Shown piece by piece: positions 1 through 64,000 of a stretch of DNA of 64,000 nucleotides; the first letter of the stretch is position 1, and the number at the start of each line of letters is the position of its first letter. The position numbers and the translations under genes were made by a program. Under the pieces are notes generated by a model. The model saw only the letters and a program-made list of their open reading frames with translations, searched no databases and was not told where the DNA came from. This DNA is from a virus: positions 18,192 through 82,191 of IMG/VR virus record IMGVR_UViG_3300042535_000023; one strand, given 5' to 3'.

Positions 1-494
1 TTACCACCACGAATACAAACAAAATCGGTGTCGTCAGTTAAATTATTAGCCTGAATAACTATCTTCTCTCCTACAGCCTTAGTAAAACCATATAGATTGG
101 TTGGAGCTACCGCTTTGTCCGTACTAACATCAATAAACTTTTTAATCTTATGTCTAATAGCAGCATTAACCAGATTGGTGGTTCCTATTATATTAGTTTT
201 AATGGCCTCTTGGGGTTGATTCTCACACACAGGGACATGTTTTAAGGCGGCCAAATGATATACATAATCTATACCACGTTCGAATACCCTCTCTACAGCA
301 TCGGCATCTCTAACATCACCTATAATAAACTCTATTCGTTTATCTTTGAACTTACGCTCCATAACTACTTGAGCAAGTTCTCCCCTTGAAAATATAATAA
401 TTTTCTTTGGGTCTTTTTCAAGTAACTGCTTGGTTAGTTCGTTTCCCCAGCTCCCAGACCCACCACTTAAAAGGATTACCCTATTTTTAAACAT
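1..494 (-). CDS. UDP-sugar 4,6-dehydratase, CapD/PseB type (3' end outside window)
   Basis: Short-chain dehydrogenase fold enzyme of the polysaccharide-biosynthesis family (UDP-GlcNAc 4,6-dehydratase, PseB/FlaA1/CapD). I translated it by hand from the minus strand. The start is the ATG at 494-492 behind GGAG, and the frame stays open to the window edge (about 164 residues seen). The N-terminal GGSGSWG is the Rossmann nucleotide-binding loop. GDVRDAD, the family phrase HLAALKHVPVCENQP, TNIIGTTN and STDKAVAPTNLYGFTK follow. In this family the last phrase carries the catalytic Ser/Thr and the YxxxK-like segment (here Y-GFTK). It would supply a 6-deoxy-4-keto amino sugar nucleotide to the neighbouring glycosyltransferases. 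It follows the methyltransferase gene at 506 after only 11 bases. The exact product (inverting or retaining) cannot be set from this fragment. Confidence 0.9.
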   Translation of the reverse strand, partial: MFKNRVILLSGGSGSWGNELTKQLLEKDPKKIIIFSRGELAQVVMERKFKDKRIEFIIGDVRDADAVERVFERGIDYVYHLAALKHVPVCENQPQEAIKTNIIGTTNLVNAAIRHKIKKFIDVSTDKAVAPTNLYGFTKAVGEKIVIQANNLTDDTDFVCIRGG

Positions 495-505
495 TATTAT
501 TTCTC

Positions 506-1135
506 CTAATTTAATTTCCATAGGGACATTTGTTTATTATGCCCAGCATCATAATATCTCCATACATCTTCGTCATGTACTTCTAATGGCGCGCCAAGAT
601 TAAAAGGCTCTATCTCCAAATTAATATGCTTATAACCAGCTTCGACTGCTAATTCTTGTTTAGTTAACTCCCTGTTGACTTTTAACCAATTATGCTCGGT
701 AGCTAGTAGGTATTTAGAACCACTTGCATAAAAATTCTTTAGGGCGCTTGAAACAAAAGAGTTAGGTAAATGAAAAAGACAATCCCTACATATAATTAAG
801 TCTGTTTTTGGTAGCAATTCATTAACCATATCCAACTCAACGAAAGATATATTAGGATAAGTATCTAAATTTCTTTTTATAGCCAAATCATTTATATCAT
901 ACCCTGTATAAACTACATTTGTCAAATCCACAAGGTGCATCCAATTCTCAAACAACCCACAAGGGCAATCACTGATAGATTTTATGCCATATTTTTTAAT
1001 TATACTATTTATAAACTCTATAGTTCCTGCCTGTTTAACTTGCTCAGGTTCGCTTCCAGGACCACAAGAACATCTACCATTACTCACCTCAAGATTGTAA
1101 TGATATTTAAAAGTTTCTTTATTTTTTATACCCAT
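506..1135 (-). CDS. class I SAM-dependent methyltransferase
   Basis: Protein of 209 residues. A cysteine-rich N-terminal patch (RCSCGPGSEPEQVKQ, about 21-35) precedes a Rossmann methyltransferase core. The SAM loop is degenerate (SDCPCGLFENW, about 55-65), followed by an acidic strand-2 end (YTGYDIND), a LDM motif and DLIICRDCLFHLP, which corresponds to the motif IV strand. The start overlaps the upstream stop as TAATG, so the two genes are probably translationally coupled. Genes on both sides belong to a sugar cluster, so a sugar or glycan acceptor is likely, but this is inferred from context. Other small-molecule acceptors cannot be excluded. Confidence 0.7.
   Translation of the reverse strand: MGIKNKETFKYHYNLEVSNGRCSCGPGSEPEQVKQAGTIEFINSIIKKYGIKSISDCPCGLFENWMHLVDLTNVVYTGYDINDLAIKRNLDTYPNISFVELDMVNELLPKTDLIICRDCLFHLPNSFVSSALKNFYASGSKYLLATEHNWLKVNRELTKQELAVEAGYKHINLEIEPFNLGAPLEVHDEDVWRYYDAGHNKQMSLWKLN
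896..925 (-). promoter_or_regulatory. weak candidate sigma70 promoter inside methyltransferase gene
   Basis: On the minus strand TTGACA (925-920) is followed by 18 nt and TATGAT (901-896). It is entirely inside the methyltransferase coding sequence. It could read towards the dehydratase gene at 494, but the spacing is not 17 and the location gives no support, so this may be a chance match. Confidence 0.25.
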
Positions 1136-1704
1136 TATAACACCAATTCATTTAAAATTTGCTCAATAGCATAGGTCCTTTGCTCTGCCACGCATTCATA
1201 AAAACCCTTTTTATTGATCTCTTCTAATTTCTGAATAAGGTATTTCTCCACACGATCACTAAGTGCTTGACAAGAATCAGTCATATGTTGGGACCTATCA
1301 TTAACACGGAAGTCTTCACGCTTAATAGTCTCTATAGAAAGTCTATCCATCATTTCCCCAATACTGTAGACTACATCGTCGCTGACCCAAGATATTGCTT
1401 CTGTAGGTTCTTTAACAGACTTAACCGTAGCAATATATTTATTAATATGAGCTTTAGACGCAACACGATATTCCCCTACTGACCTGGCAACCCACTCTAA
1501 ATCTGCTATTAATTTATTATCTACAGTGTCTTTTTTACGCTCAGCTATCACAAGTGCATTCGCTTTATAGCAACGAAAATTAGCGTCAGCAAGAATCTCT
1601 ACAAACTCCATAATTCTTTGGGTCTCTTCAGCTGAAAAATGGTTGTTAAAAATACTTTCTACGTGTTCAAAAAATGGTTTAAAATCTATAGTTTCTAATA
1701 TCAT
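1135..1704 (-). CDS. hypothetical helical protein of the sugar island
   Basis: Protein of 189 residues that I do not recognise. It looks largely alpha-helical and charged, with no signal peptide, membrane segment or cysteine motif. A middle stretch (about 65-100) is rich in Lys, Arg and Glu. Its stop overlaps the start of the methyltransferase at 1135, and its own start lies two bases beyond the end of the reading frame restored for the gene on the other side. It is therefore embedded in the sugar-modification operon. No function is assigned. Confidence 0.6.
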   Translation of the reverse strand: MILETIDFKPFFEHVESIFNNHFSAEETQRIMEFVEILADANFRCYKANALVIAERKKDTVDNKLIADLEWVARSVGEYRVASKAHINKYIATVKSVKEPTEAISWVSDDVVYSIGEMMDRLSIETIKREDFRVNDRSQHMTDSCQALSDRVEKYLIQKLEEINKKGFYECVAEQRTYAIEQILNELVL

Positions 1705-1706
1705 AC

Positions 1707-2274
1707 TTATCTCTCCTTTATAGCTAAAAATGCGGGACCAAATATAAATATTTCGTAGCCCCTTTCTTTATAAAAATCAGGCCAAAGACTAATCAAATGT
1801 TTTTGGTGAACATTGCCAGTTTTTTTTCATACAGGAATCATTACCACTTTCTCCTATAGGACCACCAATTATTGCGTACTTACTAAATGAATTTTCTATA
1901 AGTTCAAAAACAATATCGTGAGCCTCTTGTGTTAAATGCTCTAACATATGATGACATAAAACAACATCATACTTCTTTTCTGGCTTAAAGTCAAGTATAT
2001 TCATACATAAATACTCACCTTCAGGCCCATTATTTTTTCTCCAGTCAACATCTTTTTCAAATATATCTATACCTGTTATAGCTTTACCATTAAAAACATT
2101 AAATAAAATATCATAATTGTGAAAATTATCTATAGGCTGTCCATCAAAAGAACTACTTCCTAAATCCAAAACTGTAGTTATATTAGAAGAACTTATTTTA
2201 TCTTTTAATGTCTTTATCACTTGTTTAATTGGCCAGGTGTTATCTTTTGGTGCTTCAACTTTCTTTCTCCTCAT
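1707..2274 (-). CDS. class I SAM methyltransferase interrupted by a one-base frameshift
   Basis: The N-terminal 161 residues read as a methyltransferase: VLDLGSSSFDG (about 35-45) is the SAM loop, ITGIDIF the acidic strand, and DVVLCHHMLEHL the motif IV region. The frame then stops at 1789, just after a run of five A residues. Removing one A lets the +1 frame continue through the 85-base gap. That frame reads HLISLWPDFYKERGYEIFIF and on to a stop at 1709-1707, two bases before the next ATG. This tail looks like the usual C-terminal strand of such enzymes. The intact protein would be about 188 residues. Causes could be a real mutation, a homopolymer assembly error, or less likely programmed +1 slippage. 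Confidence 0.75.
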
Positions 2275-2283
2275 AAAAATCTC

Positions 2284-3039
2284 CTATTCTTGCGCCATAT
2301 TTTTAGCATCTTCTGGTCTGCTACCACTTCTGCGCTCTACTGCCTCATGATGATATACTATAGAGGATCTACTCATGGTAAAATGGGCCCCTGCTCTACT
2401 ACAGCGACCAAAGAATCGTGCGTCAGGAGTATCCCCACCTCTGAATATCAGTTCCCAAGGACCAGCTATTTCCCAATATTTTTTTGGAATAAGATAGGGC
2501 ATAGTATTAGTGGCCTTCCATCCTCCACGCTCTTCTTCAGAAACTAATCTATCCTCAAATATCCTATCATACATTTCAAGGAACCCAACTATATTAAATT
2601 TTCCATATTCAGGTATACCAAAATCGGCAGTATCAATATTTGGTCCTCTAATGGGGGAGATGTGTGCGGAATTAACTATATCATTTTCATTAGCGTACTT
2701 TACAAGATTCAATAACCAATCCTTACCGAAATACATATCAGTATTAACTAAACCACAGTAATTATTTAGTTTAAACCCATAATCAAAACCACAATTCATC
2801 ATGCCCCTTAGATTAGGCACGTAAGGAACAGCGTGATTTGTTTTATACTCAACGATATGTACATTACTATGCTTAGTCTTTAAATCAATTAAATAATCAG
2901 AAACCTCTTTTGTTGGTCCCCAAGTTACAACAATATAGTCAAAATTATCATAACCAGAATTAATAAGAATAGCATCTGTCGAAAAACGTAACATCTCAAA
3001 TGCTGTTGAAACACAATTAAAAATAGACACTCTTTCCAT
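2284..3039 (-). CDS. glycosyltransferase, GT-A fold (GT2-like)
   Basis: Protein of 251 residues. The N-terminal half has the alternating strand/helix pattern of GT-A enzymes. NTDMYFGKDWL (about 99-109) matches the metal- and nucleotide-sugar-binding D-x-D region seen as 'NnDv.f...wl' in family 2 glycosyltransferases. There is no membrane segment, so it is a soluble cytoplasmic enzyme. The aspartates near GGDTPDARFF in the C-terminal half could contribute to the acceptor or catalytic site. It sits between two methyltransferase genes. Donor and acceptor are unknown. Confidence 0.7.
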   Translation of the reverse strand: MERVSIFNCVSTAFEMLRFSTDAILINSGYDNFDYIVVTWGPTKEVSDYLIDLKTKHSNVHIVEYKTNHAVPYVPNLRGMMNCGFDYGFKLNNYCGLVNTDMYFGKDWLLNLVKYANENDIVNSAHISPIRGPNIDTADFGIPEYGKFNIVGFLEMYDRIFEDRLVSEEERGGWKATNTMPYLIPKKYWEIAGPWELIFRGGDTPDARFFGRCSRAGAHFTMSRSSIVYHHEAVERRSGSRPEDAKNMAQE

Positions 3040-3050
3040 AATTAGCTCCT

Positions 3051-3668
3051 TTAATACATATTTTTAAATAAATCTTGTTGAGGGTTAATAAAAGTAGTGA
3101 TTTCTTTTATTTTTTGGGCTACAGCCCACATAACTATGCTAGGCTGAGTAGGACTAAAAACTGAAGGTATTGATACTTCTTCTCCTGAAAGTCCGCTAAC
3201 TTTAAAGTATAACACTTCAAAACCATTACTACTAAGGGCGACTTTAATTACCTCAGGACTAAAGGCGTAAAAACCATGCTGATATAGACCATTAGCTACG
3301 GTATGCAACATATAAAAACCGCCTAGTTTTATCATACTAAAACTTGTTGCTAAAACCTGTTTAACATCGAACACGTGTTCTATTGTACCTATATCAATAA
3401 CTGCATGATATTTATTAACATGCTCTATAGGTGCTGGATTATTAAGATCAAAATTATAATTAGCAGACTTATCGAATAAATCTAGAGTATAAGCCTCTAT
3501 CTCTTTCTTCTTTCTAAACCAATCAGCAAAATCATATACCCCTTTATACCTATCTGGCATTTTTTGTTCGGCTACATTTTTATGAACACCATATATTAAT
3601 ACAGGGCCCTCAGTAATGTAATTAAACATCTCATCGTAATACTTAAAATAGTCTGGGCTCATTGTCAT
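3051..3668 (-). CDS. SAM-dependent methyltransferase-like protein
   Basis: Protein of 205 residues resembling class I methyltransferases of cell-surface polysaccharide clusters. AVIDIGTIEHVFDV (about 89-102) combines the beta-4 strand with the family phrase 'iEHv'. GGFYMLHTVANGLYQHGFYAF follows, then a C-terminal half with SPEVI. The usual glycine-rich SAM loop is weak; the N-terminal LIYGVHKN may occupy that place. The start follows the upstream sulfotransferase stop by three bases with no clear Shine-Dalgarno, and ATG codons at residues 1 and 3 are both possible. Context suggests a sugar substrate. Confidence 0.6.
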   Translation of the reverse strand: MTMSPDYFKYYDEMFNYITEGPVLIYGVHKNVAEQKMPDRYKGVYDFADWFRKKKEIEAYTLDLFDKSANYNFDLNNPAPIEHVNKYHAVIDIGTIEHVFDVKQVLATSFSMIKLGGFYMLHTVANGLYQHGFYAFSPEVIKVALSSNGFEVLYFKVSGLSGEEVSIPSVFSPTQPSIVMWAVAQKIKEITTFINPQQDLFKNMY

Positions 3669-3671
3669 TTT

Positions 3672-4340
3672 TTATATACCATAACCTAAAATTTTAATAT
3701 AATTTTCTAACTCTGGGGTAAGTACTTCTTTAACTCTTTCAATATGTTCTTCTTTTTTCCAATTATTTATAGAGTTTTTATCTATAGGTCTAGGTGAATT
3801 TAACGACTGATTTTTTTTCAATTTTGCTTGAGGTAAATTATAAAAATTATTAAAAGTGTCGTTAAAAGGGCAGCCTATAAAATCAGAAACTCTACTTAAT
3901 TCCGCTCTAGGATCTTCTACTAAATTCTCATATCTAACAAATATTACATTAGTATTATCTAAGTTATCAACATAGCATTGACTACCAGTAATGATTCTTT
4001 CAGGCTCCACCCAGTAAATACTTGGATTAAATTTGTGCCTCGATACTAAAACATCTAAAGGATGCCTTACCATAAATATAATTTTATACCCGTATTGTTC
4101 TGTTAGAAGTCTACAAGTGTACTCTGGTGTAAATATGTCTGAATAGCCTATAGGTTGCTTTATAACAAAATATTTATAAGTATTCGGGACAACAACCCTA
4201 CCAGGCCTTTCTAAAGGGTGGCGCTCCTCTTTAGAAAAAACAAAACAATCGTCAAAATAAGTCATAAGTAAACACATCATAGTTGTGCCTGCCCTAGGAA
4301 ACCCACTTATAAATACACCAGGTTTTCTAACTCTACCCAT
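3672..4340 (-). CDS. PAPS-dependent sulfotransferase
   Basis: Protein of 222 residues with the two signature elements of the sulfotransferase superfamily. The 5'-phosphosulfate-binding loop is GFPRAGTT (13-20). The 3'-phosphate-binding segment RHPLDVLVS (92-100) follows a hydrophobic strand (IIFMV). YENLVEDPRAEL (about 138-149) matches the usual 'YEdL..dP' phrase. It would move sulfate from PAPS to a hydroxyl or amino group, most likely on a sugar made by its neighbours. There is no transmembrane anchor, so it acts in the cytoplasm. PAPS would have to come from the host, since no APS kinase or ATP sulfurylase gene is present in this window. Confidence 0.85.
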   Translation of the reverse strand: MGRVRKPGVFISGFPRAGTTMMCLLMTYFDDCFVFSKEERHPLERPGRVVVPNTYKYFVIKQPIGYSDIFTPEYTCRLLTEQYGYKIIFMVRHPLDVLVSRHKFNPSIYWVEPERIITGSQCYVDNLDNTNVIFVRYENLVEDPRAELSRVSDFIGCPFNDTFNNFYNLPQAKLKKNQSLNSPRPIDKNSINNWKKEEHIERVKEVLTPELENYIKILGYGI

Positions 4341-4344
4341 TAAA

Positions 4345-4872
4345 CTAGGCCCCCACCCACTCGTAACAACCTATAGCTACTAAACCATTATCATTAACAC
4401 TTACATTTAACAGAGTAAATCCAAGTTCGTATCTAATTTCTTTATCGCTCCAATGGTAATGATGTGTCTCAAATGGATTACCTATAGCATTACCGTCTTG
4501 AATACAAACAGTTACAGGTATAGTTAAGTATATTCTACTCACATTGGTTTTCAGTTTATTTAAAAATTCTAAGGCGTCTTCTCTGGATAAATGTTCCAAT
4601 ACATCACCTAGAACCGCAACTGTATATTTTTTATTAAATTCAAATTGCCTCAAGTCTATGTTATATAATTCATTATAAAATTGAGGTAAATTATACTTAA
4701 TTATATAAGGTTTCCAAGCCTCTATACCTTCTATCCAAGATACCCTACCTTTAAGTAATTTTCCCCATTTGCCCTCACCAATGCCTATATCTAAAACAAC
4801 GTTGTTTGGATTAGAAATAATCTTTCTAACTATGATATTGGTACCTAAATCTGATTGCTGTGATTGTGGCAT
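4345..4872 (-). CDS. class I SAM-dependent methyltransferase
   Basis: Protein of 175 residues. VVLDIGIGEGKWGKLL (25-40) is a clear SAM-binding motif I, and VAVLGDVLEHLSREDAL is the motif IV/V region with the 'DvlEHl' phrase. The ATG is preceded by GGGAGG with ideal spacing, and the first 28 bases overlap the end of the upstream glycosyltransferase gene. A His-rich patch (FETHHYHW) lies in the C-terminal third. The substrate is probably a glycan or nucleotide sugar, judged from its place between a glycosyltransferase and a sulfotransferase. Confidence 0.8.
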   Translation of the reverse strand: MPQSQQSDLGTNIIVRKIISNPNNVVLDIGIGEGKWGKLLKGRVSWIEGIEAWKPYIIKYNLPQFYNELYNIDLRQFEFNKKYTVAVLGDVLEHLSREDALEFLNKLKTNVSRIYLTIPVTVCIQDGNAIGNPFETHHYHWSDKEIRYELGFTLLNVSVNDNGLVAIGCYEWVGA

Positions 4873-5711
4873 AAAACCTCCCTCATTTTAATAGTGATAG
4901 TATTATCGAATATATGTACATTTTCTTCATTAAGCATATTATTAAACTTCTGTGTCAATGGCGCTCCACCGTACCAATGTATTCCTGCTGAATCTTTATG
5001 TAATTTATCAGCATGATTTCCTATATATAACATATTTATTCCAATTTGCCAAGGAAAATTTATCAATGGAAAAACTATAGCGTCATGGAGCTTTGCTACA
5101 ACTAGATCTTTAAAATTATCTTTAACCTCAGATATATTTTTTTCCTCTATACTCATAGTACCAAAACATTCATATACCTTAGGATCATAGTTTGTGAGCG
5201 CTTTATTATAAACTTTAGTGAAAAATGCGTTGGCTCCCGCACTATACATAAAGGATACTGGAATGTAATCTTTCTTTGGGTAACCGTCAAAACAAATTAA
5301 CCCTACATCAGCGCCTTCAAAAACAGACTCGTCTATAGACTTTGTAAATAAAATATCCATATCAGCTACTATACCACCACAGGTACTTAGAAGCTTCCAA
5401 TTTAATAAATCCTTTATATGAACGTCGGACATAGAATTAACTATATCTCTTGGTAGATCTAACATGTTGGGGTTAAACTCTATAATAGTTATAGGAAGTT
5501 TCTGTACCATCTCAGAATAATCTGGACCACTATACTCTGTCTTATCTTGTTTCTCTACTATTACTTCATCTTGTACTCTATCTGATTGTAGGCAGTTCTT
5601 TATTAAATATACTCCCCACCCTTTATTTAGCGCGCAAAAAGAAAAAAGGGTCATGTAGCGCATATAAGACATAGTCTCATTACCCCAATAAAAATAAATA
5701 TCTTTTTTCAT
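4845..5711 (-). CDS. glycosyltransferase with DxD motif (GT32-like)
   Basis: Protein of 288 residues resembling the sugar-binding-region DXD family (GT32, capsular polysaccharide type). The diagnostic segment is a helix followed by LLSTCGGIVADMDILF (about 108-122), which parallels 'L...GGiYlDtDi' and places the metal-binding residues at Asp117 and Asp119. A second conserved-type phrase, AGIHWYGGAPL, lies near the C-terminus (His/Trp/Tyr region). No signal peptide or membrane span is visible. It overlaps the next methyltransferase gene and sits one base from the epimerase gene stop, consistent with one transcript. Confidence 0.75.
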   Translation of the reverse strand: MKKDIYFYWGNETMSYMRYMTLFSFCALNKGWGVYLIKNCLQSDRVQDEVIVEKQDKTEYSGPDYSEMVQKLPITIIEFNPNMLDLPRDIVNSMSDVHIKDLLNWKLLSTCGGIVADMDILFTKSIDESVFEGADVGLICFDGYPKKDYIPVSFMYSAGANAFFTKVYNKALTNYDPKVYECFGTMSIEEKNISEVKDNFKDLVVAKLHDAIVFPLINFPWQIGINMLYIGNHADKLHKDSAGIHWYGGAPLTQKFNNMLNEENVHIFDNTITIKMREVLCHNHSNQI

Positions 5712-5712
5712 A

Positions 5713-6783
5713 TTACTTCCCTAATAAAATATTAATAACTATATCAGATACATTTTCCACCAAATAATCTGCTGGAGGTATCCATTTATTATCCCTCTTC
5801 TGAATAAGATTAAATGATTCTAACATATTTTCATACTTTGTACCAGTTAAAATTGATGAGCCACACTCAATTAGTTCTTGTCTCTCTGTTGATTCACGAA
5901 TTATTAATGAAGGGATACCAAATAAACAGGAGATTTCTGGATTAGAGCCTGAATCACTTACTAATAAATCAGCCGTTTTACTTAATTTATTAAACTCAAA
6001 AAACCCTAGTGAACTACTCACTATAACATTTTTTGGATGGAATATCAAATCATATTTTGACATTTTATCTTTTGTTCTTGGATGTAGCGACACCACTACT
6101 TTATATTGCTCTGACATCTTGTTTACTAACCTAACAATATTAGTTAAACTTTCTCTATTATCCACATTTTCCGCGCGGTGAAAAGTTACTAATACAAATG
6201 GAACAGCATTTAGTCCTAAATCATTAACAACATTACTTGAGTCTATTTCATCTTTCCAATAGTTTAATACCTCATAAATAGGATTACCGGTTTTAAATAT
6301 ATAATTCTTACAGTAACCTTCATTTATAAGGTTTTGTTTACTATTCTCTGTGTAAGGAAGATTGTAGGTAGATAACATATCGATAATTTTACGATTAGTT
6401 TCTTCAGGAACTCTAGGATCAAAAGCGCGACTCCCAGCCTCCATATGGATTATTGGTATTTTATATCTATTAGCAACTAAAGCCAACAATCCTGAGTTGG
6501 TGTCCCCCAAAATCAATATTTTATCGGGTTTTTCTTTTAGAAGTATACGTTCAAAATCAAATATAGCTGCACCTAAAAATTCTCCAAAAGAACCACACGG
6601 TCCAGGCAAAGTATAGTCTGGTTCTCGTATTTTTAAATCTTTAAAAAACCTACCACTTAAATCGTAATCAAAATTTTGGTTGGTATATAGCAGGAAGTGC
6701 TGTACTAATTCATCTAACTTTTTAATTATCAAATGTAGGCGAATCAGCTCCGGGCGGGTTCCAACGACGGTTAAAATCTTCAT
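5713..6783 (-). CDS. wecB: UDP-N-acetylglucosamine 2-epimerase (non-hydrolysing)
   Basis: Protein of 356 residues, close to the usual family length. It interconverts UDP-GlcNAc and UDP-ManNAc, a donor precursor for many surface glycans. Family landmarks appear in order: VVGTRPELI (6-14), ILGDTNS (91-97, Asp94), HMEAGSR (113-119, Glu115), PEETNR (126-131), VTFHRAENVDN (199-209, His202), LHPRTK, and SDSGSNPE followed by RESTERQE, which bind the nucleotide diphosphate. The predicted catalytic acidic residues and histidine are therefore intact. The non-hydrolysing type is inferred from the full two-domain length. It would feed the glycosyltransferases on both sides. Confidence 0.9.
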   Translation of the reverse strand: MKILTVVGTRPELIRLHLIIKKLDELVQHFLLYTNQNFDYDLSGRFFKDLKIREPDYTLPGPCGSFGEFLGAAIFDFERILLKEKPDKILILGDTNSGLLALVANRYKIPIIHMEAGSRAFDPRVPEETNRKIIDMLSTYNLPYTENSKQNLINEGYCKNYIFKTGNPIYEVLNYWKDEIDSSNVVNDLGLNAVPFVLVTFHRAENVDNRESLTNIVRLVNKMSEQYKVVVSLHPRTKDKMSKYDLIFHPKNVIVSSSLGFFEFNKLSKTADLLVSDSGSNPEISCLFGIPSLIIRESTERQELIECGSSILTGTKYENMLESFNLIQKRDNKWIPPADYLVENVSDIVINILLGK

Positions 6784-6785
6784 TT

Positions 6786-7610
6786 TTAACTCCTTATAAG
6801 TCTATTAGTGATCACTTTATAATCTGGAGATGCCGACTTAATTTCATATAAACTCTTATTTAACTGCTCTTTGGCTCTAAGATTAGGAATTTGTTCTAAG
6901 GACGAGGTGTGATATTGATGCAAACAAAACGGTGACGCAACCATCTCTATATCCATATTCTTTTTAACTATACGCATAGCAAAATCAGTATCATCGTAAG
7001 CAAAACCGTTAGCATACTCCTCATCGAAACCACCCAAATCATATAGGTCCTCTTTAGTTATAGCTGTAAGGAAATTAAAAAAGCATTTTCTATATTCTGG
7101 ATGAGAAAACCAGGACTCAAATCTACTACCTTCATCGCAACTACGAGGTAAAAAGCCACCTAAAGCGCTGCTCACGTTTGTTACTAACTCTTCTATTGAA
7201 GTATTTAGATTGATTTGTCGAAGTTTGTTGGTCGAAGCTTGTCCAAGCGAGTAGCACGCAAAAACCAGATACTTATTAAGAGTTAGTTTATCATTTACAT
7301 AACTAAGTACGTCACCCATATTAACACACTCCGGGTTTTGTATAATTATATAATCACCTTTGGCCTGGCTAAAACCAATATTAAAAGGTACACAAGGATT
7401 AGTCCAAGTTTTTTCTTTAGGATTTATTCTTATCAATTTGATAAAGGGATATAGTGACGCAAAATCTTCTATCCGATGCTCATCATCACTGGCATCATCC
7501 ACTAGCACATACTCAAAGTCTTTGAAATTAGAAGCTTTTATAGACATGATGGAACGCCACAGCAAGTCTTTCCTATTATAATAGGCTGATACTATAGATA
7601 TTTTAGGCAT
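6786..7610 (-). CDS. glycosyltransferase family 2
   Basis: Protein of 274 residues with a GT-A domain of family 2. It starts ISIVSAYYNRKDLLWRSI. VLVDDASDD (about 35-43) is the nucleotide-sugar-binding acidic motif. GGFDEEYANGFAYDDTDFAMRI (about 200-221, given here as its key acidic residues Asp-Asp-x-Asp) is the ED-type catalytic base region. No membrane segment is present. It follows the family 2/13-type transferase at 7620 by nine bases and precedes the epimerase by two bases. Sugar specificity is not predictable. Confidence 0.88.
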   Translation of the reverse strand: MPKISIVSAYYNRKDLLWRSIMSIKASNFKDFEYVLVDDASDDEHRIEDFASLYPFIKLIRINPKEKTWTNPCVPFNIGFSQAKGDYIIIQNPECVNMGDVLSYVNDKLTLNKYLVFACYSLGQASTNKLRQINLNTSIEELVTNVSSALGGFLPRSCDEGSRFESWFSHPEYRKCFFNFLTAITKEDLYDLGGFDEEYANGFAYDDTDFAMRIVKKNMDIEMVASPFCLHQYHTSSLEQIPNLRAKEQLNKSLYEIKSASPDYKVITNRLIRS

Positions 7611-7619
7611 ATAATTCCT

Positions 7620-8498
7620 TTATTCTAATACCAAAGTTCCATCCCAGGCATCGATCTCTGGAATAAATTCTGTGTAGTCAGTGTATGTACCATCTAACGC
7701 AGATAAAAGTTCAGCGTTAAACATATTCTCTTCTAAAAATTTAATCCTATCTTCAAAGGTAGATAAATTTTCAGGGAATTTACCGCCGTGCCTATTGAAG
7801 CCAAAAAATCCTATATGTAATAGTCTATTACACACAGAGGAGTAACCCCTTACCCCATTTTTATATGAAGTATAATCAACCAAACGATTCATCAGCCCGT
7901 CCCAATCAAGATGAGTAAAAGCACCTCTCTCTTTATTATATTTAGCATTGGGATTATTACTGTTCATTAAATTAATTTTATGAATAGTAGCCGTCCAATT
8001 TTTATAATAATCAACAGTAGCGTGTTCTAACATGTAATTATTAAAAAAGTTTTTATTTATCATTACTCCTGGGCCATTTGAATAATCGGTAGTTCTAAGT
8101 ATAGAAGGGCTTCCCGTATTATTGTAACCCCAACTTGTTATTACAGAGTAATTACCATTAGTTAATTTATGAGCTTTATTTACAAATTCAAAATAAGTTT
8201 TATGTAAAATAAGGTCGTCTTCCATATTTATAACGTACTCTATATCCTGACTAAAGGCCTGCTTTAAAGCTTCCATAATATTAGCACATACCCCATATCT
8301 AACTTTACGTTGCATTACTATCTTTTTAAAAGGATAGGCATCCACTATTTCAAGACATTTTGGATCTGCTCCTCCCTCAATTGCAAATAACGTTGTATAG
8401 TCGTCATCAGGAAAATACTCCCTTGCTATAGTCTCATATTTAATTGAAAGTTGCAACATCTCAGGTCTATTAAACAAAGGCCTTAAAATTATATTCAT
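7620..8498 (-). CDS. glycosyltransferase with EDD motif (GT13/GT2-like)
   Basis: Protein of 292 residues. The beginning (MNIILRPLFNRPEMLQLSI) and VINMEDDLI (about 89-97) resemble GT-A enzymes of the GnT-I type. In those enzymes an E-D-D triplet replaces the D-x-D and binds Mn and the UDP-sugar. A conserved-looking TSWGYN follows, and ERGAFTHLDWDGLMNRL lies in the acceptor half. It is soluble. It lies within the run of glycosyltransferases between 8508 and 6786. The family assignment is from motif layout only. Confidence 0.65.
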   Translation of the reverse strand: MNIILRPLFNRPEMLQLSIKYETIAREYFPDDDYTTLFAIEGGADPKCLEIVDAYPFKKIVMQRKVRYGVCANIMEALKQAFSQDIEYVINMEDDLILHKTYFEFVNKAHKLTNGNYSVITSWGYNNTGSPSILRTTDYSNGPGVMINKNFFNNYMLEHATVDYYKNWTATIHKINLMNSNNPNAKYNKERGAFTHLDWDGLMNRLVDYTSYKNGVRGYSSVCNRLLHIGFFGFNRHGGKFPENLSTFEDRIKFLEENMFNAELLSALDGTYTDYTEFIPEIDAWDGTLVLE

Positions 8499-8507
8499 TC
8501 TGTCTCC

Positions 8508-9626
8508 TTATAATACTTCTTCTATCTCAGAAATTAATCTTTTGCCTATGGCTTCGTAAGAGAAATTTTCTCTAATATATGATTGGAGTTTTAATCCTTT
8601 TTCTTTTGCCTGGGCTTGATTTTCAAATACTTCTCTCATAAGTCTGGAGGCATGCTCCTGATCAGCATTGGCCCACATTTGATCTCCACGGTGCCAAGGA
8701 CTGTAGGGCATACCAAAAGCAAACTCTTTAGTAAAATCAACAAGGTAGGAATTATCTGGTTTTGCATACTCTGTGCTACCGCCCCAACCTGTTAAAATAA
8801 TAGGTTTGCCAAAAGATCCAGCTGTCAGAGGACCGATACCAACCCCCTCACCTTTATCAAGGGATATATAACAATCAAATCTTGAATGTAATGCTTTTAC
8901 TTGGTTATCAGATAGCATGTCCAATATTAAGTATATTGGTGGATAATAATCTAAAGGAGAAAAATTCTTCATTCTTTTTATAGTGTCTCTAATTACATTC
9001 TTCTCTACATCACTAAAATCATTTCTATATGTCTTAAGGACTAGGGCTACATTATCTTCTTTTTTAAATGTTGCCCAATAAGTTTTAAGAAGACCGCCAG
9101 GATTCTTTTTTTCAACCCACTGAAAGATGTCTCCAAAAACAAAAGTATCATCTGATAACCCTGATATTTTATAGTTATCTATATTTTTAGGAACATCATC
9201 AGCGCAATGTGAACAAACTCCTACTGGTATTGTCACACCACTATCTTCAAATACTTTCTTTCCCCACTCTGATCCAGTGATAACTTTGTCCAACGTATTA
9301 ATAAAACCTGGCCAAGTTGGGAATAAGCGGTCATTCTCCCACACTGTAAAAGCAATAGTTTTTTCAGTCTTTTTTTGATAGATAGGAAAATGTTCTGGGG
9401 TAAGTTGAATAAAATGGGCATCATAATCATCAAATCTGTTAACTAAACTCCTAAGCAACTCCCCATCTTCCCCTATACTAGGTTTATTCTTTTCAAATGA
9501 AATTGGATTTAATGTTAATTCTACTCCCATTTTATGCATAGCTAACGCATTTTGACGCGAGGCTTTTCCGTAGCCACTTGGGTCAAAAAAAGGAGCAGTA
9601 AATTTTAATCTTTTAAGCTTTCCCAT
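8508..9626 (-). CDS. glycosyltransferase family 4 (GT-B fold)
   Basis: Protein of 372 residues with a two-domain GT-B layout. The N-terminal acceptor domain starts with FFDPSGYGKASR, like the glycine-rich loop of group 1 transferases. LDKVITGSEWGKKVF is the 'vi..S.w....f' linker strand. LDKGEGVGIGPLTAGSFGKP (about 256-275) is the donor-binding region that usually carries the E-x7-E motif; here the second Glu is replaced. The last 60 residues are a helical closing segment. It directly follows thyX and is the first gene of the main sugar island. Confidence 0.8.
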   Translation of the reverse strand: MGKLKRLKFTAPFFDPSGYGKASRQNALAMHKMGVELTLNPISFEKNKPSIGEDGELLRSLVNRFDDYDAHFIQLTPEHFPIYQKKTEKTIAFTVWENDRLFPTWPGFINTLDKVITGSEWGKKVFEDSGVTIPVGVCSHCADDVPKNIDNYKISGLSDDTFVFGDIFQWVEKKNPGGLLKTYWATFKKEDNVALVLKTYRNDFSDVEKNVIRDTIKRMKNFSPLDYYPPIYLILDMLSDNQVKALHSRFDCYISLDKGEGVGIGPLTAGSFGKPIILTGWGGSTEYAKPDNSYLVDFTKEFAFGMPYSPWHRGDQMWANADQEHASRLMREVFENQAQAKEKGLKLQSYIRENFSYEAIGKRLISEIEEVL

Positions 9627-9636
9627 CTATAACTCC

Positions 9637-10530
9637 TTAATTAGTAAACTCTTTTCCACAATTAGAACAAATCCATTTACCTTCATACATAATAGCATTT
9701 CCACCACATTTATCACAATAACGTGAATAATCATAATTAACCATAGGTTTGTCTCCTTCTGATTTTAGAGCTTCCGCTTTTACTTTCTTTCGCCCGCAGC
9801 AACGGCTTTTTGCTTCTGGACAGTATCCCAACATCTCACATCTACTATCAACCTTATTAAATACACAAGGAAGCTTTAGTCTACAAATACGTAACATCTC
9901 TTTGGCTAAATTTCTAATTTCCCATTGGGCGGCCGTGCAAAGTCTCAGGCTAAGAAAATGTGTCAAACTAACACAATTCATGGTGATAACTATACGAGTA
10001 GTAACTCCATTAGGCATAACATAACGAGCGTCTTCGCTAGGGATTCCTAAGGCTTTAAGCTGATTATATGCTTTTTGAATTTCTTCTAAGATATTCACAT
10101 AAATATTGAGTGCTTTAGCATCTGCGTTGCCCTCATTCTTTTCATTATCAACTATGCTTGGCGGAAAAACGTAATCGCTAAGCATAAACTCCCCAGCATT
10201 GCTCACATAACGTTGTGACTGCTGAGAGTAACTCGCTATACGGTGACGCACTAACTGATGGCTAAGGGCACGAGAGATGCCATCTACAGCAAATGTAAAC
10301 TTAACATGTTCAAATACTGAGGTGTGTCCTGATGTATGGAGATGCTTTAAAAGATTGTCCATCTCTTTATCAGTAGAGGGCTCATTCTTTTCGAGGTCCA
10401 TAACTGTTACTAAACCAGTTTCATCCTCCTGCCACATATCACCTGTCCAACCATCTGCGTAACACTGTCTAGCCGACGCAAAGATTAACTCCTTAGCATT
10501 GGGTGTCATTGATAATAATTTAACTCTCAT
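9637..10530 (-). CDS. thyX: flavin-dependent thymidylate synthase with C-terminal zinc ribbon
   Basis: Protein of 297 residues that makes dTMP from dUMP with FAD, NADPH and methylene-tetrahydrofolate. The ThyX signature RHRIASYSQQSQR (95-107) matches RHRxxSxxxxSxR exactly. The start is well supported by AGGAGG seven bases upstream. ThyX is usually about 220-250 residues. Here the family-type C-terminus is followed by an extra domain: a Cys-rich patch (CPEAKSRCCGRKK) and a zinc ribbon with two C-x2-C pairs (CDKCGG and CSNCGK, about 271-291). The extension may bind nucleic acid or stabilise the tetramer. Just upstream lie a tRNA gene and two sigma70 promoters. Confidence 0.95.
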   Translation of the reverse strand: MRVKLLSMTPNAKELIFASARQCYADGWTGDMWQEDETGLVTVMDLEKNEPSTDKEMDNLLKHLHTSGHTSVFEHVKFTFAVDGISRALSHQLVRHRIASYSQQSQRYVSNAGEFMLSDYVFPPSIVDNEKNEGNADAKALNIYVNILEEIQKAYNQLKALGIPSEDARYVMPNGVTTRIVITMNCVSLTHFLSLRLCTAAQWEIRNLAKEMLRICRLKLPCVFNKVDSRCEMLGYCPEAKSRCCGRKKVKAEALKSEGDKPMVNYDYSRYCDKCGGNAIMYEGKWICSNCGKEFTN

Positions 10531-10571
10531 ATGTAATCCTCCTTAATTCAGATTAATGTTCTACTACACTT

Positions 10572-10643
10572 TAGCGGAGGGTAGATTCGAACTACCGTGC
10601 TCAAGTTTATGGGACTTGGGAGAAACCCCTTCTCTACTCCGCA
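10572..10643 (-). tRNA. tRNA-Met (CAT anticodon)
   Basis: The 72-base minus-strand sequence folds as a complete cloverleaf. It has acceptor TGCGGAG/CTCCGCT (six pairs plus a T-T mismatch at 1-72), T8-A9, D stem GAGA/TCTC with a short 7-base loop, anticodon stem CAAGT/ACTTG, and loop CCCATAA with anticodon CAT at forward 10609-10611. The variable loop has 5 bases, and the T arm is GGTAG-TTCGAAT-CTACC. A73 follows and CCA is not encoded. Odd points are C33 instead of the near-universal U33 and the open 1-72 pair. The open pair recalls initiator tRNA, but the three G-C pairs of an initiator anticodon stem are absent. An Ile-type tRNA with a modified C34 is an alternative. Confidence 0.8.
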
Positions 10644-10653
10644 ACAAAACTTT

Positions 10654-11931
10654 TTAGAAGGTTTCAGCTTCGATTACTTTGTTTGTGTTTTCTATTGTAA
10701 CATTTTTCTTTGGGTTTGTCAAGTTTAAATAAGCATTGTCAAAAGCATTGACCCAGGCTTGTCCAATCTTGCCCTGCCAATCAAGTTCACTACGAACCCA
10801 GTTATAAGCCGTCTCTGCTTTTTTGGCTGCTTCCTCTCTATTATAATAGACGTGAAGCATTTTGTCAACCATATCCTCAACATCAACAAGAGGGCGACGC
10901 ACTTCATTATCATTTGGAAGAACGGTCCAAAGGCTTGGATTTGTTCCACTTTTTACAAGATAGCCTTTGTCTTCAGTAATGAACTCAGTCATAGCTGTAT
11001 TATTTGGCATAATAACTGGTGTCTTTGTGGCCATGGATTCTACCCACTGAAGACCAAAACCCTCACCAAGATTTGTGCTAACAGAAACGTCAGCACAGTT
11101 ATAGAGTGCATTAACGATATTTTTCGGATACCCAGAATTAACTGAAAAATTCTCTGGGAAAATAACATCCTCAGAAGTGCTTAGCCCAAATGAACGGCAT
11201 ACTTCTAAAAGATTCCAGCCCTGATCCTTCTGTGCCATATGTAAGTAAAGAATTGAGTCTTTAACTTGCTTCCGAAACTCTACAAATGCTTGAATAGTTC
11301 GTGGAATATCCTTACGTTGCTGATTACGATTAAGGTTCATAACAATAAACTTGTCCGCATGCTTACCAAAATACTGCTTCTTAAATGGCATTAACTTCTC
11401 TTTAGGAATAACATTATAGTCATTAAGATTAACACCATGAGGAATTACTTTAATATCTTCAAGAGATGGTAGGGCTTTGATAGCTTCAGCCTTACCATGC
11501 TCAGTATAAGCAAAAATTTCATCAGCATAACTAATGTTAACTGCCCACTCCGGCTTTAAAATAGAGTCCACTGGAAAATAAACTATTGATCGGAACGGTT
11601 TCTTCATATTCTGTTTTAAATGTGGCATTAGTTCTGGAAGGAAGTCCATAATAAAAGTGTCCTGCAGAAGAAATAAAATATCAAAATCCATTCTTGGGGT
11701 CATTTGGCAGAATTTTCTCCTACCATAAGGATCCCTCTCTCCATTTGTACCAGCCGGGAAAATCTTATATGGAAATTCATGAGGGTCGCCCCAGTAATTA
11801 ATACCAAAATTACTAATCTCATAACGACCTGTCCTGTGCAAAGCCTCGAAAATATTACGAGAAACTGTTGAAAACCCTGTTGCGCTTGTTGGGCTGTCCA
11901 TATAGGCCCATACTTTAATTTTTTTGTCCAT
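10654..11931 (-). CDS. glycosyltransferase family 4 (GT-B fold)
   Basis: Group 1 glycosyltransferase. An upstream ATG at 11937 directly abuts GGAG, which is too close. The ATG at 11931 has GGAG six bases upstream and is preferred, giving 425 residues. SPTSATGFSTVSRNIFEAL is the N-terminal glycine-rich acceptor loop. VMNLNRNQQRKDIPRTIQAF begins the C-terminal donor domain. NLGEGFGLQWVESMATKTPV carries a complete E-x7-E donor-binding motif. No membrane segment is seen. It is separated from the other sugar genes by the tRNA and thyX, and two promoters for those genes are embedded in its 3' end. Confidence 0.85.
   Translation of the reverse strand: MDKKIKVWAYMDSPTSATGFSTVSRNIFEALHRTGRYEISNFGINYWGDPHEFPYKIFPAGTNGERDPYGRRKFCQMTPRMDFDILFLLQDTFIMDFLPELMPHLKQNMKKPFRSIVYFPVDSILKPEWAVNISYADEIFAYTEHGKAEAIKALPSLEDIKVIPHGVNLNDYNVIPKEKLMPFKKQYFGKHADKFIVMNLNRNQQRKDIPRTIQAFVEFRKQVKDSILYLHMAQKDQGWNLLEVCRSFGLSTSEDVIFPENFSVNSGYPKNIVNALYNCADVSVSTNLGEGFGLQWVESMATKTPVIMPNNTAMTEFITEDKGYLVKSGTNPSLWTVLPNDNEVRRPLVDVEDMVDKMLHVYYNREEAAKKAETAYNWVRSELDWQGKIGQAWVNAFDNAYLNLTNPKKNVTIENTNKVIEAETF
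10694..10722 (-). promoter_or_regulatory. sigma70-type promoter for tRNA-thyX
   Basis: On the minus strand, TTGACA (10722-10717) is followed by exactly 17 nt and TACAAT (10699-10694), with a TGT just upstream of the -10 (extended -10). It lies in the last codons of the upstream glycosyltransferase gene. The expected transcription start near 10687 leaves about 44 nt before the tRNA 5' end, so it probably drives the tRNA, thyX and the sugar island. Confidence 0.75.
10840..10868 (-). promoter_or_regulatory. perfect-consensus sigma70 promoter upstream of tRNA-thyX
   Basis: TTGACA (10868-10863), 17 nt, TATAAT (10845-10840) on the minus strand, matching both consensus hexamers at all positions. 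It is inside the 3' part of the glycosyltransferase gene and about 145 bp upstream of the second promoter. It is likely the first of a tandem pair feeding the tRNA, thyX and the sugar genes. Confidence 0.75.
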
Positions 11932-11956
11932 AAACATCTCCTTTAATTAATTTTAA

Positions 11957-12391
11957 TTATACTGTCCTATACCCACACGAATTACAATACCACTTATCCA
12001 ATTTGTACCACGCCGGTTTCTTGCAGTTTGGGCATAAATGACCCTTAAAAGCCCCACATGCTGTGCAGGATTTAACTTCAAATCTATATTTTTTAGAGGG
12101 ATAATACAGAATTTTTTGTTTGTATTCGTAACTCTCTCTACAATCACAAAACTTTTTGTTATCCGCAAACCAAAAGTAATTCTCCTTGTCAGGTTTTATT
12201 TCAAAACTATCCTTCTCACATATAGAACAGGATACATAAATCTCTGCAACTATCTCATCAGAACCACATATACCACAATTCCCAAACCCTCTTCTTTTAT
12301 CTCTACATTCTGTAGCCCGCTTAACTTTTTTGCCAGCATGTCTTGGGGTTTCTTGAACTTCATCTTTATGCGTATCAGGCGATTTAATCAT
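11957..12391 (-). CDS. multi-zinc-ribbon protein
   Basis: Protein of 144 residues with a basic N-terminus (KKVKRATECRDKRRG) and a series of metal-ligand pairs: CGICGS, CSICEK, CDC, CTACGA, CPNCKK and CNSCGY. These could form two or three zinc ribbons and make nucleic acid or protein binding likely. I do not recognise a specific family. It follows the Fe-S nuclease by one base and precedes the glycosyltransferase by about 25 bases. It may be a transcription- or replication-associated accessory factor, but the sequence does not decide. Confidence 0.6.
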   Translation of the reverse strand: MIKSPDTHKDEVQETPRHAGKKVKRATECRDKRRGFGNCGICGSDEIVAEIYVSCSICEKDSFEIKPDKENYFWFADNKKFCDCRESYEYKQKILYYPSKKYRFEVKSCTACGAFKGHLCPNCKKPAWYKLDKWYCNSCGYRTV

Positions 12392-12392
12392 A

Positions 12393-13538
12393 TTACTTCA
12401 CTTTCTTTGTCGCCAAAAATGGGTTTGTAAAGCTATTTGAACAGGCGTTAGCAATTCTATCTCTAAGTGCTGGATTCCTATCCATATAATTAACTACTGC
12501 TTTTTGATTAAGGTCTACCATCTCAAGAAGATGTTCTTTAGGAACTACCTTTGACACCATACCAAAATCAAATGACTTCCTAGACATCTGTCTAAGGTAG
12601 AGTTCTTGATTACCTACTCTAAGATTATCTCCACCATACTTTACCTTATCCATTAATACTGATGCTAACTCTTTTTCTCTTTCGCCGATTGTTTTCTGTA
12701 AATCTCTTACATACTGCCACTCATTAAATACTTGTTCATTATCCAAGGCACTAATATCTTTAAAAGCAAAATCAAACTTTGTGCAAGCATCTTTAAAACA
12801 TTCGCAATAGTCGCGGAAATCGCACCAGCCACAAAACGTCGTAAGTGCTGGTTTTGCTTCACTTTCTTTCAAAGCACACATCTGGTCATACACTTCTTTT
12901 AAATACAAAGAAAACTCTTCGCGCTCTTCTTTAGTTCTATAAGAATAAATCATGTCGTGCTTCAACATATCTAAGGATACAATAATACGGGAATACTGTG
13001 GGAACAACATACTACCCACCAAGTCGTAAATAGACAACTGCTTGTCGGTCTTAAGCTGGTCTGGCGTAGGAGCGGTCTTAGAGGTCTTGTAATCAACGAT
13101 TAGTAGTGTATCCTCATCTACCTCTATGGCCTTATCAATTGCACCGACCAGAGGAACTCCGTGCTCCGTAACTATCATATTGGTATCGTTCATACCGAAC
13201 TCTATTTCTAATCCTATAATCTTTTTACCCATATCAAAATCGTTGATACGTTTCTTTACTAAGTCTTTACCTTCAAGATGGATAGACATTTCCTCTATCC
13301 CTTCTTTAATGGCTACTTCCTCATAACGTTTCAGGATGTTCTTTTTATCTTCCGCCGAAAATTCTCCCTTCTCCATCCATATTTTTCCTGCCAACTCTAA
13401 AGCTTCGTGGCATGCAAGACCTAATCGAAATACAGGATTAGAAACCTTTGGAAGATGCTTCATGTAATTAAACCAATATTTCTGCTTACATTGTAAAAAA
13501 GTATTAATTCTTGTAGCACTAATTTTTATATCTGCCAT
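12393..13538 (-). CDS. RecB/Cas4/AddB-like PD-(D/E)XK nuclease with Fe-S cysteines
   Basis: Protein of 381 residues of the RecB-family PD-(D/E)XK nucleases. ATRINTFLQCKQKYWFNY (8-25) is the N-terminal 'S.l..f..CP..y' phrase. His44 is the family histidine, Asp135 sits in VGAIDK, DYK (149-151) is the catalytic D-x-K, and QLSIY (about 167-171) is the QxxxY motif. Four cysteines (17, 236, 239 and 245, with the last three in CGWCDFRDYC) match the 4Fe-4S cluster of Cas4 and AddB. It is a single-strand or end-processing exonuclease candidate for recombination or replication. No helicase domain is fused, so any helicase partner is separate. GGAG precedes the start. Confidence 0.9.
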   Translation of the reverse strand: MADIKISATRINTFLQCKQKYWFNYMKHLPKVSNPVFRLGLACHEALELAGKIWMEKGEFSAEDKKNILKRYEEVAIKEGIEEMSIHLEGKDLVKKRINDFDMGKKIIGLEIEFGMNDTNMIVTEHGVPLVGAIDKAIEVDEDTLLIVDYKTSKTAPTPDQLKTDKQLSIYDLVGSMLFPQYSRIIVSLDMLKHDMIYSYRTKEEREEFSLYLKEVYDQMCALKESEAKPALTTFCGWCDFRDYCECFKDACTKFDFAFKDISALDNEQVFNEWQYVRDLQKTIGEREKELASVLMDKVKYGGDNLRVGNQELYLRQMSRKSFDFGMVSKVVPKEHLLEMVDLNQKAVVNYMDRNPALRDRIANACSNSFTNPFLATKKVK

Positions 13539-13548
13539 TGTAACTCCT

Positions 13549-13851
13549 TTAATTTAAATACGTATTTTTTATGGTATGAATTAATTCTTTGGGGATTTTT
13601 TCACAAGATATGTTTCCCAAAGCAGGCCCGCCATTAGCAAAACCGGTATGAAAATATATAAAACATTCTTTCGTAATATCTTCTTGTATAAAGAAATAAT
13701 TCTTGGATAGATCATGAGTCTGTCTCCAAACCTCATCTTTAAAAATATTTTTTTGTAAAATATCTTCTGTTTTAATTTGTTCTGAGGATGAAGGCTTTGA
13801 ACAACTGATCATAAACAAAAGAAACACGAAATAGACTATTTTTAAATTCAT
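13549..13851 (-). CDS. small lipoprotein
   Basis: The longest frame begins at 13890, but the ATG at 13851 has GGAGG five bases upstream and gives a proper lipoprotein signal. The N-terminus is MNLK, followed by a hydrophobic run and MIS-Cys17 as a lipobox, with Ser at +2. The mature part is about 84 residues with two further cysteines (CFIYF, ISCEK) that could form a disulfide. The function is unknown. Phages such as T5 use a lipoprotein to block receptor re-use after infection, so superinfection exclusion is a reasonable guess. Two strong promoters lie inside the upstream ruvC gene, so it may be expressed separately from the replication operon. Confidence 0.75.
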   Translation of the reverse strand: MNLKIVYFVFLLFMISCSKPSSSEQIKTEDILQKNIFKDEVWRQTHDLSKNYFFIQEDITKECFIYFHTGFANGGPALGNISCEKIPKELIHTIKNTYLN

Positions 13852-13852
13852 G

Positions 13853-14368
13853 CTAACCTCCGAAATAAGAGAACCCATAGGTCTCTTCATTTCTATATTT
13901 TTTAACTCCTAAAATTAAATCTGCGTAACACATAGCCATTGAGTATGCATCTACTATATCATTATTTTGTTTAAATGTCAAGTTTAAATTTAAGCTTTCG
14001 TTAACAAACTCAAATAATTCTTCTTTTGTTTTCACTTTAAAATAGGCCTTGACTGTGTTGTTGCTGATAACGTAAGGATCTATCTTTAAAACATCTTGAC
14101 ATACCTCTTTTGCTACTCCTGCAAACTCTGCCAACATTTTTAAAGTCCCAACATTTATCTTACTGAAATTATCTTCCACAATTATAGCAGTTATTTTATA
14201 ATTTGTCAAGACATTTTTGAGTTCGTTTCTAAAAATATTAAGTCTTTCTGACCTATTAAACTTCGGTAAAGTTTTAATTACTCCTGTAGTAGTTGTGTCT
14301 TTAGTTAAAATACACCAACCAGTAGAAGCACCAGAAATATCAAGACTTAATATTGACCAATCACTCAT
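13853..14368 (-). CDS. RuvC-like Holliday junction resolvase
   Basis: Protein of 171 residues with the RuvC RNase H-like fold. Asp10 in LSLDIS, Glu65 in IIVEDNF, and Asp137/Asp140 in [11 protein letters not shown] match the four acidic catalytic residues and their spacing in RuvC. It would resolve branched DNA before packaging. It overlaps the dnaJ stop by eight bases and its own stop lies one base before the lipoprotein ATG. Its coding sequence contains two sigma70 promoters. There is no RuvA or RuvB here, as is usual for phage resolvases. Confidence 0.9.
13953..13981 (-). promoter_or_regulatory. sigma70-type promoter within ruvC, upstream of lipoprotein gene
   Basis: TTGACA (13981-13976), 17 nt with TGA before the -10 (extended -10), then TATAGT (13958-13953) on the minus strand. 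The expected transcription start near 13946 leaves about 95 nt to the lipoprotein ATG at 13851. It lies inside ruvC codons for the catalytic C-terminus. Confidence 0.65.
14181..14209 (-). promoter_or_regulatory. perfect sigma70 promoter with extended -10, within ruvC
   Basis: TTGACA (14209-14204), 17 nt, TGC, then TATAAT (14186-14181) on the minus strand. Both hexamers match the consensus at all positions and the extended -10 TGn is present. It lies in ruvC around the codons of Glu65. It would read into the lipoprotein, the Fe-S nuclease and the genes beyond. Confidence 0.75.
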
Positions 14369-15143
14369 AACTTAATCCATTCAACACAGCTATCTGCTCC
14401 TCAGTCATCTTTTCTACTTTAGGTAATGTCATCCTTAACTTGATAAAAATATTCCCACTTGGTCCTCCATTCAAACCTATACCACCTTGGCCAGGCAATG
14501 AAACTACTACACCATCCTCCCCACCTTTTGGAACATCTACAACAATATCTTTATTTTTAGTTACGTGACTATTACCAGAACAAACCTCACATGGATCTGA
14601 ACCTATCTCACCAGCCCCTCTACAAGCGTGACAGGGATGTGTTGACATCATACGTGAGTTACCATTAACATGGGTTTGTGTGACCATTCCTGAGCCTCCA
14701 CAGACACCACAATGACGTGAGGTTTTAAATCCTCTACCTTTACATGCGACGCACCCTTCCTGATAAGTTACGTTTATACTTTTTTGGCCCCCAAAAATAA
14801 ACATATGCATAGGAACATCCACTACATACTTTAGGTCATTACCTTTCATAGGTCTATTAGGATCTGGTCTCTGCTGGCGCATACCTCCCATTGGACCATG
14901 GCCAAATCCCATATTACGTAGGAAATCATTTATATCCAGCCCAGGATTATCGTATTGGGAACGTTTAGAATCGTCGGATAAATGTTCATAAGCCTCATTT
15001 ATCTGCTTAAACTTTTCTTCAGCTTCTTTATTCCCTTGATTTCTATCAGGATGATACTGCATAGCTAGTTTTCTATAAGCTTTTTTAATCTCTTCAGGCG
15101 AAGCTTCTCTGCCTACACCTAAAGTTTCATAATAATTCGCCAT
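14361..15143 (-). CDS. dnaJ: DnaJ-like co-chaperone, C-terminally shortened
   Basis: Protein of 260 residues. The J domain occupies 1-67 with HPD at 31-33, followed by a Gly/Phe-rich linker (GFGHGPMGG). Four C-x2-C-x-G-x-G type zinc repeats follow at Cys131/134, 145/148, 171/174 and 185/188, and then the first part of the substrate-binding region. Bacterial DnaJ has about 375 residues, and here the second C-terminal beta domain and dimerisation region are missing. It probably redirects host DnaK, for example to remodel replication complexes or fold large tail proteins. The start lies within the previous gene (17-base overlap) behind GGGAGG. Confidence 0.92.
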
Positions 15144-15468
15144 CTATAACCTCCCACTCAAATCCACAAAGACTACATTTATACATATCAAAACCTACTT
15201 CATAACAAACGGAATTACATTTGACACACTTATGAATTAATCCTCCCATAGTGGTGGGGGACTCTGAAACTTGAAAACCATTTTCATCCTCAAGTGTATC
15301 GGGGAGCATCAAAGAATCCTTAACATACTCTCCATCTAAAGCCCGCCAAAGAGCGCCACATTCAAAGCAAGCTAAATACTCTATACTAATAGTGTCACCA
15401 CATTTGCATGGGTAATGTTCCACCAACATCGTTTCCACATGGCCATCTTTACAAGCTACACAATTCAT
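15127..15468 (-). CDS. two-zinc-ribbon protein
   Basis: Protein of 113 residues with C-x2-C pairs in both halves: CVACKD, CKCG, CFECGA, CVKCNS and CSLCGF. It looks like two treble-clef or ribbon domains joined by an acidic linker (about 55-75). No known family is recognised. A strong GGGAGG precedes the start. It overlaps the primase-side gene stop by four bases and dnaJ by 17, so the three are probably translated together. A regulatory or nucleic acid-binding role is possible. Confidence 0.6.
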
Positions 15469-15860
15469 GACTTACCTCCCTTCTTAGGAACGTCCTGCAT
15501 CTCAATAATTTGACCAAAAATATCTACTGTGTCTACATTAAATTTCAAAGCTACTGGAGCAAACAGTTGATTAGACTTCAAATCTGGATACTGTTTGGTA
15601 GCAAAAAGAACTTTAGTTATAGATGGCATATACAAAGTATCGTTATCAAGCAAATTAAACTCCCCCTCATCCTCAGAAAAAAATTCGGGATCAAGATCAT
15701 GATATTTACCTGCCCGCGGTATAGTTATTTTATAGGTCTCTGATGAGGCTTTAAAATAATAATTTCTTGAAGGCAATAACACTGCTGTTGGTGTTCCTAC
15801 TTGTGATGGGGTTTCCGCCCACGCCGCTAAATCTGTCATTTCATTTATCTCCTTTTTCAT
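15465..15860 (-). CDS. hypothetical protein next to primase
   Basis: Protein of 131 residues with mixed beta/alpha composition and an acidic middle (HDLDPEFFSEDEGEFNLLDN). It has no cysteine motif, signal or membrane segment, and I do not recognise it. The AGGAG spacing supports the start. It lies nine bases after the primase gene and overlaps the zinc-ribbon gene by four bases, so a role in the replication module is possible but unsupported by any motif. Confidence 0.55.
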   Translation of the reverse strand: MKKEINEMTDLAAWAETPSQVGTPTAVLLPSRNYYFKASSETYKITIPRAGKYHDLDPEFFSEDEGEFNLLDNDTLYMPSITKVLFATKQYPDLKSNQLFAPVALKFNVDTVDIFGQIIEMQDVPKKGGKS

Positions 15861-15869
15861 AAAAACTCC

Positions 15870-16919
15870 TTAATAGTATGTCTTTAGGTAACTACAAATA
15901 ACCTCTTTACTTAAATCCGCTGGATCTAGTCCCTTACCTGTATCGTCCTCTTCTGTTACAAATACTGTGTGTATACTTTTAATATGCTTTTTTAAATCTA
16001 ATTCTGCTCTTATCGTCCCTTTTACCCCGGCCAAATCATTATCAAACATTATCACTACACCATTAAAAGCGTATGTGCTTAAAAGATTTCTCTGTCCTTC
16101 TGTAACTGTGGCCCCCATCACTGCAACTACATTGTAAATACCATATTCGTATAAACGCCATACAGATTTAAACCCTTCCACTAATATTAATGGTTTATCT
16201 ACACAATATTTTTGAGCATTATTAAGATTATATAGAGTATTATCTTTATTAAATCCAGGAGTTAGTATATATTTAGATACATCTTTATCTAAAAAACCTC
16301 TTACATCCCTTAAACTATAAGCTAATAACTCTCCATTCTCGCTACGAATAGGTATAATATCCCGAGTCACTCCATCTACACCAACGTGTCCACCAGCCAC
16401 CTCAAAGTAATCTAAAGTTTCTGGTTTAAATCCGTCTTTTAAAAACTTGTCGGATCTAAAATATTTAAACTTGGCCAGACACTCATCACACACAAATGCT
16501 GGGATTTTGTGGCCAGCCCCATATTCCTCTATAAAAGCTTCGTTGGCTCTTTTTCTTTTATAGGCTGAATATTTGTGATCTATACTACTTATATCGCCAA
16601 CCAATTGTCTTAAGTAATTTACAGAGTCGGTAAATCCATAACCTAGAGTGGCTTTAATTAACCCAATAATATCATAACCATATTGCTCCTGGCATCCTTT
16701 TGTAAAACATACCCAAGTTTTTTTATCTTTATTGAAACTAAACCCTGTTTTATTATCCCCGCCATGTATTCTACAAGGACCTTGTATCCATTTATATGAC
16801 TCATGATGAATGCTAAATCCAAGACTCTCTAGTAAGAATCTTGGGTCTACGCTTGCCTTGAGATACTCTAGTTCCTCTTTTTGGGCATCATTATTTTTAC
16901 TCAAGGTTGATACTTGCAT
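15870..16919 (-). CDS. DNA primase (CHC2 zinc finger plus TOPRIM)
   Basis: The frame is open upstream to 16973, but the ATG at 16919 (residue 19 of the long frame) has AGAGGA eight bases upstream and shortens the overlap with the helicase gene to 23 bases. The N-terminal zinc finger has Cys49, His52, Cys71 and Cys76, as in DnaG-type primases. A second C-x2-C (VCDEC) lies near 144-147. The TOPRIM domain has LILVEGFKS (Glu248) and FDNDLAG (Asp293/Asp295) for metal binding. It lays RNA primers at the fork with the adjacent DnaB-like helicase. The 349 residues leave no room for a C-terminal helicase domain. Confidence 0.9.
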   Translation of the reverse strand: MQVSTLSKNNDAQKEELEYLKASVDPRFLLESLGFSIHHESYKWIQGPCRIHGGDNKTGFSFNKDKKTWVCFTKGCQEQYGYDIIGLIKATLGYGFTDSVNYLRQLVGDISSIDHKYSAYKRKRANEAFIEEYGAGHKIPAFVCDECLAKFKYFRSDKFLKDGFKPETLDYFEVAGGHVGVDGVTRDIIPIRSENGELLAYSLRDVRGFLDKDVSKYILTPGFNKDNTLYNLNNAQKYCVDKPLILVEGFKSVWRLYEYGIYNVVAVMGATVTEGQRNLLSTYAFNGVVIMFDNDLAGVKGTIRAELDLKKHIKSIHTVFVTEEDDTGKGLDPADLSKEVICSYLKTYY

Positions 16920-18330
16920 ATTCAATATCCTCTTTATCTTCATCTGAACTATCATTATTAACCACTTTACCACTATAATCAGTTACTTGCTGTAGTAAAT
17001 CAACCTCATTTATTATTAATTTCTTTTTATGGAACTTATAAGCTATACCAGATTCAGGAGTAGAACCTCCGCGCCTTGTATCTCTAATTATTAACTTGTG
17101 AGATCCGCCAGTATTATTTTCTGGTCCTCCAGTTTTAGATATATCATCCTCTGTTCTTGTAGTCCAGAATGCTACGATGTCCCCGTATCTTGCTACTCTA
17201 TCACTATCTGCCACATCTCCTGCGCGATTTAATTGCACTGCAGCCAACATCGGTATGTTTAATGTGCCAGCTAGATCTTTAAGCTTGGTAGTTACATCCC
17301 CAAGGATTTGGTGCTCCTGCCTTTGCTTATCTATACTGGAAGATTCTGGCTCTTTAATGTAGTCAAAGATACCAAAACCTATATTCTCCTTCACTTTATA
17401 TTTCTTATACAAGGTTACAAGTTTTTCTACAGTATAACCAGGCATACGTTCATGGAACAATTTACCTCTTTCTATCTTATCAGCTGCTTTGGATATTCTT
17501 TCATACTCCTCTTTTGTGTAGCCTCCGTGCTTGATTATCCTCTCTTCAGTGCTACTCATTGCTGCTAAAAGCCTATCTCTCCATTCCTCAAACGACATTT
17601 CTGTATCCACGTAGAGTAGAGGAAGTTTCTCTGTATAAGCTATTCTGGCTGCTATATTAGTAAGTAAAGCACTTTTTCCCATCTTCTTGCGCGCGGCTAT
17701 AATCATTAATGTGCCTGGAACCATACCATCTATTTGCTTATCAAGAATTGGGTAATGGGTTCTGACGCCAGTCATCTCTACCCTGTGCTCTTTCTTTTCT
17801 TCTATATATTCTCTAAGCCCATCAGCAAGATTCCTTGGCTCATTTATTGCTTTACTTGTGGTGGACAAACTCAATACTGAATTCTCCACACCGCCTATAA
17901 GATCTGACGCGCTGAGTGACCCTTCAACATTATTCTCTATCACAAGCTCTGAGTGCTCGTGAAGGGACTGAAATAATCTGAACTTAGTACTAGCCTCTAA
18001 AACATAGATCAAAGCTTTATCAAAGATACCCAGGGCTACAGGCATAGTTTTGATGGCATTCAACATCCTAACGCCGCCAATATCTTGAAGATTACCACCT
18101 ATTTCAAGCTCTCTTGCTACTATAGGAATATCAAACGACCTATGGTCTTTCAGATATAAAGACTTTAAAGCATTGTATATTACAGCATGGTCTGGGTGCA
18201 AAAAATCTGTATCATTAAGTTTGGTCATCATGGAATAAAAATGGTCCATGTTGTTTAAAGCACAACAAAGTAATGCCTTTTCGTATGTGAATTGCGAGAG
18301 CTCGACTCTTGCCTTTTCTAAATTCAGCAT
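16897..18330 (-). CDS. dnaB: replicative DNA helicase, DnaB-like
   Basis: Protein of 477 residues. The N-terminal helical domain reads like DnaB (EKALLCCALNN... DTDFLHPDHAVIYNAL, about 17-57), followed by a linker. The RecA-like core has Walker A ARKKMGKSA (213-221; the usual arrangement is AxxxxGKT/S), a Walker B-like strand ending IFDY, and AAVQLNRAG as the H3-like Q/N loop. It forms a hexamer that unwinds the fork. It follows the unknown gene at 18331 with no gap and overlaps the primase. The C-terminal tail is acidic (DEDKEDIEY), as expected for protein-interaction tails. Confidence 0.93.
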   Translation of the reverse strand: MLNLEKARVELSQFTYEKALLCCALNNMDHFYSMMTKLNDTDFLHPDHAVIYNALKSLYLKDHRSFDIPIVARELEIGGNLQDIGGVRMLNAIKTMPVALGIFDKALIYVLEASTKFRLFQSLHEHSELVIENNVEGSLSASDLIGGVENSVLSLSTTSKAINEPRNLADGLREYIEEKKEHRVEMTGVRTHYPILDKQIDGMVPGTLMIIAARKKMGKSALLTNIAARIAYTEKLPLLYVDTEMSFEEWRDRLLAAMSSTEERIIKHGGYTKEEYERISKAADKIERGKLFHERMPGYTVEKLVTLYKKYKVKENIGFGIFDYIKEPESSSIDKQRQEHQILGDVTTKLKDLAGTLNIPMLAAVQLNRAGDVADSDRVARYGDIVAFWTTRTEDDISKTGGPENNTGGSHKLIIRDTRRGGSTPESGIAYKFHKKKLIINEVDLLQQVTDYSGKVVNNDSSDEDKEDIEYASINLE

Positions 18331-18798
18331 CTATGATTCCTTTCTGGTTTGCCATTGTTCATTTTCTCTACGGGTAAGTTCGCGTTTAAACGTCGAAATA
18401 TAGTCACTTATTGTCTTATCAATCCCTTCGATGAGCAGCAACTCATCCTGCATACTGTCTATATCTTCCTGCATAGAATTCAGGGTTGCTGACCCACTAA
18501 TTATAATTAAGGCGGCGTCCTTCTTAGTTTTATACTGCTTAAGTAAATCACTAGTCATTAATTGAAATACTGCTCCGTCCAATGATCTCTCTTTGGCCAC
18601 GATGGATGCTTTTGTCTTATTAGTCTGAGACTTAATATAGATCGAATATTGAGATAAAGCAAGAGAAAACTTACTTATATCTAAACTCGATGTTTGCTCT
18701 AGTTTAGAAACATCATAAGCAAAAATGTCGTCTACCAGGCTGTGGTTTATTTTAACATTTTCAAAAGCAAATACATCTTTATTCATTATGATTACCAT
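18331..18798 (-). CDS. hypothetical protein, possible UvsY-like mediator or helicase loader
   Basis: Protein of 155 residues, mostly helical, placed between a nuclease gene and dnaB. The centre (YIKSQTNKTKASIVAKERSL) and the C-terminus (ISDYISTFKRELTRRENEQW) have the layout of T4 UvsY-like recombination mediators: a helix, a Lys-rich segment, then a closing basic helix. The resemblance is by eye only. A helicase loader is an equal alternative given the position. Two start codons (residues 1 and 5) are possible, with no clear ribosome binding site. It overlaps the upstream stop by 20 bases. Confidence 0.5.
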   Translation of the reverse strand: MVIIMNKDVFAFENVKINHSLVDDIFAYDVSKLEQTSSLDISKFSLALSQYSIYIKSQTNKTKASIVAKERSLDGAVFQLMTSDLLKQYKTKKDAALIIISGSATLNSMQEDIDSMQDELLLIEGIDKTISDYISTFKRELTRRENEQWQTRKES

Positions 18799-19435
18799 TA
18801 AACATTTTGTTATTTAATGAAAAAGCCTGCCTGAATGCTATAGGGTCAAACATATAACAACCTCTACATCCTATTTCCTCTGTTCTTATAGAATCCCCCT
18901 CTATCCAGCCCTCGGTATGGCCAATTTTTCTGGCATCATACCTATATCCAGTGTTTTTACATGTCTTACAACTTTCACGTTTTTTACTATTCATATTTCT
19001 ATTAATAGGCTGATAATTATTTGGATCCGATTTATCAATTTCTGGATAAGTTCCATCTTTATGGTCTATTTCAATATCAGAATATGTTCCTAAAAAAGCA
19101 CATGGCTGGCTAGCAAAAAAAGCCCTAATAGAAGAAGGGATATATCTAGTAGCACTCTTACAATCAGCTAATGATTCATACCCCTTAAACCCTTTGGTTC
19201 TTACAGCATAAACTTTATTACCAGAGTAACTCTTCTCTATCTGATATTTTTTACCGATACCTCTATCGTCTTGAATTAGGGCGCAGCCATTACCATTTAA
19301 TGAAAAGCCTACTTTATCCACGAGATCTTCTAAAAGCGCCCAATCTGATATACCAAGTATGTTAGGATTAAGAGCCATCTCAAGTAACTGTGACTGTGTT
19401 TGTTTACCAAATCTAATGCTTATATTTTTTGCCAT
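18779..19435 (-). CDS. HNH endonuclease, probable type II restriction enzyme
   Basis: Protein of 218 residues. The catalytic beta-beta-alpha-metal site is IEIDHKDG (122-129, His125), with Asn residues in QPINRNMNSKKRESC (142-156). Two C-x2-C pairs (Cys156/159 and Cys190/193) would hold a structural zinc. The layout after the HNH site (TGYRYDARKIG, GCRGCYMFDP) resembles HNH-type restriction endonucleases rather than homing enzymes. It overlaps the DNA methyltransferase gene by 16 bases, the usual pairing of a restriction-modification system. The recognition sequence cannot be read from the protein. Confidence 0.75.
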   Translation of the reverse strand: MAKNISIRFGKQTQSQLLEMALNPNILGISDWALLEDLVDKVGFSLNGNGCALIQDDRGIGKKYQIEKSYSGNKVYAVRTKGFKGYESLADCKSATRYIPSSIRAFFASQPCAFLGTYSDIEIDHKDGTYPEIDKSDPNNYQPINRNMNSKKRESCKTCKNTGYRYDARKIGHTEGWIEGDSIRTEEIGCRGCYMFDPIAFRQAFSLNNKMFNGNHNE

Positions 19436-20172
19436 AATTCTTCTCCTTTATAATACTTATTAATTCGTGCATTTGCCTTAACACACATTTCCTTGTCTAA
19501 ATCACTACCAAGAGCTTTTCTTCTGTTTTGAAGTGCCGCTAAAACAGTTGTTCCTGACCCACTAAAAGGGTCTACAACTAAATCACCCTCATTAGAATGA
19601 ATTTCAATTAGCTCCCTCATCAAATCGAGCGACTTTTGTGTAGGATGTATTCGTTTGCCGCCGTCACGGTGTATTGGGTAACTAAATACACCGTCATTAT
19701 ACTTGGAATTAAAGGTAGGCTTACTACCTTTAACAGCTACTAAAGCTACTTCTCTTGCATTTGATAAGTAAGTAGCTTTACTATTTATAGGAACTGGGTT
19801 AGTTTTTAACATTTCAATGAATCTAAACATGCCGTAGCCTTTATTGGCCGCTTCCATAATACCTCGTAAAGACTCTAGTTTCCAAAGGTCATACCAAACT
19901 ATAATGGTTCCGCCTTTTCTAAGCTTCATATAAGCTATTTTAAAAAAATCAAGCAGCATACTGTTATGAGTAGCAATGTCTACATTATCCCAGTCACCAA
20001 AATCAATATCAATCATAAAACGGGCTACACCTTTCTTACCTTTAGATTTAAAGCCCGACTTCTTAGAAATAATATAAGGAGGGTCAGTCAATATTAAATC
20101 TATTGAAGCGTCGTCAAAGGACTTTAAAAACTCCTCGGCACTACAATTATTTATAAATGGCTTACTACTCAT
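19420..20172 (-). CDS. DNA methyltransferase (beta class, N6-adenine or N4-cytosine)
   Basis: Protein of 250 residues. DPPY (30-33) is catalytic motif IV. A target-recognition segment follows in the middle, and HPTQKSLDLM and DPFSGSGTT (201-209, SAM-binding motif I) come last, the order of beta-class enzymes. DPPY favours N6-adenine. It overlaps the HNH nuclease gene downstream by 16 bases and the Cys protein upstream by ATGA. It could protect phage DNA from the partner nuclease or from host restriction. Confidence 0.92.
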   Translation of the reverse strand: MSSKPFINNCSAEEFLKSFDDASIDLILTDPPYIISKKSGFKSKGKKGVARFMIDIDFGDWDNVDIATHNSMLLDFFKIAYMKLRKGGTIIVWYDLWKLESLRGIMEAANKGYGMFRFIEMLKTNPVPINSKATYLSNAREVALVAVKGSKPTFNSKYNDGVFSYPIHRDGGKRIHPTQKSLDLMRELIEIHSNEGDLVVDPFSGSGTTVLAALQNRRKALGSDLDKEMCVKANARINKYYKGEELWQKI

Positions 20173-20432
20173 CGAGCTACCTCATCTATTTCCATTTCAT
20201 TCTTCTGAAACAAAATTCCACAACAAAGGTACTCATGATTAATTATTTTACCTGTTTTAGGATCTTCTAATTGAACATAGTCACTTTTATACCCGATCTG
20301 TCTACAGTCAAAGGATTTCGCACAATACTTCCACTCTCCTACTACAGTGTGATCGTCCATAGGCTCGAAATCTCTACAATCTTTTTTTAATTTTAATCTG
20401 CAAATACTATCTGGTGTTATTATTAGGGACAT
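20169..20432 (-). CDS. small cysteine-rich protein
   Basis: Protein of 87 residues with six or more cysteines (CRLKLKKDC, YCAKSFDC, YLCCGILF) and no recognised family. It resembles short metal-binding host-interaction proteins. It overlaps the nuclease gene by ten bases upstream and the methyltransferase by four downstream. A promoter ends about 48 nt upstream of its start, so it is the first gene of the restriction-modification transcript. A regulatory role is possible, but no helix-turn-helix is visible. Confidence 0.55.
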   Translation of the reverse strand: MSLIITPDSICRLKLKKDCRDFEPMDDHTVVGEWKYCAKSFDCRQIGYKSDYVQLEDPKTGKIINHEYLCCGILFQKNEMEIDEVAR

Positions 20433-20782
20433 ATAGGCTCCTTATTTTGGGCTTCTAATATTCTTTGTAAGACTAATTGTTCGGTTATTATATCATTATA
20501 ATAAAACAAAGTCAAGCATAATTTATTTTCTTCACAATATTCAACTTTCAAATTATCTCTTTTCTTCTGAGCACGGAAATTAGAAACATCATTATCATGC
20601 ATATGTCTATTAAAGGTGAAGTGCTGCTGGCCCTGAACCTCTATTAAAACTGATAAATCTCTTACAAAAAAATCAAAAAATAAACGAGCACCTTTATATT
20701 TTATATAGTGTTCCTTTATAATATGACTAAAAGGAAATAATACCTTAAGTATAGCGCCCACATCTTCAGCTATTTGACTCAT
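20423..20782 (-). CDS. Vsr-like (EDxHD/PD-(D/E)XK) endonuclease
   Basis: Protein of 119 residues. FFDFFV (Asp37), LIEVQGQQHF (Glu48, Gln50, His54), FRAQKKRDNLKVEYC and LTLFYYN match, in order, the single-domain Vsr-like nucleases of phages. These include mismatch nicking enzymes and I-Bth0305I-type homing enzymes. From memory, I-Bth0305I comes from an intron in a phage recA gene, and here the gene directly follows recA as an ATGA overlap. Because the overlap is seamless and recA is intact, a resident repair or recombination nuclease is favoured. It carries a promoter for the next genes in its coding sequence. Confidence 0.7.
   Translation of the reverse strand: MSQIAEDVGAILKVLFPFSHIIKEHYIKYKGARLFFDFFVRDLSVLIEVQGQQHFTFNRHMHDNDVSNFRAQKKRDNLKVEYCEENKLCLTLFYYNDIITEQLVLQRILEAQNKEPICP
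20487..20515 (-). promoter_or_regulatory. sigma70-type promoter upstream of Cys protein and restriction-modification genes
   Basis: TTGACT (20515-20510), 17 nt, TGA, then TATAAT (20492-20487) on the minus strand. The -10 is perfect with extended TGn, and the -35 has one mismatch. The expected start near 20480 leaves about 48 nt to the ATG at 20432. It lies inside the Vsr-like nuclease gene. Confidence 0.65.
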
Positions 20783-21840
20783 ACTAATCCTTGCTTCTTA
20801 TATCCTTCTTCCAAACCTAAAGCTTTTATAACTGCCTCACGGATTATTAAATATATATCCATATTATCCTTCATAAATTGTATGGCCTTAGCTTCACCTT
20901 GTGCTATATTCTTTCCCTCATAAGCATACCAAGCTCCAGATTTATCAAGGATACCTAAATCGGTGGCCAAAGTTACACATTCCCATATAGAGTCGTAACC
21001 TTTACCATAAACCAAAGGCACAACACAAGATCTAAAAGGCTTACTTAACTTGTTCTTTTTGATAACAAAATTAGTTAGATGCCCCATAACCTCGCCGGAT
21101 TCAGGATCAACTATATGTGAGCTCTTTGCTTCCCCACCATCTACTTTTATTCTACCAGTCGCACTAAAATCGAGCGCTATTCCTCCAGTTGTTACTTCCG
21201 GATTTCCGTAGCCACCTATCTTACTTCTAACTTGGTTAATAAATATTAAAAGTGTATTGGTTTCACCAGCTAAGGGAACAAACTTTCTCATAGCCTTAGA
21301 CATAAGCCTTGCGAGAAGGCCCATAAATTGATCCTCCATGTCAGCATCAGCCTCAGATTGCGGAATTAGAGAGGACACACTATCAACTACAGCGACATCA
21401 ATTTCTCCCGTGGCCATTATTTTTTCCAATACATCCAAATTCTCTTCTCCTGAAAATGCCCTGACAAGAAGTAGGTCATCAATATTAACACCCATAGCCG
21501 CAAATAACTTTGCGTCAGCTGCTCTTTCTGCATCGACAAAACAACAACGCTTGCCCTGTTTTTGGGCCTGTGCAATAATGCTCATGGTCAAAGTTGTCTT
21601 GCCTCCAGATGGAGGACCATAGACCTCATACACCCTCCCAAAAGCTAAACCAGCTCGACCAAGTGCCGCATCAAGACCAAGTGATCCTGTGGATATAGTA
21701 GGGATAATAACATCCTTCTGGTCACCCATAGAAGTTAATACCTTACCATACTTCTTCTCAATTGCTTTTTTGACTATGTCCAACGAATCTACCTTTCTAT
21801 CCTTACCTTCCTCTTCCTTTACTTCCTTTTTCTTTGCCAT
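20779..21840 (-). CDS. recA: RecA recombinase
   Basis: Protein of 353 residues, close to bacterial RecA length. Walker A GPPSGGKTT (75-83), the strand CFVDAERAAD, Walker B-like AVVDSVSSL, an L1 region around AMRKFVPLAG and INQVRSKIG are all in RecA order, followed by TTGGIALDFSATGRI. It would form filaments for strand exchange and phage repair or replication restart. It follows the unknown gene at 21850 by nine bases and is overlapped by the Vsr-like nuclease. A Lys/Glu-rich N-terminal tail (first 15 residues) precedes the core. Confidence 0.97.
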   Translation of the reverse strand: MAKKKEVKEEEGKDRKVDSLDIVKKAIEKKYGKVLTSMGDQKDVIIPTISTGSLGLDAALGRAGLAFGRVYEVYGPPSGGKTTLTMSIIAQAQKQGKRCCFVDAERAADAKLFAAMGVNIDDLLLVRAFSGEENLDVLEKIMATGEIDVAVVDSVSSLIPQSEADADMEDQFMGLLARLMSKAMRKFVPLAGETNTLLIFINQVRSKIGGYGNPEVTTGGIALDFSATGRIKVDGGEAKSSHIVDPESGEVMGHLTNFVIKKNKLSKPFRSCVVPLVYGKGYDSIWECVTLATDLGILDKSGAWYAYEGKNIAQGEAKAIQFMKDNMDIYLIIREAVIKALGLEEGYKKQGLV

Positions 21841-21849
21841 ATTCTCTCC

Positions 21850-22419
21850 TTAATCAAGTGATATTCCCATATCGTCGTTATCTAATTCTCCTGATCTATC
21901 TATACATTCATTTAACTTATCAATATGTTTTGCTTCTGTTTTCTTATAAAGTAATTCTACTGCTTTATTTGTTATCCATACTGCTTTTCCTTGGCCGAAA
22001 ATTGTAAATCCTACTGGGGGTTTTAGTTGAAACTCTTCCATATTATCAAAGAATGAATCTATTATATCCATACATTCTTGGAAGGCTACTTTTTTATTGA
22101 CTCCATTTTTTTGGCGCGAGGCTAAAAAATGCTTCGCCACTACTCTATCTCTAGTCTTATCTTCAGAACAAAGAACCTTTGGGTAACGATGTCTCAAAAT
22201 ATTATAGAAATAACTTGGAAGATCATCTAACCTTGTTGTAATAGGCTTCTCTTTTACTTTATCTGATACCCTATAACCACGAAAAATAAGATAATCTTTA
22301 CAAACAGCATCAAGTTCATCGTAAACAACGTCATCAAACCCAAACACAGGGTTAGTAGAAAATTTATTTATAACATAATTTAAATCTTCCGTCAATGAAT
22401 TTAATGTAACCTTCTTCAT
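21850..22419 (-). CDS. hypothetical protein between clamp and recA
   Basis: Protein of 189 residues, alpha-helical and charged, with an acidic tail. I find no catalytic or metal-binding motif that I recognise. It has a few aromatic-Pro phrases (PPVGFTIFGQGKAVWITN, about 134-151). It lies five bases from the clamp gene and nine from recA, so it is probably a replication or recombination accessory factor. The function is not assigned. Confidence 0.55.
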   Translation of the reverse strand: MKKVTLNSLTEDLNYVINKFSTNPVFGFDDVVYDELDAVCKDYLIFRGYRVSDKVKEKPITTRLDDLPSYFYNILRHRYPKVLCSEDKTRDRVVAKHFLASRQKNGVNKKVAFQECMDIIDSFFDNMEEFQLKPPVGFTIFGQGKAVWITNKAVELLYKKTEAKHIDKLNECIDRSGELDNDDMGISLD

Positions 22420-22424
22420 AATTC

Positions 22425-23558
22425 TTATCTCTTTGTTAATTTAGTAATCAATGCCCTATGACTTTCTAAATTACCTGAATCAAATACCAACCAATTAGTA
22501 TCATCTGAAAATTTAAAATTTAATTTGGCGTCCTTTATAACCGAAATAGTATTGATCATATGAGCACCATTTACGTCGACCGAAAAAGATTTATCATAAT
22601 TAACTTCGGAATCACTATCAACCGTGGCCTGATTATTTGAGAATGTAATCTTTTTATCTTGGATTGTCAAGGATAATCTTTTGTTATCGTCTGGATCTAA
22701 AAGGTCCCTGAAAGGTGTAAGGCATTCCATTAACATATCTCTATCCAATTCTATTGAGCCCGAAAAATTTTCAAGAAGTGGTTGGTAGTCTGGGAAGGCA
22801 CATCCAATAACCATGCGCCCATAAACATTCACATTATCAATCTTAACCTCAATCTTGGCCCCCTCGATATTAAAAAATACCTGTGAATTATCTCCAAGTA
22901 TTTTCCTTAGTCCCTGGGCAAAATCCATCTTAAATAAGAAACTTCCTACTTTAAGGTTACCCCTATTCTCGACCCTATACTCTGAAAGAGTTACAGCGTT
23001 AGAACCAACAAAAATTATATGCTTGTCAGTAAATGTAATGCAAGGCCCCTGAAGGTATGTTCGAGTTTCTTTGGGATCAATGGCATAACTAATTTTTTCG
23101 ATTGCTTCTTTTAGCAACTGTGAATGCATTATGAAGGTTGTTTTTTCTACAGGAATGGGTCTGTTGATTCCGAAGTTGTCAAAGTGGGTAAGTTTAATTT
23201 TACCTTTTGTTTCTTTACCATTACCATGAACATTACTAACATAAAGAAAGGTGCTGTCTTTAACTTCTTTAAGATGAAATTCTTTGGCGCCTACCGACCC
23301 ATCATATGGTGCAAAAGAAGAAACAAAAGAACGCATATCTCCATAAGACACTGTTACATGTCCTGGAACTAAAATTTCTGCCTGGTCTACAGTAATATCT
23401 ACCCCCATAGTTCCAAGGTTTGATATAAATATTAACTTATTATCCTCGGTAGACTCGATGTAAACTCTTCCTGATGACTCCTCTGTCCCTATCTTGGCCG
23501 TGATTCCTAAAACTTTAACTACTCTTTGAAACTCCATAGTATTCAATTTAAATTCCAT
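22425..23558 (-). CDS. dnaN: sliding clamp, DNA polymerase III beta-like
   Basis: The frame opens at 23579, but the ATG at 23558 has AGGAG eight bases upstream and gives 377 residues, the normal beta-clamp length (about 366-380). Three repeated beta-rich clamp domains can be seen: MEFKLNTMEFQRVVK (about 1-15), a middle domain from FIMHSQLLKEAIEKISYAI, and a third with CAFPDYQPLL, similar to the 'dFPdy..ll' phrase that precedes the third domain. The ring would tether the phage polymerase. A promoter directly upstream makes it the first gene of the replication operon. No polymerase gene is in this window. Confidence 0.85.
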   Translation of the reverse strand: MEFKLNTMEFQRVVKVLGITAKIGTEESSGRVYIESTEDNKLIFISNLGTMGVDITVDQAEILVPGHVTVSYGDMRSFVSSFAPYDGSVGAKEFHLKEVKDSTFLYVSNVHGNGKETKGKIKLTHFDNFGINRPIPVEKTTFIMHSQLLKEAIEKISYAIDPKETRTYLQGPCITFTDKHIIFVGSNAVTLSEYRVENRGNLKVGSFLFKMDFAQGLRKILGDNSQVFFNIEGAKIEVKIDNVNVYGRMVIGCAFPDYQPLLENFSGSIELDRDMLMECLTPFRDLLDPDDNKRLSLTIQDKKITFSNNQATVDSDSEVNYDKSFSVDVNGAHMINTISVIKDAKLNFKFSDDTNWLVFDSGNLESHRALITKLTKR

Positions 23559-23612
23559 AATACTTTCTCCTTTAAACAATTAATAAAAACTATTATTCCT
23601 TTTTATTCTTCC

Positions 23613-23641
23613 TTTATACACTATTTTTTAATTCTTGTCAA
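23613..23641 (-). promoter_or_regulatory. sigma70-type promoter of the replication operon
   Basis: TTGACA (23641-23636), 17 nt, TATAAA (23618-23613) on the minus strand, one mismatch from consensus. It fills the 68-base gap between the last fibre gene stop and the clamp gene. The expected start near 23606 gives about a 48-nt leader to the ATG at 23558. This is the only clearly intergenic promoter in the window. Confidence 0.8.
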
Positions 23642-23647
23642 GGTATT

Positions 23648-26600
23648 TTAACCGAAGATTAATAAATTATCTCTTGTTGAATAGTTGGTTGCTTTAGTCC
23701 AAGCACCTGACCTTTGAATATTTGATATACGTGTCTCATCTAAATATCCCTTATAAGTATATCCTGTTCTAATATCTAAACCACTAAATATAATAGAAGT
23801 TCCACTTGCTACGGTAAAACCTGAAACGGAGAATTGATCATGAAGGGCCCCATTCTTATATGTCTTTGCAACACTTCCATCATAGTTAATACTAACATGT
23901 GCCAGCTCTAACTCTTGAATAGTAAATGTGGTTTCTGGAGTTAGCCCCGATATTGTTTTTGTGCTGGACGCTCCGTGCCAATTATAATGTATAATATACT
24001 TTGTTGGTGTTGCTGAAATCACGTTATTACCCCAAGCCCCATCTCCCTGCAAAGGCTTCATAAATGTTTCTACTGTGCAAGAAGTGAATCCTGGGAAATT
24101 ATTTACCTGACCTTCAGCATAAGATCCATCACAATATAAAGATCCGCCTCCATTAATTATTCCACTAACAAACTCAGGTGTTCCATACACACAAGGTCTA
24201 TTAGAAGAACTCTCAACAAACGATCCATCAAAGTGCCATACCCCTAAATAATTATCATCCCAAACGTCTTGTGCTATAGTAGAGCCACTATCATCTATCA
24301 AATTACTATCTATGTCTATATTATACCACAAATAAATTTCGGTGTCAACAGAAGAACTTATAAAAGGCACCTTTACCCACATATGGGCTGAACCTAAAGT
24401 ATGGTTCCAATAAGAAATTTCAGCAGGGCAGGTTACTTGAGAACCAAAAGCATTAGCTATAAATCTTATTTTCTTCCTATTATCATAACTTTCTCCTGAT
24501 CCATCAGAAAGAATTTCAAACAAAGAAGTAGAATCATAGTCACTACTTCCTGAAGTTAGCCCTATATTAACAAGTATTGGAAAATTTGTCAAGTCAGAAT
24601 CTATCTTAGTATGATCTATCCTTATTCTAATACTATTTCCTTCATTAAATTCCCCATATGTGCCCACTATAACGGATCCTATGTCTTCTGTCAACTTATT
24701 TCTTTCACCAGTTATATATGAAATCAATTCATGTTGATAATTTGATCTTGAAGTTACATCCATTCTGCTTGGTAAATCTCTGAAACCTTTATATTTATAA
24801 CCAACACTTAAAACTCTAGCACTTATATCTTTGTAACCACCCACCGCATTTATTAATGACTCTAAATTATATTTTCTTAAAATACTAACACGATCTATGA
24901 CATCCCTCATAGCTTCATCTATTGTAGAATAATCTCTTAAATCAAATATATATTTTTTCTTTACTTGTGCTCTATCTATTGTATTATCAGTTACTTTTTT
25001 AAATCCTTCTATTCTTATAGACCATTTAGAATTCCTATCTGCTTTATACACTTTTTCTTCGCCCGAAAAAAAGTAATATTGATCTACTGCTTCTCTAAAA
25101 GCAAACTCGACCTCCCTTTGCCAGAAAGGTTCACCAGGAATAACATTTACAACTATATCTCTAGACTTAACTTCATCAAATCTATCTTTCATTGTATATG
25201 AAAGATTAATAGTAGCTATTATACTAGCCCCTAAATCCATATACAAAGGCTGCCCATAAATATAGGAGTAAAAATCAAAGGTGTTTTGTCGTTTATAACG
25301 AACGGTAAAGTAATTGTAAGTGTAACTCGGCTGTCTAACACTAAATGACAATGGTATCCTTGTAACTTCTCTTCTATTATACCTTATTGTTATAGAATCT
25401 TCAACTAAATATTGTTCAGAATTAATATATGATTTAATATCAAACATATTATCAACTATGCTCGAATAAATATAACCCCTCAAATCAAATTTAACTTTTG
25501 GATTTATATAGGCATTTAAATCTTTATACCCAGAGCCAAAACACGCGGCGTTTATTACACCTTTTATATCTATATGAGACAGCAAAGCAATATTTATAAA
25601 GTTTTTTACTAAAGTTATTTTTGGAACCAGCTGAGATGGTATATTTATTAACTTACCAACTGAAAAGATATAAGCCCCTAAATTAAAGGGCTCTATAGTT
25701 TCAATATATGAGTTTATATTTTGTTCGCCATAACTTGTCACATAACCAGGTAAATCTAAAGATACCTTAAGCCCAAGCATACATTTTAAATATGCTTTTA
25801 AATCCACAGGCTGAACCACATTAATATAAGCCCTAATATCATTAGCTCCATACTCAGCTAACATATAGGCAGGTAAATCAAATATGTGCCAAACATCAAT
25901 ACTACTTGATATATCTACAGGTCTTACAGCTTGTAAATAAGCACCCAAATCCTTAGGCGGGGCTTTAATTCCTAATTTACCCCACAAAAGAAATGAATTA
26001 TAAATATGAGGAACAATACCTGGTAAATCATACTCCGCCCAACCATGTAAAAAAGCGGCCACATTTTTTATAACATTACGAGCATACACCCGCATTATAT
26101 GGTTTATATCTATAGATAATCTAAAATTAACTTTTAAATAATTTGGTATATTATGAGTGGCAGGAGTCCAACCGCGTATGGCTACTTTTAAATTCTTTTG
26201 ATTTAATCTATGCCAAGGTCTTATAGTTTGAAAATAATCATATTGTTCTGGATAAGTAGGTTTTAAATACTCTGCTACATCTTTTTCTAATCTAAAATTA
26301 GGTTTTAAATAGTTTGGTATATCACGCTGTCCTGGTTTCCAACCTCTAATAGTATTAAAAATATCCTTACTATTATCACGGGAATAACCTCTAATAAGAT
26401 TAGAAACATTATATTGGTCTTTGCCCCACATTCTTATGGTTGAAAATACATCTTTAATATTACCAACAGAATACATTTTAATTACTGAGTTAACATCCAA
26501 AAAGGAATTAATAGCTGGTTTTATGTAATGTATTAAATCTACTGTATCTTTTATTGTGGGTTTAACATAATTTTTTAAATCTTTAATATACCATTTACCG

Positions 26601-27097
26601 TTAATAGTTCCACGCAAATCAAAATGAGGTGGATTTACCTTTAAATAGCCACCTATATCCCTTATACCACCATATCTACAAGGTAATTTTAAAGTTTTTG
26701 GTCCTCTACTATCATAACCTACTATAATTGTAGGACAATCTTTTAAATAAGTATAATCACTGTTCTGATAAATACCCATAGCAGTCATAATTGAAGATAT
26801 GTCTAAAACTTCTTTAAACACGCCACGAATTGTATTTTTTATATTTATGTAAAATGGAGAATATAGATAGGCATTTAAATCATAAGAACTTTTAAACTTT
26901 ATACCGGTAATATCTGAAGATACATTTTCTTGGCCGGGAGCAAAAACCTTAATTATAGAATTAAGATTAACGGTCCCCTCACTAACAACCCCATAAGAAA
27001 ATTTAAATTGAAGATCATCGTTTGAAGGAGGAGTATAACCTACATCCGAAAACTTAAAAAAGAGGTTATTTGAATTTGGTGGATTATAATCTGCCAA
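23648..27097 (-). CDS. tail-fibre-like protein with short tandem repeats, DUF2341 and LamG domains
   Basis: Protein of 1149 residues. From about 43 to 560 it is built of some 25-30 degenerate repeats of about 13-15 residues with the signature [DN]-[IVL]-x2-[YTI]-[IL]-[KR]-x-[WYP], for example DLKNYVKP, DIFNTIRGW, DIPNYLKP and DLPAYMLAEYG. Less regular copies continue to about 830. The C-terminus has a DUF2341-like domain (IDHTKIDSDLTNFPILVNIG, WYNIDIDSNLIDD, about 850-980) and a LamG/concanavalin fold (SLYCDGSYAEGQ to the end). Secreted LamG and DUF2341 domains bind glycans, so a fibre or adhesin on the virion is likely. It is the last gene of the structural operon. Confidence 0.75.
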   Translation of the reverse strand: MADYNPPNSNNLFFKFSDVGYTPPSNDDLQFKFSYGVVSEGTVNLNSIIKVFAPGQENVSSDITGIKFKSSYDLNAYLYSPFYINIKNTIRGVFKEVLDISSIMTAMGIYQNSDYTYLKDCPTIIVGYDSRGPKTLKLPCRYGGIRDIGGYLKVNPPHFDLRGTINGKWYIKDLKNYVKPTIKDTVDLIHYIKPAINSFLDVNSVIKMYSVGNIKDVFSTIRMWGKDQYNVSNLIRGYSRDNSKDIFNTIRGWKPGQRDIPNYLKPNFRLEKDVAEYLKPTYPEQYDYFQTIRPWHRLNQKNLKVAIRGWTPATHNIPNYLKVNFRLSIDINHIMRVYARNVIKNVAAFLHGWAEYDLPGIVPHIYNSFLLWGKLGIKAPPKDLGAYLQAVRPVDISSSIDVWHIFDLPAYMLAEYGANDIRAYINVVQPVDLKAYLKCMLGLKVSLDLPGYVTSYGEQNINSYIETIEPFNLGAYIFSVGKLINIPSQLVPKITLVKNFINIALLSHIDIKGVINAACFGSGYKDLNAYINPKVKFDLRGYIYSSIVDNMFDIKSYINSEQYLVEDSITIRYNRREVTRIPLSFSVRQPSYTYNYFTVRYKRQNTFDFYSYIYGQPLYMDLGASIIATINLSYTMKDRFDEVKSRDIVVNVIPGEPFWQREVEFAFREAVDQYYFFSGEEKVYKADRNSKWSIRIEGFKKVTDNTIDRAQVKKKYIFDLRDYSTIDEAMRDVIDRVSILRKYNLESLINAVGGYKDISARVLSVGYKYKGFRDLPSRMDVTSRSNYQHELISYITGERNKLTEDIGSVIVGTYGEFNEGNSIRIRIDHTKIDSDLTNFPILVNIGLTSGSSDYDSTSLFEILSDGSGESYDNRKKIRFIANAFGSQVTCPAEISYWNHTLGSAHMWVKVPFISSSVDTEIYLWYNIDIDSNLIDDSGSTIAQDVWDDNYLGVWHFDGSFVESSSNRPCVYGTPEFVSGIINGGGSLYCDGSYAEGQVNNFPGFTSCTVETFMKPLQGDGAWGNNVISATPTKYIIHYNWHGASSTKTISGLTPETTFTIQELELAHVSINYDGSVAKTYKNGALHDQFSVSGFTVASGTSIIFSGLDIRTGYTYKGYLDETRISNIQRSGAWTKATNYSTRDNLLIFG
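24666..24694 (-). promoter_or_regulatory. candidate sigma70 promoter inside the repeat/LamG fibre gene
   Basis: TTGACA (24694-24689), 17 nt, TATAGT (24671-24666) on the minus strand, one mismatch, no extended -10. It lies about 1.1 kb upstream of the clamp gene and could give an alternative long transcript into the replication module. The position in coding sequence and the long leader make it less convincing than the others. Confidence 0.4.
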
Positions 27098-27110
27098 AAC
27101 TTAAACCTCC

Positions 27111-27410
27111 TTAAAATATTACGTTTATGTCTACAACATTCGAACTATCCAAAGTTTCTTGAGCTCTTCCTGCCTGAGTTGTTGAATAAAAATCATACAA
27201 AGATCTGGTAGAACTATTTATTACACTAACTGTTCCTGATGAGGCTAAATAAAAATTACCTTTATTTATTCCAGCTGATGGATCCGCCCAAATAGAAGTA
27301 AGATTAGAAGAACCTTTCAGTATAAAACCATAAAAAGTTCCTATAGGAGCAAAATCAAAGTCTAAATTATAAACCTCTATGGGGTCATCAAAGTTAAAAT
27401 CTGTGGCCAT
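27111..27410 (-). CDS. small virion-associated hypothetical protein
   Basis: Protein of 99 residues, hydrophilic and low in cysteine, probably beta-rich (FYGFILKGSSNLTSIW, NFYLASSGTVSVINSS). I do not recognise it. It lies between two fibre genes with gaps of 9 and 13 bases. It is likely an accessory or chaperone component of the tail module, but this is from position only. Confidence 0.5.
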   Translation of the reverse strand: MATDFNFDDPIEVYNLDFDFAPIGTFYGFILKGSSNLTSIWADPSAGINKGNFYLASSGTVSVINSSTRSLYDFYSTTQAGRAQETLDSSNVVDINVIF

Positions 27411-27419
27411 AATTAGCTC

Positions 27420-28043
27420 CTAAGAAGTTTCTGGTATAATCCAATCATGAACTATTGTATTAAAGTCTAAATTATTTTCATTAAAACAAACAATATAATA
27501 AGGAGTTGTTAGACTCACAGAAGTCTCAAAAGTATAATGTCCAGTAACATCGCTCCACGTTTCACTTAATAACTTTCCGGTATCTCTATGATAAAGACGT
27601 AACATTCTGGAAACTGGATTTATGCCCTTTTTTGTTACATGCCCTGTCACAAAACCCCTTTGCTCCATTTGCCAATCACCATGCATTAATAAATTTTCTT
27701 GCATGGTGGAGCCAAAAAAAGAAACTTGTGGTCTATTATTTATAGTAAAAGTAGGTGTATTTTTTATACCATTACCAGTCAATCTGCCTTGCTGTGGATC
27801 TAACTTATAAATAGAAGATATAACCTGTGGGGGTTTAATATTAATATCATCTGTTGATGATAAATCTACCACACCATAATAAACACTGTTATCTCTTATT
27901 ATGGGGGACATAACATGAATATCATCTACAAAGGTCTCTATGGTAAGGTATAACTTATTATCTCTTAACACGGGCGACGTGATGTGTATATCATCCGCAG
28001 TATTTGAAGGTATTCCGACAACTACATTTCCAAGATCTGCCAT
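27420..28043 (-). CDS. tail protein with carboxypeptidase-regulatory-like C-terminal domain
   Basis: Protein of 207 residues. The N-terminus has three similar stretches (DDIHITSPVLRDN, DDIHVMSPIIRDN, DDINIKPPQV, about 15-80) that look like a short repeat. The C-terminal 85 residues form a carboxypeptidase-regulatory-like fold: GHVTKKG, RMLRLYHRDTG, SDVTGHYTFE, YYIVCFNEN and a closing FNTIVHDWIIP. This closing domain is shared with the end of the 1717-residue protein at 31512 (FNAMIFDRIIP) and is common in phage tail-tip proteins. It may attach the fibre or act as an assembly cap. Confidence 0.7.
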   Translation of the reverse strand: MADLGNVVVGIPSNTADDIHITSPVLRDNKLYLTIETFVDDIHVMSPIIRDNSVYYGVVDLSSTDDINIKPPQVISSIYKLDPQQGRLTGNGIKNTPTFTINNRPQVSFFGSTMQENLLMHGDWQMEQRGFVTGHVTKKGINPVSRMLRLYHRDTGKLLSETWSDVTGHYTFETSVSLTTPYYIVCFNENNLDFNTIVHDWIIPETS

Positions 28044-28051
28044 AGATTATC

Positions 28052-28957
28052 CTATACTATCGGTGTATACCAATCACCGGTTATTTGAAAACATAAATTA
28101 CCAGTATAAATAGGACACATATAAAAAGTATTTCCTGATAATGCCCCTGATCCTTCAAAAGACATAGGATTACGAAATTGAGTAGTTCCTGCTATTATAG
28201 GATCAAATAACCCAGGTAGGTATCCCAAAAAAGTATAATCATGCATAAGTTTAATTCTATCTATATGCATGGCCCCTGTTAATCTATCGGGATATACTAA
28301 ATAACCATGTGATCCTATAGTTGCTCCATCTCCAGTTGTTCTAAAAACACACTGAGTAGAAGGAACAAGTAGATGATTCCAAGCTCTTCTTATATATTTA
28401 CCGCCGCTGGTAAATTGTTGGCCTTGTATCTGGGAATTCCAACCATTAGTTGAGTGTTGTTGTGTTACTAAAAGTGTGTTGTAAGGAAAATCGGCCGAAG
28501 TGCATAAATAATCTCCAAAAAACTGCATATTTCTGTAATCCATATAAGTGGTTGGGTAAGAAGCATAAGAAACACCACTTATAAAATAAAAACTTCTATC
28601 CGTAGCATAAATTTCCCAAGTATTATCTGATGTGACGCTGGTAGCTTTCCAAAACCGACTGTAAATATAACTCTCAGTAACGAAAGGCTCCGTGCCTGTA
28701 TTTATATCAGACATTGTAGCGTAGGCATTAACAGACGTATAAGTTTGGGTATCATCTACTCTCAAATAACACCTTCTTCCCGCCGGAGCTCTATATACAG
28801 CCAGATTAGTTCCAGCAAATACTTTTGACCAACCAGCTGAAGGCTTTGAACCATAACCATTAACTAAACAAGCGTCCAAAACTTTTATAAGTTCGCCGGC
28901 CACATTACTCTGAGTTGGAGCTGATGTATCACTCCATCTATAAACAAATACACTCAT
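28052..28957 (-). CDS. virion protein, member 1 of three tandem paralogues
   Basis: Protein of 301 residues. Member of a tandem family with SAGWSKVF, RCYLRVDD and YATMSDINTGTEPF in the first third, KYIRRAW in the middle, and LPGLFDPI plus a conserved end (LCFQITGDWYT). I recognise the pattern as one seen in tailed-phage structural proteins, but its exact position in the virion is not clear. It is probably beta-rich, without signal or catalytic motif. Codons for YATMSDI are identical at the DNA level to those in the next two genes. Multiple copies may build alternative tips. Confidence 0.65.
   Translation of the reverse strand: MSVFVYRWSDTSAPTQSNVAGELIKVLDACLVNGYGSKPSAGWSKVFAGTNLAVYRAPAGRRCYLRVDDTQTYTSVNAYATMSDINTGTEPFVTESYIYSRFWKATSVTSDNTWEIYATDRSFYFISGVSYASYPTTYMDYRNMQFFGDYLCTSADFPYNTLLVTQQHSTNGWNSQIQGQQFTSGGKYIRRAWNHLLVPSTQCVFRTTGDGATIGSHGYLVYPDRLTGAMHIDRIKLMHDYTFLGYLPGLFDPIIAGTTQFRNPMSFEGSGALSGNTFYMCPIYTGNLCFQITGDWYTPIV
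28701..28726. repeat. 26-bp sequence conserved in three paralogous genes
   Basis: The forward-strand sequence TTTATATCAGACATTGTAGC followed by GTAGGC occurs without mismatch here and at 29607-29632 and 30543-30568. Each copy is in the same coding position (codons for the ATMSDI stretch) of the three tandem virion genes. Identity at silent positions suggests recent duplication or gene conversion. Confidence 0.85.
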
Positions 28958-28972
28958 AATTTTCTCCTAAAT

Positions 28973-29914
28973 TTAATACCAACTGGTGCTGGTATTTATA
29001 AAAACCTGCGCGTTCATTAAAGGAATAACACTCATAACAGTTCCTGACATAGTAACATCCCCATCAACTGTAAATGTATCCATATTTGTATAAGGCTGTC
29101 TATGCAATGGCTCATAAAGTCCTGGCATATCTCCCATATAAGCACCATTGGCCACTAATCTTACTTTATCCATTAATAATTCACCAGTGGCTGGGTTTGG
29201 AAAAGTTATTGCATTATAATAACCAAGGTTAGTTTTACCAAAATTAAAATAAGCTATGGCTCTATTACCATTACCCTTTAGATAGTCCCAATAACGCCAA
29301 CAACGTTTTCCATTAGTATCATAATTAATAGAATTTATATTATAGCCAGCTGAAGCCCTACTAGCATCACCTGTAATACCGTGAGTAAGCATAGTATTAT
29401 ATGGAAACTCTGTGTCTCTACATTTATAGTCCCCGAAAAAATTTAAAACTCTACTTGTGTAAGAAGCATTACTACACATAACAATATAAAAACTTCTATC
29501 TGAAGCATAAACCTCCCATCTTGCGGTTACACCAGAAACAGTAGAGTCAACCTTCCACCAAACTCTACTTGTGTCATTCCAATCGCTGAAGGGCTCCTCA
29601 CCTGTGTTTATATCAGACATTGTAGCGTAGGCCTGAACTTGAGCAAACCTGTAATCGCCGGCCGAAATCGGAGCATTATCATCAATATATAAATAACAGC
29701 CCCTAGAACCAGAGAGAGTTGACCTAAATACGGCTTTGCCGGAGCCTACATCCTCATAAGGACATTGCCAGCCAGCACCTGAAATGGTAACTCCAGAAGA
29801 AGTGGTCCATCCATCCACTAAACACTTTTTTAACACAGTATTTAAAGACCCTTTAGTGTAGTCCAATAAAGGGGCGCCTTGATCCAAATATGTATATTTA
29901 TGAATTAAACTCAT
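28973..29914 (-). CDS. virion protein, member 2 of three tandem paralogues
   Basis: Protein of 313 residues with the same framework as its neighbours: SGAGWQCP, RGCYLYIDD, YATMSDINTGEEPF, KRCWRYWDYL, MPGLYEPL and an end with NTSTSWY. It differs most in the N-terminal 40 residues, where it has a longer segment (TSSGVTISGAGW), and in loop sequences of the central part. It is separated from members 1 and 3 by 15 and 9 bases. Divergent loops on a conserved scaffold fit receptor-binding diversification, but this is an inference. Confidence 0.65.
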   Translation of the reverse strand: MSLIHKYTYLDQGAPLLDYTKGSLNTVLKKCLVDGWTTSSGVTISGAGWQCPYEDVGSGKAVFRSTLSGSRGCYLYIDDNAPISAGDYRFAQVQAYATMSDINTGEEPFSDWNDTSRVWWKVDSTVSGVTARWEVYASDRSFYIVMCSNASYTSRVLNFFGDYKCRDTEFPYNTMLTHGITGDASRASAGYNINSINYDTNGKRCWRYWDYLKGNGNRAIAYFNFGKTNLGYYNAITFPNPATGELLMDKVRLVANGAYMGDMPGLYEPLHRQPYTNMDTFTVDGDVTMSGTVMSVIPLMNAQVFINTSTSWY

Positions 29915-29923
29915 CTATGTCTC

Positions 29924-30808
29924 CTATGTCCAAGGGCCTGTAAGATCTATAACACACATACTATTATAGCAAGGTAAACAATATAAATTTCTTCCTGATA
30001 GACTACCTGAACCAGAAAAAGTTACTGGATATGAAACTGCTGATGATGGGCTATGTATGATGTCGTATAGTCCTGGCATTTTTCCAATTAAACTTGAATT
30101 CTGCACCATATTGACAGGCTCTATTACCATGTCCCCCAAAATAGGATCAGGAAAAACTGATAAAGCAGTATGTAGCCCAAGGTAACTAGAATTTCCAACC
30201 GTCAGGTAAGTAAATTGCTGACCTGTCTGTAAAATTTCATTCCAACCACGTCTACAGTATTTTCCAGAAGTATTTATAGTCTGAAGATCATAATTATATT
30301 CCATATTATCTCTATAAGTGCCATTAACACCATGTATTAAAGCTGTATTATAAACAAAGGCAGTATTCCTAGCTACATAATCTCCAAAAAAGAATATAGC
30401 TTTATGTGCGACAACTGTAGCATGACTACCAACATAGTAAAAAGAAGTGTCTGATGCTATAACTTCCCAAGGATTTGCTGCATTGTCTTGACTTTGGCAC
30501 CAATTAACTGCAGCAGAGTTTGTAAACGGCTCAGTTCCCGTATTTATATCAGACATTGTAGCGTAGGCCTGAACCACTGCATATCCAGATGCGTTAGAAT
30601 TATCTACTCTTAAATAACATCTATTACCAGAAGGTGGGCGATAAACCCTTAGGTTAGCTCCTGTATATACTATAGACCAACCAGCGGAAGCCTTAGAACC
30701 ATAGCCATTAACTAAGCATGCATCTAAAACACTAACTAACTGGCCAGCAGTAAAGTTTGTTATTTGTGGGGCACTTGCATCTGTTGAGCTATATTTTGTT
30801 ATTGCCAT
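29924..30808 (-). CDS. virion protein, member 3 of three tandem paralogues
   Basis: Protein of 294 residues. Closest to member 1 in its N-terminal region (VNGYGSKASAGWSIVY, RCYLRVDN, YATMSDINTGTEPF), and with KYCRRGWNEIL, MPGLYDII and an end with CVIDLTGPWT. Like the others it is probably beta-rich, with no enzyme motif. It is next to a propeller-like protein gene (8-base gap). The three together look like the product of two tandem duplications. Confidence 0.65.
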   Translation of the reverse strand: MAITKYSSTDASAPQITNFTAGQLVSVLDACLVNGYGSKASAGWSIVYTGANLRVYRPPSGNRCYLRVDNSNASGYAVVQAYATMSDINTGTEPFTNSAAVNWCQSQDNAANPWEVIASDTSFYYVGSHATVVAHKAIFFFGDYVARNTAFVYNTALIHGVNGTYRDNMEYNYDLQTINTSGKYCRRGWNEILQTGQQFTYLTVGNSSYLGLHTALSVFPDPILGDMVIEPVNMVQNSSLIGKMPGLYDIIHSPSSAVSYPVTFSGSGSLSGRNLYCLPCYNSMCVIDLTGPWT

Positions 30809-30816
30809 AAAATCTC

Positions 30817-31512
30817 CTATCTCATATGGTAAATACCTACTCTATTTGTTCCTTCATCAATAACAAAAGCCCCTGATGTGGTAGCTACAAATAGAACATT
30901 GTTTATTTTATTAAGTGATGTTTTTTCAGTTACATAAATATCATTTATTTTTTCATTCTTTGGTAATTTTGAATCATCCGTTAAATATTTATAAGATGAC
31001 TCTTCCCAATTATTTAATTTATTTGTTTGAACATCTATTTCCCAACCAGCTACACCTGAAATAGTATAGTATAACTCACCATAACTTGTAATATGACACT
31101 TTTCGGCCCGGCCTCCGCCGGTTATAGTAGTAATACTTTTATAACCCTGTGGTATGGCCTCAATTAAAGAAACCCTTGTTCCTGAATTAGAGACTATACC
31201 TAAAAAATTACCATTAGCATTAACATAATTAACATTATTACTTTCTATATAAGGGGAGGTTAAATAATCTTCTAAACAATTATATAAATTATAAGGAGTA
31301 ATTACACTACCACTAATACAAGTCTTGTTTACCCTTTTTAGCCCGCTGTAAGTAGTTCCAATATAAACATAATCTTTGGCCCCAGTTATTGATACGGTAT
31401 CCTCTAATGGTATATAAGCACACAAATCATTAGTATCTACTGTGTATATACTTAACTGACTTGCTGCAGCTGCGTAAATATAATTACTATCTGTATATAT
31501 TTGTTTTATCAT
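30817..31512 (-). CDS. beta-propeller-like virion protein
   Basis: Protein of 231 residues with repeated blade-like strands (YIYAAAASQLSIYTV, DYVYIGTTYSGLKRVN, GELYYTISGVAGWEID, NVLFVATTSGAFVID) typical of NHL or two-component-regulator propeller blades. The length allows four or five blades. Its start overlaps the stop of the 1717-residue fibre gene as TAATG, so the two are coupled. A role in the tail or in glycan binding is suggested by position and fold only. Confidence 0.55.
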   Translation of the reverse strand: MIKQIYTDSNYIYAAAASQLSIYTVDTNDLCAYIPLEDTVSITGAKDYVYIGTTYSGLKRVNKTCISGSVITPYNLYNCLEDYLTSPYIESNNVNYVNANGNFLGIVSNSGTRVSLIEAIPQGYKSITTITGGGRAEKCHITSYGELYYTISGVAGWEIDVQTNKLNNWEESSYKYLTDDSKLPKNEKINDIYVTEKTSLNKINNVLFVATTSGAFVIDEGTNRVGIYHMR

Positions 31513-34500
31513 TAAGGTATAATCCTATCAAAAATCATAGCATTAAATGTATCTCTTGGTGGTAAAGCTACTACATAATGAGGTTCCCCAGCATAAGGAG
31601 AAGATACCATGAAAGTCCCACTCTCGGTAGCAGTATTTGTGTAATCTACAACTTCCCCTGTGCTACTTCTATGTAAATAAATAGGCACTCCAGAGGACCT
31701 GGTCCCTAAATCGGAAGCCCAACCATTAAATGTAAACCTATTATAAAAATTAAAAACTTCGCTTGTATTTGTTACTCCAGTTGTTGTGGTTTCAATATAC
31801 CACTTATATTCAATACCACTTGGAGTATCAAAATCTACATAAACAGTATCGCCACTATGAACACCTGAAACTGTGCTACCTATATGGGCATTATAAATAT
31901 CATAAAAATCAACTGAAAAACTACTATCAGGAAGACCTGACATAGTTACTATTGCAGACAATTGTTTGGTTTGGCCATATACTGTGCTTCCATTTTCTGG
32001 TATAATATTAGAAAAAGCAAAAAACTCAGAAATAGATTGAAGTAGCCCATCATTTAAACTATAATATGTAGCCTTTCTCCAAGCATCTGATCTAGCTATA
32101 CTCGATATTCTAACCTCATCTATATGGCCTTTAAATGACTGACTATAACCAACCGAACCGCCTATAGCGTTTGATGTATTAGCTCCTATACTCACCCCAC
32201 TAACTGATGTGCTACTATCTTTTTGAACCAAATCCATGTAAGCTATAAGATTTGACCCAGATCTTACTAAATTATAATATTGCCAAGTTCCAGTTACAGT
32301 AGCTATATTATCTACATAAACTGACCCATTAACAAAAGTTACACCATAAGCAAGCCCAGAATCAACATATAAGGCATGAAACTTATTAGCAGAGGAACTA
32401 TTACTAAATATGGTATTCGGCCCTACTATATAAATACCGCCTTCTATAGTAAAATCACCTGTTCCAAAGTTAAAATTAGAACTATCCTTCAAAGCTATTA
32501 GGTCGTTGGAACCGTCAAAATCTAAGGCTCGTCCTACTTGTCCATTTACTATAGAATCTGCTTCTATCATTGACCCTTGTGGGGTGCCATGTAATTGATA
32601 TTTAGTTGAATCTTTTATACTATCTGTTCCATATACTGGGTTTTGATTTAAATGATATACAGCACTGTAATTATTAGACCACACTTTTTGCGCGGAAAAA
32701 TCTCCAACATCGCCAATATATTGGGAGGCTGGTTTATTTTTATCATAATAAAGTTTAAGTTGTGTGTAGGAGATGCTATCAACAGTAGGAACTTTTGTCC
32801 AAAGTGATGCCTTATTGACATACTCATATAAACATATTTTACGAATTAAAATATTGGTTCCGCCTCCAGAAATATTATCAGCGACCCTAAAAATATAATA
32901 TCTAAATGACTGATTATTATCTAAATAGAAAAATTGTTTATCTATACGATCTATAGCAACATGGTCTCTGGCTGTAAAGGTGCCCAACAAAGTTAAATCA
33001 TCTATATTAGAATAAGTTGTATTAGAAAAAGCAGCACTACTATTAGAACCATAAATAGAAAAGTTCTTTGCACCCATATTAGTAACACCGCCAGAAGAAT
33101 GTCCATTTTCTATATAAAATCTTTTTATTATCTTACTTTCACCTAAATCAATATTAAATTTTTGATTGGTTATTTGCCCATTCCCTGATGCCCAGGTGGC
33201 GTTTGCATGATTACCTAAAACGGTTATGGTTGGATCAACAGCAAACCAAGGTAAATAATTTGAATCATGATAACTTGTGGCTATTACTGTAGTTGTGTTA
33301 ATTATTTTAGGATAAACAGAAACATATCTATTTTCCCAATCACTAATTTCTGTATAAAGTTCTGTCTCTATTCCACTCACAGTGGTAGTTACAGCCATAC
33401 TTTTTCTGTTATGCCAAGATTTACCATACTCATCTTTGGGGTAATCAAAGCCTATTTTATAGTAATTGGGTATACCTTTAGTTATTCTTGGATAAGCTAT
33501 GTAGCCGGCAGTAAATTGAATTATATTATTTTCAGAACTGTTCATTCTTCCACCAACACGTATTGCTTTATTTGTACATCCTAAAGAGGCAGAATGTGTG
33601 GTCTTGCTAAGGAAAAACCCATTTAAATAAAAATACAAATAACCATCCATCCTGACCAAGGCTACATGATGCCATTGGTTAGTAGTAAGTCCTGGGGCCG
33701 ATACAGCTATAAAAGAAGATGCCCCCGAAGCTCTTGTAGCAAAAACTATCTTTACTCCAGAACCCCAAGCGCCGTCTGTACCATATTGAAGTGCCCAGGT
33801 TCCGTCTCCGGCTGCATCCATCGCCCCTTGTGAAAATAAACATTTGGCAACCGATACATCTGTAGGATATACCCAAGCCTCCATAGTAAAGTCGCCGATG
33901 CCCAGATTTATAGAGGGATCGTATGGAGTGTATAAGTAAGAAGTCGATCCATTAAAATATAAACTCTGCTTAAAAGATAACAATGTACCTATAGGGACAA
34001 AATTAGAGGGTGGAGAATAAGAAAACTCATTAGAATTAAATCTAAAAGTAGCAGTAGAGGTAGTATATAAACCTACTATTGGTTTTACTGGCACCGCTCT
34101 ATTTTTTAAAAAAGAGGAGCCCGTAAAAGCTGGATTCTCGCCAGTAGTTGGATTTCCTGATGCTTGCCAAACACCATTTTTAGAAAACCAAACAGAGCCC
34201 GTGTAATGATCGACAGCAACACCAACCACATCCCCAACAGCAAAAGTATTACCATAAGCTGTTGGTAAGGCATTATAATATGTATTTCCACTATTTCCAT
34301 AATAACCATAACTTGTGGTGTTGTCTCCAGGGTAAAAACCCGTAGGATTGCCTATACCTACCATATGATGGGTACTCGAACCCTGGTCCACTATAACTTC
34401 AAAATAGTATCTACCAAAATCTGCATGGGCATTTGTAGTAATACTTGCCCAACTATTATAAGCGGCGTAAGATACTGATTTTTTTTCAGTTGTAATAGTG

Positions 34501-36665
34501 GCATGGTAATTAAAATAATACTTTTTTATTAGATTACCAACAAAAGATACTGGATTTTTATAATTGGAGATGTCACCATCAAAAGATAAAAGTAATTTAG
34601 TCCCGCTTGTTGTTGTATAAGGATAAGTTGGAGGAGTAAAATTAGATGTCCATAAAGCCTCCCCTTTGGTTATTCTTACGCCATACATACTACCAACAAA
34701 CGGTATTACTGTTCCTCCGTCAAGTAAATCTTTTCCTATATTTAAAGGACGAGTTGTAGCGAAATTATTAGAAACGGTCCCAGATGCTGTAGCTATACCA
34801 TCCTTATATATCTTTGTCTGATTGGTCCCTTCCCTGACAACCGCTATGTGGGTAAAGGTATTACTAGTAGGTGTTCCCCCATTATTTATCATCTCTACTA
34901 AACCACTGTGAAACTCTAACTGGCCGCCAAAAATTTCAAAAGACCACATATCAGCACTAGCACCGGAGCTTGGCCTATTACTAATTAAAGCTCGTCCTGT
35001 TCCAATGGCTGACATATTAACATACATATCTATAGTAAAAGGGCCTGTTCCAAAAGTCCAATCATCGGAACTTGGTAACTGTAAGTAAGAAGTTCCATCA
35101 AAATTACAACAATAGTTAAAACCACTAACTGTTGTCCCACTTATTGTAGCATTATTATAAAAATTAATTTGTCTTGATGAATCAACATCATCCATGGTAG
35201 AATGTATATATAAAATATCCTCTGCTTCCGCTGGAATTTCTTTTTCATTGGTTGGAATAAAAGTATTATCAAACAAACAATTGCCGTTATTGATTCTTAA
35301 TTCAGATATATATCCGTTTAAGTAATGATCAGAAAAAGTATTACCATTTATGCCTATAATTAGGGGCTGAGTAGAAATACCCAAAATAGGTCCAGCGTAA
35401 TAAGAATCTTGTTCACCATTTATATAACAGGACGTTATTTTACCATTATAACATAAACTAATATGATACCATATATTAGCGCTAATGGTTTTTGCCCCTG
35501 TTATCAACGTTCCTGCGCCAGCAAAATATCCTTGTGGATACCAACATATTTTATTTCCTGAGCTAAGATACAAATACCAAGAACCATTAACAGAAGTATT
35601 CTGCCAAACATTTAAAAGTGTTTGTTGCGTAGAAACTACGCTAAAATTAACCCAAAAGTCTATAGTAAAATCTTGATTATTAAAATAAAAATCCGATGAT
35701 GCTGGGATAGAAATATAAGAACTTAATCCATTAAAATAATAACTTTTTTCAAATATCCCGTACCCTGAGTAAGATTGCACATTAGTAAAAGACATATATT
35801 TTACGGGAGTTGATAAATCCCCCTCTGGTAACAACAATAATCTAGTATCTTTATCAGGAATATATGATCCTATAACCGAATCCAATTGAAAATCCGAGGT
35901 CCATTTAGCCACACCTTTAGTAACCCTAATCAATGCTAAATTACCTTTAAATCTTCTATCTGAGGGATTAGACCCTATGTAAAGATCGGCCGCAACAATA
36001 GATGTGGAATTATTTGATGACCCAGAAGCTACTCCGTTAATATAAATACTTATTGCCCCACTATTTTTTACCACTGCGACGTGTGACCACTGTCCTGAAG
36101 TTAAAGCGGAAGTAGAGGCCAGCTGAAATGCCCACACAGAACCATTATAATAAATATGAACTCCTATGTAAAGACCGCCTGTAGACCAATCAGAGGCTGT
36201 AGAATACCCCAAAGTTATTTCCAAATAAGCGGCAATTCTAAAAACTATATCACGCTCGTTTGTAGATCCGTATGGCTCTATCCAAAAATCTACTGTAAAA
36301 TCTTCTGTACCAAAAGCCCAATCTGAACTGGAAGGTATAAGCAAATAATCATCTAAACCATCAAAATAATAACAATAATCCGTGTCATTTAAACTAGATG
36401 TACCACTTATAATCGCCCCACCATAATAAGTAATATTATGCCTAGACCATGAAGAGTCTCCAACACAGTGATTTAATAAGCTTGTACCACTGACATTAGG
36501 ATCATAATCTAATTTTGTAAATACGTTAGAAAGGTCATAATTATTTATACCCGTTCCAGATGCTATAGACATTAAGGCAGGAAAATCTACAAGATCTTCA
36601 TCTATTTTACTACTATCAATTACTAAAGTAGTGCTATAATCCCAACCTGTTGGATCAAAGGTCAT
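31512..36665 (-). CDS. giant modular fibre protein: DUF2341, five LamG, SPRY, discoidin-like
   Basis: Protein of 1717 residues. Rough order: DUF2341-like start (1-60); LamG 1 (97-265, YYFDGLDDYLLIPSSSDWAF); LamG 2 (308-470); LamG 3 (519-682); SPRY domain (735-895, GRYYFEVIVD, VGVAVDHYTGSVWFSKNGVW); LamG 4 (902-1085); discoidin/F5-8C-like (about 1100-1300); DUF2341-like and LamG 5 (about 1340-1560); Ig-like; and a carboxypeptidase-regulatory-like end (FNAMIFDRIIP). These sugar-binding folds indicate a multivalent host-recognition fibre. Each LamG has the phrase 'D-F-T-[VI]-[DE]'. No catalytic depolymerase motif is visible. Confidence 0.85.
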   Translation of the reverse strand: MTFDPTGWDYSTTLVIDSSKIDEDLVDFPALMSIASGTGINNYDLSNVFTKLDYDPNVSGTSLLNHCVGDSSWSRHNITYYGGAIISGTSSLNDTDYCYYFDGLDDYLLIPSSSDWAFGTEDFTVDFWIEPYGSTNERDIVFRIAAYLEITLGYSTASDWSTGGLYIGVHIYYNGSVWAFQLASTSALTSGQWSHVAVVKNSGAISIYINGVASGSSNNSTSIVAADLYIGSNPSDRRFKGNLALIRVTKGVAKWTSDFQLDSVIGSYIPDKDTRLLLLPEGDLSTPVKYMSFTNVQSYSGYGIFEKSYYFNGLSSYISIPASSDFYFNNQDFTIDFWVNFSVVSTQQTLLNVWQNTSVNGSWYLYLSSGNKICWYPQGYFAGAGTLITGAKTISANIWYHISLCYNGKITSCYINGEQDSYYAGPILGISTQPLIIGINGNTFSDHYLNGYISELRINNGNCLFDNTFIPTNEKEIPAEAEDILYIHSTMDDVDSSRQINFYNNATISGTTVSGFNYCCNFDGTSYLQLPSSDDWTFGTGPFTIDMYVNMSAIGTGRALISNRPSSGASADMWSFEIFGGQLEFHSGLVEMINNGGTPTSNTFTHIAVVREGTNQTKIYKDGIATASGTVSNNFATTRPLNIGKDLLDGGTVIPFVGSMYGVRITKGEALWTSNFTPPTYPYTTTSGTKLLLSFDGDISNYKNPVSFVGNLIKKYYFNYHATITTEKKSVSYAAYNSWASITTNAHADFGRYYFEVIVDQGSSTHHMVGIGNPTGFYPGDNTTSYGYYGNSGNTYYNALPTAYGNTFAVGDVVGVAVDHYTGSVWFSKNGVWQASGNPTTGENPAFTGSSFLKNRAVPVKPIVGLYTTSTATFRFNSNEFSYSPPSNFVPIGTLLSFKQSLYFNGSTSYLYTPYDPSINLGIGDFTMEAWVYPTDVSVAKCLFSQGAMDAAGDGTWALQYGTDGAWGSGVKIVFATRASGASSFIAVSAPGLTTNQWHHVALVRMDGYLYFYLNGFFLSKTTHSASLGCTNKAIRVGGRMNSSENNIIQFTAGYIAYPRITKGIPNYYKIGFDYPKDEYGKSWHNRKSMAVTTTVSGIETELYTEISDWENRYVSVYPKIINTTTVIATSYHDSNYLPWFAVDPTITVLGNHANATWASGNGQITNQKFNIDLGESKIIKRFYIENGHSSGGVTNMGAKNFSIYGSNSSAAFSNTTYSNIDDLTLLGTFTARDHVAIDRIDKQFFYLDNNQSFRYYIFRVADNISGGGTNILIRKICLYEYVNKASLWTKVPTVDSISYTQLKLYYDKNKPASQYIGDVGDFSAQKVWSNNYSAVYHLNQNPVYGTDSIKDSTKYQLHGTPQGSMIEADSIVNGQVGRALDFDGSNDLIALKDSSNFNFGTGDFTIEGGIYIVGPNTIFSNSSSANKFHALYVDSGLAYGVTFVNGSVYVDNIATVTGTWQYYNLVRSGSNLIAYMDLVQKDSSTSVSGVSIGANTSNAIGGSVGYSQSFKGHIDEVRISSIARSDAWRKATYYSLNDGLLQSISEFFAFSNIIPENGSTVYGQTKQLSAIVTMSGLPDSSFSVDFYDIYNAHIGSTVSGVHSGDTVYVDFDTPSGIEYKWYIETTTTGVTNTSEVFNFYNRFTFNGWASDLGTRSSGVPIYLHRSSTGEVVDYTNTATESGTFMVSSPYAGEPHYVVALPPRDTFNAMIFDRIIP

Positions 36666-36676
36666 ATATTACCTCG

Positions 36677-39406
36677 TTATATTCCCCACCAAACTTTTAA
36701 TCTAGTGGTTTCATTTGTGTCGAAAGATTCATTAGGAAAATTAGTCTGAATATATAAAGGCTGGCTTGAATTTGGCTGTATATCTTCCACTTTTACCGCC
36801 GGCGGAGAAAGTATCTCATGAATTATAGGTGTCACAGAAGGATTATTAGTCATCAAATCAAACTTAACTTGGTGATATTTAGTTTTAGGTAAAAAATAAC
36901 CACTAGCTTTTACTTTTTGCCAAGCCAAAGTCCCACTAACTCCCCAAACTGGATCATAGGTTGCTGGTAAGACTTGTATATCACTTTTACAATGTGTATC
37001 ATGTTCTACATGATAAATATCAAAAAATCCTGTAGTAGTATAACCGGTTGTCATAGTTTTAAGTATATTCCCATTATTATTATAAATAATTATGCTATCA
37101 TTAGAAGCGCTATAAACTGCTACATACCCTTTTTCTGCGCGAATTTGTGTAGGAGCTGACACAGCAAAAGTAATTCTTCTAACCCCAGAACTATCATGAT
37201 GGCTAATTTGATTATTATTAGCCCCCCAAAATCCATCAGAACCATCATTACAAATATAATACATAGAGTGGGTGGCTTGTATGATTCCTAAAGAACTACC
37301 ATCATCAATAAATCGTTTAACAGTATAACCAACAATGTCTGAAACCCAACACCCCCCATCCCCTGTAGAACAAACTGCTCCTGGATCTGTCATAGATGTA
37401 TCACTAAACAAAGAGTTACCTGAACTATCTAAATGAACCAAACTTTTGTTAGATTTGTCTATATACCAAACACCACCTCCATTTATTTCTGGAGAAAAGT
37501 TTTTAATATAATCAAAAGTCGATTGATAAGACCAAACAACAACAAGACTACCACTACTATAATCTATTAAAACAAATTTTGTGTGACTTTTACAATACGC
37601 CCATAAACGACCATTCCCATCATAAGATAGTCCCCCATCAAATGCATAATCGTTACCTAAACTAGAAACATTATTTATTAACAATTTACCAGTGTTAATT
37701 ACCTTTACTGTCTGCAGTACATAATCCCATGGGGCGGAAATGGAAGTATTAACAAAAACATGTCCTTGTTTTCTACATACAGCTGTTCCTATAGTAGTAT
37801 AATAATTATTATATCCAGGATTTGACCAATTATACCAAATGGCATTTTCTATATTTGTATATAAGTTATATGTATATATAACTGTAGCATATATGGTGCT
37901 TGCTTTATATCCCCAATAAATTTCATCCACCGCTACAGGCTCTATATTACTACTTCTTACATTTATTGTTCCACCATACACATTTAAATCGTCGCCTATA
38001 GTAGTCCCACTAACTACTGTGGTGGTAGTTAATAAATAACTTGAAGAATATTGATCTGGAAAATTAAATATTGGTGTAAGATAAGAACCTGAGGCAGTAA
38101 CTAAACTACCAATCGAAACAAATCCTGTAGGAATAGGGTAAGAAAAAAAGGCACTATCAAATCTAAAAGTTACTTTATCATTCTGATGATATAGTGCAGC
38201 TGCTGGCCTAATTGGGGTAGTTTTACTTTTTATGAAAGCCAGATTAGTATAATTAGGAGAAGTATCAGTGGATGGATTACCACTATTTTGCCAAACTCCA
38301 TTTTTTGAAAACCAAATAGAACCATAAGTATGATCAACTGCTATACCTATTACATCATTTGTTGTGTATGCTGAACCCATACCAAAAGCACCGTTATTAT
38401 AATAACCATTCCCATCATAACCATAATAAGCTATACTAGTAGAATTGTTTCCTGGGTAAGTATCTATATTATAAGTTATGTTACCTATACCTATCATCAT
38501 GTGTGTAGGAGAGGTTAATTGATCCACTTTTACTTCAAAATAATATTTACCATGCATTATAGCGCCGGCCGTTTGGCCGGCTTTCCAAGAATCAGTAACA
38601 GTTTTAGTTAAAGAAAACCCACTTATAGTTATAGCTGAATTAACATTATTACTATCAAAAACAAAAGGCTCTGTTTTATATAATTTAATAGTATTACCTG
38701 ATACACAAGTAAAATCTCCAGGAAAAGTTCCTAAATCCCATCTGTAGTCAGTATTTATATTATCACTACCTATAGCAAAACCATCTTCTAAGCCATAAAA
38801 CTTATTCTGCTCTCCGTTATAAAGTTTAATATATTTATCAGACTCTTCTCCTGTATAATCAATAGTAATATAAGCATTGGCTACAGTATCACCGCTATTG
38901 TATAAATCTATATGAGATACATCTCCGGATAACATATTATTAAGAGTTATGTCTGATTCATTTCCTTCCACGCCAAAACTTACTATCTCATCGTTATTTA
39001 ATGCTTTTATTTCCAATAACTCACAAGTAGTATTAGTAATATAAAATCTAATATATCTTGGAGAAAAAGAGTCTGGAAGATTTTCAACATAAAAATATTC
39101 GGAATTAAAATTTCTTGTAAGATTGGTATAAGAATCAACCTCATAATTTTTATAAGATAGGTTCATATTACCTAAAATGGTTCCAGATGCTGTAGAGCTA
39201 CTTAAATATATCCTTATATCACTAATATTTATTCTATTAGATAGATCTATATCTAAATATAAAGTCTGGCCTGTTAAGGATGCGCCTGAAGAAGTAGTGT
39301 TATTATTTACAAGTTTAGCTAATTGATCGTAGGATAAACTAATGCCGACCCCAGAAACTGTGGTTGATTTTATTATCCCATCAAGTATTATATTATCCTT
39401 GGGCAT
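36677..39406 (-). CDS. fibre protein with SPRY and NHL-type propeller (paralogue A)
   Basis: Protein of 909 residues. A beta-rich N-terminal half (1-250) precedes an SPRY domain (about 280-435, GKYYFEVKVD, IGIAVDHTYGSIWFSKNGVW) almost parallel to that in the 1717-residue protein. A propeller follows (about 500-790) with blade phrases such as GDGGCWVSDIVGYTVKRF. A C-terminal domain begins after DPVWGVSGTLAW with LPKTKYHQVKFD, VKVEDIQP and a final LKVWW. The C-terminal domain and propeller resemble the next gene, so the pair is duplicated. The start overlaps nothing and lies 11 bases from the next gene. Confidence 0.8.
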   Translation of the reverse strand: MPKDNIILDGIIKSTTVSGVGISLSYDQLAKLVNNNTTSSGASLTGQTLYLDIDLSNRINISDIRIYLSSSTASGTILGNMNLSYKNYEVDSYTNLTRNFNSEYFYVENLPDSFSPRYIRFYITNTTCELLEIKALNNDEIVSFGVEGNESDITLNNMLSGDVSHIDLYNSGDTVANAYITIDYTGEESDKYIKLYNGEQNKFYGLEDGFAIGSDNINTDYRWDLGTFPGDFTCVSGNTIKLYKTEPFVFDSNNVNSAITISGFSLTKTVTDSWKAGQTAGAIMHGKYYFEVKVDQLTSPTHMMIGIGNITYNIDTYPGNNSTSIAYYGYDGNGYYNNGAFGMGSAYTTNDVIGIAVDHTYGSIWFSKNGVWQNSGNPSTDTSPNYTNLAFIKSKTTPIRPAAALYHQNDKVTFRFDSAFFSYPIPTGFVSIGSLVTASGSYLTPIFNFPDQYSSSYLLTTTTVVSGTTIGDDLNVYGGTINVRSSNIEPVAVDEIYWGYKASTIYATVIYTYNLYTNIENAIWYNWSNPGYNNYYTTIGTAVCRKQGHVFVNTSISAPWDYVLQTVKVINTGKLLINNVSSLGNDYAFDGGLSYDGNGRLWAYCKSHTKFVLIDYSSGSLVVVWSYQSTFDYIKNFSPEINGGGVWYIDKSNKSLVHLDSSGNSLFSDTSMTDPGAVCSTGDGGCWVSDIVGYTVKRFIDDGSSLGIIQATHSMYYICNDGSDGFWGANNNQISHHDSSGVRRITFAVSAPTQIRAEKGYVAVYSASNDSIIIYNNNGNILKTMTTGYTTTGFFDIYHVEHDTHCKSDIQVLPATYDPVWGVSGTLAWQKVKASGYFLPKTKYHQVKFDLMTNNPSVTPIIHEILSPPAVKVEDIQPNSSQPLYIQTNFPNESFDTNETTRLKVWWGI

Positions 39407-41661
39407 TATCTACTCCATTTTATAGACAAATTAATATTTAAATCTTTAGGTTCTTGTATGTTGACCAATTTTACATATATACTTTTACTTTCTCCGGGGG
39501 AAATATTTTCTAATTTTACTGTTGGATAAGTTAATACCCTTCTAATTTTAGTAGAAATATGATCATGCTCAGAAACAAAGGTAAATTTTAATTGGTAATA
39601 AGAACTTTTAGGCAATTCGCCACCATTTTTATTTATAGTATACCAATCTAATTTACTAGTATCTCCCCACACAGGGTCGTAACTTAATGGAAATACCTTA
39701 TAATCTATTTTACTTTGATCATCGTAGTCCAAATAAAAAACCGCCGGCTTAGAAGAAGTTACTCCAAAATTCTTAAATGTATTTATTATAACAAGGGTTA
39801 CTTTATCTATAACATAAACTACTCTTAATTTTTCACTATAAATATAAATATTTTTTGGGGATAAACATACATGATCTGCTTTGGATGGCAACATCATTTT
39901 AAACATAAGAACCCCAGAAATATCTATATGTCCTAAAATATCTCCGTTTATATACCAAACAGTGTCATCATCATCTGAATAAATGTAAGAGAGATTAAAA
40001 TCTAAGGCTGAGGAAAAAGTAACAGCCCCATTGTGTGATACTCTATGAAGATTCCAACCTATAGACTCGAATACCCAACAACCATTATCAGTTGTTGAGG
40101 CTACAGCTGTAGGAGATGAAAAATATTTTTCATATAGTTTTGTTCCATAAGAATCCCTGTGAACTAGTGACCCCTTTTTTTTATTTGTATACCAAATACC
40201 ACTACCACGTTTCTCTACTGAAAAATCATATATATAATCATCTTTATTTAAATTATAGGTCTCTGTAAAATCGGCTGCATTAATAATGTTAATATTAGTT
40301 AAAGTTCCTAAAATTTTACTATAGCCCCAAATAGAAGAACCTGCGTAAGAAAACTCCATCTTATTAAATTGAGAGTTAGTAGCAGAAACATTACTCAATA
40401 AAATACCATCTTTATTATAAACAGTCAAGTATGTAGATGAATTATAAGCTATTAAATTTCTCAGAGGACTAACAGCCACACAATTAGGAGGAGAATAATA
40501 ATTAGCAGGGTTCCAATATATATCTAAACTACCCAAAGTAGTGTTATATTTTTTAAGTCCTACACTGGTGCCCCAGTATAATTCCTCTAAAGCGATAGGT
40601 TTTGTATTAGAACTTCTTATTTCAACATTTTTTTCTAAACCACCAGAAACCTTTATCTCATCAATATCAATATAACTATTTTTTAATTTATCAATTGAAT
40701 ATAATATTGGTGATATATAAAAAGCATTAAATGGGACTTTATCTAAAATATAATCAGATACATAGGAATAAATAATTGTTTCGCCTACATATGGTAATAA
40801 AAAAATATGACCTTCACCGGCCTCACAGTTAGCAGTAATTACTGACAAAGGTTGATTAGCGCCAACAATACAAACCATGTTACCGCCACCATAATTAATA
40901 CTCATTTGTATCTGATTAGAGATGGCAGAATAAAAAACCGGAATTATCGGTTGGGTATCTATATGGGGATTAGATATAAAATATGAATTACTAGTAACAT
41001 CCCTAACATAATTTGGATCATAATAACCCCAACCTGGAACAATATCATATATCCCCGCAGCAACAAAAATGGGGGCCTGATCCGCTAAAACAAAATTAAT
41101 ATAGCAACCACCCCCAACATGACCATCGCCTGCTACAGCTATCCCAATTTGACAAGGAACACTAAAAGCTAATGATCCAATACTAGTAAAATAGCCCTTA
41201 TTCTCTAAAATAAACTCCAAATTATTAGAAAGATTCCAACTTCTTTCATAAAAAAGCCCAGCTAGATTTTGTAAATAACCACTTATAATATATACACCAT
41301 TAACTACATCTACGGTAAGATCTAAGGCAGTAAATAAACTATAACTACCAATACCGGATGCCAACACAAACAAACTTCCTGAAGTAGTTGTTATATCATC
41401 TGAACCTGTATAACCTCTATCAACAGCAATGTGCCCATCAGAATCTATATAGGTTCCAGTAAAAGCACCTAAACTTTTATTTAATAATATATTTGTGCCA
41501 ATTTCTAAAGAAAAATTGTTTGTTATTGGGGCTATACTAATATAATCATGACTACCATCTTCAGAATATTCTACATAAACATAAGCGTCGGAGGCAGTAG
41601 AACCAGAATTAGTGATTGGTACCTCATAAACAAAGTCTATATCATCCATAACTATATCCAT
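39406..41661 (-). CDS. fibre protein with NHL-type propeller (paralogue B)
   Basis: Protein of 751 residues, paralogous to the gene at 36677 but lacking the SPRY module. It shares the N-terminal phrase NSGSTASDAYVYVEYSEDGS with NSGDTVANAYITIDYTGEES of paralogue A. It also shares the propeller (TTDNGCWVFESIGWNLHRV) and the end (DPVWGDTSKLDW, LPKSSYYQLKF, VKLENISP, final LSIKW). SPRY loss or gain therefore separates the pair. The start has AGGAG seven bases upstream, and the stop overlaps the next gene's ATG (TAATG). It is probably a tail-fibre or baseplate component. Confidence 0.8.
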   Translation of the reverse strand: MDIVMDDIDFVYEVPITNSGSTASDAYVYVEYSEDGSHDYISIAPITNNFSLEIGTNILLNKSLGAFTGTYIDSDGHIAVDRGYTGSDDITTTSGSLFVLASGIGSYSLFTALDLTVDVVNGVYIISGYLQNLAGLFYERSWNLSNNLEFILENKGYFTSIGSLAFSVPCQIGIAVAGDGHVGGGCYINFVLADQAPIFVAAGIYDIVPGWGYYDPNYVRDVTSNSYFISNPHIDTQPIIPVFYSAISNQIQMSINYGGGNMVCIVGANQPLSVITANCEAGEGHIFLLPYVGETIIYSYVSDYILDKVPFNAFYISPILYSIDKLKNSYIDIDEIKVSGGLEKNVEIRSSNTKPIALEELYWGTSVGLKKYNTTLGSLDIYWNPANYYSPPNCVAVSPLRNLIAYNSSTYLTVYNKDGILLSNVSATNSQFNKMEFSYAGSSIWGYSKILGTLTNINIINAADFTETYNLNKDDYIYDFSVEKRGSGIWYTNKKKGSLVHRDSYGTKLYEKYFSSPTAVASTTDNGCWVFESIGWNLHRVSHNGAVTFSSALDFNLSYIYSDDDDTVWYINGDILGHIDISGVLMFKMMLPSKADHVCLSPKNIYIYSEKLRVVYVIDKVTLVIINTFKNFGVTSSKPAVFYLDYDDQSKIDYKVFPLSYDPVWGDTSKLDWYTINKNGGELPKSSYYQLKFTFVSEHDHISTKIRRVLTYPTVKLENISPGESKSIYVKLVNIQEPKDLNINLSIKWSR

Positions 41662-41691
41662 AATCTTTCTCCTATAATATAGATAAGTTAC

Positions 41692-44600
41692 TTAAACAGG
41701 GGTTACCCAAGTGATTTCAAGGTTTGCTGTCTTCTTGCTGCAGGATTTAAAACTTGAGTCCTTATTTGTTCTAATAAATATAGGCACTTTTTCTCCTGCC
41801 GGAACTTGTTCGAATATAAAAGGAAATTGGCCATCAGAAACTTTATAAAAATTTATACCATCTTTAGATAACTCAACAAAACTATTTGGAGTAATGGCAC
41901 TATCCTCTATTGGGGATTGTTTTTCTATATCAAAGAAAGTTTTACAGTAATCGTAAACTCTTAAATTCTCAAAAATAGCACTACCAAAAGCATCATTATT
42001 ATAAGCCAAAAATGTATTGGCACCGCCGAGTCTTAAATTAACCGATTTAGCATCCCCAATAGTCCATGGATCTTTGCTGGCTAATACTAAAACACCATTC
42101 AAATAAAGACGCACTGTGTCCCCATTGTCAGTATTCATGCCATCATTGCTCCAAACTAAAGCCACATGCATTGGAACTTTATAACTAATATAAAATTCTG
42201 GTAATATTTTTTCACTATCATGCAAATAAATAATTTTATAATTTGTTTTAGCGTTACCAACACCAACCTCAAACCAAGAGGCTGATCTTATACCTAAAGA
42301 AACAATATCATTATTATTATTTACCAAAGTAAATAAAGTTCTTGAATTTATATTCCCATATAAATCCAAACCTTGAGAATCACAATAAGGCTTAAACCAA
42401 AATTCTACGGTACCTTTATTTAATGTTAAATTAGATATAGGAATCTCTAAAAACTCGTTCCAAGTTAAACACAGCCCTTTACCAAAATGAACCGTATCTT
42501 CAAAATAGTTACGTTTAATCTTAAAACTATCTATACACATATAAAATGATTTTCCTACCCCAGAGTAAATCAACCCGATAGATTCAAAAGGCCTGTACAT
42601 GAAATTTAAATTATTATCTAATCTGCCAGTCGAATTATTTTTTGTAGGATTAGTAAAATCAAAATTATTAAAAGGTATCTCTATTTTGTTCCATCCTGTA
42701 ACCAAATTCAAATTAGTAAAATCTTTTATATAATAACCTAACGGGGTATTATTTTTAAAAGAGCCGAAGGCTATACCACCGAAGGTAGTATCAATGGCCG
42801 TAATGTCACTTATATATAACCAAAAAGATAACAAATCCATTTCAGAAAAATTATTATCTATATCAAAATTGTCTCCTTGTAAAAATTCTACTAAATCTAT
42901 TCCTGAAGAAGTTGGATAATCTACTCTTAAAGATCTTTTTGATTCTTTAACATTTAAACTATCATTAGACAACGTGCTTAAAACTGACCGCCACCACCAA
43001 TGATAGCTTACTGGGTCAAATTTTTGATCTGAGTATATTCTAATATTCCCAACTGTATGTGGCCCGTAATGATTCGTATTATTATCGTAAGAATAATTAG
43101 TAGCCGTGTCATAAGTCAGGGCTATCCATTTTAATTTGTCTGCCCTCTTTTTTACTACTGGTATACCGACACCCCAAGAATATGGAGTACTTTCATGAAT
43201 TACTCCTTTAATTATATAATAACCTTCATTTGAAATATGTAATAAACTATTTTGAGAAACCCAACCGGCACCTAATATAGAAGCTGATAGTTCAATAATA
43301 TCTTTATTTCCTATAAATTGTAATCCTATAAAATTGTTTTTTAATGCACCATAAGATTCCCAAGTTACTGTATAAGAACCGACCGGCAAAAAAGTAGACT
43401 CGGAAAAAATATACTCAATAGAATCAGACATCAGTTGTTTAATAGCAGATGAATAAAAAGTTAAATAATTACCGGCCGAGGTTGCAAAAGAAACTTTATT
43501 AGGATTATTATTTGCACTATCTGAACAACTAAAAAACTCCCCGTACTCATTCCAAAGTTTATAATAATATAATCTACCTTCCTTAACAAATTGAGATTTA
43601 CTAATAAGCTCATAGTTTGTGACACTAAAAAAATCCTTCATATTAATACAAATTATAGGATGGTCCTCGCTACTCATCTCACCGCCTTTAGATGTAGTGT
43701 ATACTTCAAACTCGCTAACAAAACCACCATCTAAGTGTAATGAAACATCTGCATCCGGATTATAAATATAATCATCTCCATGAGCATAATTCAATATCTT
43801 CAACCTGACACGCATAGCGTCCACTGGTGAAAAATAATGAGAAGTTATTAAATCTAAATTATCTTCTATATCTAATACTTTTTCAAAATCTTCTCCTGAG
43901 GCTGTTGAAGAAGTCCATACTGCGTAGTCTATATTATAATAAGCCTTATCATTACCTGGACCATGATAAATTACCACACGTTCTATATTTTGTATAGTAT
44001 CGAATGTTAATTCTAAAGTTGGGTCTTCATCAGAAGATAAAAATCCCCAACATGAATCGAAACTTCCAATAGATTTAATACCATCATTAACATTTGCTGG
44101 ACTTAAGTTTGTAACAGTATAGGACGAACCACTAACTGTAACATAAGATGAGCCACTTACAGTTGCAGTAAGAGCCACATTTATAGGAGTAATATAATAA
44201 TTTGTAAGTTTGCTACCCAAATCCACCCAATTACAATTATAGCCGCCTGCTCTTGTGTAAGGAGTAGTTATGTCTGGATAAACTCCTAGTTTGTCTATAC
44301 ACCTTGTGACGCCATCACCGCAGGTTAAATTTATACGTAACCATCTCGCTTCTGGGTCTTCCAAATATGTATACTTTTCAGAAGGAACTGTAAAGGACTC
44401 GGTCCAAAGAGCTGTTCCTCTAATTATGATAATTTCATCTAAATAGCCTTTAAAGTAGTTTTGTGAATTATCTCCCCACATATAGTAGTAACCCACAAGA
44501 AAATACTCATCAGCAGTACCTTGATGAAAATCTGATATAGCAAAAGCACCAGAATTTTGCAAAATACCATTTTTAAATGCGTATATTTTACCTTCTTTTC

Positions 44601-47600
44601 TACAAAGTGCCCAGTGTGTCCATGTATCGTAAGTAACAGCACCCATAGAAAAGGTATAATGTCCATAACCACCATAATACGATGCTAAATACATAATGTC
44701 CGCCGATACAATTATTGAATACCCATAATTATTAGAATAAGACATAACAGAAGATATAGCTATACCTTTATTCCCTACTGCTCGCTTTTCCCACCAATGC
44801 ATAGTAAAATCATCGGTCCTCAACATTAATTTTTCTACAGTATTATCTGTAGATTTATATTTTACTTTTAAGTAAGAGGAGCCATTTAAGTAAAGGGAGC
44901 CTTCAGGGAATTTATAAGTGCTTCCGCTTATTGTTGGGGTACCTACAGTACTAATTTTATAATAGTTTTGAGAAGTATCCACAAAATTAATAGCATCAAA
45001 CTGTAATAATAAAGTTGGTTTTGGATTATTCCATATAACCTTACTTGGTGATTCTACATCACTATTTGAATAATACGTCCTCATGTCCTTTGTTATAAAA
45101 TACTTATTTGATAAAGACCCATAATTACGCACTATACTTAGGTTATGTGCTTTCTTTAAATCCACCGCTATCGAATTTTCATAAAAAGTATCATGCTTTC
45201 CTATAGTTGCGCTACCCAATTTTAAATAATTTATATTATTGTTACTTACATAAATATCAAAAGAAGTATTAAAAGTATTAATATGTCTTATTTTTATTGT
45301 ATCAATTAAATCACCACATTTTAAATTAAAAGCCACACTTCTCTGCCCTGATATAGAGTCATTACTTAACATAGGCGCCCCACATATTTTACACGCAAGA
45401 GTCCCTATATTAGTTATTTTTATTTTTGCTATTTTGGAATCAGTCATATAACCGTTGTATATCTCGGTTCCATCTAATAAACAAACAAGATTTTTATTTT
45501 TACGTTTTATTATTAATCTACTATTTGTCACGCGTGAAAAAGTAGTAACTTCAAAAGATGGAAAAGTATCCCTATTATTGCTTACAATAGTCATCATCTT
45601 ATAGCTTGTGGAAGCATCACTAAAAAGTCTTACTTTACATACTAACTGATTATAAGCATCGTAAAAGTAATAGTTCATGTCTATAGTGGCTGTAGAGATA
45701 CCTACAGCGTAAAAATGAACATCAAAAGTAAAATCGGATATTAATTCAACATCAGCTGTTATCTCGCTTAAACCTGTAGAATTAAACTTCGCATAACTAT
45801 TATTTATATCTATAGATTGAGCCGGAGTATTATTTACCCACTGAACATCTACAGGTATTCTTGTAATATCATTCATTAGGATTCTTGTTGAAAGATTGAT
45901 GCCCCTACTCGGCCTTGACTGTGCTTGATTAACCGTATCTTCTCCACCAGTATTAGAGTAATAAACTCTATCCGCTTCTACATAATCATCTTGATAGTAT
46001 GGAAACACCGAAATTACATGTGACTCTCCCTGTAAAGGAATTATTTTCCAGTAGGTGCTTGAAACTATAGGTATAGTTATAGAACTTTCTTTGATTGAAT
46101 TTTCATTATAAAATCCTATGGAATCTCCATGGCTAAATGTGCCAAGATGATCCCAATTTACACCATCTGTTTTTGAATAAATGTTAACTCCATCAATTAA
46201 ATTTTTTAATCCATAAGTATTACAATTAATACCTACCTGTCCCATAGCTGTTCTTATTGAATAATCATCATTTTTATTTATTGTTCCGCCAGCACCAACC
46301 TGAGGGTATTTTATTGATTCATCAGAATCTAGTTTAGACCAATAAAGCAAAGCATTATAATTGGACATGTCTCTAGGTATGCCTACATGTAAATCTTGTG
46401 GTCTATCAAAAACATTTTCTATTTCAACCTTATTTATTTCGCCCACAGAATTTAATTTAGAGCCTTCTAATAAAATATTATCAACACAGTCCTTCATCTT
46501 TGACTCTGCGGATACGTCACAAAATATACTTTGCAATTCGAAAGAGGATTGTGACTCCAACTCCAATTTAAAATACTTAGTGGCATCTCCTATTACCGCT
46601 CTTATTTCATTATCCTGTGAATCATAAAATGAAGCAGAAGACCAATCTTCACCGTAGTCGGATTTAATCAGTGAGGCATTATCCACCAATGTTGGATCTG
46701 TTTTAAATTTACTATATAATTCTATCTCCATCATTTTCGTGCTGGCATGGTGTGTTGTATGTATACAAAATCCGGCACACTCTATATCATCAAACTTATG
46801 CTCTATTATATTCCAATTCATATGCGCTGCCGTTTCTACCTGTGATTGATTGGTACAATTTCCATCGGCATCAAAAATGGGTAAAATAGTAGGCATAGGG
46901 TTATTAAATAAAACAGCCTGAAAATTTGTAGTAAGTTGATCTGGATATTGAGTATCCCTATAGTAAGCTATACCATCCAAAACTACCTCGGTGTAACTTG
47001 GAACAAAATTGTAACCAGGTACAATAGAATTTCCTAGACCTTTTCCGTCCCCCAAATAAGTATTTAAAGAAAAAGATTTAAAATTTGTTGATTCTTTAAA
47101 ATACATAATACTTTTATGCACGTTAGTAGTAAAACCTCTAGGAAACGTAATATAAAAAGTTATAGGATCAAATTCATAATCCCTTACCGAAGCACTTGTT
47201 CTAGGCCATCCGAATTCATGTCTTTCTGCTGGAATACGATTATAATCGTTGGCACCATTATGTTGCCATTCAGCATCGCCATTAACAAAAAAATAAGCTA
47301 CGTCACCAACAGTATATAAACCATCAGCATTAAGTCCATAAGAATCCCCTATTCTACCATTATCTGGTGTTCTAATACCATCACTTAAACAACTTACGCC
47401 GTAAGCAATACTAGTATGATAAAAATACTCTGGTACAATCATATAATAATTACTACAAACATGCGTGTGCTTTTCATTATATAAATTAACGGTCCAATTT
47501 ACATCTAAACAACTAGCTATATTATACTCGAAATAATCTGTGGTCTCCCCACCTACTAAACCAAAAGTCTCTATATTTACTTTTTCTCCTAAATCAATAT

Positions 47601-49200
47601 CTAAAACAACGTTCGTTTGTAACCTATTACTGCGAGCGTAACAACAAAATCCAGTCACTCCATATGAATAAGGTTCGCCAGGGTCAAAAGCTGTGTCTAA
47701 AGGAGGTGCCCCAGACATTTGATAAAAAGTAGCATTGGGCTTTCCTCCAAAAGTAGATAAAGGGGCGGAAACATCTATATTATAAAAAGCCAAAACATCT
47801 CCCTTGCTAACAAGTATATTACAATCTACTCTGTAGGTTACATGCCTAACTGTATAAATACTTGTACCAACTTCTGGTGGTATGACTTCTTCTGAAATTA
47901 CTTTAAATGTCCCATTTTTATGCGGCCGCAAAATATAAACTTTAGCAGTTGTTCCTTTATAAACTTTACCATTAACATATATCTTATTTAATCTGCCACT
48001 ATCATTTATAGGATGGGACAGTTCAATTATGGTGGCACCTTTATTAAGGTATGGTTCAAAATATTCTATGGCGCCGGCTGTGCCAACTTGATTACTGGCA
48101 GTCATAGAGTCAGCAAAATCTCTCCTACCGGCCTCAACATTGTATTGAAATGGATTATGTATATATGGAGAACTTGTTTTTCCATCATTAATTAAACTGT
48201 TAAGTTCAAAATATTTTAATCTTCTAGCTGCTGCGTAATCAAAGCCGGAGGCTGCCCGCTCCCCATTAAAAGTTGTTGAAACATCTACATTATTTTTAAA
48301 AAATCCTAATTCCTCCATAGCTGTGCCTTGTTCTATAACTATAGGCAACTGCTCTACGCTACCAGAATATATTTTTATTTTATTATAAAATGTGTGTTCC
48401 ACATCAACATAAGCATAAGCGCCTACGCTACTTTTACTTAAACTGTTAGCTATAATTTTTGATAATTCCCTACCAGTTATATTAATATTAGTCCCTAATT
48501 TTACTAACTCAGCCCCATAACCACCTATGTTAATATATAGCTCATCATTTACACCAGATGTTGTTGTATATATATCTTTAGATACGCCTGCTTCTATAAA
48601 TGCCCTTTTACCGGCGCCGGGACAAGGGTGTGTATAATACGAATAATAATCGCATTGATTATTACCACAAGTATATTTATTTATAGCATCAACTTTTATA
48701 TACTTAATGGCAAACTTGTCACCGGAAGAGCCATCAATCATTGGGTAAAATCTTAATTGATTTATATCCCCCTGCCATCTCTGACTTGGTCCTAAATTTA
48801 TATCATATAAATGCCACTTATCATCCGATATTAAATCGAACTCGTGCTCTTTATCTGAATTCCAAATTTCATCTCCTAATAAAAGCCATCTAACTTTTCC
48901 TTTTGTGGCTGATCTTAAAGGATTATTTGTAGTTAGTTTCATCATAACTTTTATGTGATAATATTCTTCAGCGGCTAAAGGCGAAAAAACATTCGTCCTA
49001 CCAATATAACATTCATTATCAGAAGCTGTCCCAAATAAGATACCTTGCCAACATCCATATAAAAAAACATTATTATAAATATCCCAACCATATACGTCAC
49101 CATTAATGCTAAAATCAGTAGTATATCCTACCAAACTATCATAGCGACAAAGGTCTGAATTACGTATAGTATTAGCATTTTTTAAGTAATTATATTTCAC
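41692..49200 (-). CDS. 2502-residue giant fibre protein with two LamG domains
   Basis: Protein of 2502 residues, the largest in the window. Near 200-305 there is a domain (DELYINIGGYG, IIANSLSKSS, NKIKIYSGSVEQLPI) also found in the 533-residue virion protein at 56740. Long beta-rich, discoidin-like segments follow. LamG domains lie near 1430-1610 (SLYLNGSSYLKVKYKS, DDFTMHWWEK) and 2240-2423 (GTVEFWFKP). The end, FVELSKDGINFY to ANLEITW, matches the C-terminal domain of the two propeller fibres. Each domain suggests ligand binding; no enzyme motif is obvious. It is a candidate long tail fibre. Its start overlaps the small zinc protein gene by 11 bases. Confidence 0.8.
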   Translation of the reverse strand: MKYNYLKNANTIRNSDLCRYDSLVGYTTDFSINGDVYGWDIYNNVFLYGCWQGILFGTASDNECYIGRTNVFSPLAAEEYYHIKVMMKLTTNNPLRSATKGKVRWLLLGDEIWNSDKEHEFDLISDDKWHLYDINLGPSQRWQGDINQLRFYPMIDGSSGDKFAIKYIKVDAINKYTCGNNQCDYYSYYTHPCPGAGKRAFIEAGVSKDIYTTTSGVNDELYINIGGYGAELVKLGTNINITGRELSKIIANSLSKSSVGAYAYVDVEHTFYNKIKIYSGSVEQLPIVIEQGTAMEELGFFKNNVDVSTTFNGERAASGFDYAAARRLKYFELNSLINDGKTSSPYIHNPFQYNVEAGRRDFADSMTASNQVGTAGAIEYFEPYLNKGATIIELSHPINDSGRLNKIYVNGKVYKGTTAKVYILRPHKNGTFKVISEEVIPPEVGTSIYTVRHVTYRVDCNILVSKGDVLAFYNIDVSAPLSTFGGKPNATFYQMSGAPPLDTAFDPGEPYSYGVTGFCCYARSNRLQTNVVLDIDLGEKVNIETFGLVGGETTDYFEYNIASCLDVNWTVNLYNEKHTHVCSNYYMIVPEYFYHTSIAYGVSCLSDGIRTPDNGRIGDSYGLNADGLYTVGDVAYFFVNGDAEWQHNGANDYNRIPAERHEFGWPRTSASVRDYEFDPITFYITFPRGFTTNVHKSIMYFKESTNFKSFSLNTYLGDGKGLGNSIVPGYNFVPSYTEVVLDGIAYYRDTQYPDQLTTNFQAVLFNNPMPTILPIFDADGNCTNQSQVETAAHMNWNIIEHKFDDIECAGFCIHTTHHASTKMMEIELYSKFKTDPTLVDNASLIKSDYGEDWSSASFYDSQDNEIRAVIGDATKYFKLELESQSSFELQSIFCDVSAESKMKDCVDNILLEGSKLNSVGEINKVEIENVFDRPQDLHVGIPRDMSNYNALLYWSKLDSDESIKYPQVGAGGTINKNDDYSIRTAMGQVGINCNTYGLKNLIDGVNIYSKTDGVNWDHLGTFSHGDSIGFYNENSIKESSITIPIVSSTYWKIIPLQGESHVISVFPYYQDDYVEADRVYYSNTGGEDTVNQAQSRPSRGINLSTRILMNDITRIPVDVQWVNNTPAQSIDINNSYAKFNSTGLSEITADVELISDFTFDVHFYAVGISTATIDMNYYFYDAYNQLVCKVRLFSDASTSYKMMTIVSNNRDTFPSFEVTTFSRVTNSRLIIKRKNKNLVCLLDGTEIYNGYMTDSKIAKIKITNIGTLACKICGAPMLSNDSISGQRSVAFNLKCGDLIDTIKIRHINTFNTSFDIYVSNNNINYLKLGSATIGKHDTFYENSIAVDLKKAHNLSIVRNYGSLSNKYFITKDMRTYYSNSDVESPSKVIWNNPKPTLLLQFDAINFVDTSQNYYKISTVGTPTISGSTYKFPEGSLYLNGSSYLKVKYKSTDNTVEKLMLRTDDFTMHWWEKRAVGNKGIAISSVMSYSNNYGYSIIVSADIMYLASYYGGYGHYTFSMGAVTYDTWTHWALCRKEGKIYAFKNGILQNSGAFAISDFHQGTADEYFLVGYYYMWGDNSQNYFKGYLDEIIIIRGTALWTESFTVPSEKYTYLEDPEARWLRINLTCGDGVTRCIDKLGVYPDITTPYTRAGGYNCNWVDLGSKLTNYYITPINVALTATVSGSSYVTVSGSSYTVTNLSPANVNDGIKSIGSFDSCWGFLSSDEDPTLELTFDTIQNIERVVIYHGPGNDKAYYNIDYAVWTSSTASGEDFEKVLDIEDNLDLITSHYFSPVDAMRVRLKILNYAHGDDYIYNPDADVSLHLDGGFVSEFEVYTTSKGGEMSSEDHPIICINMKDFFSVTNYELISKSQFVKEGRLYYYKLWNEYGEFFSCSDSANNNPNKVSFATSAGNYLTFYSSAIKQLMSDSIEYIFSESTFLPVGSYTVTWESYGALKNNFIGLQFIGNKDIIELSASILGAGWVSQNSLLHISNEGYYIIKGVIHESTPYSWGVGIPVVKKRADKLKWIALTYDTATNYSYDNNTNHYGPHTVGNIRIYSDQKFDPVSYHWWWRSVLSTLSNDSLNVKESKRSLRVDYPTSSGIDLVEFLQGDNFDIDNNFSEMDLLSFWLYISDITAIDTTFGGIAFGSFKNNTPLGYYIKDFTNLNLVTGWNKIEIPFNNFDFTNPTKNNSTGRLDNNLNFMYRPFESIGLIYSGVGKSFYMCIDSFKIKRNYFEDTVHFGKGLCLTWNEFLEIPISNLTLNKGTVEFWFKPYCDSQGLDLYGNINSRTLFTLVNNNNDIVSLGIRSASWFEVGVGNAKTNYKIIYLHDSEKILPEFYISYKVPMHVALVWSNDGMNTDNGDTVRLYLNGVLVLASKDPWTIGDAKSVNLRLGGANTFLAYNNDAFGSAIFENLRVYDYCKTFFDIEKQSPIEDSAITPNSFVELSKDGINFYKVSDGQFPFIFEQVPAGEKVPIFIRTNKDSSFKSCSKKTANLEITWVTPV

Positions 49201-49585
49201 TTTTTTTCCTTATAGAGCAAACATTATAAATGCTTGTTAAACAGTGTCCATTATTGAAGGACCCCATACACTTACCACAATAAACAGAGGCAGAGTTATC
49301 CTCTAAATCCAACTCTCGCAGCCTTTTATATTCTTGTTGTTGTCTTAAATCCATAGCAACCTTAGCTAACTCATAACGAACTTTGTTATATACTTCTGCT
49401 ATGGTTAGTTTTATTGTTGTATTACAATCTAAACAGGTGTATAACATATAAGCTTGAATAGTATTTGGATCTAATTTACCATCCACACTAACTAAATAAT
49501 TCATAGTTTTAGTATAAACATCTACGGTTCTTTTATGATCTAAAACCAACTCACCATTACATTTATCACAAGGTATTTTAAACAT
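49190..49585 (-). CDS. small zinc-ribbon protein within the fibre module
   Basis: Protein of 131 residues. C-x2-C pairs (CDKCNG near the N-terminus, CLDCNT in the middle, CGKCMG towards the end) plus further cysteines indicate zinc binding. The central KLTIAEVYNKVRYELAKVAMDLRQQQEYKRL stretch (about 65-95) is a long charged helix. I recognise no family. It lies between two giant fibre genes, overlapped by both (11 bases and TAATG), so it may be a fibre chaperone or assembly factor. That is an inference from position. Confidence 0.55.
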   Translation of the reverse strand: MFKIPCDKCNGELVLDHKRTVDVYTKTMNYLVSVDGKLDPNTIQAYMLYTCLDCNTTIKLTIAEVYNKVRYELAKVAMDLRQQQEYKRLRELDLEDNSASVYCGKCMGSFNNGHCLTSIYNVCSIRKKSEI

Positions 49586-52500
49586 TAATATCCACTAAGG
49601 GCCTCATCTAAAGATGATAACATTTGTTGTAGTTCTTTCATTTTAGGGTTATTTGCCCAATACTTCCCTTCCCACCCGCCATATTTATTAAAATCGTCTC
49701 TGGCAATATCAGCATCTACTGCATATCCAATTTCATCATTTGGAAAATATTGAAAAGGATATTTTTTTAAAGTGGTTGGATAAACTAAACGACTAAGAGG
49801 TGAAGCAAAAGCTTTGCTTGTGGTCGCTCTAGCAAAGTATTTTGGATAAATAGCAAAAATTAACGTAGACATTATATCAAGCCTATCCATTAGTAATGAT
49901 GACCCTAAACTATATTGTGTGACCTCATTAAAATGCTTCATGTATCCTCCAAATTTTATTCTCTTTTTAGGATCAACATATACGGTTCCTACACCGTACA
50001 TAGCCTCCCCGTAACCTGTAGTATTTATAGTGTCACCAAAAACTTTTTCCATCTGTATATACTCATATGAAAAAGATCTGTCACCACACCAGGTTTTCAT
50101 ATATGCCCCTTGAACAAACTTATGCCCCGCCGGACTATATGGAGATTGTTCAACTAATTCTGACAAAGGTGCTACATAAGTATTTTTAAAAGAACACGTA
50201 GAAGGTAATGACATTTTCATTCTATTATCAGCTAAAAATTCTCCTAATGTTGGAGGAAGAATTATACTCATAGACATATCATCTTTAAGTGGCTTCACCG
50301 CAGCATCAAACAATTCTTTTTGTTTTTTCTCCATCTGTATGGGTGAGCCTTTTAAAGGCTCTAATTCCGGTTGTATTTTTTGAACATAACGTCCTTGACA
50401 TTTATTAACAAAACTCATAGCCTCATCACTACTGGCAAGTATGCCTTTATTACGGTCAAAGACTTTTTTAACAATTTCTGGTTTATTATTTGAACATTCC
50501 ATGACGCCTAGTCTAGAATCTCGTTGCCAAATGGTAGATAATTCTAAAGGATTAGCAGATAAAAGGGCATTACTATCATCTCCTTGTGGTGCCATATCCC
50601 CATGGTTTCCCACTGATATATGATACATCCTTTCGTAGGTATTTATATACTCTGTGGCGCTGGCCGCCCACTCCTCATGCAACTTCAATCCAGTTATTTC
50701 AATAGAATTATTATAATCTAAATAGCTACCTCCAAAGGCAAGCTGGGATAACTTTATCAAAACTCTATCTCTTCCGCCTGTAATTAAATACGCTAAGGGC
50801 ACAATACAATCCACTCTAACCTTTTTTAATACTACTGGTGCTGGCTTTCCAACTACTGGTACTGATGGAGAATCCATGGATAAACTATTATATAAACTAT
50901 AATACTCGCCAAAATATGGCTCATCCGATGAATAGCCAGAGGATGCTTCTGGGGCGTATACACCGACGGCCGGCACATGATACAAAACTGCGGGCTTCAT
51001 CCTTATATTCCCATCAGCATCCCGTAACACATTCCCATTAGCATCTAATAAAGGCTCTTCCTCCTGATAGCCATATTTAAATTCTAACACAACCCTAGAA
51101 ATAGTTTTTACTTTCTTACCAAAAGTAAATGTGAAATAAAGAAAGTCTGCGCTAGACGTATAAGTACTTGCTGCACCACCTTGTGGTGATTGATCTACTA
51201 AAGGGGGCCAAGCACTGTCAAAAAAACTACTTCCTGCTGTTATATATGCATCAAATTCTACAACTTCTTCTAATATTTTAGGAAAAAATGGGAAACCTGA
51301 TGCAAATACCTCTACCTTTAGGCCTGTTTTAAAATACTTATAATCATAGACGCTAGGATTATCTTCTTGTCTGTTTTGTTTTACAGAATTAGCATCAGAG
51401 ATGGCATCAGATCCATTATCAAATAAAGAAACGCCGCCATACCAAGGATGTTTAGTACATGTATCGTAAAGACTATAATTAGGTGCTTTCTTATGGGCGT
51501 CGCCACCAGACCAATCAAAGTAACGTACTGGTCCATCATCTAATTGCATACCTGGAAGTCCAATATATTTGCCGTCTACCCCTCTGTTTGGCGCCACAAA
51601 TTTTAATTCATGTCTTCCCTCGTCTATGGTTCTGGTATACTCCCTCAAATACATATCATGAACATAACTTGGGTAAGAAACACTACAAAAAAGATGAAGA
51701 CCTACTAAATTACCACCTTCTCTTGTATATGGCTTTTTAGTGTCATCCTCGGATGAGGCTAGAAATAATGAGTCAAGTGAAATTAAAACTCTACGCTCCA
51801 AAGGCTTCCAATAGTCGCGCCAAGCCCATTGTATAGATTGTCCAGCCCCCATGCTCTTAAATTCATACCAAGGGATAGAATCCCTAAACATATAACCGTA
51901 ACCTTGGGGATAAGTTATCTGCTCATCTGCTCTTACCCTAAATACATCATCGAATCTGTATCGCCCTTGAGATATACTTTCATTAACACTAATACCATCT
52001 ATAGTTTCTGCTAACATATAACTCATGGGGTTTATAGTATTTTGGCCAACACCACTATCATACGCCCAAAAAGTCTCCTCTCCCTCTTTAGTTATATCTA
52101 CATCACCAAATGCCATTGGTATTGGCAACCACTTCCATGCTCTGGTTATACACTTCTGTGGACGAGTTTCATAATACTGCACTCTATCCATAGCTCTATA
52201 TGATCGTGCAAAAGGACGAGATGGGTTCCCAAACTCAGGCCAAAGCTCTAACTCTTTTTCCCATTTAAGTAATTGAGTATCTGATATACCAGATCTTATT
52301 TGGCCATACCCCATAAAAATATTTGAATCTTTTGGTGTAACTTTAACAGCATTAAACTTATCTTTTCCACAATCACAGGCGGTGGGTATATGACAAAAAT
52401 CACCGGTCCAGCCCATATACATATCTGGCCCCAAATACCTTAAATCATGCTGACCATGTTTATAATCCACATAGTTACCCATGTCGGTGCCTTCGGTAAA

Positions 52501-55251
52501 AACATCCATTACCTCCATGGCAGAATAGTCTTGGTTAGTTACTAACTCATAGGATTGGTATCCTTTACAAAAAGTATATGGCCACCATAAAGCGCCTATC
52601 GTTTTACTATCATGTGTGTATGCTGACTTCCAAGTAACGGTAGATAATAAATTATGGTCACCACATTGGGGGTCTCTTGTTTCTCTATGTCTCCCATTAA
52701 CGATGGTGGTACCAAAACCTTCCATCCTTAATACTGTGGAGGCATATTCCCCAGTTTGTATAGGAACCTCGCTCCACGTACCATGACATCTACAAGTAGG
52801 CAAACAAGCATAATCCTTATATTCCGCTGCCCAAGTATACCTCATCTCCACATCTGGGCAAAATGGTTGCTTTACCCAAGTAACCATCTTTGTTCTAGTT
52901 GAACCAACATCTCTACCAGATCTTCCTTTAAATGTCACTCCAGCTATAGTAGTTGCCACGAACTGAGTTAAAATATAAGGATTATTACCACTAATAAAAG
53001 GCTTGTTTAAAACTGATTGATTGTCGTAGTGAGTTGCTGCCTGCCAACCATCCCCAGGGTTTTCACCAAAACTCCTTTTTTGAAATATTGTTAAATTACC
53101 TAAAACAACATTATCTTTACCATCACAAGGAGTTTTATATTTGTTTATGTCTTTAGGATACAAAATAACCTCATTTGGAGATAGCTGGCCGTAGTAAGAA
53201 TGTAAAATAACCTCTAATGGGCAAAAACTCCCATCTTGATAATATATTATATACTCATCAGCTATCCAAGGTAAAACCGCGTTGGAAACCTCCAAGTTAT
53301 CTAAAGTTAAAACAATATAACCATCTGGTAATACTTTATATTCAGTAGGGCTTAAAGTATAAACTTCAGTAATCTTTAAATATAATATATAACCAGTAAG
53401 ATGAGAATCAAGAATATTTGCATCATCAGTTGCTACAACATCTGCGCCTGGCTGTCCACCACAAGGGTCTATATTAGTAAGTAAATGAAAGTCATAGTCA
53501 TTAAATACATAAGATACTGTTGGAGTAAATCCACCATGAGATATAGGTACAAATTCAAACTGAATATCTCCATTATCATTCTTATCACAAGCGAAGGTTT
53601 TCTCATAGTAAGGTAATCCAACTACAGCTCCCCCATCACCATTAATAGCAAAATTTGTCTGTACTACCATTCCGCCAACAAAGTACTTATTAAATGTTAT
53701 TTTATCATATTCCCAGGTACCTTGTCCTTTACTAAAAGCAAAAATTATATTTTCATTATAATAAGTATTAATATTTACAGCAAAAGTATTTCCTCCTGGG
53801 TCTGTAAGGTTGCATCTTAACTTTTCTGGGGCTATTATCGTCAAACCACTTAACAGTGTGTTTAAATCTTCTTTTAATTGAGCAAATTTTACAGGATTAT
53901 TCAAACCTAATTCTATATCCAGCATAGAATCATATTGATATAAATATGAGGAAAGTATATTTTTAATTTCAGGATCACTGCCATTTAAAACAAAAGTATT
54001 AGATAAATAGAAAGACTCCCCATAAATAATAAACTCTTTGTCTTCCATAAGAGTTGTTGTTTCATAGTAATTTCTACCATTTTCTTGCTCAAATGTATTT
54101 CTAATAATTGGAGCTAACAGAACATGTTTTAAATTTGAAATTAATGATGGATAATTGGGCCCCTGGTTACCTGCTTTTAAACCGGCGGTTATAGTGGTTT
54201 TTTCATAGCCTATTGTAAATGGATCAAAATTCTCTATATATACTTTTGTTACCCCCATTCTATACTCTTGATTACCATTACTATCAATCAAAATACTTGT
54301 TTTATCCGAGTCCCATCCATCCCAGGCGTATATATAAGCATCTGAAAAATATAACTCATATAAACCTTTGGTCCAACGTTCCTTTCTAATATAATAACGT
54401 AACTCGTGTATTTGTTCTGCTTTAACCTTATCCCCGGGCTTCATTTTTAAATCAGTACAATACTGCCAACAGACCCCCGTATAATTAGAACAATCAGAGC
54501 TTGCTCCATTACATTTATAATAAAAACGTCCACCTACTACTCCGCCATCTCTAAAATTTACTACTCCAAGTTGTTTACAATCACATTTTGTATTAAAATA
54601 AGCTATTTTTCCATCTGTGCCAGGAGCATACATTGCTACATCACCTTTCCACCAAGCACACTTAGAGAGTCTAGCTCTCTCATTTAAAATCTCATAATCT
54701 AAAGGGAGTCTATAACCTAACTCTTCGGCAATTAAACAATACTCTTCTTCTGGGAAATTGGTAGCTTTTCTTGTTTTTACATCTACATCTTCACTAGGTT
54801 TTACTATACCAAAACCTAAAATATAAGGCATATAACCAGCGCATTCTATGGAGGTACCCTTATTATCACAATCACCATTATTATATTTAGTAATATCGCT
54901 AAAGGTAAATGTGGGTATAGTTTTTATAAAACCCTTAGCATCAAATATAGGCTCACTTAAAGGTACTACCCAGCTCTTACAGGTTTTTACATTATGAACG
55001 TGCCTAGTTGGATCTGGGAGAATACAGCGATATTTTGTTGAGCCTGCTGCTTTATAAGCTTGGCATTTAATATTTGTGCCAATATTATTACAAAAAGGAT
55101 AGGTTATTCTTGTACGAGCACAAAGGTCAGCCTCTTCAAAACCATTATCTTCATAATAGCTGCAAACATGAATATCATCATGCCAATACTTACAAACTGA
55201 TGGCTCTTCGTACCAATACTGACAGGGGTTATACTGAACTGGATCTGGCAT
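49585..55251 (-). CDS. 1888-residue virion protein with Cys-rich N-terminus
   Basis: Protein of 1888 residues without a family I recognise. The first 290 residues hold about 20 cysteines in spaced patterns (CQYWYEEPSVCKYWHDDIHVC, CDCKQLG, CSNYTGVCWQYC), suggesting metal clusters or disulfides. The rest is a long, mixed and aromatic-rich region, often with FGxG- and Asp-rich loops. A clearer ligand-binding domain is not obvious by eye. It is flanked by virion genes, so a tail or fibre protein is likely. The start is a TAATG overlap with the gene at 55251. Confidence 0.65.
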   Translation of the reverse strand: MPDPVQYNPCQYWYEEPSVCKYWHDDIHVCSYYEDNGFEEADLCARTRITYPFCNNIGTNIKCQAYKAAGSTKYRCILPDPTRHVHNVKTCKSWVVPLSEPIFDAKGFIKTIPTFTFSDITKYNNGDCDNKGTSIECAGYMPYILGFGIVKPSEDVDVKTRKATNFPEEEYCLIAEELGYRLPLDYEILNERARLSKCAWWKGDVAMYAPGTDGKIAYFNTKCDCKQLGVVNFRDGGVVGGRFYYKCNGASSDCSNYTGVCWQYCTDLKMKPGDKVKAEQIHELRYYIRKERWTKGLYELYFSDAYIYAWDGWDSDKTSILIDSNGNQEYRMGVTKVYIENFDPFTIGYEKTTITAGLKAGNQGPNYPSLISNLKHVLLAPIIRNTFEQENGRNYYETTTLMEDKEFIIYGESFYLSNTFVLNGSDPEIKNILSSYLYQYDSMLDIELGLNNPVKFAQLKEDLNTLLSGLTIIAPEKLRCNLTDPGGNTFAVNINTYYNENIIFAFSKGQGTWEYDKITFNKYFVGGMVVQTNFAINGDGGAVVGLPYYEKTFACDKNDNGDIQFEFVPISHGGFTPTVSYVFNDYDFHLLTNIDPCGGQPGADVVATDDANILDSHLTGYILYLKITEVYTLSPTEYKVLPDGYIVLTLDNLEVSNAVLPWIADEYIIYYQDGSFCPLEVILHSYYGQLSPNEVILYPKDINKYKTPCDGKDNVVLGNLTIFQKRSFGENPGDGWQAATHYDNQSVLNKPFISGNNPYILTQFVATTIAGVTFKGRSGRDVGSTRTKMVTWVKQPFCPDVEMRYTWAAEYKDYACLPTCRCHGTWSEVPIQTGEYASTVLRMEGFGTTIVNGRHRETRDPQCGDHNLLSTVTWKSAYTHDSKTIGALWWPYTFCKGYQSYELVTNQDYSAMEVMDVFTEGTDMGNYVDYKHGQHDLRYLGPDMYMGWTGDFCHIPTACDCGKDKFNAVKVTPKDSNIFMGYGQIRSGISDTQLLKWEKELELWPEFGNPSRPFARSYRAMDRVQYYETRPQKCITRAWKWLPIPMAFGDVDITKEGEETFWAYDSGVGQNTINPMSYMLAETIDGISVNESISQGRYRFDDVFRVRADEQITYPQGYGYMFRDSIPWYEFKSMGAGQSIQWAWRDYWKPLERRVLISLDSLFLASSEDDTKKPYTREGGNLVGLHLFCSVSYPSYVHDMYLREYTRTIDEGRHELKFVAPNRGVDGKYIGLPGMQLDDGPVRYFDWSGGDAHKKAPNYSLYDTCTKHPWYGGVSLFDNGSDAISDANSVKQNRQEDNPSVYDYKYFKTGLKVEVFASGFPFFPKILEEVVEFDAYITAGSSFFDSAWPPLVDQSPQGGAASTYTSSADFLYFTFTFGKKVKTISRVVLEFKYGYQEEEPLLDANGNVLRDADGNIRMKPAVLYHVPAVGVYAPEASSGYSSDEPYFGEYYSLYNSLSMDSPSVPVVGKPAPVVLKKVRVDCIVPLAYLITGGRDRVLIKLSQLAFGGSYLDYNNSIEITGLKLHEEWAASATEYINTYERMYHISVGNHGDMAPQGDDSNALLSANPLELSTIWQRDSRLGVMECSNNKPEIVKKVFDRNKGILASSDEAMSFVNKCQGRYVQKIQPELEPLKGSPIQMEKKQKELFDAAVKPLKDDMSMSIILPPTLGEFLADNRMKMSLPSTCSFKNTYVAPLSELVEQSPYSPAGHKFVQGAYMKTWCGDRSFSYEYIQMEKVFGDTINTTGYGEAMYGVGTVYVDPKKRIKFGGYMKHFNEVTQYSLGSSLLMDRLDIMSTLIFAIYPKYFARATTSKAFASPLSRLVYPTTLKKYPFQYFPNDEIGYAVDADIARDDFNKYGGWEGKYWANNPKMKELQQMLSSLDEALSGY

Positions 55252-55574
55252 TATCTAAGGGTCTCTGTAGTCATAGTGAATCTACCTGTATTTTCATCTA
55301 CAGAGTAAAACACTTTGGTAGCCCCTTCATAATAGCCTATAGTTCTCTTTTCTACCCGCGCGGAATCTTCTCTTCCTGGGGCAACTGAAATGCGATTCTT
55401 GACTAAGTAAGCTTGTTTATTTGATAAATCCCAACGTCTGCCATCAAACATCAAAGTAAGGGATTGAATACTAATTTTTGGAACTTCTTTCCAGGGCATT
55501 TCACCTTCAAATATTAAAGTTCCATCTGTAAGGGTAACTATCCATCCTCTTGTAAAACGATTTCTGTTAATCAT
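55251..55574 (-). CDS. small virion-associated hypothetical protein
   Basis: Protein of 107 residues, basic and probably beta-rich, with WIVTLTDGTLIFEGEMPW and RWDLSNKQAYLVKNRISV. No known family. It sits between the homing-type nuclease and the 1888-residue gene, overlapping the latter by TAATG. It may be a structural or chaperone protein; the sequence gives no further clue. Confidence 0.5.
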   Translation of the reverse strand: MINRNRFTRGWIVTLTDGTLIFEGEMPWKEVPKISIQSLTLMFDGRRWDLSNKQAYLVKNRISVAPGREDSARVEKRTIGYYEGATKVFYSVDENTGRFTMTTETLR

Positions 55575-55590
55575 AGGGAATCCTTTTTCA

Positions 55591-56640
55591 TTATTTCATG
55601 AATACTACTTCTATATTAATCGGGGTGTGGTCTTTAACCCACTCTACTTTATATTCATCATCCTCATCGTACAAATCAGAACTTTTTATTTCAATGTATT
55701 TGTTTTCTTCTGGGAGAAAGAAATCTGGGGTATATGTTTTTCGGATACCTTCCTTGTTTATGTAAGGGAAATGTGCAGACTCATATCTCCAGGAAATACC
55801 TTTTTCATCCAATTGGGTAGCATATTTGGCCTCTATTTTAGAACGGAATTTTACTAAACCATTTTCTTTTGATTCATAAAAAGTAGGGGTTCCAAAAATG
55901 TTTTTATAATTTTTATTAATTACAGCCTTTTCAGATATGTTACAACGTCTAATTTTTTCGTTTCGTTCTTTTGTGGCTTCTTTTCCAAACAAACGTGTAA
56001 AATTCCTAGTAATAGTATGTCTATCCGTACCAACTTCTAAACCTATATCGTCCAAATTAAGATCACTATCAAAATATTTCTTAAACAATGTATATAGATA
56101 ATCTCTATGTAGGTCACATTTTCTACTTCTCATTGAAAGGTGTTGATTAAGTTTTAACACTGGGACTTTACAAACTGGGCATTCTGTTAATGTGCCAGCT
56201 CTTTCGGATACTTTTATACAGTCCTCACAATAACCTCTTCCTGCATGAGGTCTATTTGTTGTTTTACATAACTGGCATTCATCATAAAGTTGGGACCAGG
56301 CACCAAATCGTCTTTCTTGGATACCTTTTTTTCTATCCCTTACAACATTATAACAATTACCACATAACCCTTTAGCTTTATATACCTTATCATTTTTTCC
56401 ACATTTTATACAAACTTTTTCTTTCCAATCATAATTTTTATAAAAATTATCTCTATAACAATTTCTACATAAACCATTGGCCCTATGTTTAATTTTAGTG
56501 GTACCACAAATACTACAAGACTCATATTTCATAGACCACTTACCATCTAAAGACCATCCTTCTTTATGTCTTCTATTATGCCCACATATAAAAATATTAT
56601 CTTTTCTAGTTATTCCACCACACCCGCATTGACATTCCAT
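55591..56640 (-). CDS. free-standing homing-type endonuclease (zinc-finger array plus PD-(D/E)XK)
   Basis: Protein of 349 residues. Zinc-binding repeats dominate the first 175: CQCGCGG then FICGHN, CSICGTTK...GLCRNCY, CIKCGK...GLCGNCY, CQLCKTT...GYCEDC, and CPVC. A helix-turn-helix-like region (LNLDDIGLEVGTDRHTITR, about 194-212) follows. The C-terminus is a PD-(D/E)XK nuclease: FRSKIEAKYA (Glu270), RYES, YTPDFFLP (Asp306) and YIEIKS (Glu317, Lys319). This layout is typical of mobile phage endonucleases. It interrupts the structural module and is preceded by an inverted-repeat region. Confidence 0.8.
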   Translation of the reverse strand: MECQCGCGGITRKDNIFICGHNRRHKEGWSLDGKWSMKYESCSICGTTKIKHRANGLCRNCYRDNFYKNYDWKEKVCIKCGKNDKVYKAKGLCGNCYNVVRDRKKGIQERRFGAWSQLYDECQLCKTTNRPHAGRGYCEDCIKVSERAGTLTECPVCKVPVLKLNQHLSMRSRKCDLHRDYLYTLFKKYFDSDLNLDDIGLEVGTDRHTITRNFTRLFGKEATKERNEKIRRCNISEKAVINKNYKNIFGTPTFYESKENGLVKFRSKIEAKYATQLDEKGISWRYESAHFPYINKEGIRKTYTPDFFLPEENKYIEIKSSDLYDEDDEYKVEWVKDHTPINIEVVFMK

Positions 56641-56681
56641 AGCTTTTCTCCTTATTGAGATTTTTTAATTTTTTAAGGTTA

Positions 56682-56705
56682 GGTAGGATGAATAAGCATC
56701 CTACC
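56682..56705. repeat. inverted repeat, 9-bp stem with 6-base loop
   Basis: GGTAGGATG and CATCCTACC flank AATAAG on the + strand, giving nine uninterrupted pairs. It lies in the 99-base gap between the nuclease gene and the 533-residue virion gene. No U-tract follows on the minus-strand transcript, so it is not a canonical intrinsic terminator. It could be an RNA processing or stability element. Confidence 0.7.
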
Positions 56706-56707
56706 AG

Positions 56708-56719
56708 CGTTGGCCAACG
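56708..56719. repeat. perfect 12-bp palindrome
   Basis: CGTTGGCCAACG is a perfect palindrome two bases from the hairpin at 56682-56705. Together they make a tandem structured element upstream of the nuclease gene. It may be a protein-binding site. Confidence 0.75.
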
Positions 56720-56739
56720 TTGTCCCTTAATTCTATCAA

Positions 56740-58341
56740 TTATGAATAATCGTAATAAAAACGGCTATTTAAGCTCGAATTTGCCCCTGTTTCGGCCGTT
56801 CCAAGTCTAATATTAACATAAATAACATCGCTTGTCAACCCATAACTTCCGATAGACTCAGAATCGTCTGCGTTATCTACTATATGCAAGTTTTCTTTAG
56901 TGCTATAAAGATAAGCTGGCGGGGTATCATTATCAATATCACCAGCTACAATTCCTGGATACCACTCGATACCAGTAATTTCCCCAGAACCTGCTTTATT
57001 TTTCTGGCCCACTGTACCAAATCTAAATTTAGTATCTGAATTACCTTCATCGTGATGATTAAATGAGCCATGAGATTGTTGACCAAACTTAACCGAAGAA
57101 ACCTCAACAGCACCAGCCTCAACCTCAAACAAAATACACTTGACAGCACTCTCGGTGGATACCGTAACATTTCCATAATTGAGACTTGTTATATTATAGT
57201 TTAAAGGTTTAGGTCCGGTACACCTAACAGTAAACTCCTCACCAGCACTTAGGGAAGAACCACCAGTTGGATTAAACATGACATATAACCCCTTGGTACC
57301 AACCCTGGAGTAACCACCAGAAACAGTTGTTAAAGGAACGCTACTCATATCCCCTCTGTTGGAACTATAAACATAAGAGGCACTACCCACCACCGCAGAG
57401 GCATTCGTGCCTGTAGCGTAATCTGGCTTGTAACAAGCTATGGTCCACGCTGGGTTAGCGGTATTAAATACTGCGTCAGAGAATTTAACCATTAATCCTT
57501 TTGTTCCTACTTTATACCAATGGTCTGGATATAACAACTCAACATAAACACCACCAGATGAGTTATCGGTGGCAGTAGAAGATGTCCAAGTCATGGTGGG
57601 TACATTTCCTGTACCAGCACCCATGGTAGAACCATTTGATGTGCTTATAATTATTGTGTAAGTGATATCAACTGTGTTATTAAAAATGCCACCAGTTGTA
57701 ATGGTACCATCATAAGTATTAGCTCCACCTTTTGTAGCAGTTCCTATACCCCTAGAAGCATGATTATCATTACTTACAACAATACTATAAGTTTCATCAA
57801 ATAGGCCATAGTAAGTTCCTGAAGTAGAAACTGTACCATTAAAAGTATAAGGAGAAGAAGCTAGATGTGGGATATACACTGCCCCACCTGTCTCAACCTT
57901 GGCATCAAAACCAAGCACTGAATGGGCACTATCTGTACCACTTGATACTACTACACTTGAAGATGACCCCATCGAGCCAGAATAAATCTTGAAACAATTA
58001 TTATAAGTATTACCTGACACTCTGTCGTATTGATTTGAAAACTCACAATAGGCCTGATCATATCTGGCGTCACTCTTACCAAGATTTCTAAGCTTTTCAG
58101 TTATGTCTCTAGCAACATAACGAGGATCTAAAAGGGCCCCAGAGTAAAGAGTAATGGTACTACTATCCCCATCTATACTTAAATAGAGTTTATTAGTAGT
58201 TTGGCCAATAGTAAATTGGTCTCCTATAGAAGAAGTTCCTATAGAATATCCCATAGTCCCTTTACAACCTGCTCCTCTACCATCCCCTATTGTTCCAGAA
58301 GATGTTGGATTATATTGTACAACTCTTGCTCTTGCTGCCAT
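56740..58341 (-). CDS. virion protein with repeated beta modules, probably abundant
   Basis: Protein of 533 residues. N-terminal domain about 40-145 (NKLYLSIDGDSSTITLYSG, NCFKIYSGSMGSSSSV) is shared with the 2502-residue protein. Modules with [YV]-GTKGL-x-V-x-F (KVGTKGLMVKFSDAVF, RVGTKGLYVMFNPTGG) repeat in the middle; a similar module is in the 1123-residue Kelch protein. The coding sequence looks less AT-rich than neighbours, and AGGAGG precedes the start, both hinting at high expression. A major fibre or tail protein is a fair guess. Confidence 0.7.
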   Translation of the reverse strand: MAARARVVQYNPTSSGTIGDGRGAGCKGTMGYSIGTSSIGDQFTIGQTTNKLYLSIDGDSSTITLYSGALLDPRYVARDITEKLRNLGKSDARYDQAYCEFSNQYDRVSGNTYNNCFKIYSGSMGSSSSVVVSSGTDSAHSVLGFDAKVETGGAVYIPHLASSPYTFNGTVSTSGTYYGLFDETYSIVVSNDNHASRGIGTATKGGANTYDGTITTGGIFNNTVDITYTIIISTSNGSTMGAGTGNVPTMTWTSSTATDNSSGGVYVELLYPDHWYKVGTKGLMVKFSDAVFNTANPAWTIACYKPDYATGTNASAVVGSASYVYSSNRGDMSSVPLTTVSGGYSRVGTKGLYVMFNPTGGSSLSAGEEFTVRCTGPKPLNYNITSLNYGNVTVSTESAVKCILFEVEAGAVEVSSVKFGQQSHGSFNHHDEGNSDTKFRFGTVGQKNKAGSGEITGIEWYPGIVAGDIDNDTPPAYLYSTKENLHIVDNADDSESIGSYGLTSDVIYVNIRLGTAETGANSSLNSRFYYDYS

Positions 58342-58357
58342 ATTTTTATTCCTCCTA

Positions 58358-58369
58358 AAGTTATAACTT
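58358..58369. repeat. 12-bp palindrome upstream of the 533-residue virion gene
   Basis: AAGTTATAACTT is a perfect palindrome in the 40-base gap and ends just upstream of the AGGAGG ribosome binding site. It could be a small hairpin or operator, or simply chance in an AT-rich gap. Confidence 0.4.
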
Positions 58370-58381
58370 AATTATATATTT

Positions 58382-59854
58382 TTAAATTGTTGGATCTTCT
58401 ATGGTGAAATTCCATGTGTATGGATCCATTTCATTCCCCGCCAAATCTTTTACACCACTTACTGTTACTGTATATGTTCTACCATAGTAAAAGGCTGTTG
58501 ATTGGGTCCTCAATTCCGCTCCAAGATCTACATCCTCTACAGGTAAAATTGAAGATGGGATATCATAAGCACTGTAATCTTTTGTTCTAAAGCGATAAAA
58601 TTCCGTGACTGTATTTGGGCACGTAGCTTTATTTTTAGCAGTTACTAATATCTCAACTTCTTTATTTACACCCCAATCTACTACTTTATTATAGGTTACA
58701 TTATACCCGTATAAAAGATGGTAATCCTCTTCCTTAACATCTCCTAATGTGTTTTGCATGTGAACTGTATAGATTAACACGTCATCAGATAAGAAATCGT
58801 CTGGTGGGTTATAAAACATCCTTTTACCGTTATTTATACCAGAAAAGGTTACTACTACTCTTTCGCCATCCACCAAAAAATATGAATTACCCTCATCTAT
58901 TTCACTAACATAATCTATTAAATCTACCCAAGCTGTTGTTGTAGCGTCTACGAACTCCTCTACATCTAAGAAAAAATCTGCTGTATATAAACTCCAAGTT
59001 CTAATGTCGCACTCAATATTATTACTTGTTTTCCAACCTGCGGCCGTAAAATCTATATAAAATCCAACACAATTACTTAATGGGACCTCCATTTCAGCAT
59101 TTATATATATAACTTTTTGCTGCGTATTAAAAATATCAGAATCAACATATCTGGTTTTAAGAATAGTATTAAATATATCTGATGGTAAAGCAACAATACT
59201 ACCAGAAGCTACTGTAATATCTGAGTTGATATAATTTATTTTTCTAGCAGTTGAAAAAATATCTCCATCTATACTTGCAGTTATTATAAAAGGAAATGTT
59301 ATATCTACTATAGTATCATTATTTTTTATTCTTTCTTTACGAATTCTAAATTCATCTTCTGTAATTAATTCTCCTATCAAACTATTAAATCTAACTATAT
59401 CCTTTATATCCTCATAATTATTAACTAAATTGTTTACATAAATTATAGTCTTAATCCTACTATAATCTACTACTTCGGGCCTAATCTTAACATCAACAGC
59501 GGTCTTTAAAAACCCATCTATTACTTCATTTATTTGAAATTTAGTTACTGTTGATTTTATTCCAGATTGAGTTGGGGCTATTGTAAATTGATCTATTATG
59601 TCATTTGATCCAGACAGTGCGGCGTTTGTTTGAAATAGCGTTTCTGTTTTAATTAATGAGGTTTTAGTACCAGTTACAGTAAAAAAAACAAGCGTATCTA
59701 CCTCGTTAGTTGTTGAGTCGGCTACTAAAAAATAAGTGCCTATATCCCTATATGCAGAAGACCCACTCTCCAACGTAAAAACTGTGGGAAGTAAAGACTC
59801 CATATAGGATAAATCACCTATCTCTGACTCTACATAAACATCTATAGTTGGCAT
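58382..59854 (-). CDS. tail protein with repeated DIFNT modules and Ig-like end
   Basis: Protein of 490 residues. A mid-region repeat of about 20-35 residues can be seen at about 195-260: DIFSTARKINYINSDI, DIFNTILKTRYVDSDI and DIFNTQQKVIYINAEM. The C-terminal 90 residues include TVTVSGVKDLAGNEM followed by YTWNFTI, typical of the SbsA-type bacterial Ig-like (Big_5) domain. No signal or catalytic residues are recognised. It lies ten bases from the Kelch protein gene. Probably a fibre or baseplate component. Confidence 0.65.
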   Translation of the reverse strand: MPTIDVYVESEIGDLSYMESLLPTVFTLESGSSAYRDIGTYFLVADSTTNEVDTLVFFTVTGTKTSLIKTETLFQTNAALSGSNDIIDQFTIAPTQSGIKSTVTKFQINEVIDGFLKTAVDVKIRPEVVDYSRIKTIIYVNNLVNNYEDIKDIVRFNSLIGELITEDEFRIRKERIKNNDTIVDITFPFIITASIDGDIFSTARKINYINSDITVASGSIVALPSDIFNTILKTRYVDSDIFNTQQKVIYINAEMEVPLSNCVGFYIDFTAAGWKTSNNIECDIRTWSLYTADFFLDVEEFVDATTTAWVDLIDYVSEIDEGNSYFLVDGERVVVTFSGINNGKRMFYNPPDDFLSDDVLIYTVHMQNTLGDVKEEDYHLLYGYNVTYNKVVDWGVNKEVEILVTAKNKATCPNTVTEFYRFRTKDYSAYDIPSSILPVEDVDLGAELRTQSTAFYYGRTYTVTVSGVKDLAGNEMDPYTWNFTIEDPTI

Positions 59855-59864
59855 ATGCGCCTAC

Positions 59865-62800
59865 TTATGTGTATGAATAATGCAATGTTGTTACGAAATC
59901 ATAATTGCCATTAGTAAAAGTTTCGTCTATATCATCGAGACGGGGCATAAACAATATGTACTCTCCATGTTCACTACCTGTATAACCTCCATTTGCAGCA
60001 AACCTTAAATCAAAAGTACCGTAAAAAGAATCGTTGCCTTTTAAAATTATATCACTCGCAGGAGGATGGACCATTGAATTTGAAATCCTATTTGACGTTG
60101 GAAGTTGTTTAGTTCCTAAACCGGCTCTATAAGCAACACAAGTAGCCTTATAGTGACCCTCAGCTAATATTTTATTATTAGTAGTCGTATGTGTATCATC
60201 GTCCCAAGCAGTCAATTTACAACCATAGGCCTCCCCTAAAGTTACTTCGAATATTACTGAGTTCTTTGGATTAACAAAAGCAGTATTAGAGGAGGTGGTC
60301 CCTAGTAATGAGCTTGACCAGCAATATAGTTTATCCCCTGCTGACAACACTTCAGTTCCTACAACACCACTTAAAGTTAGAGAGGTGTTGTACATTATTG
60401 CACCTGATGTAATTGCTTCAGGTGTTAACCAAGAACCCGGAATGGATGACTCTGGATCATAATTACTGGTTCCTGATATAACAGTAAAATCATTCATATC
60501 TATTTTATAAATTTTTACTGTATCATTACTAACTCCGGTGCCTATTTTCGATAAAGCATAAATATATCTTCCTGACGATTCCCCAGTTATACTTAATATA
60601 CCGCTACTGGTAAGTCCTACAACATTGTTCATTAACCACTCATCGGCAGATGTATCATAAGAATAGACATGTGGTGGCACACTATCTTCTAAAAACCTTA
60701 GTAATGTTCCACTATTCGTGATACCCCAAGCTATTTTTGTTATATCTCCAGGATAATCTGTTTTAATGTCCCATGTATTAGCTGAGGTTGAATATTTATA
60801 TAACTTACCAGAAATATTTCCTTTCAAAACATAAACAGAATCATCAAAAGCTTTTATTGAGCATCTAACGTCTAATGCCGAAGGCGTTGGAGCTAATATA
60901 TCCCAAGTATTATCATTATTATAACGCCAAAAACCTGTAGTAGTGGCTCCTTGTATAGCATAAAAACACCCACTTGCTGAAACATAGTCCATATAAAAAT
61001 AACTTTTTGCTCTGTATGGCAAATCAAGCAACTGGGACCAGGTGGACATATTATATTTATAAAAAGATTTTTCCTCTTGTCCCCTGATATAATATAAATT
61101 TGTTCCATCATTATTTAAATAAGCCCAATACTTATGCGTAAAATATGGGTCAGAAACATAGGTGGTATTTGAGAGTGGTGTACTAGATAAAGAGGACCAT
61201 GTTCCACTAAAAGTAGTATTCCATATTCTATTTGATTTAACTCCCTCTACTATATAAATAGTATCATCTAAACATGTAATATTTTTTGTAGGAGTTATTT
61301 CATCAAAAAGTGTGTCACTTCCTGGCAAATAGCAAAGAACATCGTCAATTATGTCATACCTATAAAGATAGGACGTCCCAACAGTGGAATTAGCCTCAGT
61401 TATATAAAATTGATTATTAATTCCAGATGCCAAATTAAAATTAGATGCACTAATTGTAATGTCACCAAGACCGATTACTGAAGTACCGCTAAGTGTTGAA
61501 TAGAAAAAATTTTTAGTATTATCATCAGTACTAATAAAACCAAAGAAATAATTTGGGCCTCTAGCAGCACGGCAAAAAAAGGGCTTACCCATAACACAGG
61601 ATGTACTATTATAATAATGTATATCCCAAGTTTTAGCTACATTAACCACATCTGTTCCTTCAAAAGTGATTTGCAGTCCATGATAGCCTATAGTTATAGG
61701 CACATAAGCTGCTATGTTTGTAGCAAGTATAACCCCAGTACCACTGTTACCAAAATAATCACTATATTGATAGTTTAAATTAAAAGAACCAGGAATTCCT
61801 CCGGCACTCACACTTAAATGATATTCATAACTACCCGACTTTGAGTATGTGCCAGAGGCAGATATCGGTGGAGAATCATGAACACTTTCTGTAACATTAG
61901 CATTATAAACTAAAAAACCATTGGTAATATTATAAATACCAATACCATAAACACCTGCTGAGGAGTACTTGTCAAACACATAAGTATATATTTTTGTGTC
62001 ATTTTTCCAAAAATAAGAACTTGTAGAAAGCGTACCTGCTGAATACTCAGCAAGAGAATAACTTTTATATAGGCTCCAGGTATCAGTAGATACAGTGTAT
62101 TTATAAAATTTTAAACCAAGTTGTACGGTACATCTTGACATACAATATATAACATCAGCTTCACCCAAATTATCCATATATATGGGCGAATAAATATCAA
62201 CTATGGGGGCATCTAAAGATGCCCAAGAATCATTAATAATATCATAAGACCAAAATACATATGTGCCTCCACTTAAAATATAAACTATATTATCAATTAT
62301 TATAAAAGCCCCAGTAGTATTAAAAATGCCTGGAGAATTAGACCACCCAGTAGGAACCCACATATTATCAGCAATAGAATATTTATAAGATTCGCAGTAA
62401 GTGTCATAAAGTATTTTATAAACATACCCACCAACAGTTAGCGTATACCCTGCCACCTTTGTATAAGCATCAGAGGTAGATAAATATGGTTGATCCGGAA
62501 TTAACTTGTCCATAGTAGTATCGTCTGTTGGTTTATATGAAATATAACTATTTATTACAAATGAGTCACTTATAGAAGATACGTCGTTAAATACTACTTT
62601 TACTTTTGCTGTATTAGAACTTTGTGTTGGTATTACTGTGGCTTGACCATCGTTTATTGCTGTTTGGTTTAGTGTCCAAGAACCACCATCATTATAAGAA
62701 ACGTAAATTTGAACATTTTCGTAGCGCGAAATTCCTGAAGAATTCCACCAAACGTACTCTGCTTTATTATCGCCAAAAACCCACTCTGAAGCACCTGTAG

Positions 62801-63236
62801 GTCCTAATAATGTTAAAGTTACCCCAGATGTAGTTGCAGTATAAGAGCCTACATTAGAAACAGAGGCATAATTATCACTATCACTAACTACTCTTTCTGA
62901 CAATAAAGATAAATCATTTCTTTCTAAAGTAACTTGTGCAGTAGAATGTATGTTAAAATCAAAAGGCGCTGTTAAAGTAAGAGTGTTAAAAAAAGTATCT
63001 TGTTTAGTATTTGAATTTAATTGTTCTTTTGGACTTCTTTGATCTGAAGCGGCCCTAAACATATAATCTGTGGCCTCATACCAAGTTCCAATATATTTAC
63101 CTCCTGGAAGTATATGAGATCTTGTCCCAGCTGCTGCTGGAGAAGTTATATTGGGACTAGTAAATACTATCTTTGATAAATCAAAATAGGAAACATAAGA
63201 ACTACCCCAAAATTTTTTATTTATAGTAACAGCCAT
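59865..63236 (-). CDS. Kelch-repeat virion protein
   Basis: Protein of 1123 residues. A beta-rich N-terminal part (about 1-240) is followed by Kelch-type blades, for example YKYSIADNMWVPTGW, YDIINDSWASLDAPI, YKYNMSTWSQLLDLPY, YNNDNTWDILAPTPS and YKYSTSANTWDIKTDYP. Each has the Trp near the end of the blade and a loop with Gly or Tyr. A module of the [YV]-G-x-x-GL type (IGYHGLQITFEG) interrupts the propeller. Kelch and galactose-binding propellers bind sugars or proteins, so an external host-binding role is likely, but this is inferred. Confidence 0.75.
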   Translation of the reverse strand: MAVTINKKFWGSSYVSYFDLSKIVFTSPNITSPAAAGTRSHILPGGKYIGTWYEATDYMFRAASDQRSPKEQLNSNTKQDTFFNTLTLTAPFDFNIHSTAQVTLERNDLSLLSERVVSDSDNYASVSNVGSYTATTSGVTLTLLGPTGASEWVFGDNKAEYVWWNSSGISRYENVQIYVSYNDGGSWTLNQTAINDGQATVIPTQSSNTAKVKVVFNDVSSISDSFVINSYISYKPTDDTTMDKLIPDQPYLSTSDAYTKVAGYTLTVGGYVYKILYDTYCESYKYSIADNMWVPTGWSNSPGIFNTTGAFIIIDNIVYILSGGTYVFWSYDIINDSWASLDAPIVDIYSPIYMDNLGEADVIYCMSRCTVQLGLKFYKYTVSTDTWSLYKSYSLAEYSAGTLSTSSYFWKNDTKIYTYVFDKYSSAGVYGIGIYNITNGFLVYNANVTESVHDSPPISASGTYSKSGSYEYHLSVSAGGIPGSFNLNYQYSDYFGNSGTGVILATNIAAYVPITIGYHGLQITFEGTDVVNVAKTWDIHYYNSTSCVMGKPFFCRAARGPNYFFGFISTDDNTKNFFYSTLSGTSVIGLGDITISASNFNLASGINNQFYITEANSTVGTSYLYRYDIIDDVLCYLPGSDTLFDEITPTKNITCLDDTIYIVEGVKSNRIWNTTFSGTWSSLSSTPLSNTTYVSDPYFTHKYWAYLNNDGTNLYYIRGQEEKSFYKYNMSTWSQLLDLPYRAKSYFYMDYVSASGCFYAIQGATTTGFWRYNNDNTWDILAPTPSALDVRCSIKAFDDSVYVLKGNISGKLYKYSTSANTWDIKTDYPGDITKIAWGITNSGTLLRFLEDSVPPHVYSYDTSADEWLMNNVVGLTSSGILSITGESSGRYIYALSKIGTGVSNDTVKIYKIDMNDFTVISGTSNYDPESSIPGSWLTPEAITSGAIMYNTSLTLSGVVGTEVLSAGDKLYCWSSSLLGTTSSNTAFVNPKNSVIFEVTLGEAYGCKLTAWDDDTHTTTNNKILAEGHYKATCVAYRAGLGTKQLPTSNRISNSMVHPPASDIILKGNDSFYGTFDLRFAANGGYTGSEHGEYILFMPRLDDIDETFTNGNYDFVTTLHYSYT

Positions 63237-63248
63237 AAGAGCTCCTTT

Positions 63249-63668
63249 TTAAGCGGCGATTTTCCAATACGGGGATTCTATTATTTTGTCTTCCTTTGTT
63301 ACTACTACGTCCCCTATTTTATGTTTACTTAAATTATATTGACGTAAAACGACTCGATAATTAATTACATGATCACCATTGGTACCTTTTATATTAACAC
63401 TATGAAATATCTTTTTCCCCGACTCCAAACTTTGTGATACCTCTACTAAATGTAAATAACGTTTAAATTTTGGAAATTGGATCAATTTACCGTTAGAAAG
63501 TTTATAGCTTAATTGTTTAAACCCATCTTTTAATTCTGACCATCCAGTATTTAATAAATTGCCCCCTCTAACTTTGTCTCCGTTTTCATACTCGGCAACA
63601 AAAAAACATTCTTCTGGGTCTACCATCTCTATCGTATTATATTTACCCTCAATTATAATTGTGTCCAT
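63249..63668 (-). CDS. hypothetical protein of the structural module
   Basis: Protein of 139 residues, charged and probably beta-rich (FFVAEYENGDKVRGGN, YLHLVEVSQSLESGK). It has no family I recognise and no cysteine motif. GGAG precedes the start. It lies between a partial virion gene and the Kelch protein with gaps of nine and twelve bases. It may be a tail accessory protein. Confidence 0.5.
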   Translation of the reverse strand: MDTIIIEGKYNTIEMVDPEECFFVAEYENGDKVRGGNLLNTGWSELKDGFKQLSYKLSNGKLIQFPKFKRYLHLVEVSQSLESGKKIFHSVNIKGTNGDHVINYRVVLRQYNLSKHKIGDVVVTKEDKIIESPYWKIAA

Positions 63669-63677
63669 AAAATCTCC

Positions 63678-64000
63678 TTAAATATAAAGATATCTAAAAC
63701 TTAAAACTGGTGTATTGTGAAAACAAGAACTATCTGATGGTAATAACACATAGACATTAAAAGAAAGAAATTCATTTTCTACATAATCTGCATTCTTAAG
63801 CTTCACTCTATGGTCATAGCCTGCTAAACACTCTGATTTGGAACCATCACTCCCTCCGCCAGAATAGGTGGTTCCATGCCAATCCAATGCTGGAGCTTCA
63901 TGTGTTGTCCTAACAGCGTTAATCATTGAATATGGGTAATTATTAGTACCTACTAAAACTGGAAAAGCGGTACTAGAAAAATTATATGTATCCCAAGCTT
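63678..64000 (-). CDS. C-terminal part of a virion protein (start outside window)
   Basis: The frame runs to the window edge without a stop, so the ATG at 63926 is an internal Met; about 107 residues are seen. Phrases such as APALDWHGTTYSGGGSDGS and FNVYVLLPSDSSC, plus a closing SFRYLYI, suggest a compact beta-rich domain with exposed loops. No family is recognised. Its neighbours make a virion component likely. Confidence 0.55.
   Translation of the reverse strand, partial: AWDTYNFSSTAFPVLVGTNNYPYSMINAVRTTHEAPALDWHGTTYSGGGSDGSKSECLAGYDHRVKLKNADYVENEFLSFNVYVLLPSDSSCFHNTPVLSFRYLYI

What the first reader, a model, noticed from the sequence alone, without database searches (positions are those of the whole stretch)
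55591..56719. Homing-type nuclease with adjacent paired inverted repeats in the fibre module
A zinc-array PD-(D/E)XK nuclease interrupts virion genes. Its 99-base upstream gap holds a 9-bp stem-loop (56682-56705) and a perfect 12-bp palindrome (56708-56719), the only such region in the window. The repeats may be regulatory, part of the nuclease insertion footprint, or a cleavage-site remnant.
Basis: partly seen in the sequence, partly recalled or inferred. Interest (0 to 1): 0.5.

Follow-up and report, generated by a model that had tools for sequence, protein, structure and literature searches.

The report
RNA lock on phage homing-nuclease genes
In front of a mobile DNA-cutting gene in a bacterial virus sits a folded piece of RNA, found also in front of other cutting genes in other viruses, whose loop pairs with the ribosome's landing site and so probably holds the gene's translation in check.

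Summary
The repeats are real. By count they are ordinary; by conservation they are not. On the minus strand they are two arms of a three-way junction (P1/P2/P3) ending 32 nt before the nuclease ATG. The P3 loop CUUAUU is perfectly complementary to AAUAAG in the nuclease's Shine-Dalgarno (SD) region.

I found 11 copies in 10 viral contigs: six in this tail slot, five beside sheath, tube or nrdD genes in four contigs without the slot's marker gene. Nine precede homing-endonuclease-like ORFs of several families, one a likely remnant, one an unrecognised 14-codon ORF. Helices covary (12 of 16 pairs change on both sides). In 9 of 11 copies the whole P3 loop matches its own SD region, against 0 of 108 non-cognate pairs. 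No Rfam family reached threshold in the copies scanned.

In one occupied/empty comparison (L018 against L015/L016) leader and nuclease are absent together. Two contigs keep the leader without a nuclease.

The window's nuclease (zinc ribbons, T7 endonuclease I-like domain) is one of several kinds in this hotspot.

Best reading: a portable SD-masking leader of homing endonuclease genes, a new structural class of a control known from T4. What opens it is unknown.

The parts
55591..56640 (-). 349-aa homing-type nuclease gene (HEG)
   Evidence: Open frame; PF05367 43.5 bits, cut-off 29.1; PDB 1fzr E 3.8e-9 over residues 264-348; slot variable in relatives
55597..55857 (-). T7 endonuclease I-like domain (residues 262-348)
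   Evidence: E270, D306, E317, K319 invariant in the six homologues aligned
56101..56640 (-). Zinc-ribbon region (about residues 1-180, limits approximate)
   Evidence: CxxC repeats in the sequence, weak DZR_2 match below its cut-off, many Cys invariant
56673..56730 (-). Leader RNA, three-way junction P1/P2/P3
   Evidence: R3 match 56673-56731, 63.3 bits (this copy is in the model); covariation
56725..56730 (-). P1, 5' strand (UUAAGG)
   Evidence: Pairs with 56673-56678
56673..56678 (-). P1, 3' strand (CCUUAA)
56706..56721 (-).
56682..56705 (-).
56691..56696 (-). P3 loop L3 (CUUAUU), pseudoknot arm
   Evidence: Complementary to 56651-56656
56651..56656 (-). SD-region partner of L3 (AAUAAG, overlaps the SD AAGGAG)
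56648..56653 (-). Shine-Dalgarno sequence AAGGAG of the nuclease gene
   Evidence: Read from sequence
56740..58341 (-). 533-aa gene upstream, marker of the slot
   Evidence: 31 viral contigs share it
55251..55574 (-). 107-aa gene downstream of the slot
   Evidence: Found by tblastn in most slot loci that reach it

Best explanation
The gap encodes a cis-acting leader RNA of a mobile homing-endonuclease gene. Three helices meet in a junction with an invariant core (GGACA ... UG ... CUAAC). The apical loop of P3 is complementary to the gene's Shine-Dalgarno region 16-27 nt downstream of P3; pairing would form a pseudoknot that hides the ribosome landing site, so that little nuclease is made from the virion-gene transcript. 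The leader travels with nuclease genes but belongs to no single nuclease family. Shown by sequence: the structure, its covariation, the loop-SD complementarity, the association with such ORFs, and joint presence/absence of leader and nuclease in one comparison. Inferred: that the pseudoknot forms in vivo, that it lowers translation, and that something relieves it.
For: Covariation: 93.1% of pair cells standard, 12 of 16 pairs changed on both sides, score 0.725 against 0.257 shuffled and 0.138-0.222 slid. Whole P3 loop complementary to the SD region in 9 of 11 copies, 0 of 108 non-cognate pairs; 0 of 300,000 permutations reach the observed sum. L048, L081, L119, L202 and L203 were found without using loop or SD sequence and L119, L202, L203, L081 match in full. 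All 11 copies lie directly before an ORF: nine HEG-like, one remnant, one unrecognised. Four contigs with five copies have no match to the 533-aa gene, with two positive controls in the same call. Leader plus HEG absent together in L015/L016. T4-type precedent for RBS-hiding RNA at HEGs (PMC2988022, passages).
Against: Most nuclease genes examined lack the leader: 14 of 18 occupied slots and 77 of 79 further HEG contigs. L005 and L019 keep it without a nuclease. Loop match is imperfect in L029 (6 of 7) and L048 (6 of 8), and the window's own duplex is the weakest of the ten scored (-1.7 kcal/mol). The copies are not all independent (six in one slot; L005 and L019 share loop and SD). Ordinary (nested) folding alone often gives other structures: the plain MFE of several full leaders disrupts P1. 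No experiment.
Confidence: 0.83

Rival explanations
1. The junction is a true riboswitch-like sensor: the invariant core binds a metabolite, ion or protein that stabilises or opens the L3-SD pseudoknot and so times nuclease synthesis.
For: Twelve invariant positions sit at the junction while helix sequences vary, and the same core recurs in different phages.
Against: No ligand known; no Rfam riboswitch model reached threshold. A purely structural junction could also be conserved.
Confidence: 0.3
2. The structure is an RNA processing or stability element (ribozyme, RNase site or exonuclease block) that separates the nuclease message from the virion message.
For: Compact three-way junction with an invariant core and a loop-to-downstream pseudoknot; the topology recalls flaviviral exonuclease-resistant RNAs (recalled, not tested).
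Against: No Rfam ribozyme model reached threshold in the copies scanned. The downstream partner is the SD region, ending 5-13 nt before the start codon in all 11 copies, which translation control explains better.
Confidence: 0.06
3. The repeats act as DNA: binding or cleavage site, or insertion footprint, of the nuclease.
For: They sit at the edge of the nuclease unit and are absent with it in L015/L016.
Against: The same core precedes nucleases of different families at different genes. Loop-SD covariation and start-codon spacing have no obvious reason in DNA. Several nucleases of the window's own kind lack it (L009, L017, L022, L024, L025).
Confidence: 0.05
4. The structure belongs to the 3' end of the upstream virion gene (terminator or mRNA end) and nucleases merely land downstream.
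For: It follows the upstream stop codon closely; L005 and L019 have it without a nuclease.
Against: No intrinsic terminator is found there. It follows unrelated upstream genes (533-aa, sheath, tube, nrdD). It is absent from 12 of 14 slots without a nuclease ORF.
Confidence: 0.03

Closest known systems
RBS-sequestering RNA structures of T4-type homing endonucleases (I-TevI, I-TevII, I-TevIII, segB, Aeh1 mobE; PMC2988022, passages read)
   Same: RNA structure directly upstream of a phage homing endonuclease gene that hides the ribosome binding site in a long transcript.
   Different: Those are described as hairpins with a late promoter inside or near. Here a conserved three-way junction offers its P3 loop to the SD, and the element recurs before nucleases of different families. 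No internal promoter was established.
SD-masking pseudoknot riboswitches (such as preQ1-II, preQ1-III, SAM-II; recalled)
   Same: SD region paired in a pseudoknot with an upstream structured domain.
   Different: Different core; no Rfam model reached threshold; no ligand known; sits before selfish nuclease genes.
Flaviviral exonuclease-resistant RNA (recalled)
   Same: Three-way junction whose P3 apical loop pairs with sequence 3' of P1.
   Different: Different core sequence and context; partner here is the SD 16-27 nt downstream of P3. Comparison from memory only.
T7 endonuclease I family (PF05367; PDB 1fzr, 2pfj, 1m0d, 3cae)
   Same: The C-terminal domain of the window protein aligns over residues 264-348.
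   Different: The window protein adds about 180 residues of zinc ribbons and a further region before the nuclease domain and sits in a variable slot among virion genes.

Membership tests
T4-type RBS-sequestering HEG leader | Lies directly upstream of a homing endonuclease gene | tested here: met
   Nine of 11 copies before HEG-like ORFs, one remnant, one unrecognised
T4-type RBS-sequestering HEG leader | RNA structure pairs with the RBS | tested here: met
   By sequence only: whole L3 complementary to SD region in 9 of 11
T4-type RBS-sequestering HEG leader | Structure is a simple (nested) hairpin | tested here: not met
   Three-way junction plus loop-SD pseudoknot; nested SD pairing of leader HEGs 0.50, ordinary genes 0.47
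T4-type RBS-sequestering HEG leader | Late promoter that yields transcripts without the structure | tested here: inconclusive
   Sigma-70-like matches near the window's gap are no more frequent than in shuffles; phage late promoters not covered
Known Rfam family | Score at or above the gathering threshold | tested here: not met
   None in window and six loci (two of the 11 copies); permissive scans of four copies give only sub-threshold matches, e.g. freshwater-2 15.6 against 49.9, cow-rumen-4 16.9 against 48.5
Riboswitch | Ligand-dependent change of expression | not testable with these tools
   Needs probing and reporters
T7 endonuclease I-like nuclease (PF05367) | Family score above curated cut-off | tested here: met
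   43.5 bits, cut-off 29.1
T7 endonuclease I-like nuclease (PF05367) | Conserved acidic and lysine catalytic positions (E, D, ExK; roles recalled) | tested here: met
   E270, D306, E317, K319 invariant in six aligned proteins; E and D aligned with the PDB chains, whose ExK is altered in the best two
Free-standing homing endonuclease | Present/absent at an orthologous intergenic site | tested here: met
   18 of 32 slots hold a nuclease-like ORF of several kinds, 14 hold none (by ORF reading; not all independent)
Free-standing homing endonuclease | Cleaves the empty allele and is copied into it | not testable with these tools
   Needs purified enzyme and co-infection

The most novel reading that the evidence does not exclude
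A new riboswitch-like class carried by selfish genes: a portable three-way-junction RNA that senses a signal of the cell or the infection through its invariant core and opens or closes an L3-SD pseudoknot, letting homing endonucleases of different families in different phages time their own expression, with nuclease ORFs exchanged behind the same leader.
Probability: 0.3. Interest if true: 0.9.

Novelty: new variant of a known kind. Interest (0 to 1): 0.74.

Why it matters
RNA control of homing endonucleases is known from single T4-type cases, by hairpins. Here is a conserved, alignable RNA element that recurs before such genes of different nuclease families in different phages. It suggests that mobile nucleases share a portable translational lock, gives a signature by which to find more, and makes testable how selfish intergenic genes keep quiet inside virion operons.

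Tried and rejected
Nuclease protein and the 1888-aa neighbour as direct queries in viral contigs: no relatives. The nuclease in named phages: 11 records, C-terminal domain only; the 533-aa protein in named phages: no match. A mis-spaced DNA pattern gave only chance matches. Of 7 stretches of the first exact pattern five were known copies and two, L035 and L039, lie inside reading frames. Of 10 stretches of the second pattern, L049-L052 gave no model match. In genome contigs all 12 pattern hits were rejected: L065 (23.0 bits) lies inside a reading frame, L064 and L066 score 11.5 and 9.9 bits, the other nine gave no match. Of the 44 stretches of the relaxed pattern only L081 was new and real; L104 and L092 (23.1 and 20.9 bits) lie in reading frames, L075 scores 13.5. 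Other weak model hits rejected: L030 15.6, L039 13.1, L060 17.8 (overlaps the start of a HEG frame) and L061 13.9, G035 12.7, G010 11.0, G032 12.0 and a 16-nt echo in G000, L204 15.0, L205 12.5, G019 15.8, G053 14.2, G068 14.1. Of these I read in context only L060, L061, L204, G053 and G019. Terminator reading of the gap: no support. Blastn of the L005 motif in named phages: no match. Structure prediction of the nuclease: mean pLDDT 69, pTM 0.32, not used.

Literature: passages of PMC2988022 only; all other papers were seen as search listings (one search gave none). No listing named this element; the library holds open-access papers only.

Full report
What is there. The window is 64,000 of 82,191 bases of one viral contig. 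ORF 55591-56640 (-) encodes 349 aa with zinc ribbons and a C-terminal domain of the T7 endonuclease I family (Pfam 43.5 bits, cut-off 29.1; PDB 1fzr E 3.8e-9). In the six related proteins aligned, E270, D306, E317 and K319 are invariant. The gene lies between a 533-aa and a 107-aa gene. UvsX-like, DnaB-like and baseplate-wedge-like proteins elsewhere in the window suggest a tailed, myovirus-like phage (inference). One by one the repeats are no more frequent than in random sequence of the same dinucleotide make-up; only their adjacency is unique in the window.

The slot. Thirty-one viral loci share the 533-aa gene; with the window that makes 32 slots, not all independent (L002/L006/L007, L010/L011 and L015/L016 are near-duplicates). 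Eighteen hold a nuclease-like ORF: the window's kind (window, L009, L017, L022, L024, L025); an HTH/NUMOD3/weak endonuclease I kind (L002, L029 scanned; L004, L006, L007, L010, L011, L012 and one of two in L014 assigned by similarity or by eye); the phrog_559 kind (L018 scanned; L003 and the longer one in L014 aligned with it); and a NUMOD3 kind cut by the contig end (L013). L025 also has a GIY-YIG/NUMOD3 gene. Fourteen slots hold no such ORF. One of these, L031, still contains a tail of the L002 kind (42 residues, 60% identical, one stop inside). This is a hotspot for mobile nuclease genes, not a fixed virion gene.

The RNA. In the gap the transcribed strand reads UUAAGG-GAC-A(P2)U-G(P3)C-UAA-CCUUAA. 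The same three-way junction was visible in L005, L013, L018, L019 and L029. A DNA pattern from these six, scanned over viral contigs, brought in L048. Model R1, built from the six, scores L048 40.1 bits without having seen it; over 30 whole contigs it gave one strong match in each of the six contigs and in L048's, and otherwise only 17.8 and 13.9 bits in G016, rejected. A relaxed pattern gave 44 stretches, of which one new one was real, L081 (44.4 bits). Model R2 (8 copies) over 33 whole contigs found a second copy in the L081 contig, L119 (40.2 bits, E 9e-10). Over 86 further contigs (79 with relatives of the L048 nuclease, 7 picked from chance pattern hits) R2 found L203 and L202 (31.5 bits each, E 4e-8). 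E-values of these models are rough. Total: 11 copies in 10 contigs.

Where the copies lie. Six are in the window's slot. L048: between tail sheath and a 509-aa HEG, tail tube next. L119: after tail sheath, before an interrupted HEG. L203: after a tail-sheath-like end (by eye), before a HEG of at least 489 aa. L202: after a short tail-tube-like ORF (by eye), before a 361-aa ORF of the phrog_559 kind. L081: after NrdD (PF13597, 5e-71), before a 282-aa ORF followed by a separate piece of the same family phrog_22677 with a weak endonuclease match. The four contigs of these five copies have no match to the 533-aa gene, while two controls in the same call do; the four may be fragments. So nine copies precede HEG-like ORFs. 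L019 precedes a 28-codon ORF whose first ten residues agree with the L013 nuclease at eight (E 0.17 as a protein match), and L013-L019 DNA similarity runs 30 bases into that gene. L005 precedes a 14-codon ORF that I could not recognise.

Evidence for the fold. On the 11-copy alignment 93.1% of pair cells are standard, 12 of 16 pairs have changes on both sides, and the covariation score is 0.725 against 0.257 (shuffled) and 0.138-0.222 (partners slid by 1-3 columns). 'Further pair types' is not remarkable (26 against 23.2; 63 of 500 shuffles reach it). One pair, columns 13-26, is G-U in eight copies and not standard in three. Twelve positions are invariant: GGACA, UG, CUAAC. The P2 loop is GACG in five copies and GGCC in four, GGCC shifted by one in L203, and neither in L202 (read).

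Evidence for the pseudoknot. The whole P3 loop is complementary to a stretch within 24 nt of the start codon in 9 of 11 copies; L048 has 6 of 8 and L029 6 of 7 with a mismatch. Among 108 non-cognate loop-SD pairs (the two L005/L019 crosses, which share both, left out) none matches in full and none reaches six contiguous pairs. None of 300,000 permutations reaches the observed sum (70; mean 42.1). Shuffled upstream stretches give 0.09 full matches per 11. The complementary stretch ends 5-13 nt before the start codon and begins 16-27 nt after P3. L048, L081, L119, L202 and L203 were found without loop or SD sequence and so are out-of-sample tests: four match in full, L048 in part. In the window the pair is CUUAUU (56691-56696) with AAUAAG (56651-56656), listed independently by the repeat finder; it is the weakest of the ten duplexes scored (-1.7 kcal/mol). 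Plain nested folding of the full leaders does not always keep P1.

Mobility. L018 and L015 are 80% identical up to the end of the 533-aa gene and again from L018 8045. Between, L018 has 1,515 bases (leader plus all but the last nine codons of a 478-aa HEG) where L015 has 64 bases with neither; L016 is the same as L015. L015's gap holds a different perfect hairpin. So the leader can come or go with the nuclease. That one kind of leader precedes different nucleases in one slot suggests that ORFs are exchanged behind it; that step is inferred.

Control logic. Ten of the fourteen leaderless slot HEGs were tested (near-duplicates L006, L007, L011 left out, and L009, whose start overlaps the upstream gene). 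In all ten the best SD-like stretch is paired by ordinary folding (mean probability 0.84, lowest 0.65), against 0.47 for 28 other window genes (one-sided P 2e-5). Leader HEGs do not differ from ordinary genes (0.50, P 0.65) unless the pseudoknot is counted. I read this as two ways to one end: hiding the SD of a nuclease gene in a virion transcript. In T4-type phages RBS-hiding structures do this for I-TevI, I-TevII, I-TevIII, segB and mobE (PMC2988022, passages). What opens the lock here is unknown.

Limits. All copies come from metagenomic virus contigs; hosts are unknown. Twelve named HEG-bearing phages gave no match, with stricter filters and no positive control in that call. Most nuclease genes examined lack the leader (14 of 18 slots; 77 of 79 further HEG contigs). 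Rfam: no match at gathering score in the window and six loci, which hold two of the 11 copies; permissive scans of four copies gave only sub-threshold matches. My literature searches cover open-access papers only.

Noticed in passing
window 20423-20782 (-): A 119-aa piece of a homing-endonuclease-like gene (phrog_9084 5e-13, phrog_559 6e-13) lies beside the UvsX-like gene; another phrog_559 match lies at contig 2089-2460, outside the window. Neither has the leader by model search.
   Followed up: partly
L002 6576-6722, L010 3765-3908, L012 6576-6681: Leaderless slot HEGs have long hairpins over the SD with TTGACT/TTGATT and TATAAT-like hexamers inside (by eye), as if an internal promoter could make transcripts without the 5' arm; not tested against chance.
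   Followed up: no
L002 4275-4955: A second nuclease-like ORF (zinc repeats and an HNH-like end, by eye) sits in the neighbouring gap, before the 533-aa gene.
   Followed up: no
L015 and L016, 6549-6624: The slot without leader and nuclease holds its own perfect 10-bp hairpin GGTAAGATAC-TAAC-GTATCTTACC.
   Followed up: no
L005 and L019, about 6550-6760: Both contigs that keep the leader without a nuclease also lack a match to the 107-aa gene, as if one deletion took both.
   Followed up: no
L031 6589-6714: The slot without a nuclease ORF contains a decayed tail of the L002-kind nuclease.
   Followed up: partly
L220 93-1319; L119 1575-3057: Both nuclease genes behind the leaders in contig G032 are split over more than one frame; real decay or assembly error was not decided.
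   Followed up: no
L212 (FN667788.1) and L213 (OK428602.1): In named phages CP220 and BX-1 related HEGs also lie next to tail sheath and tail tube genes; no leader found there.
   Followed up: partly
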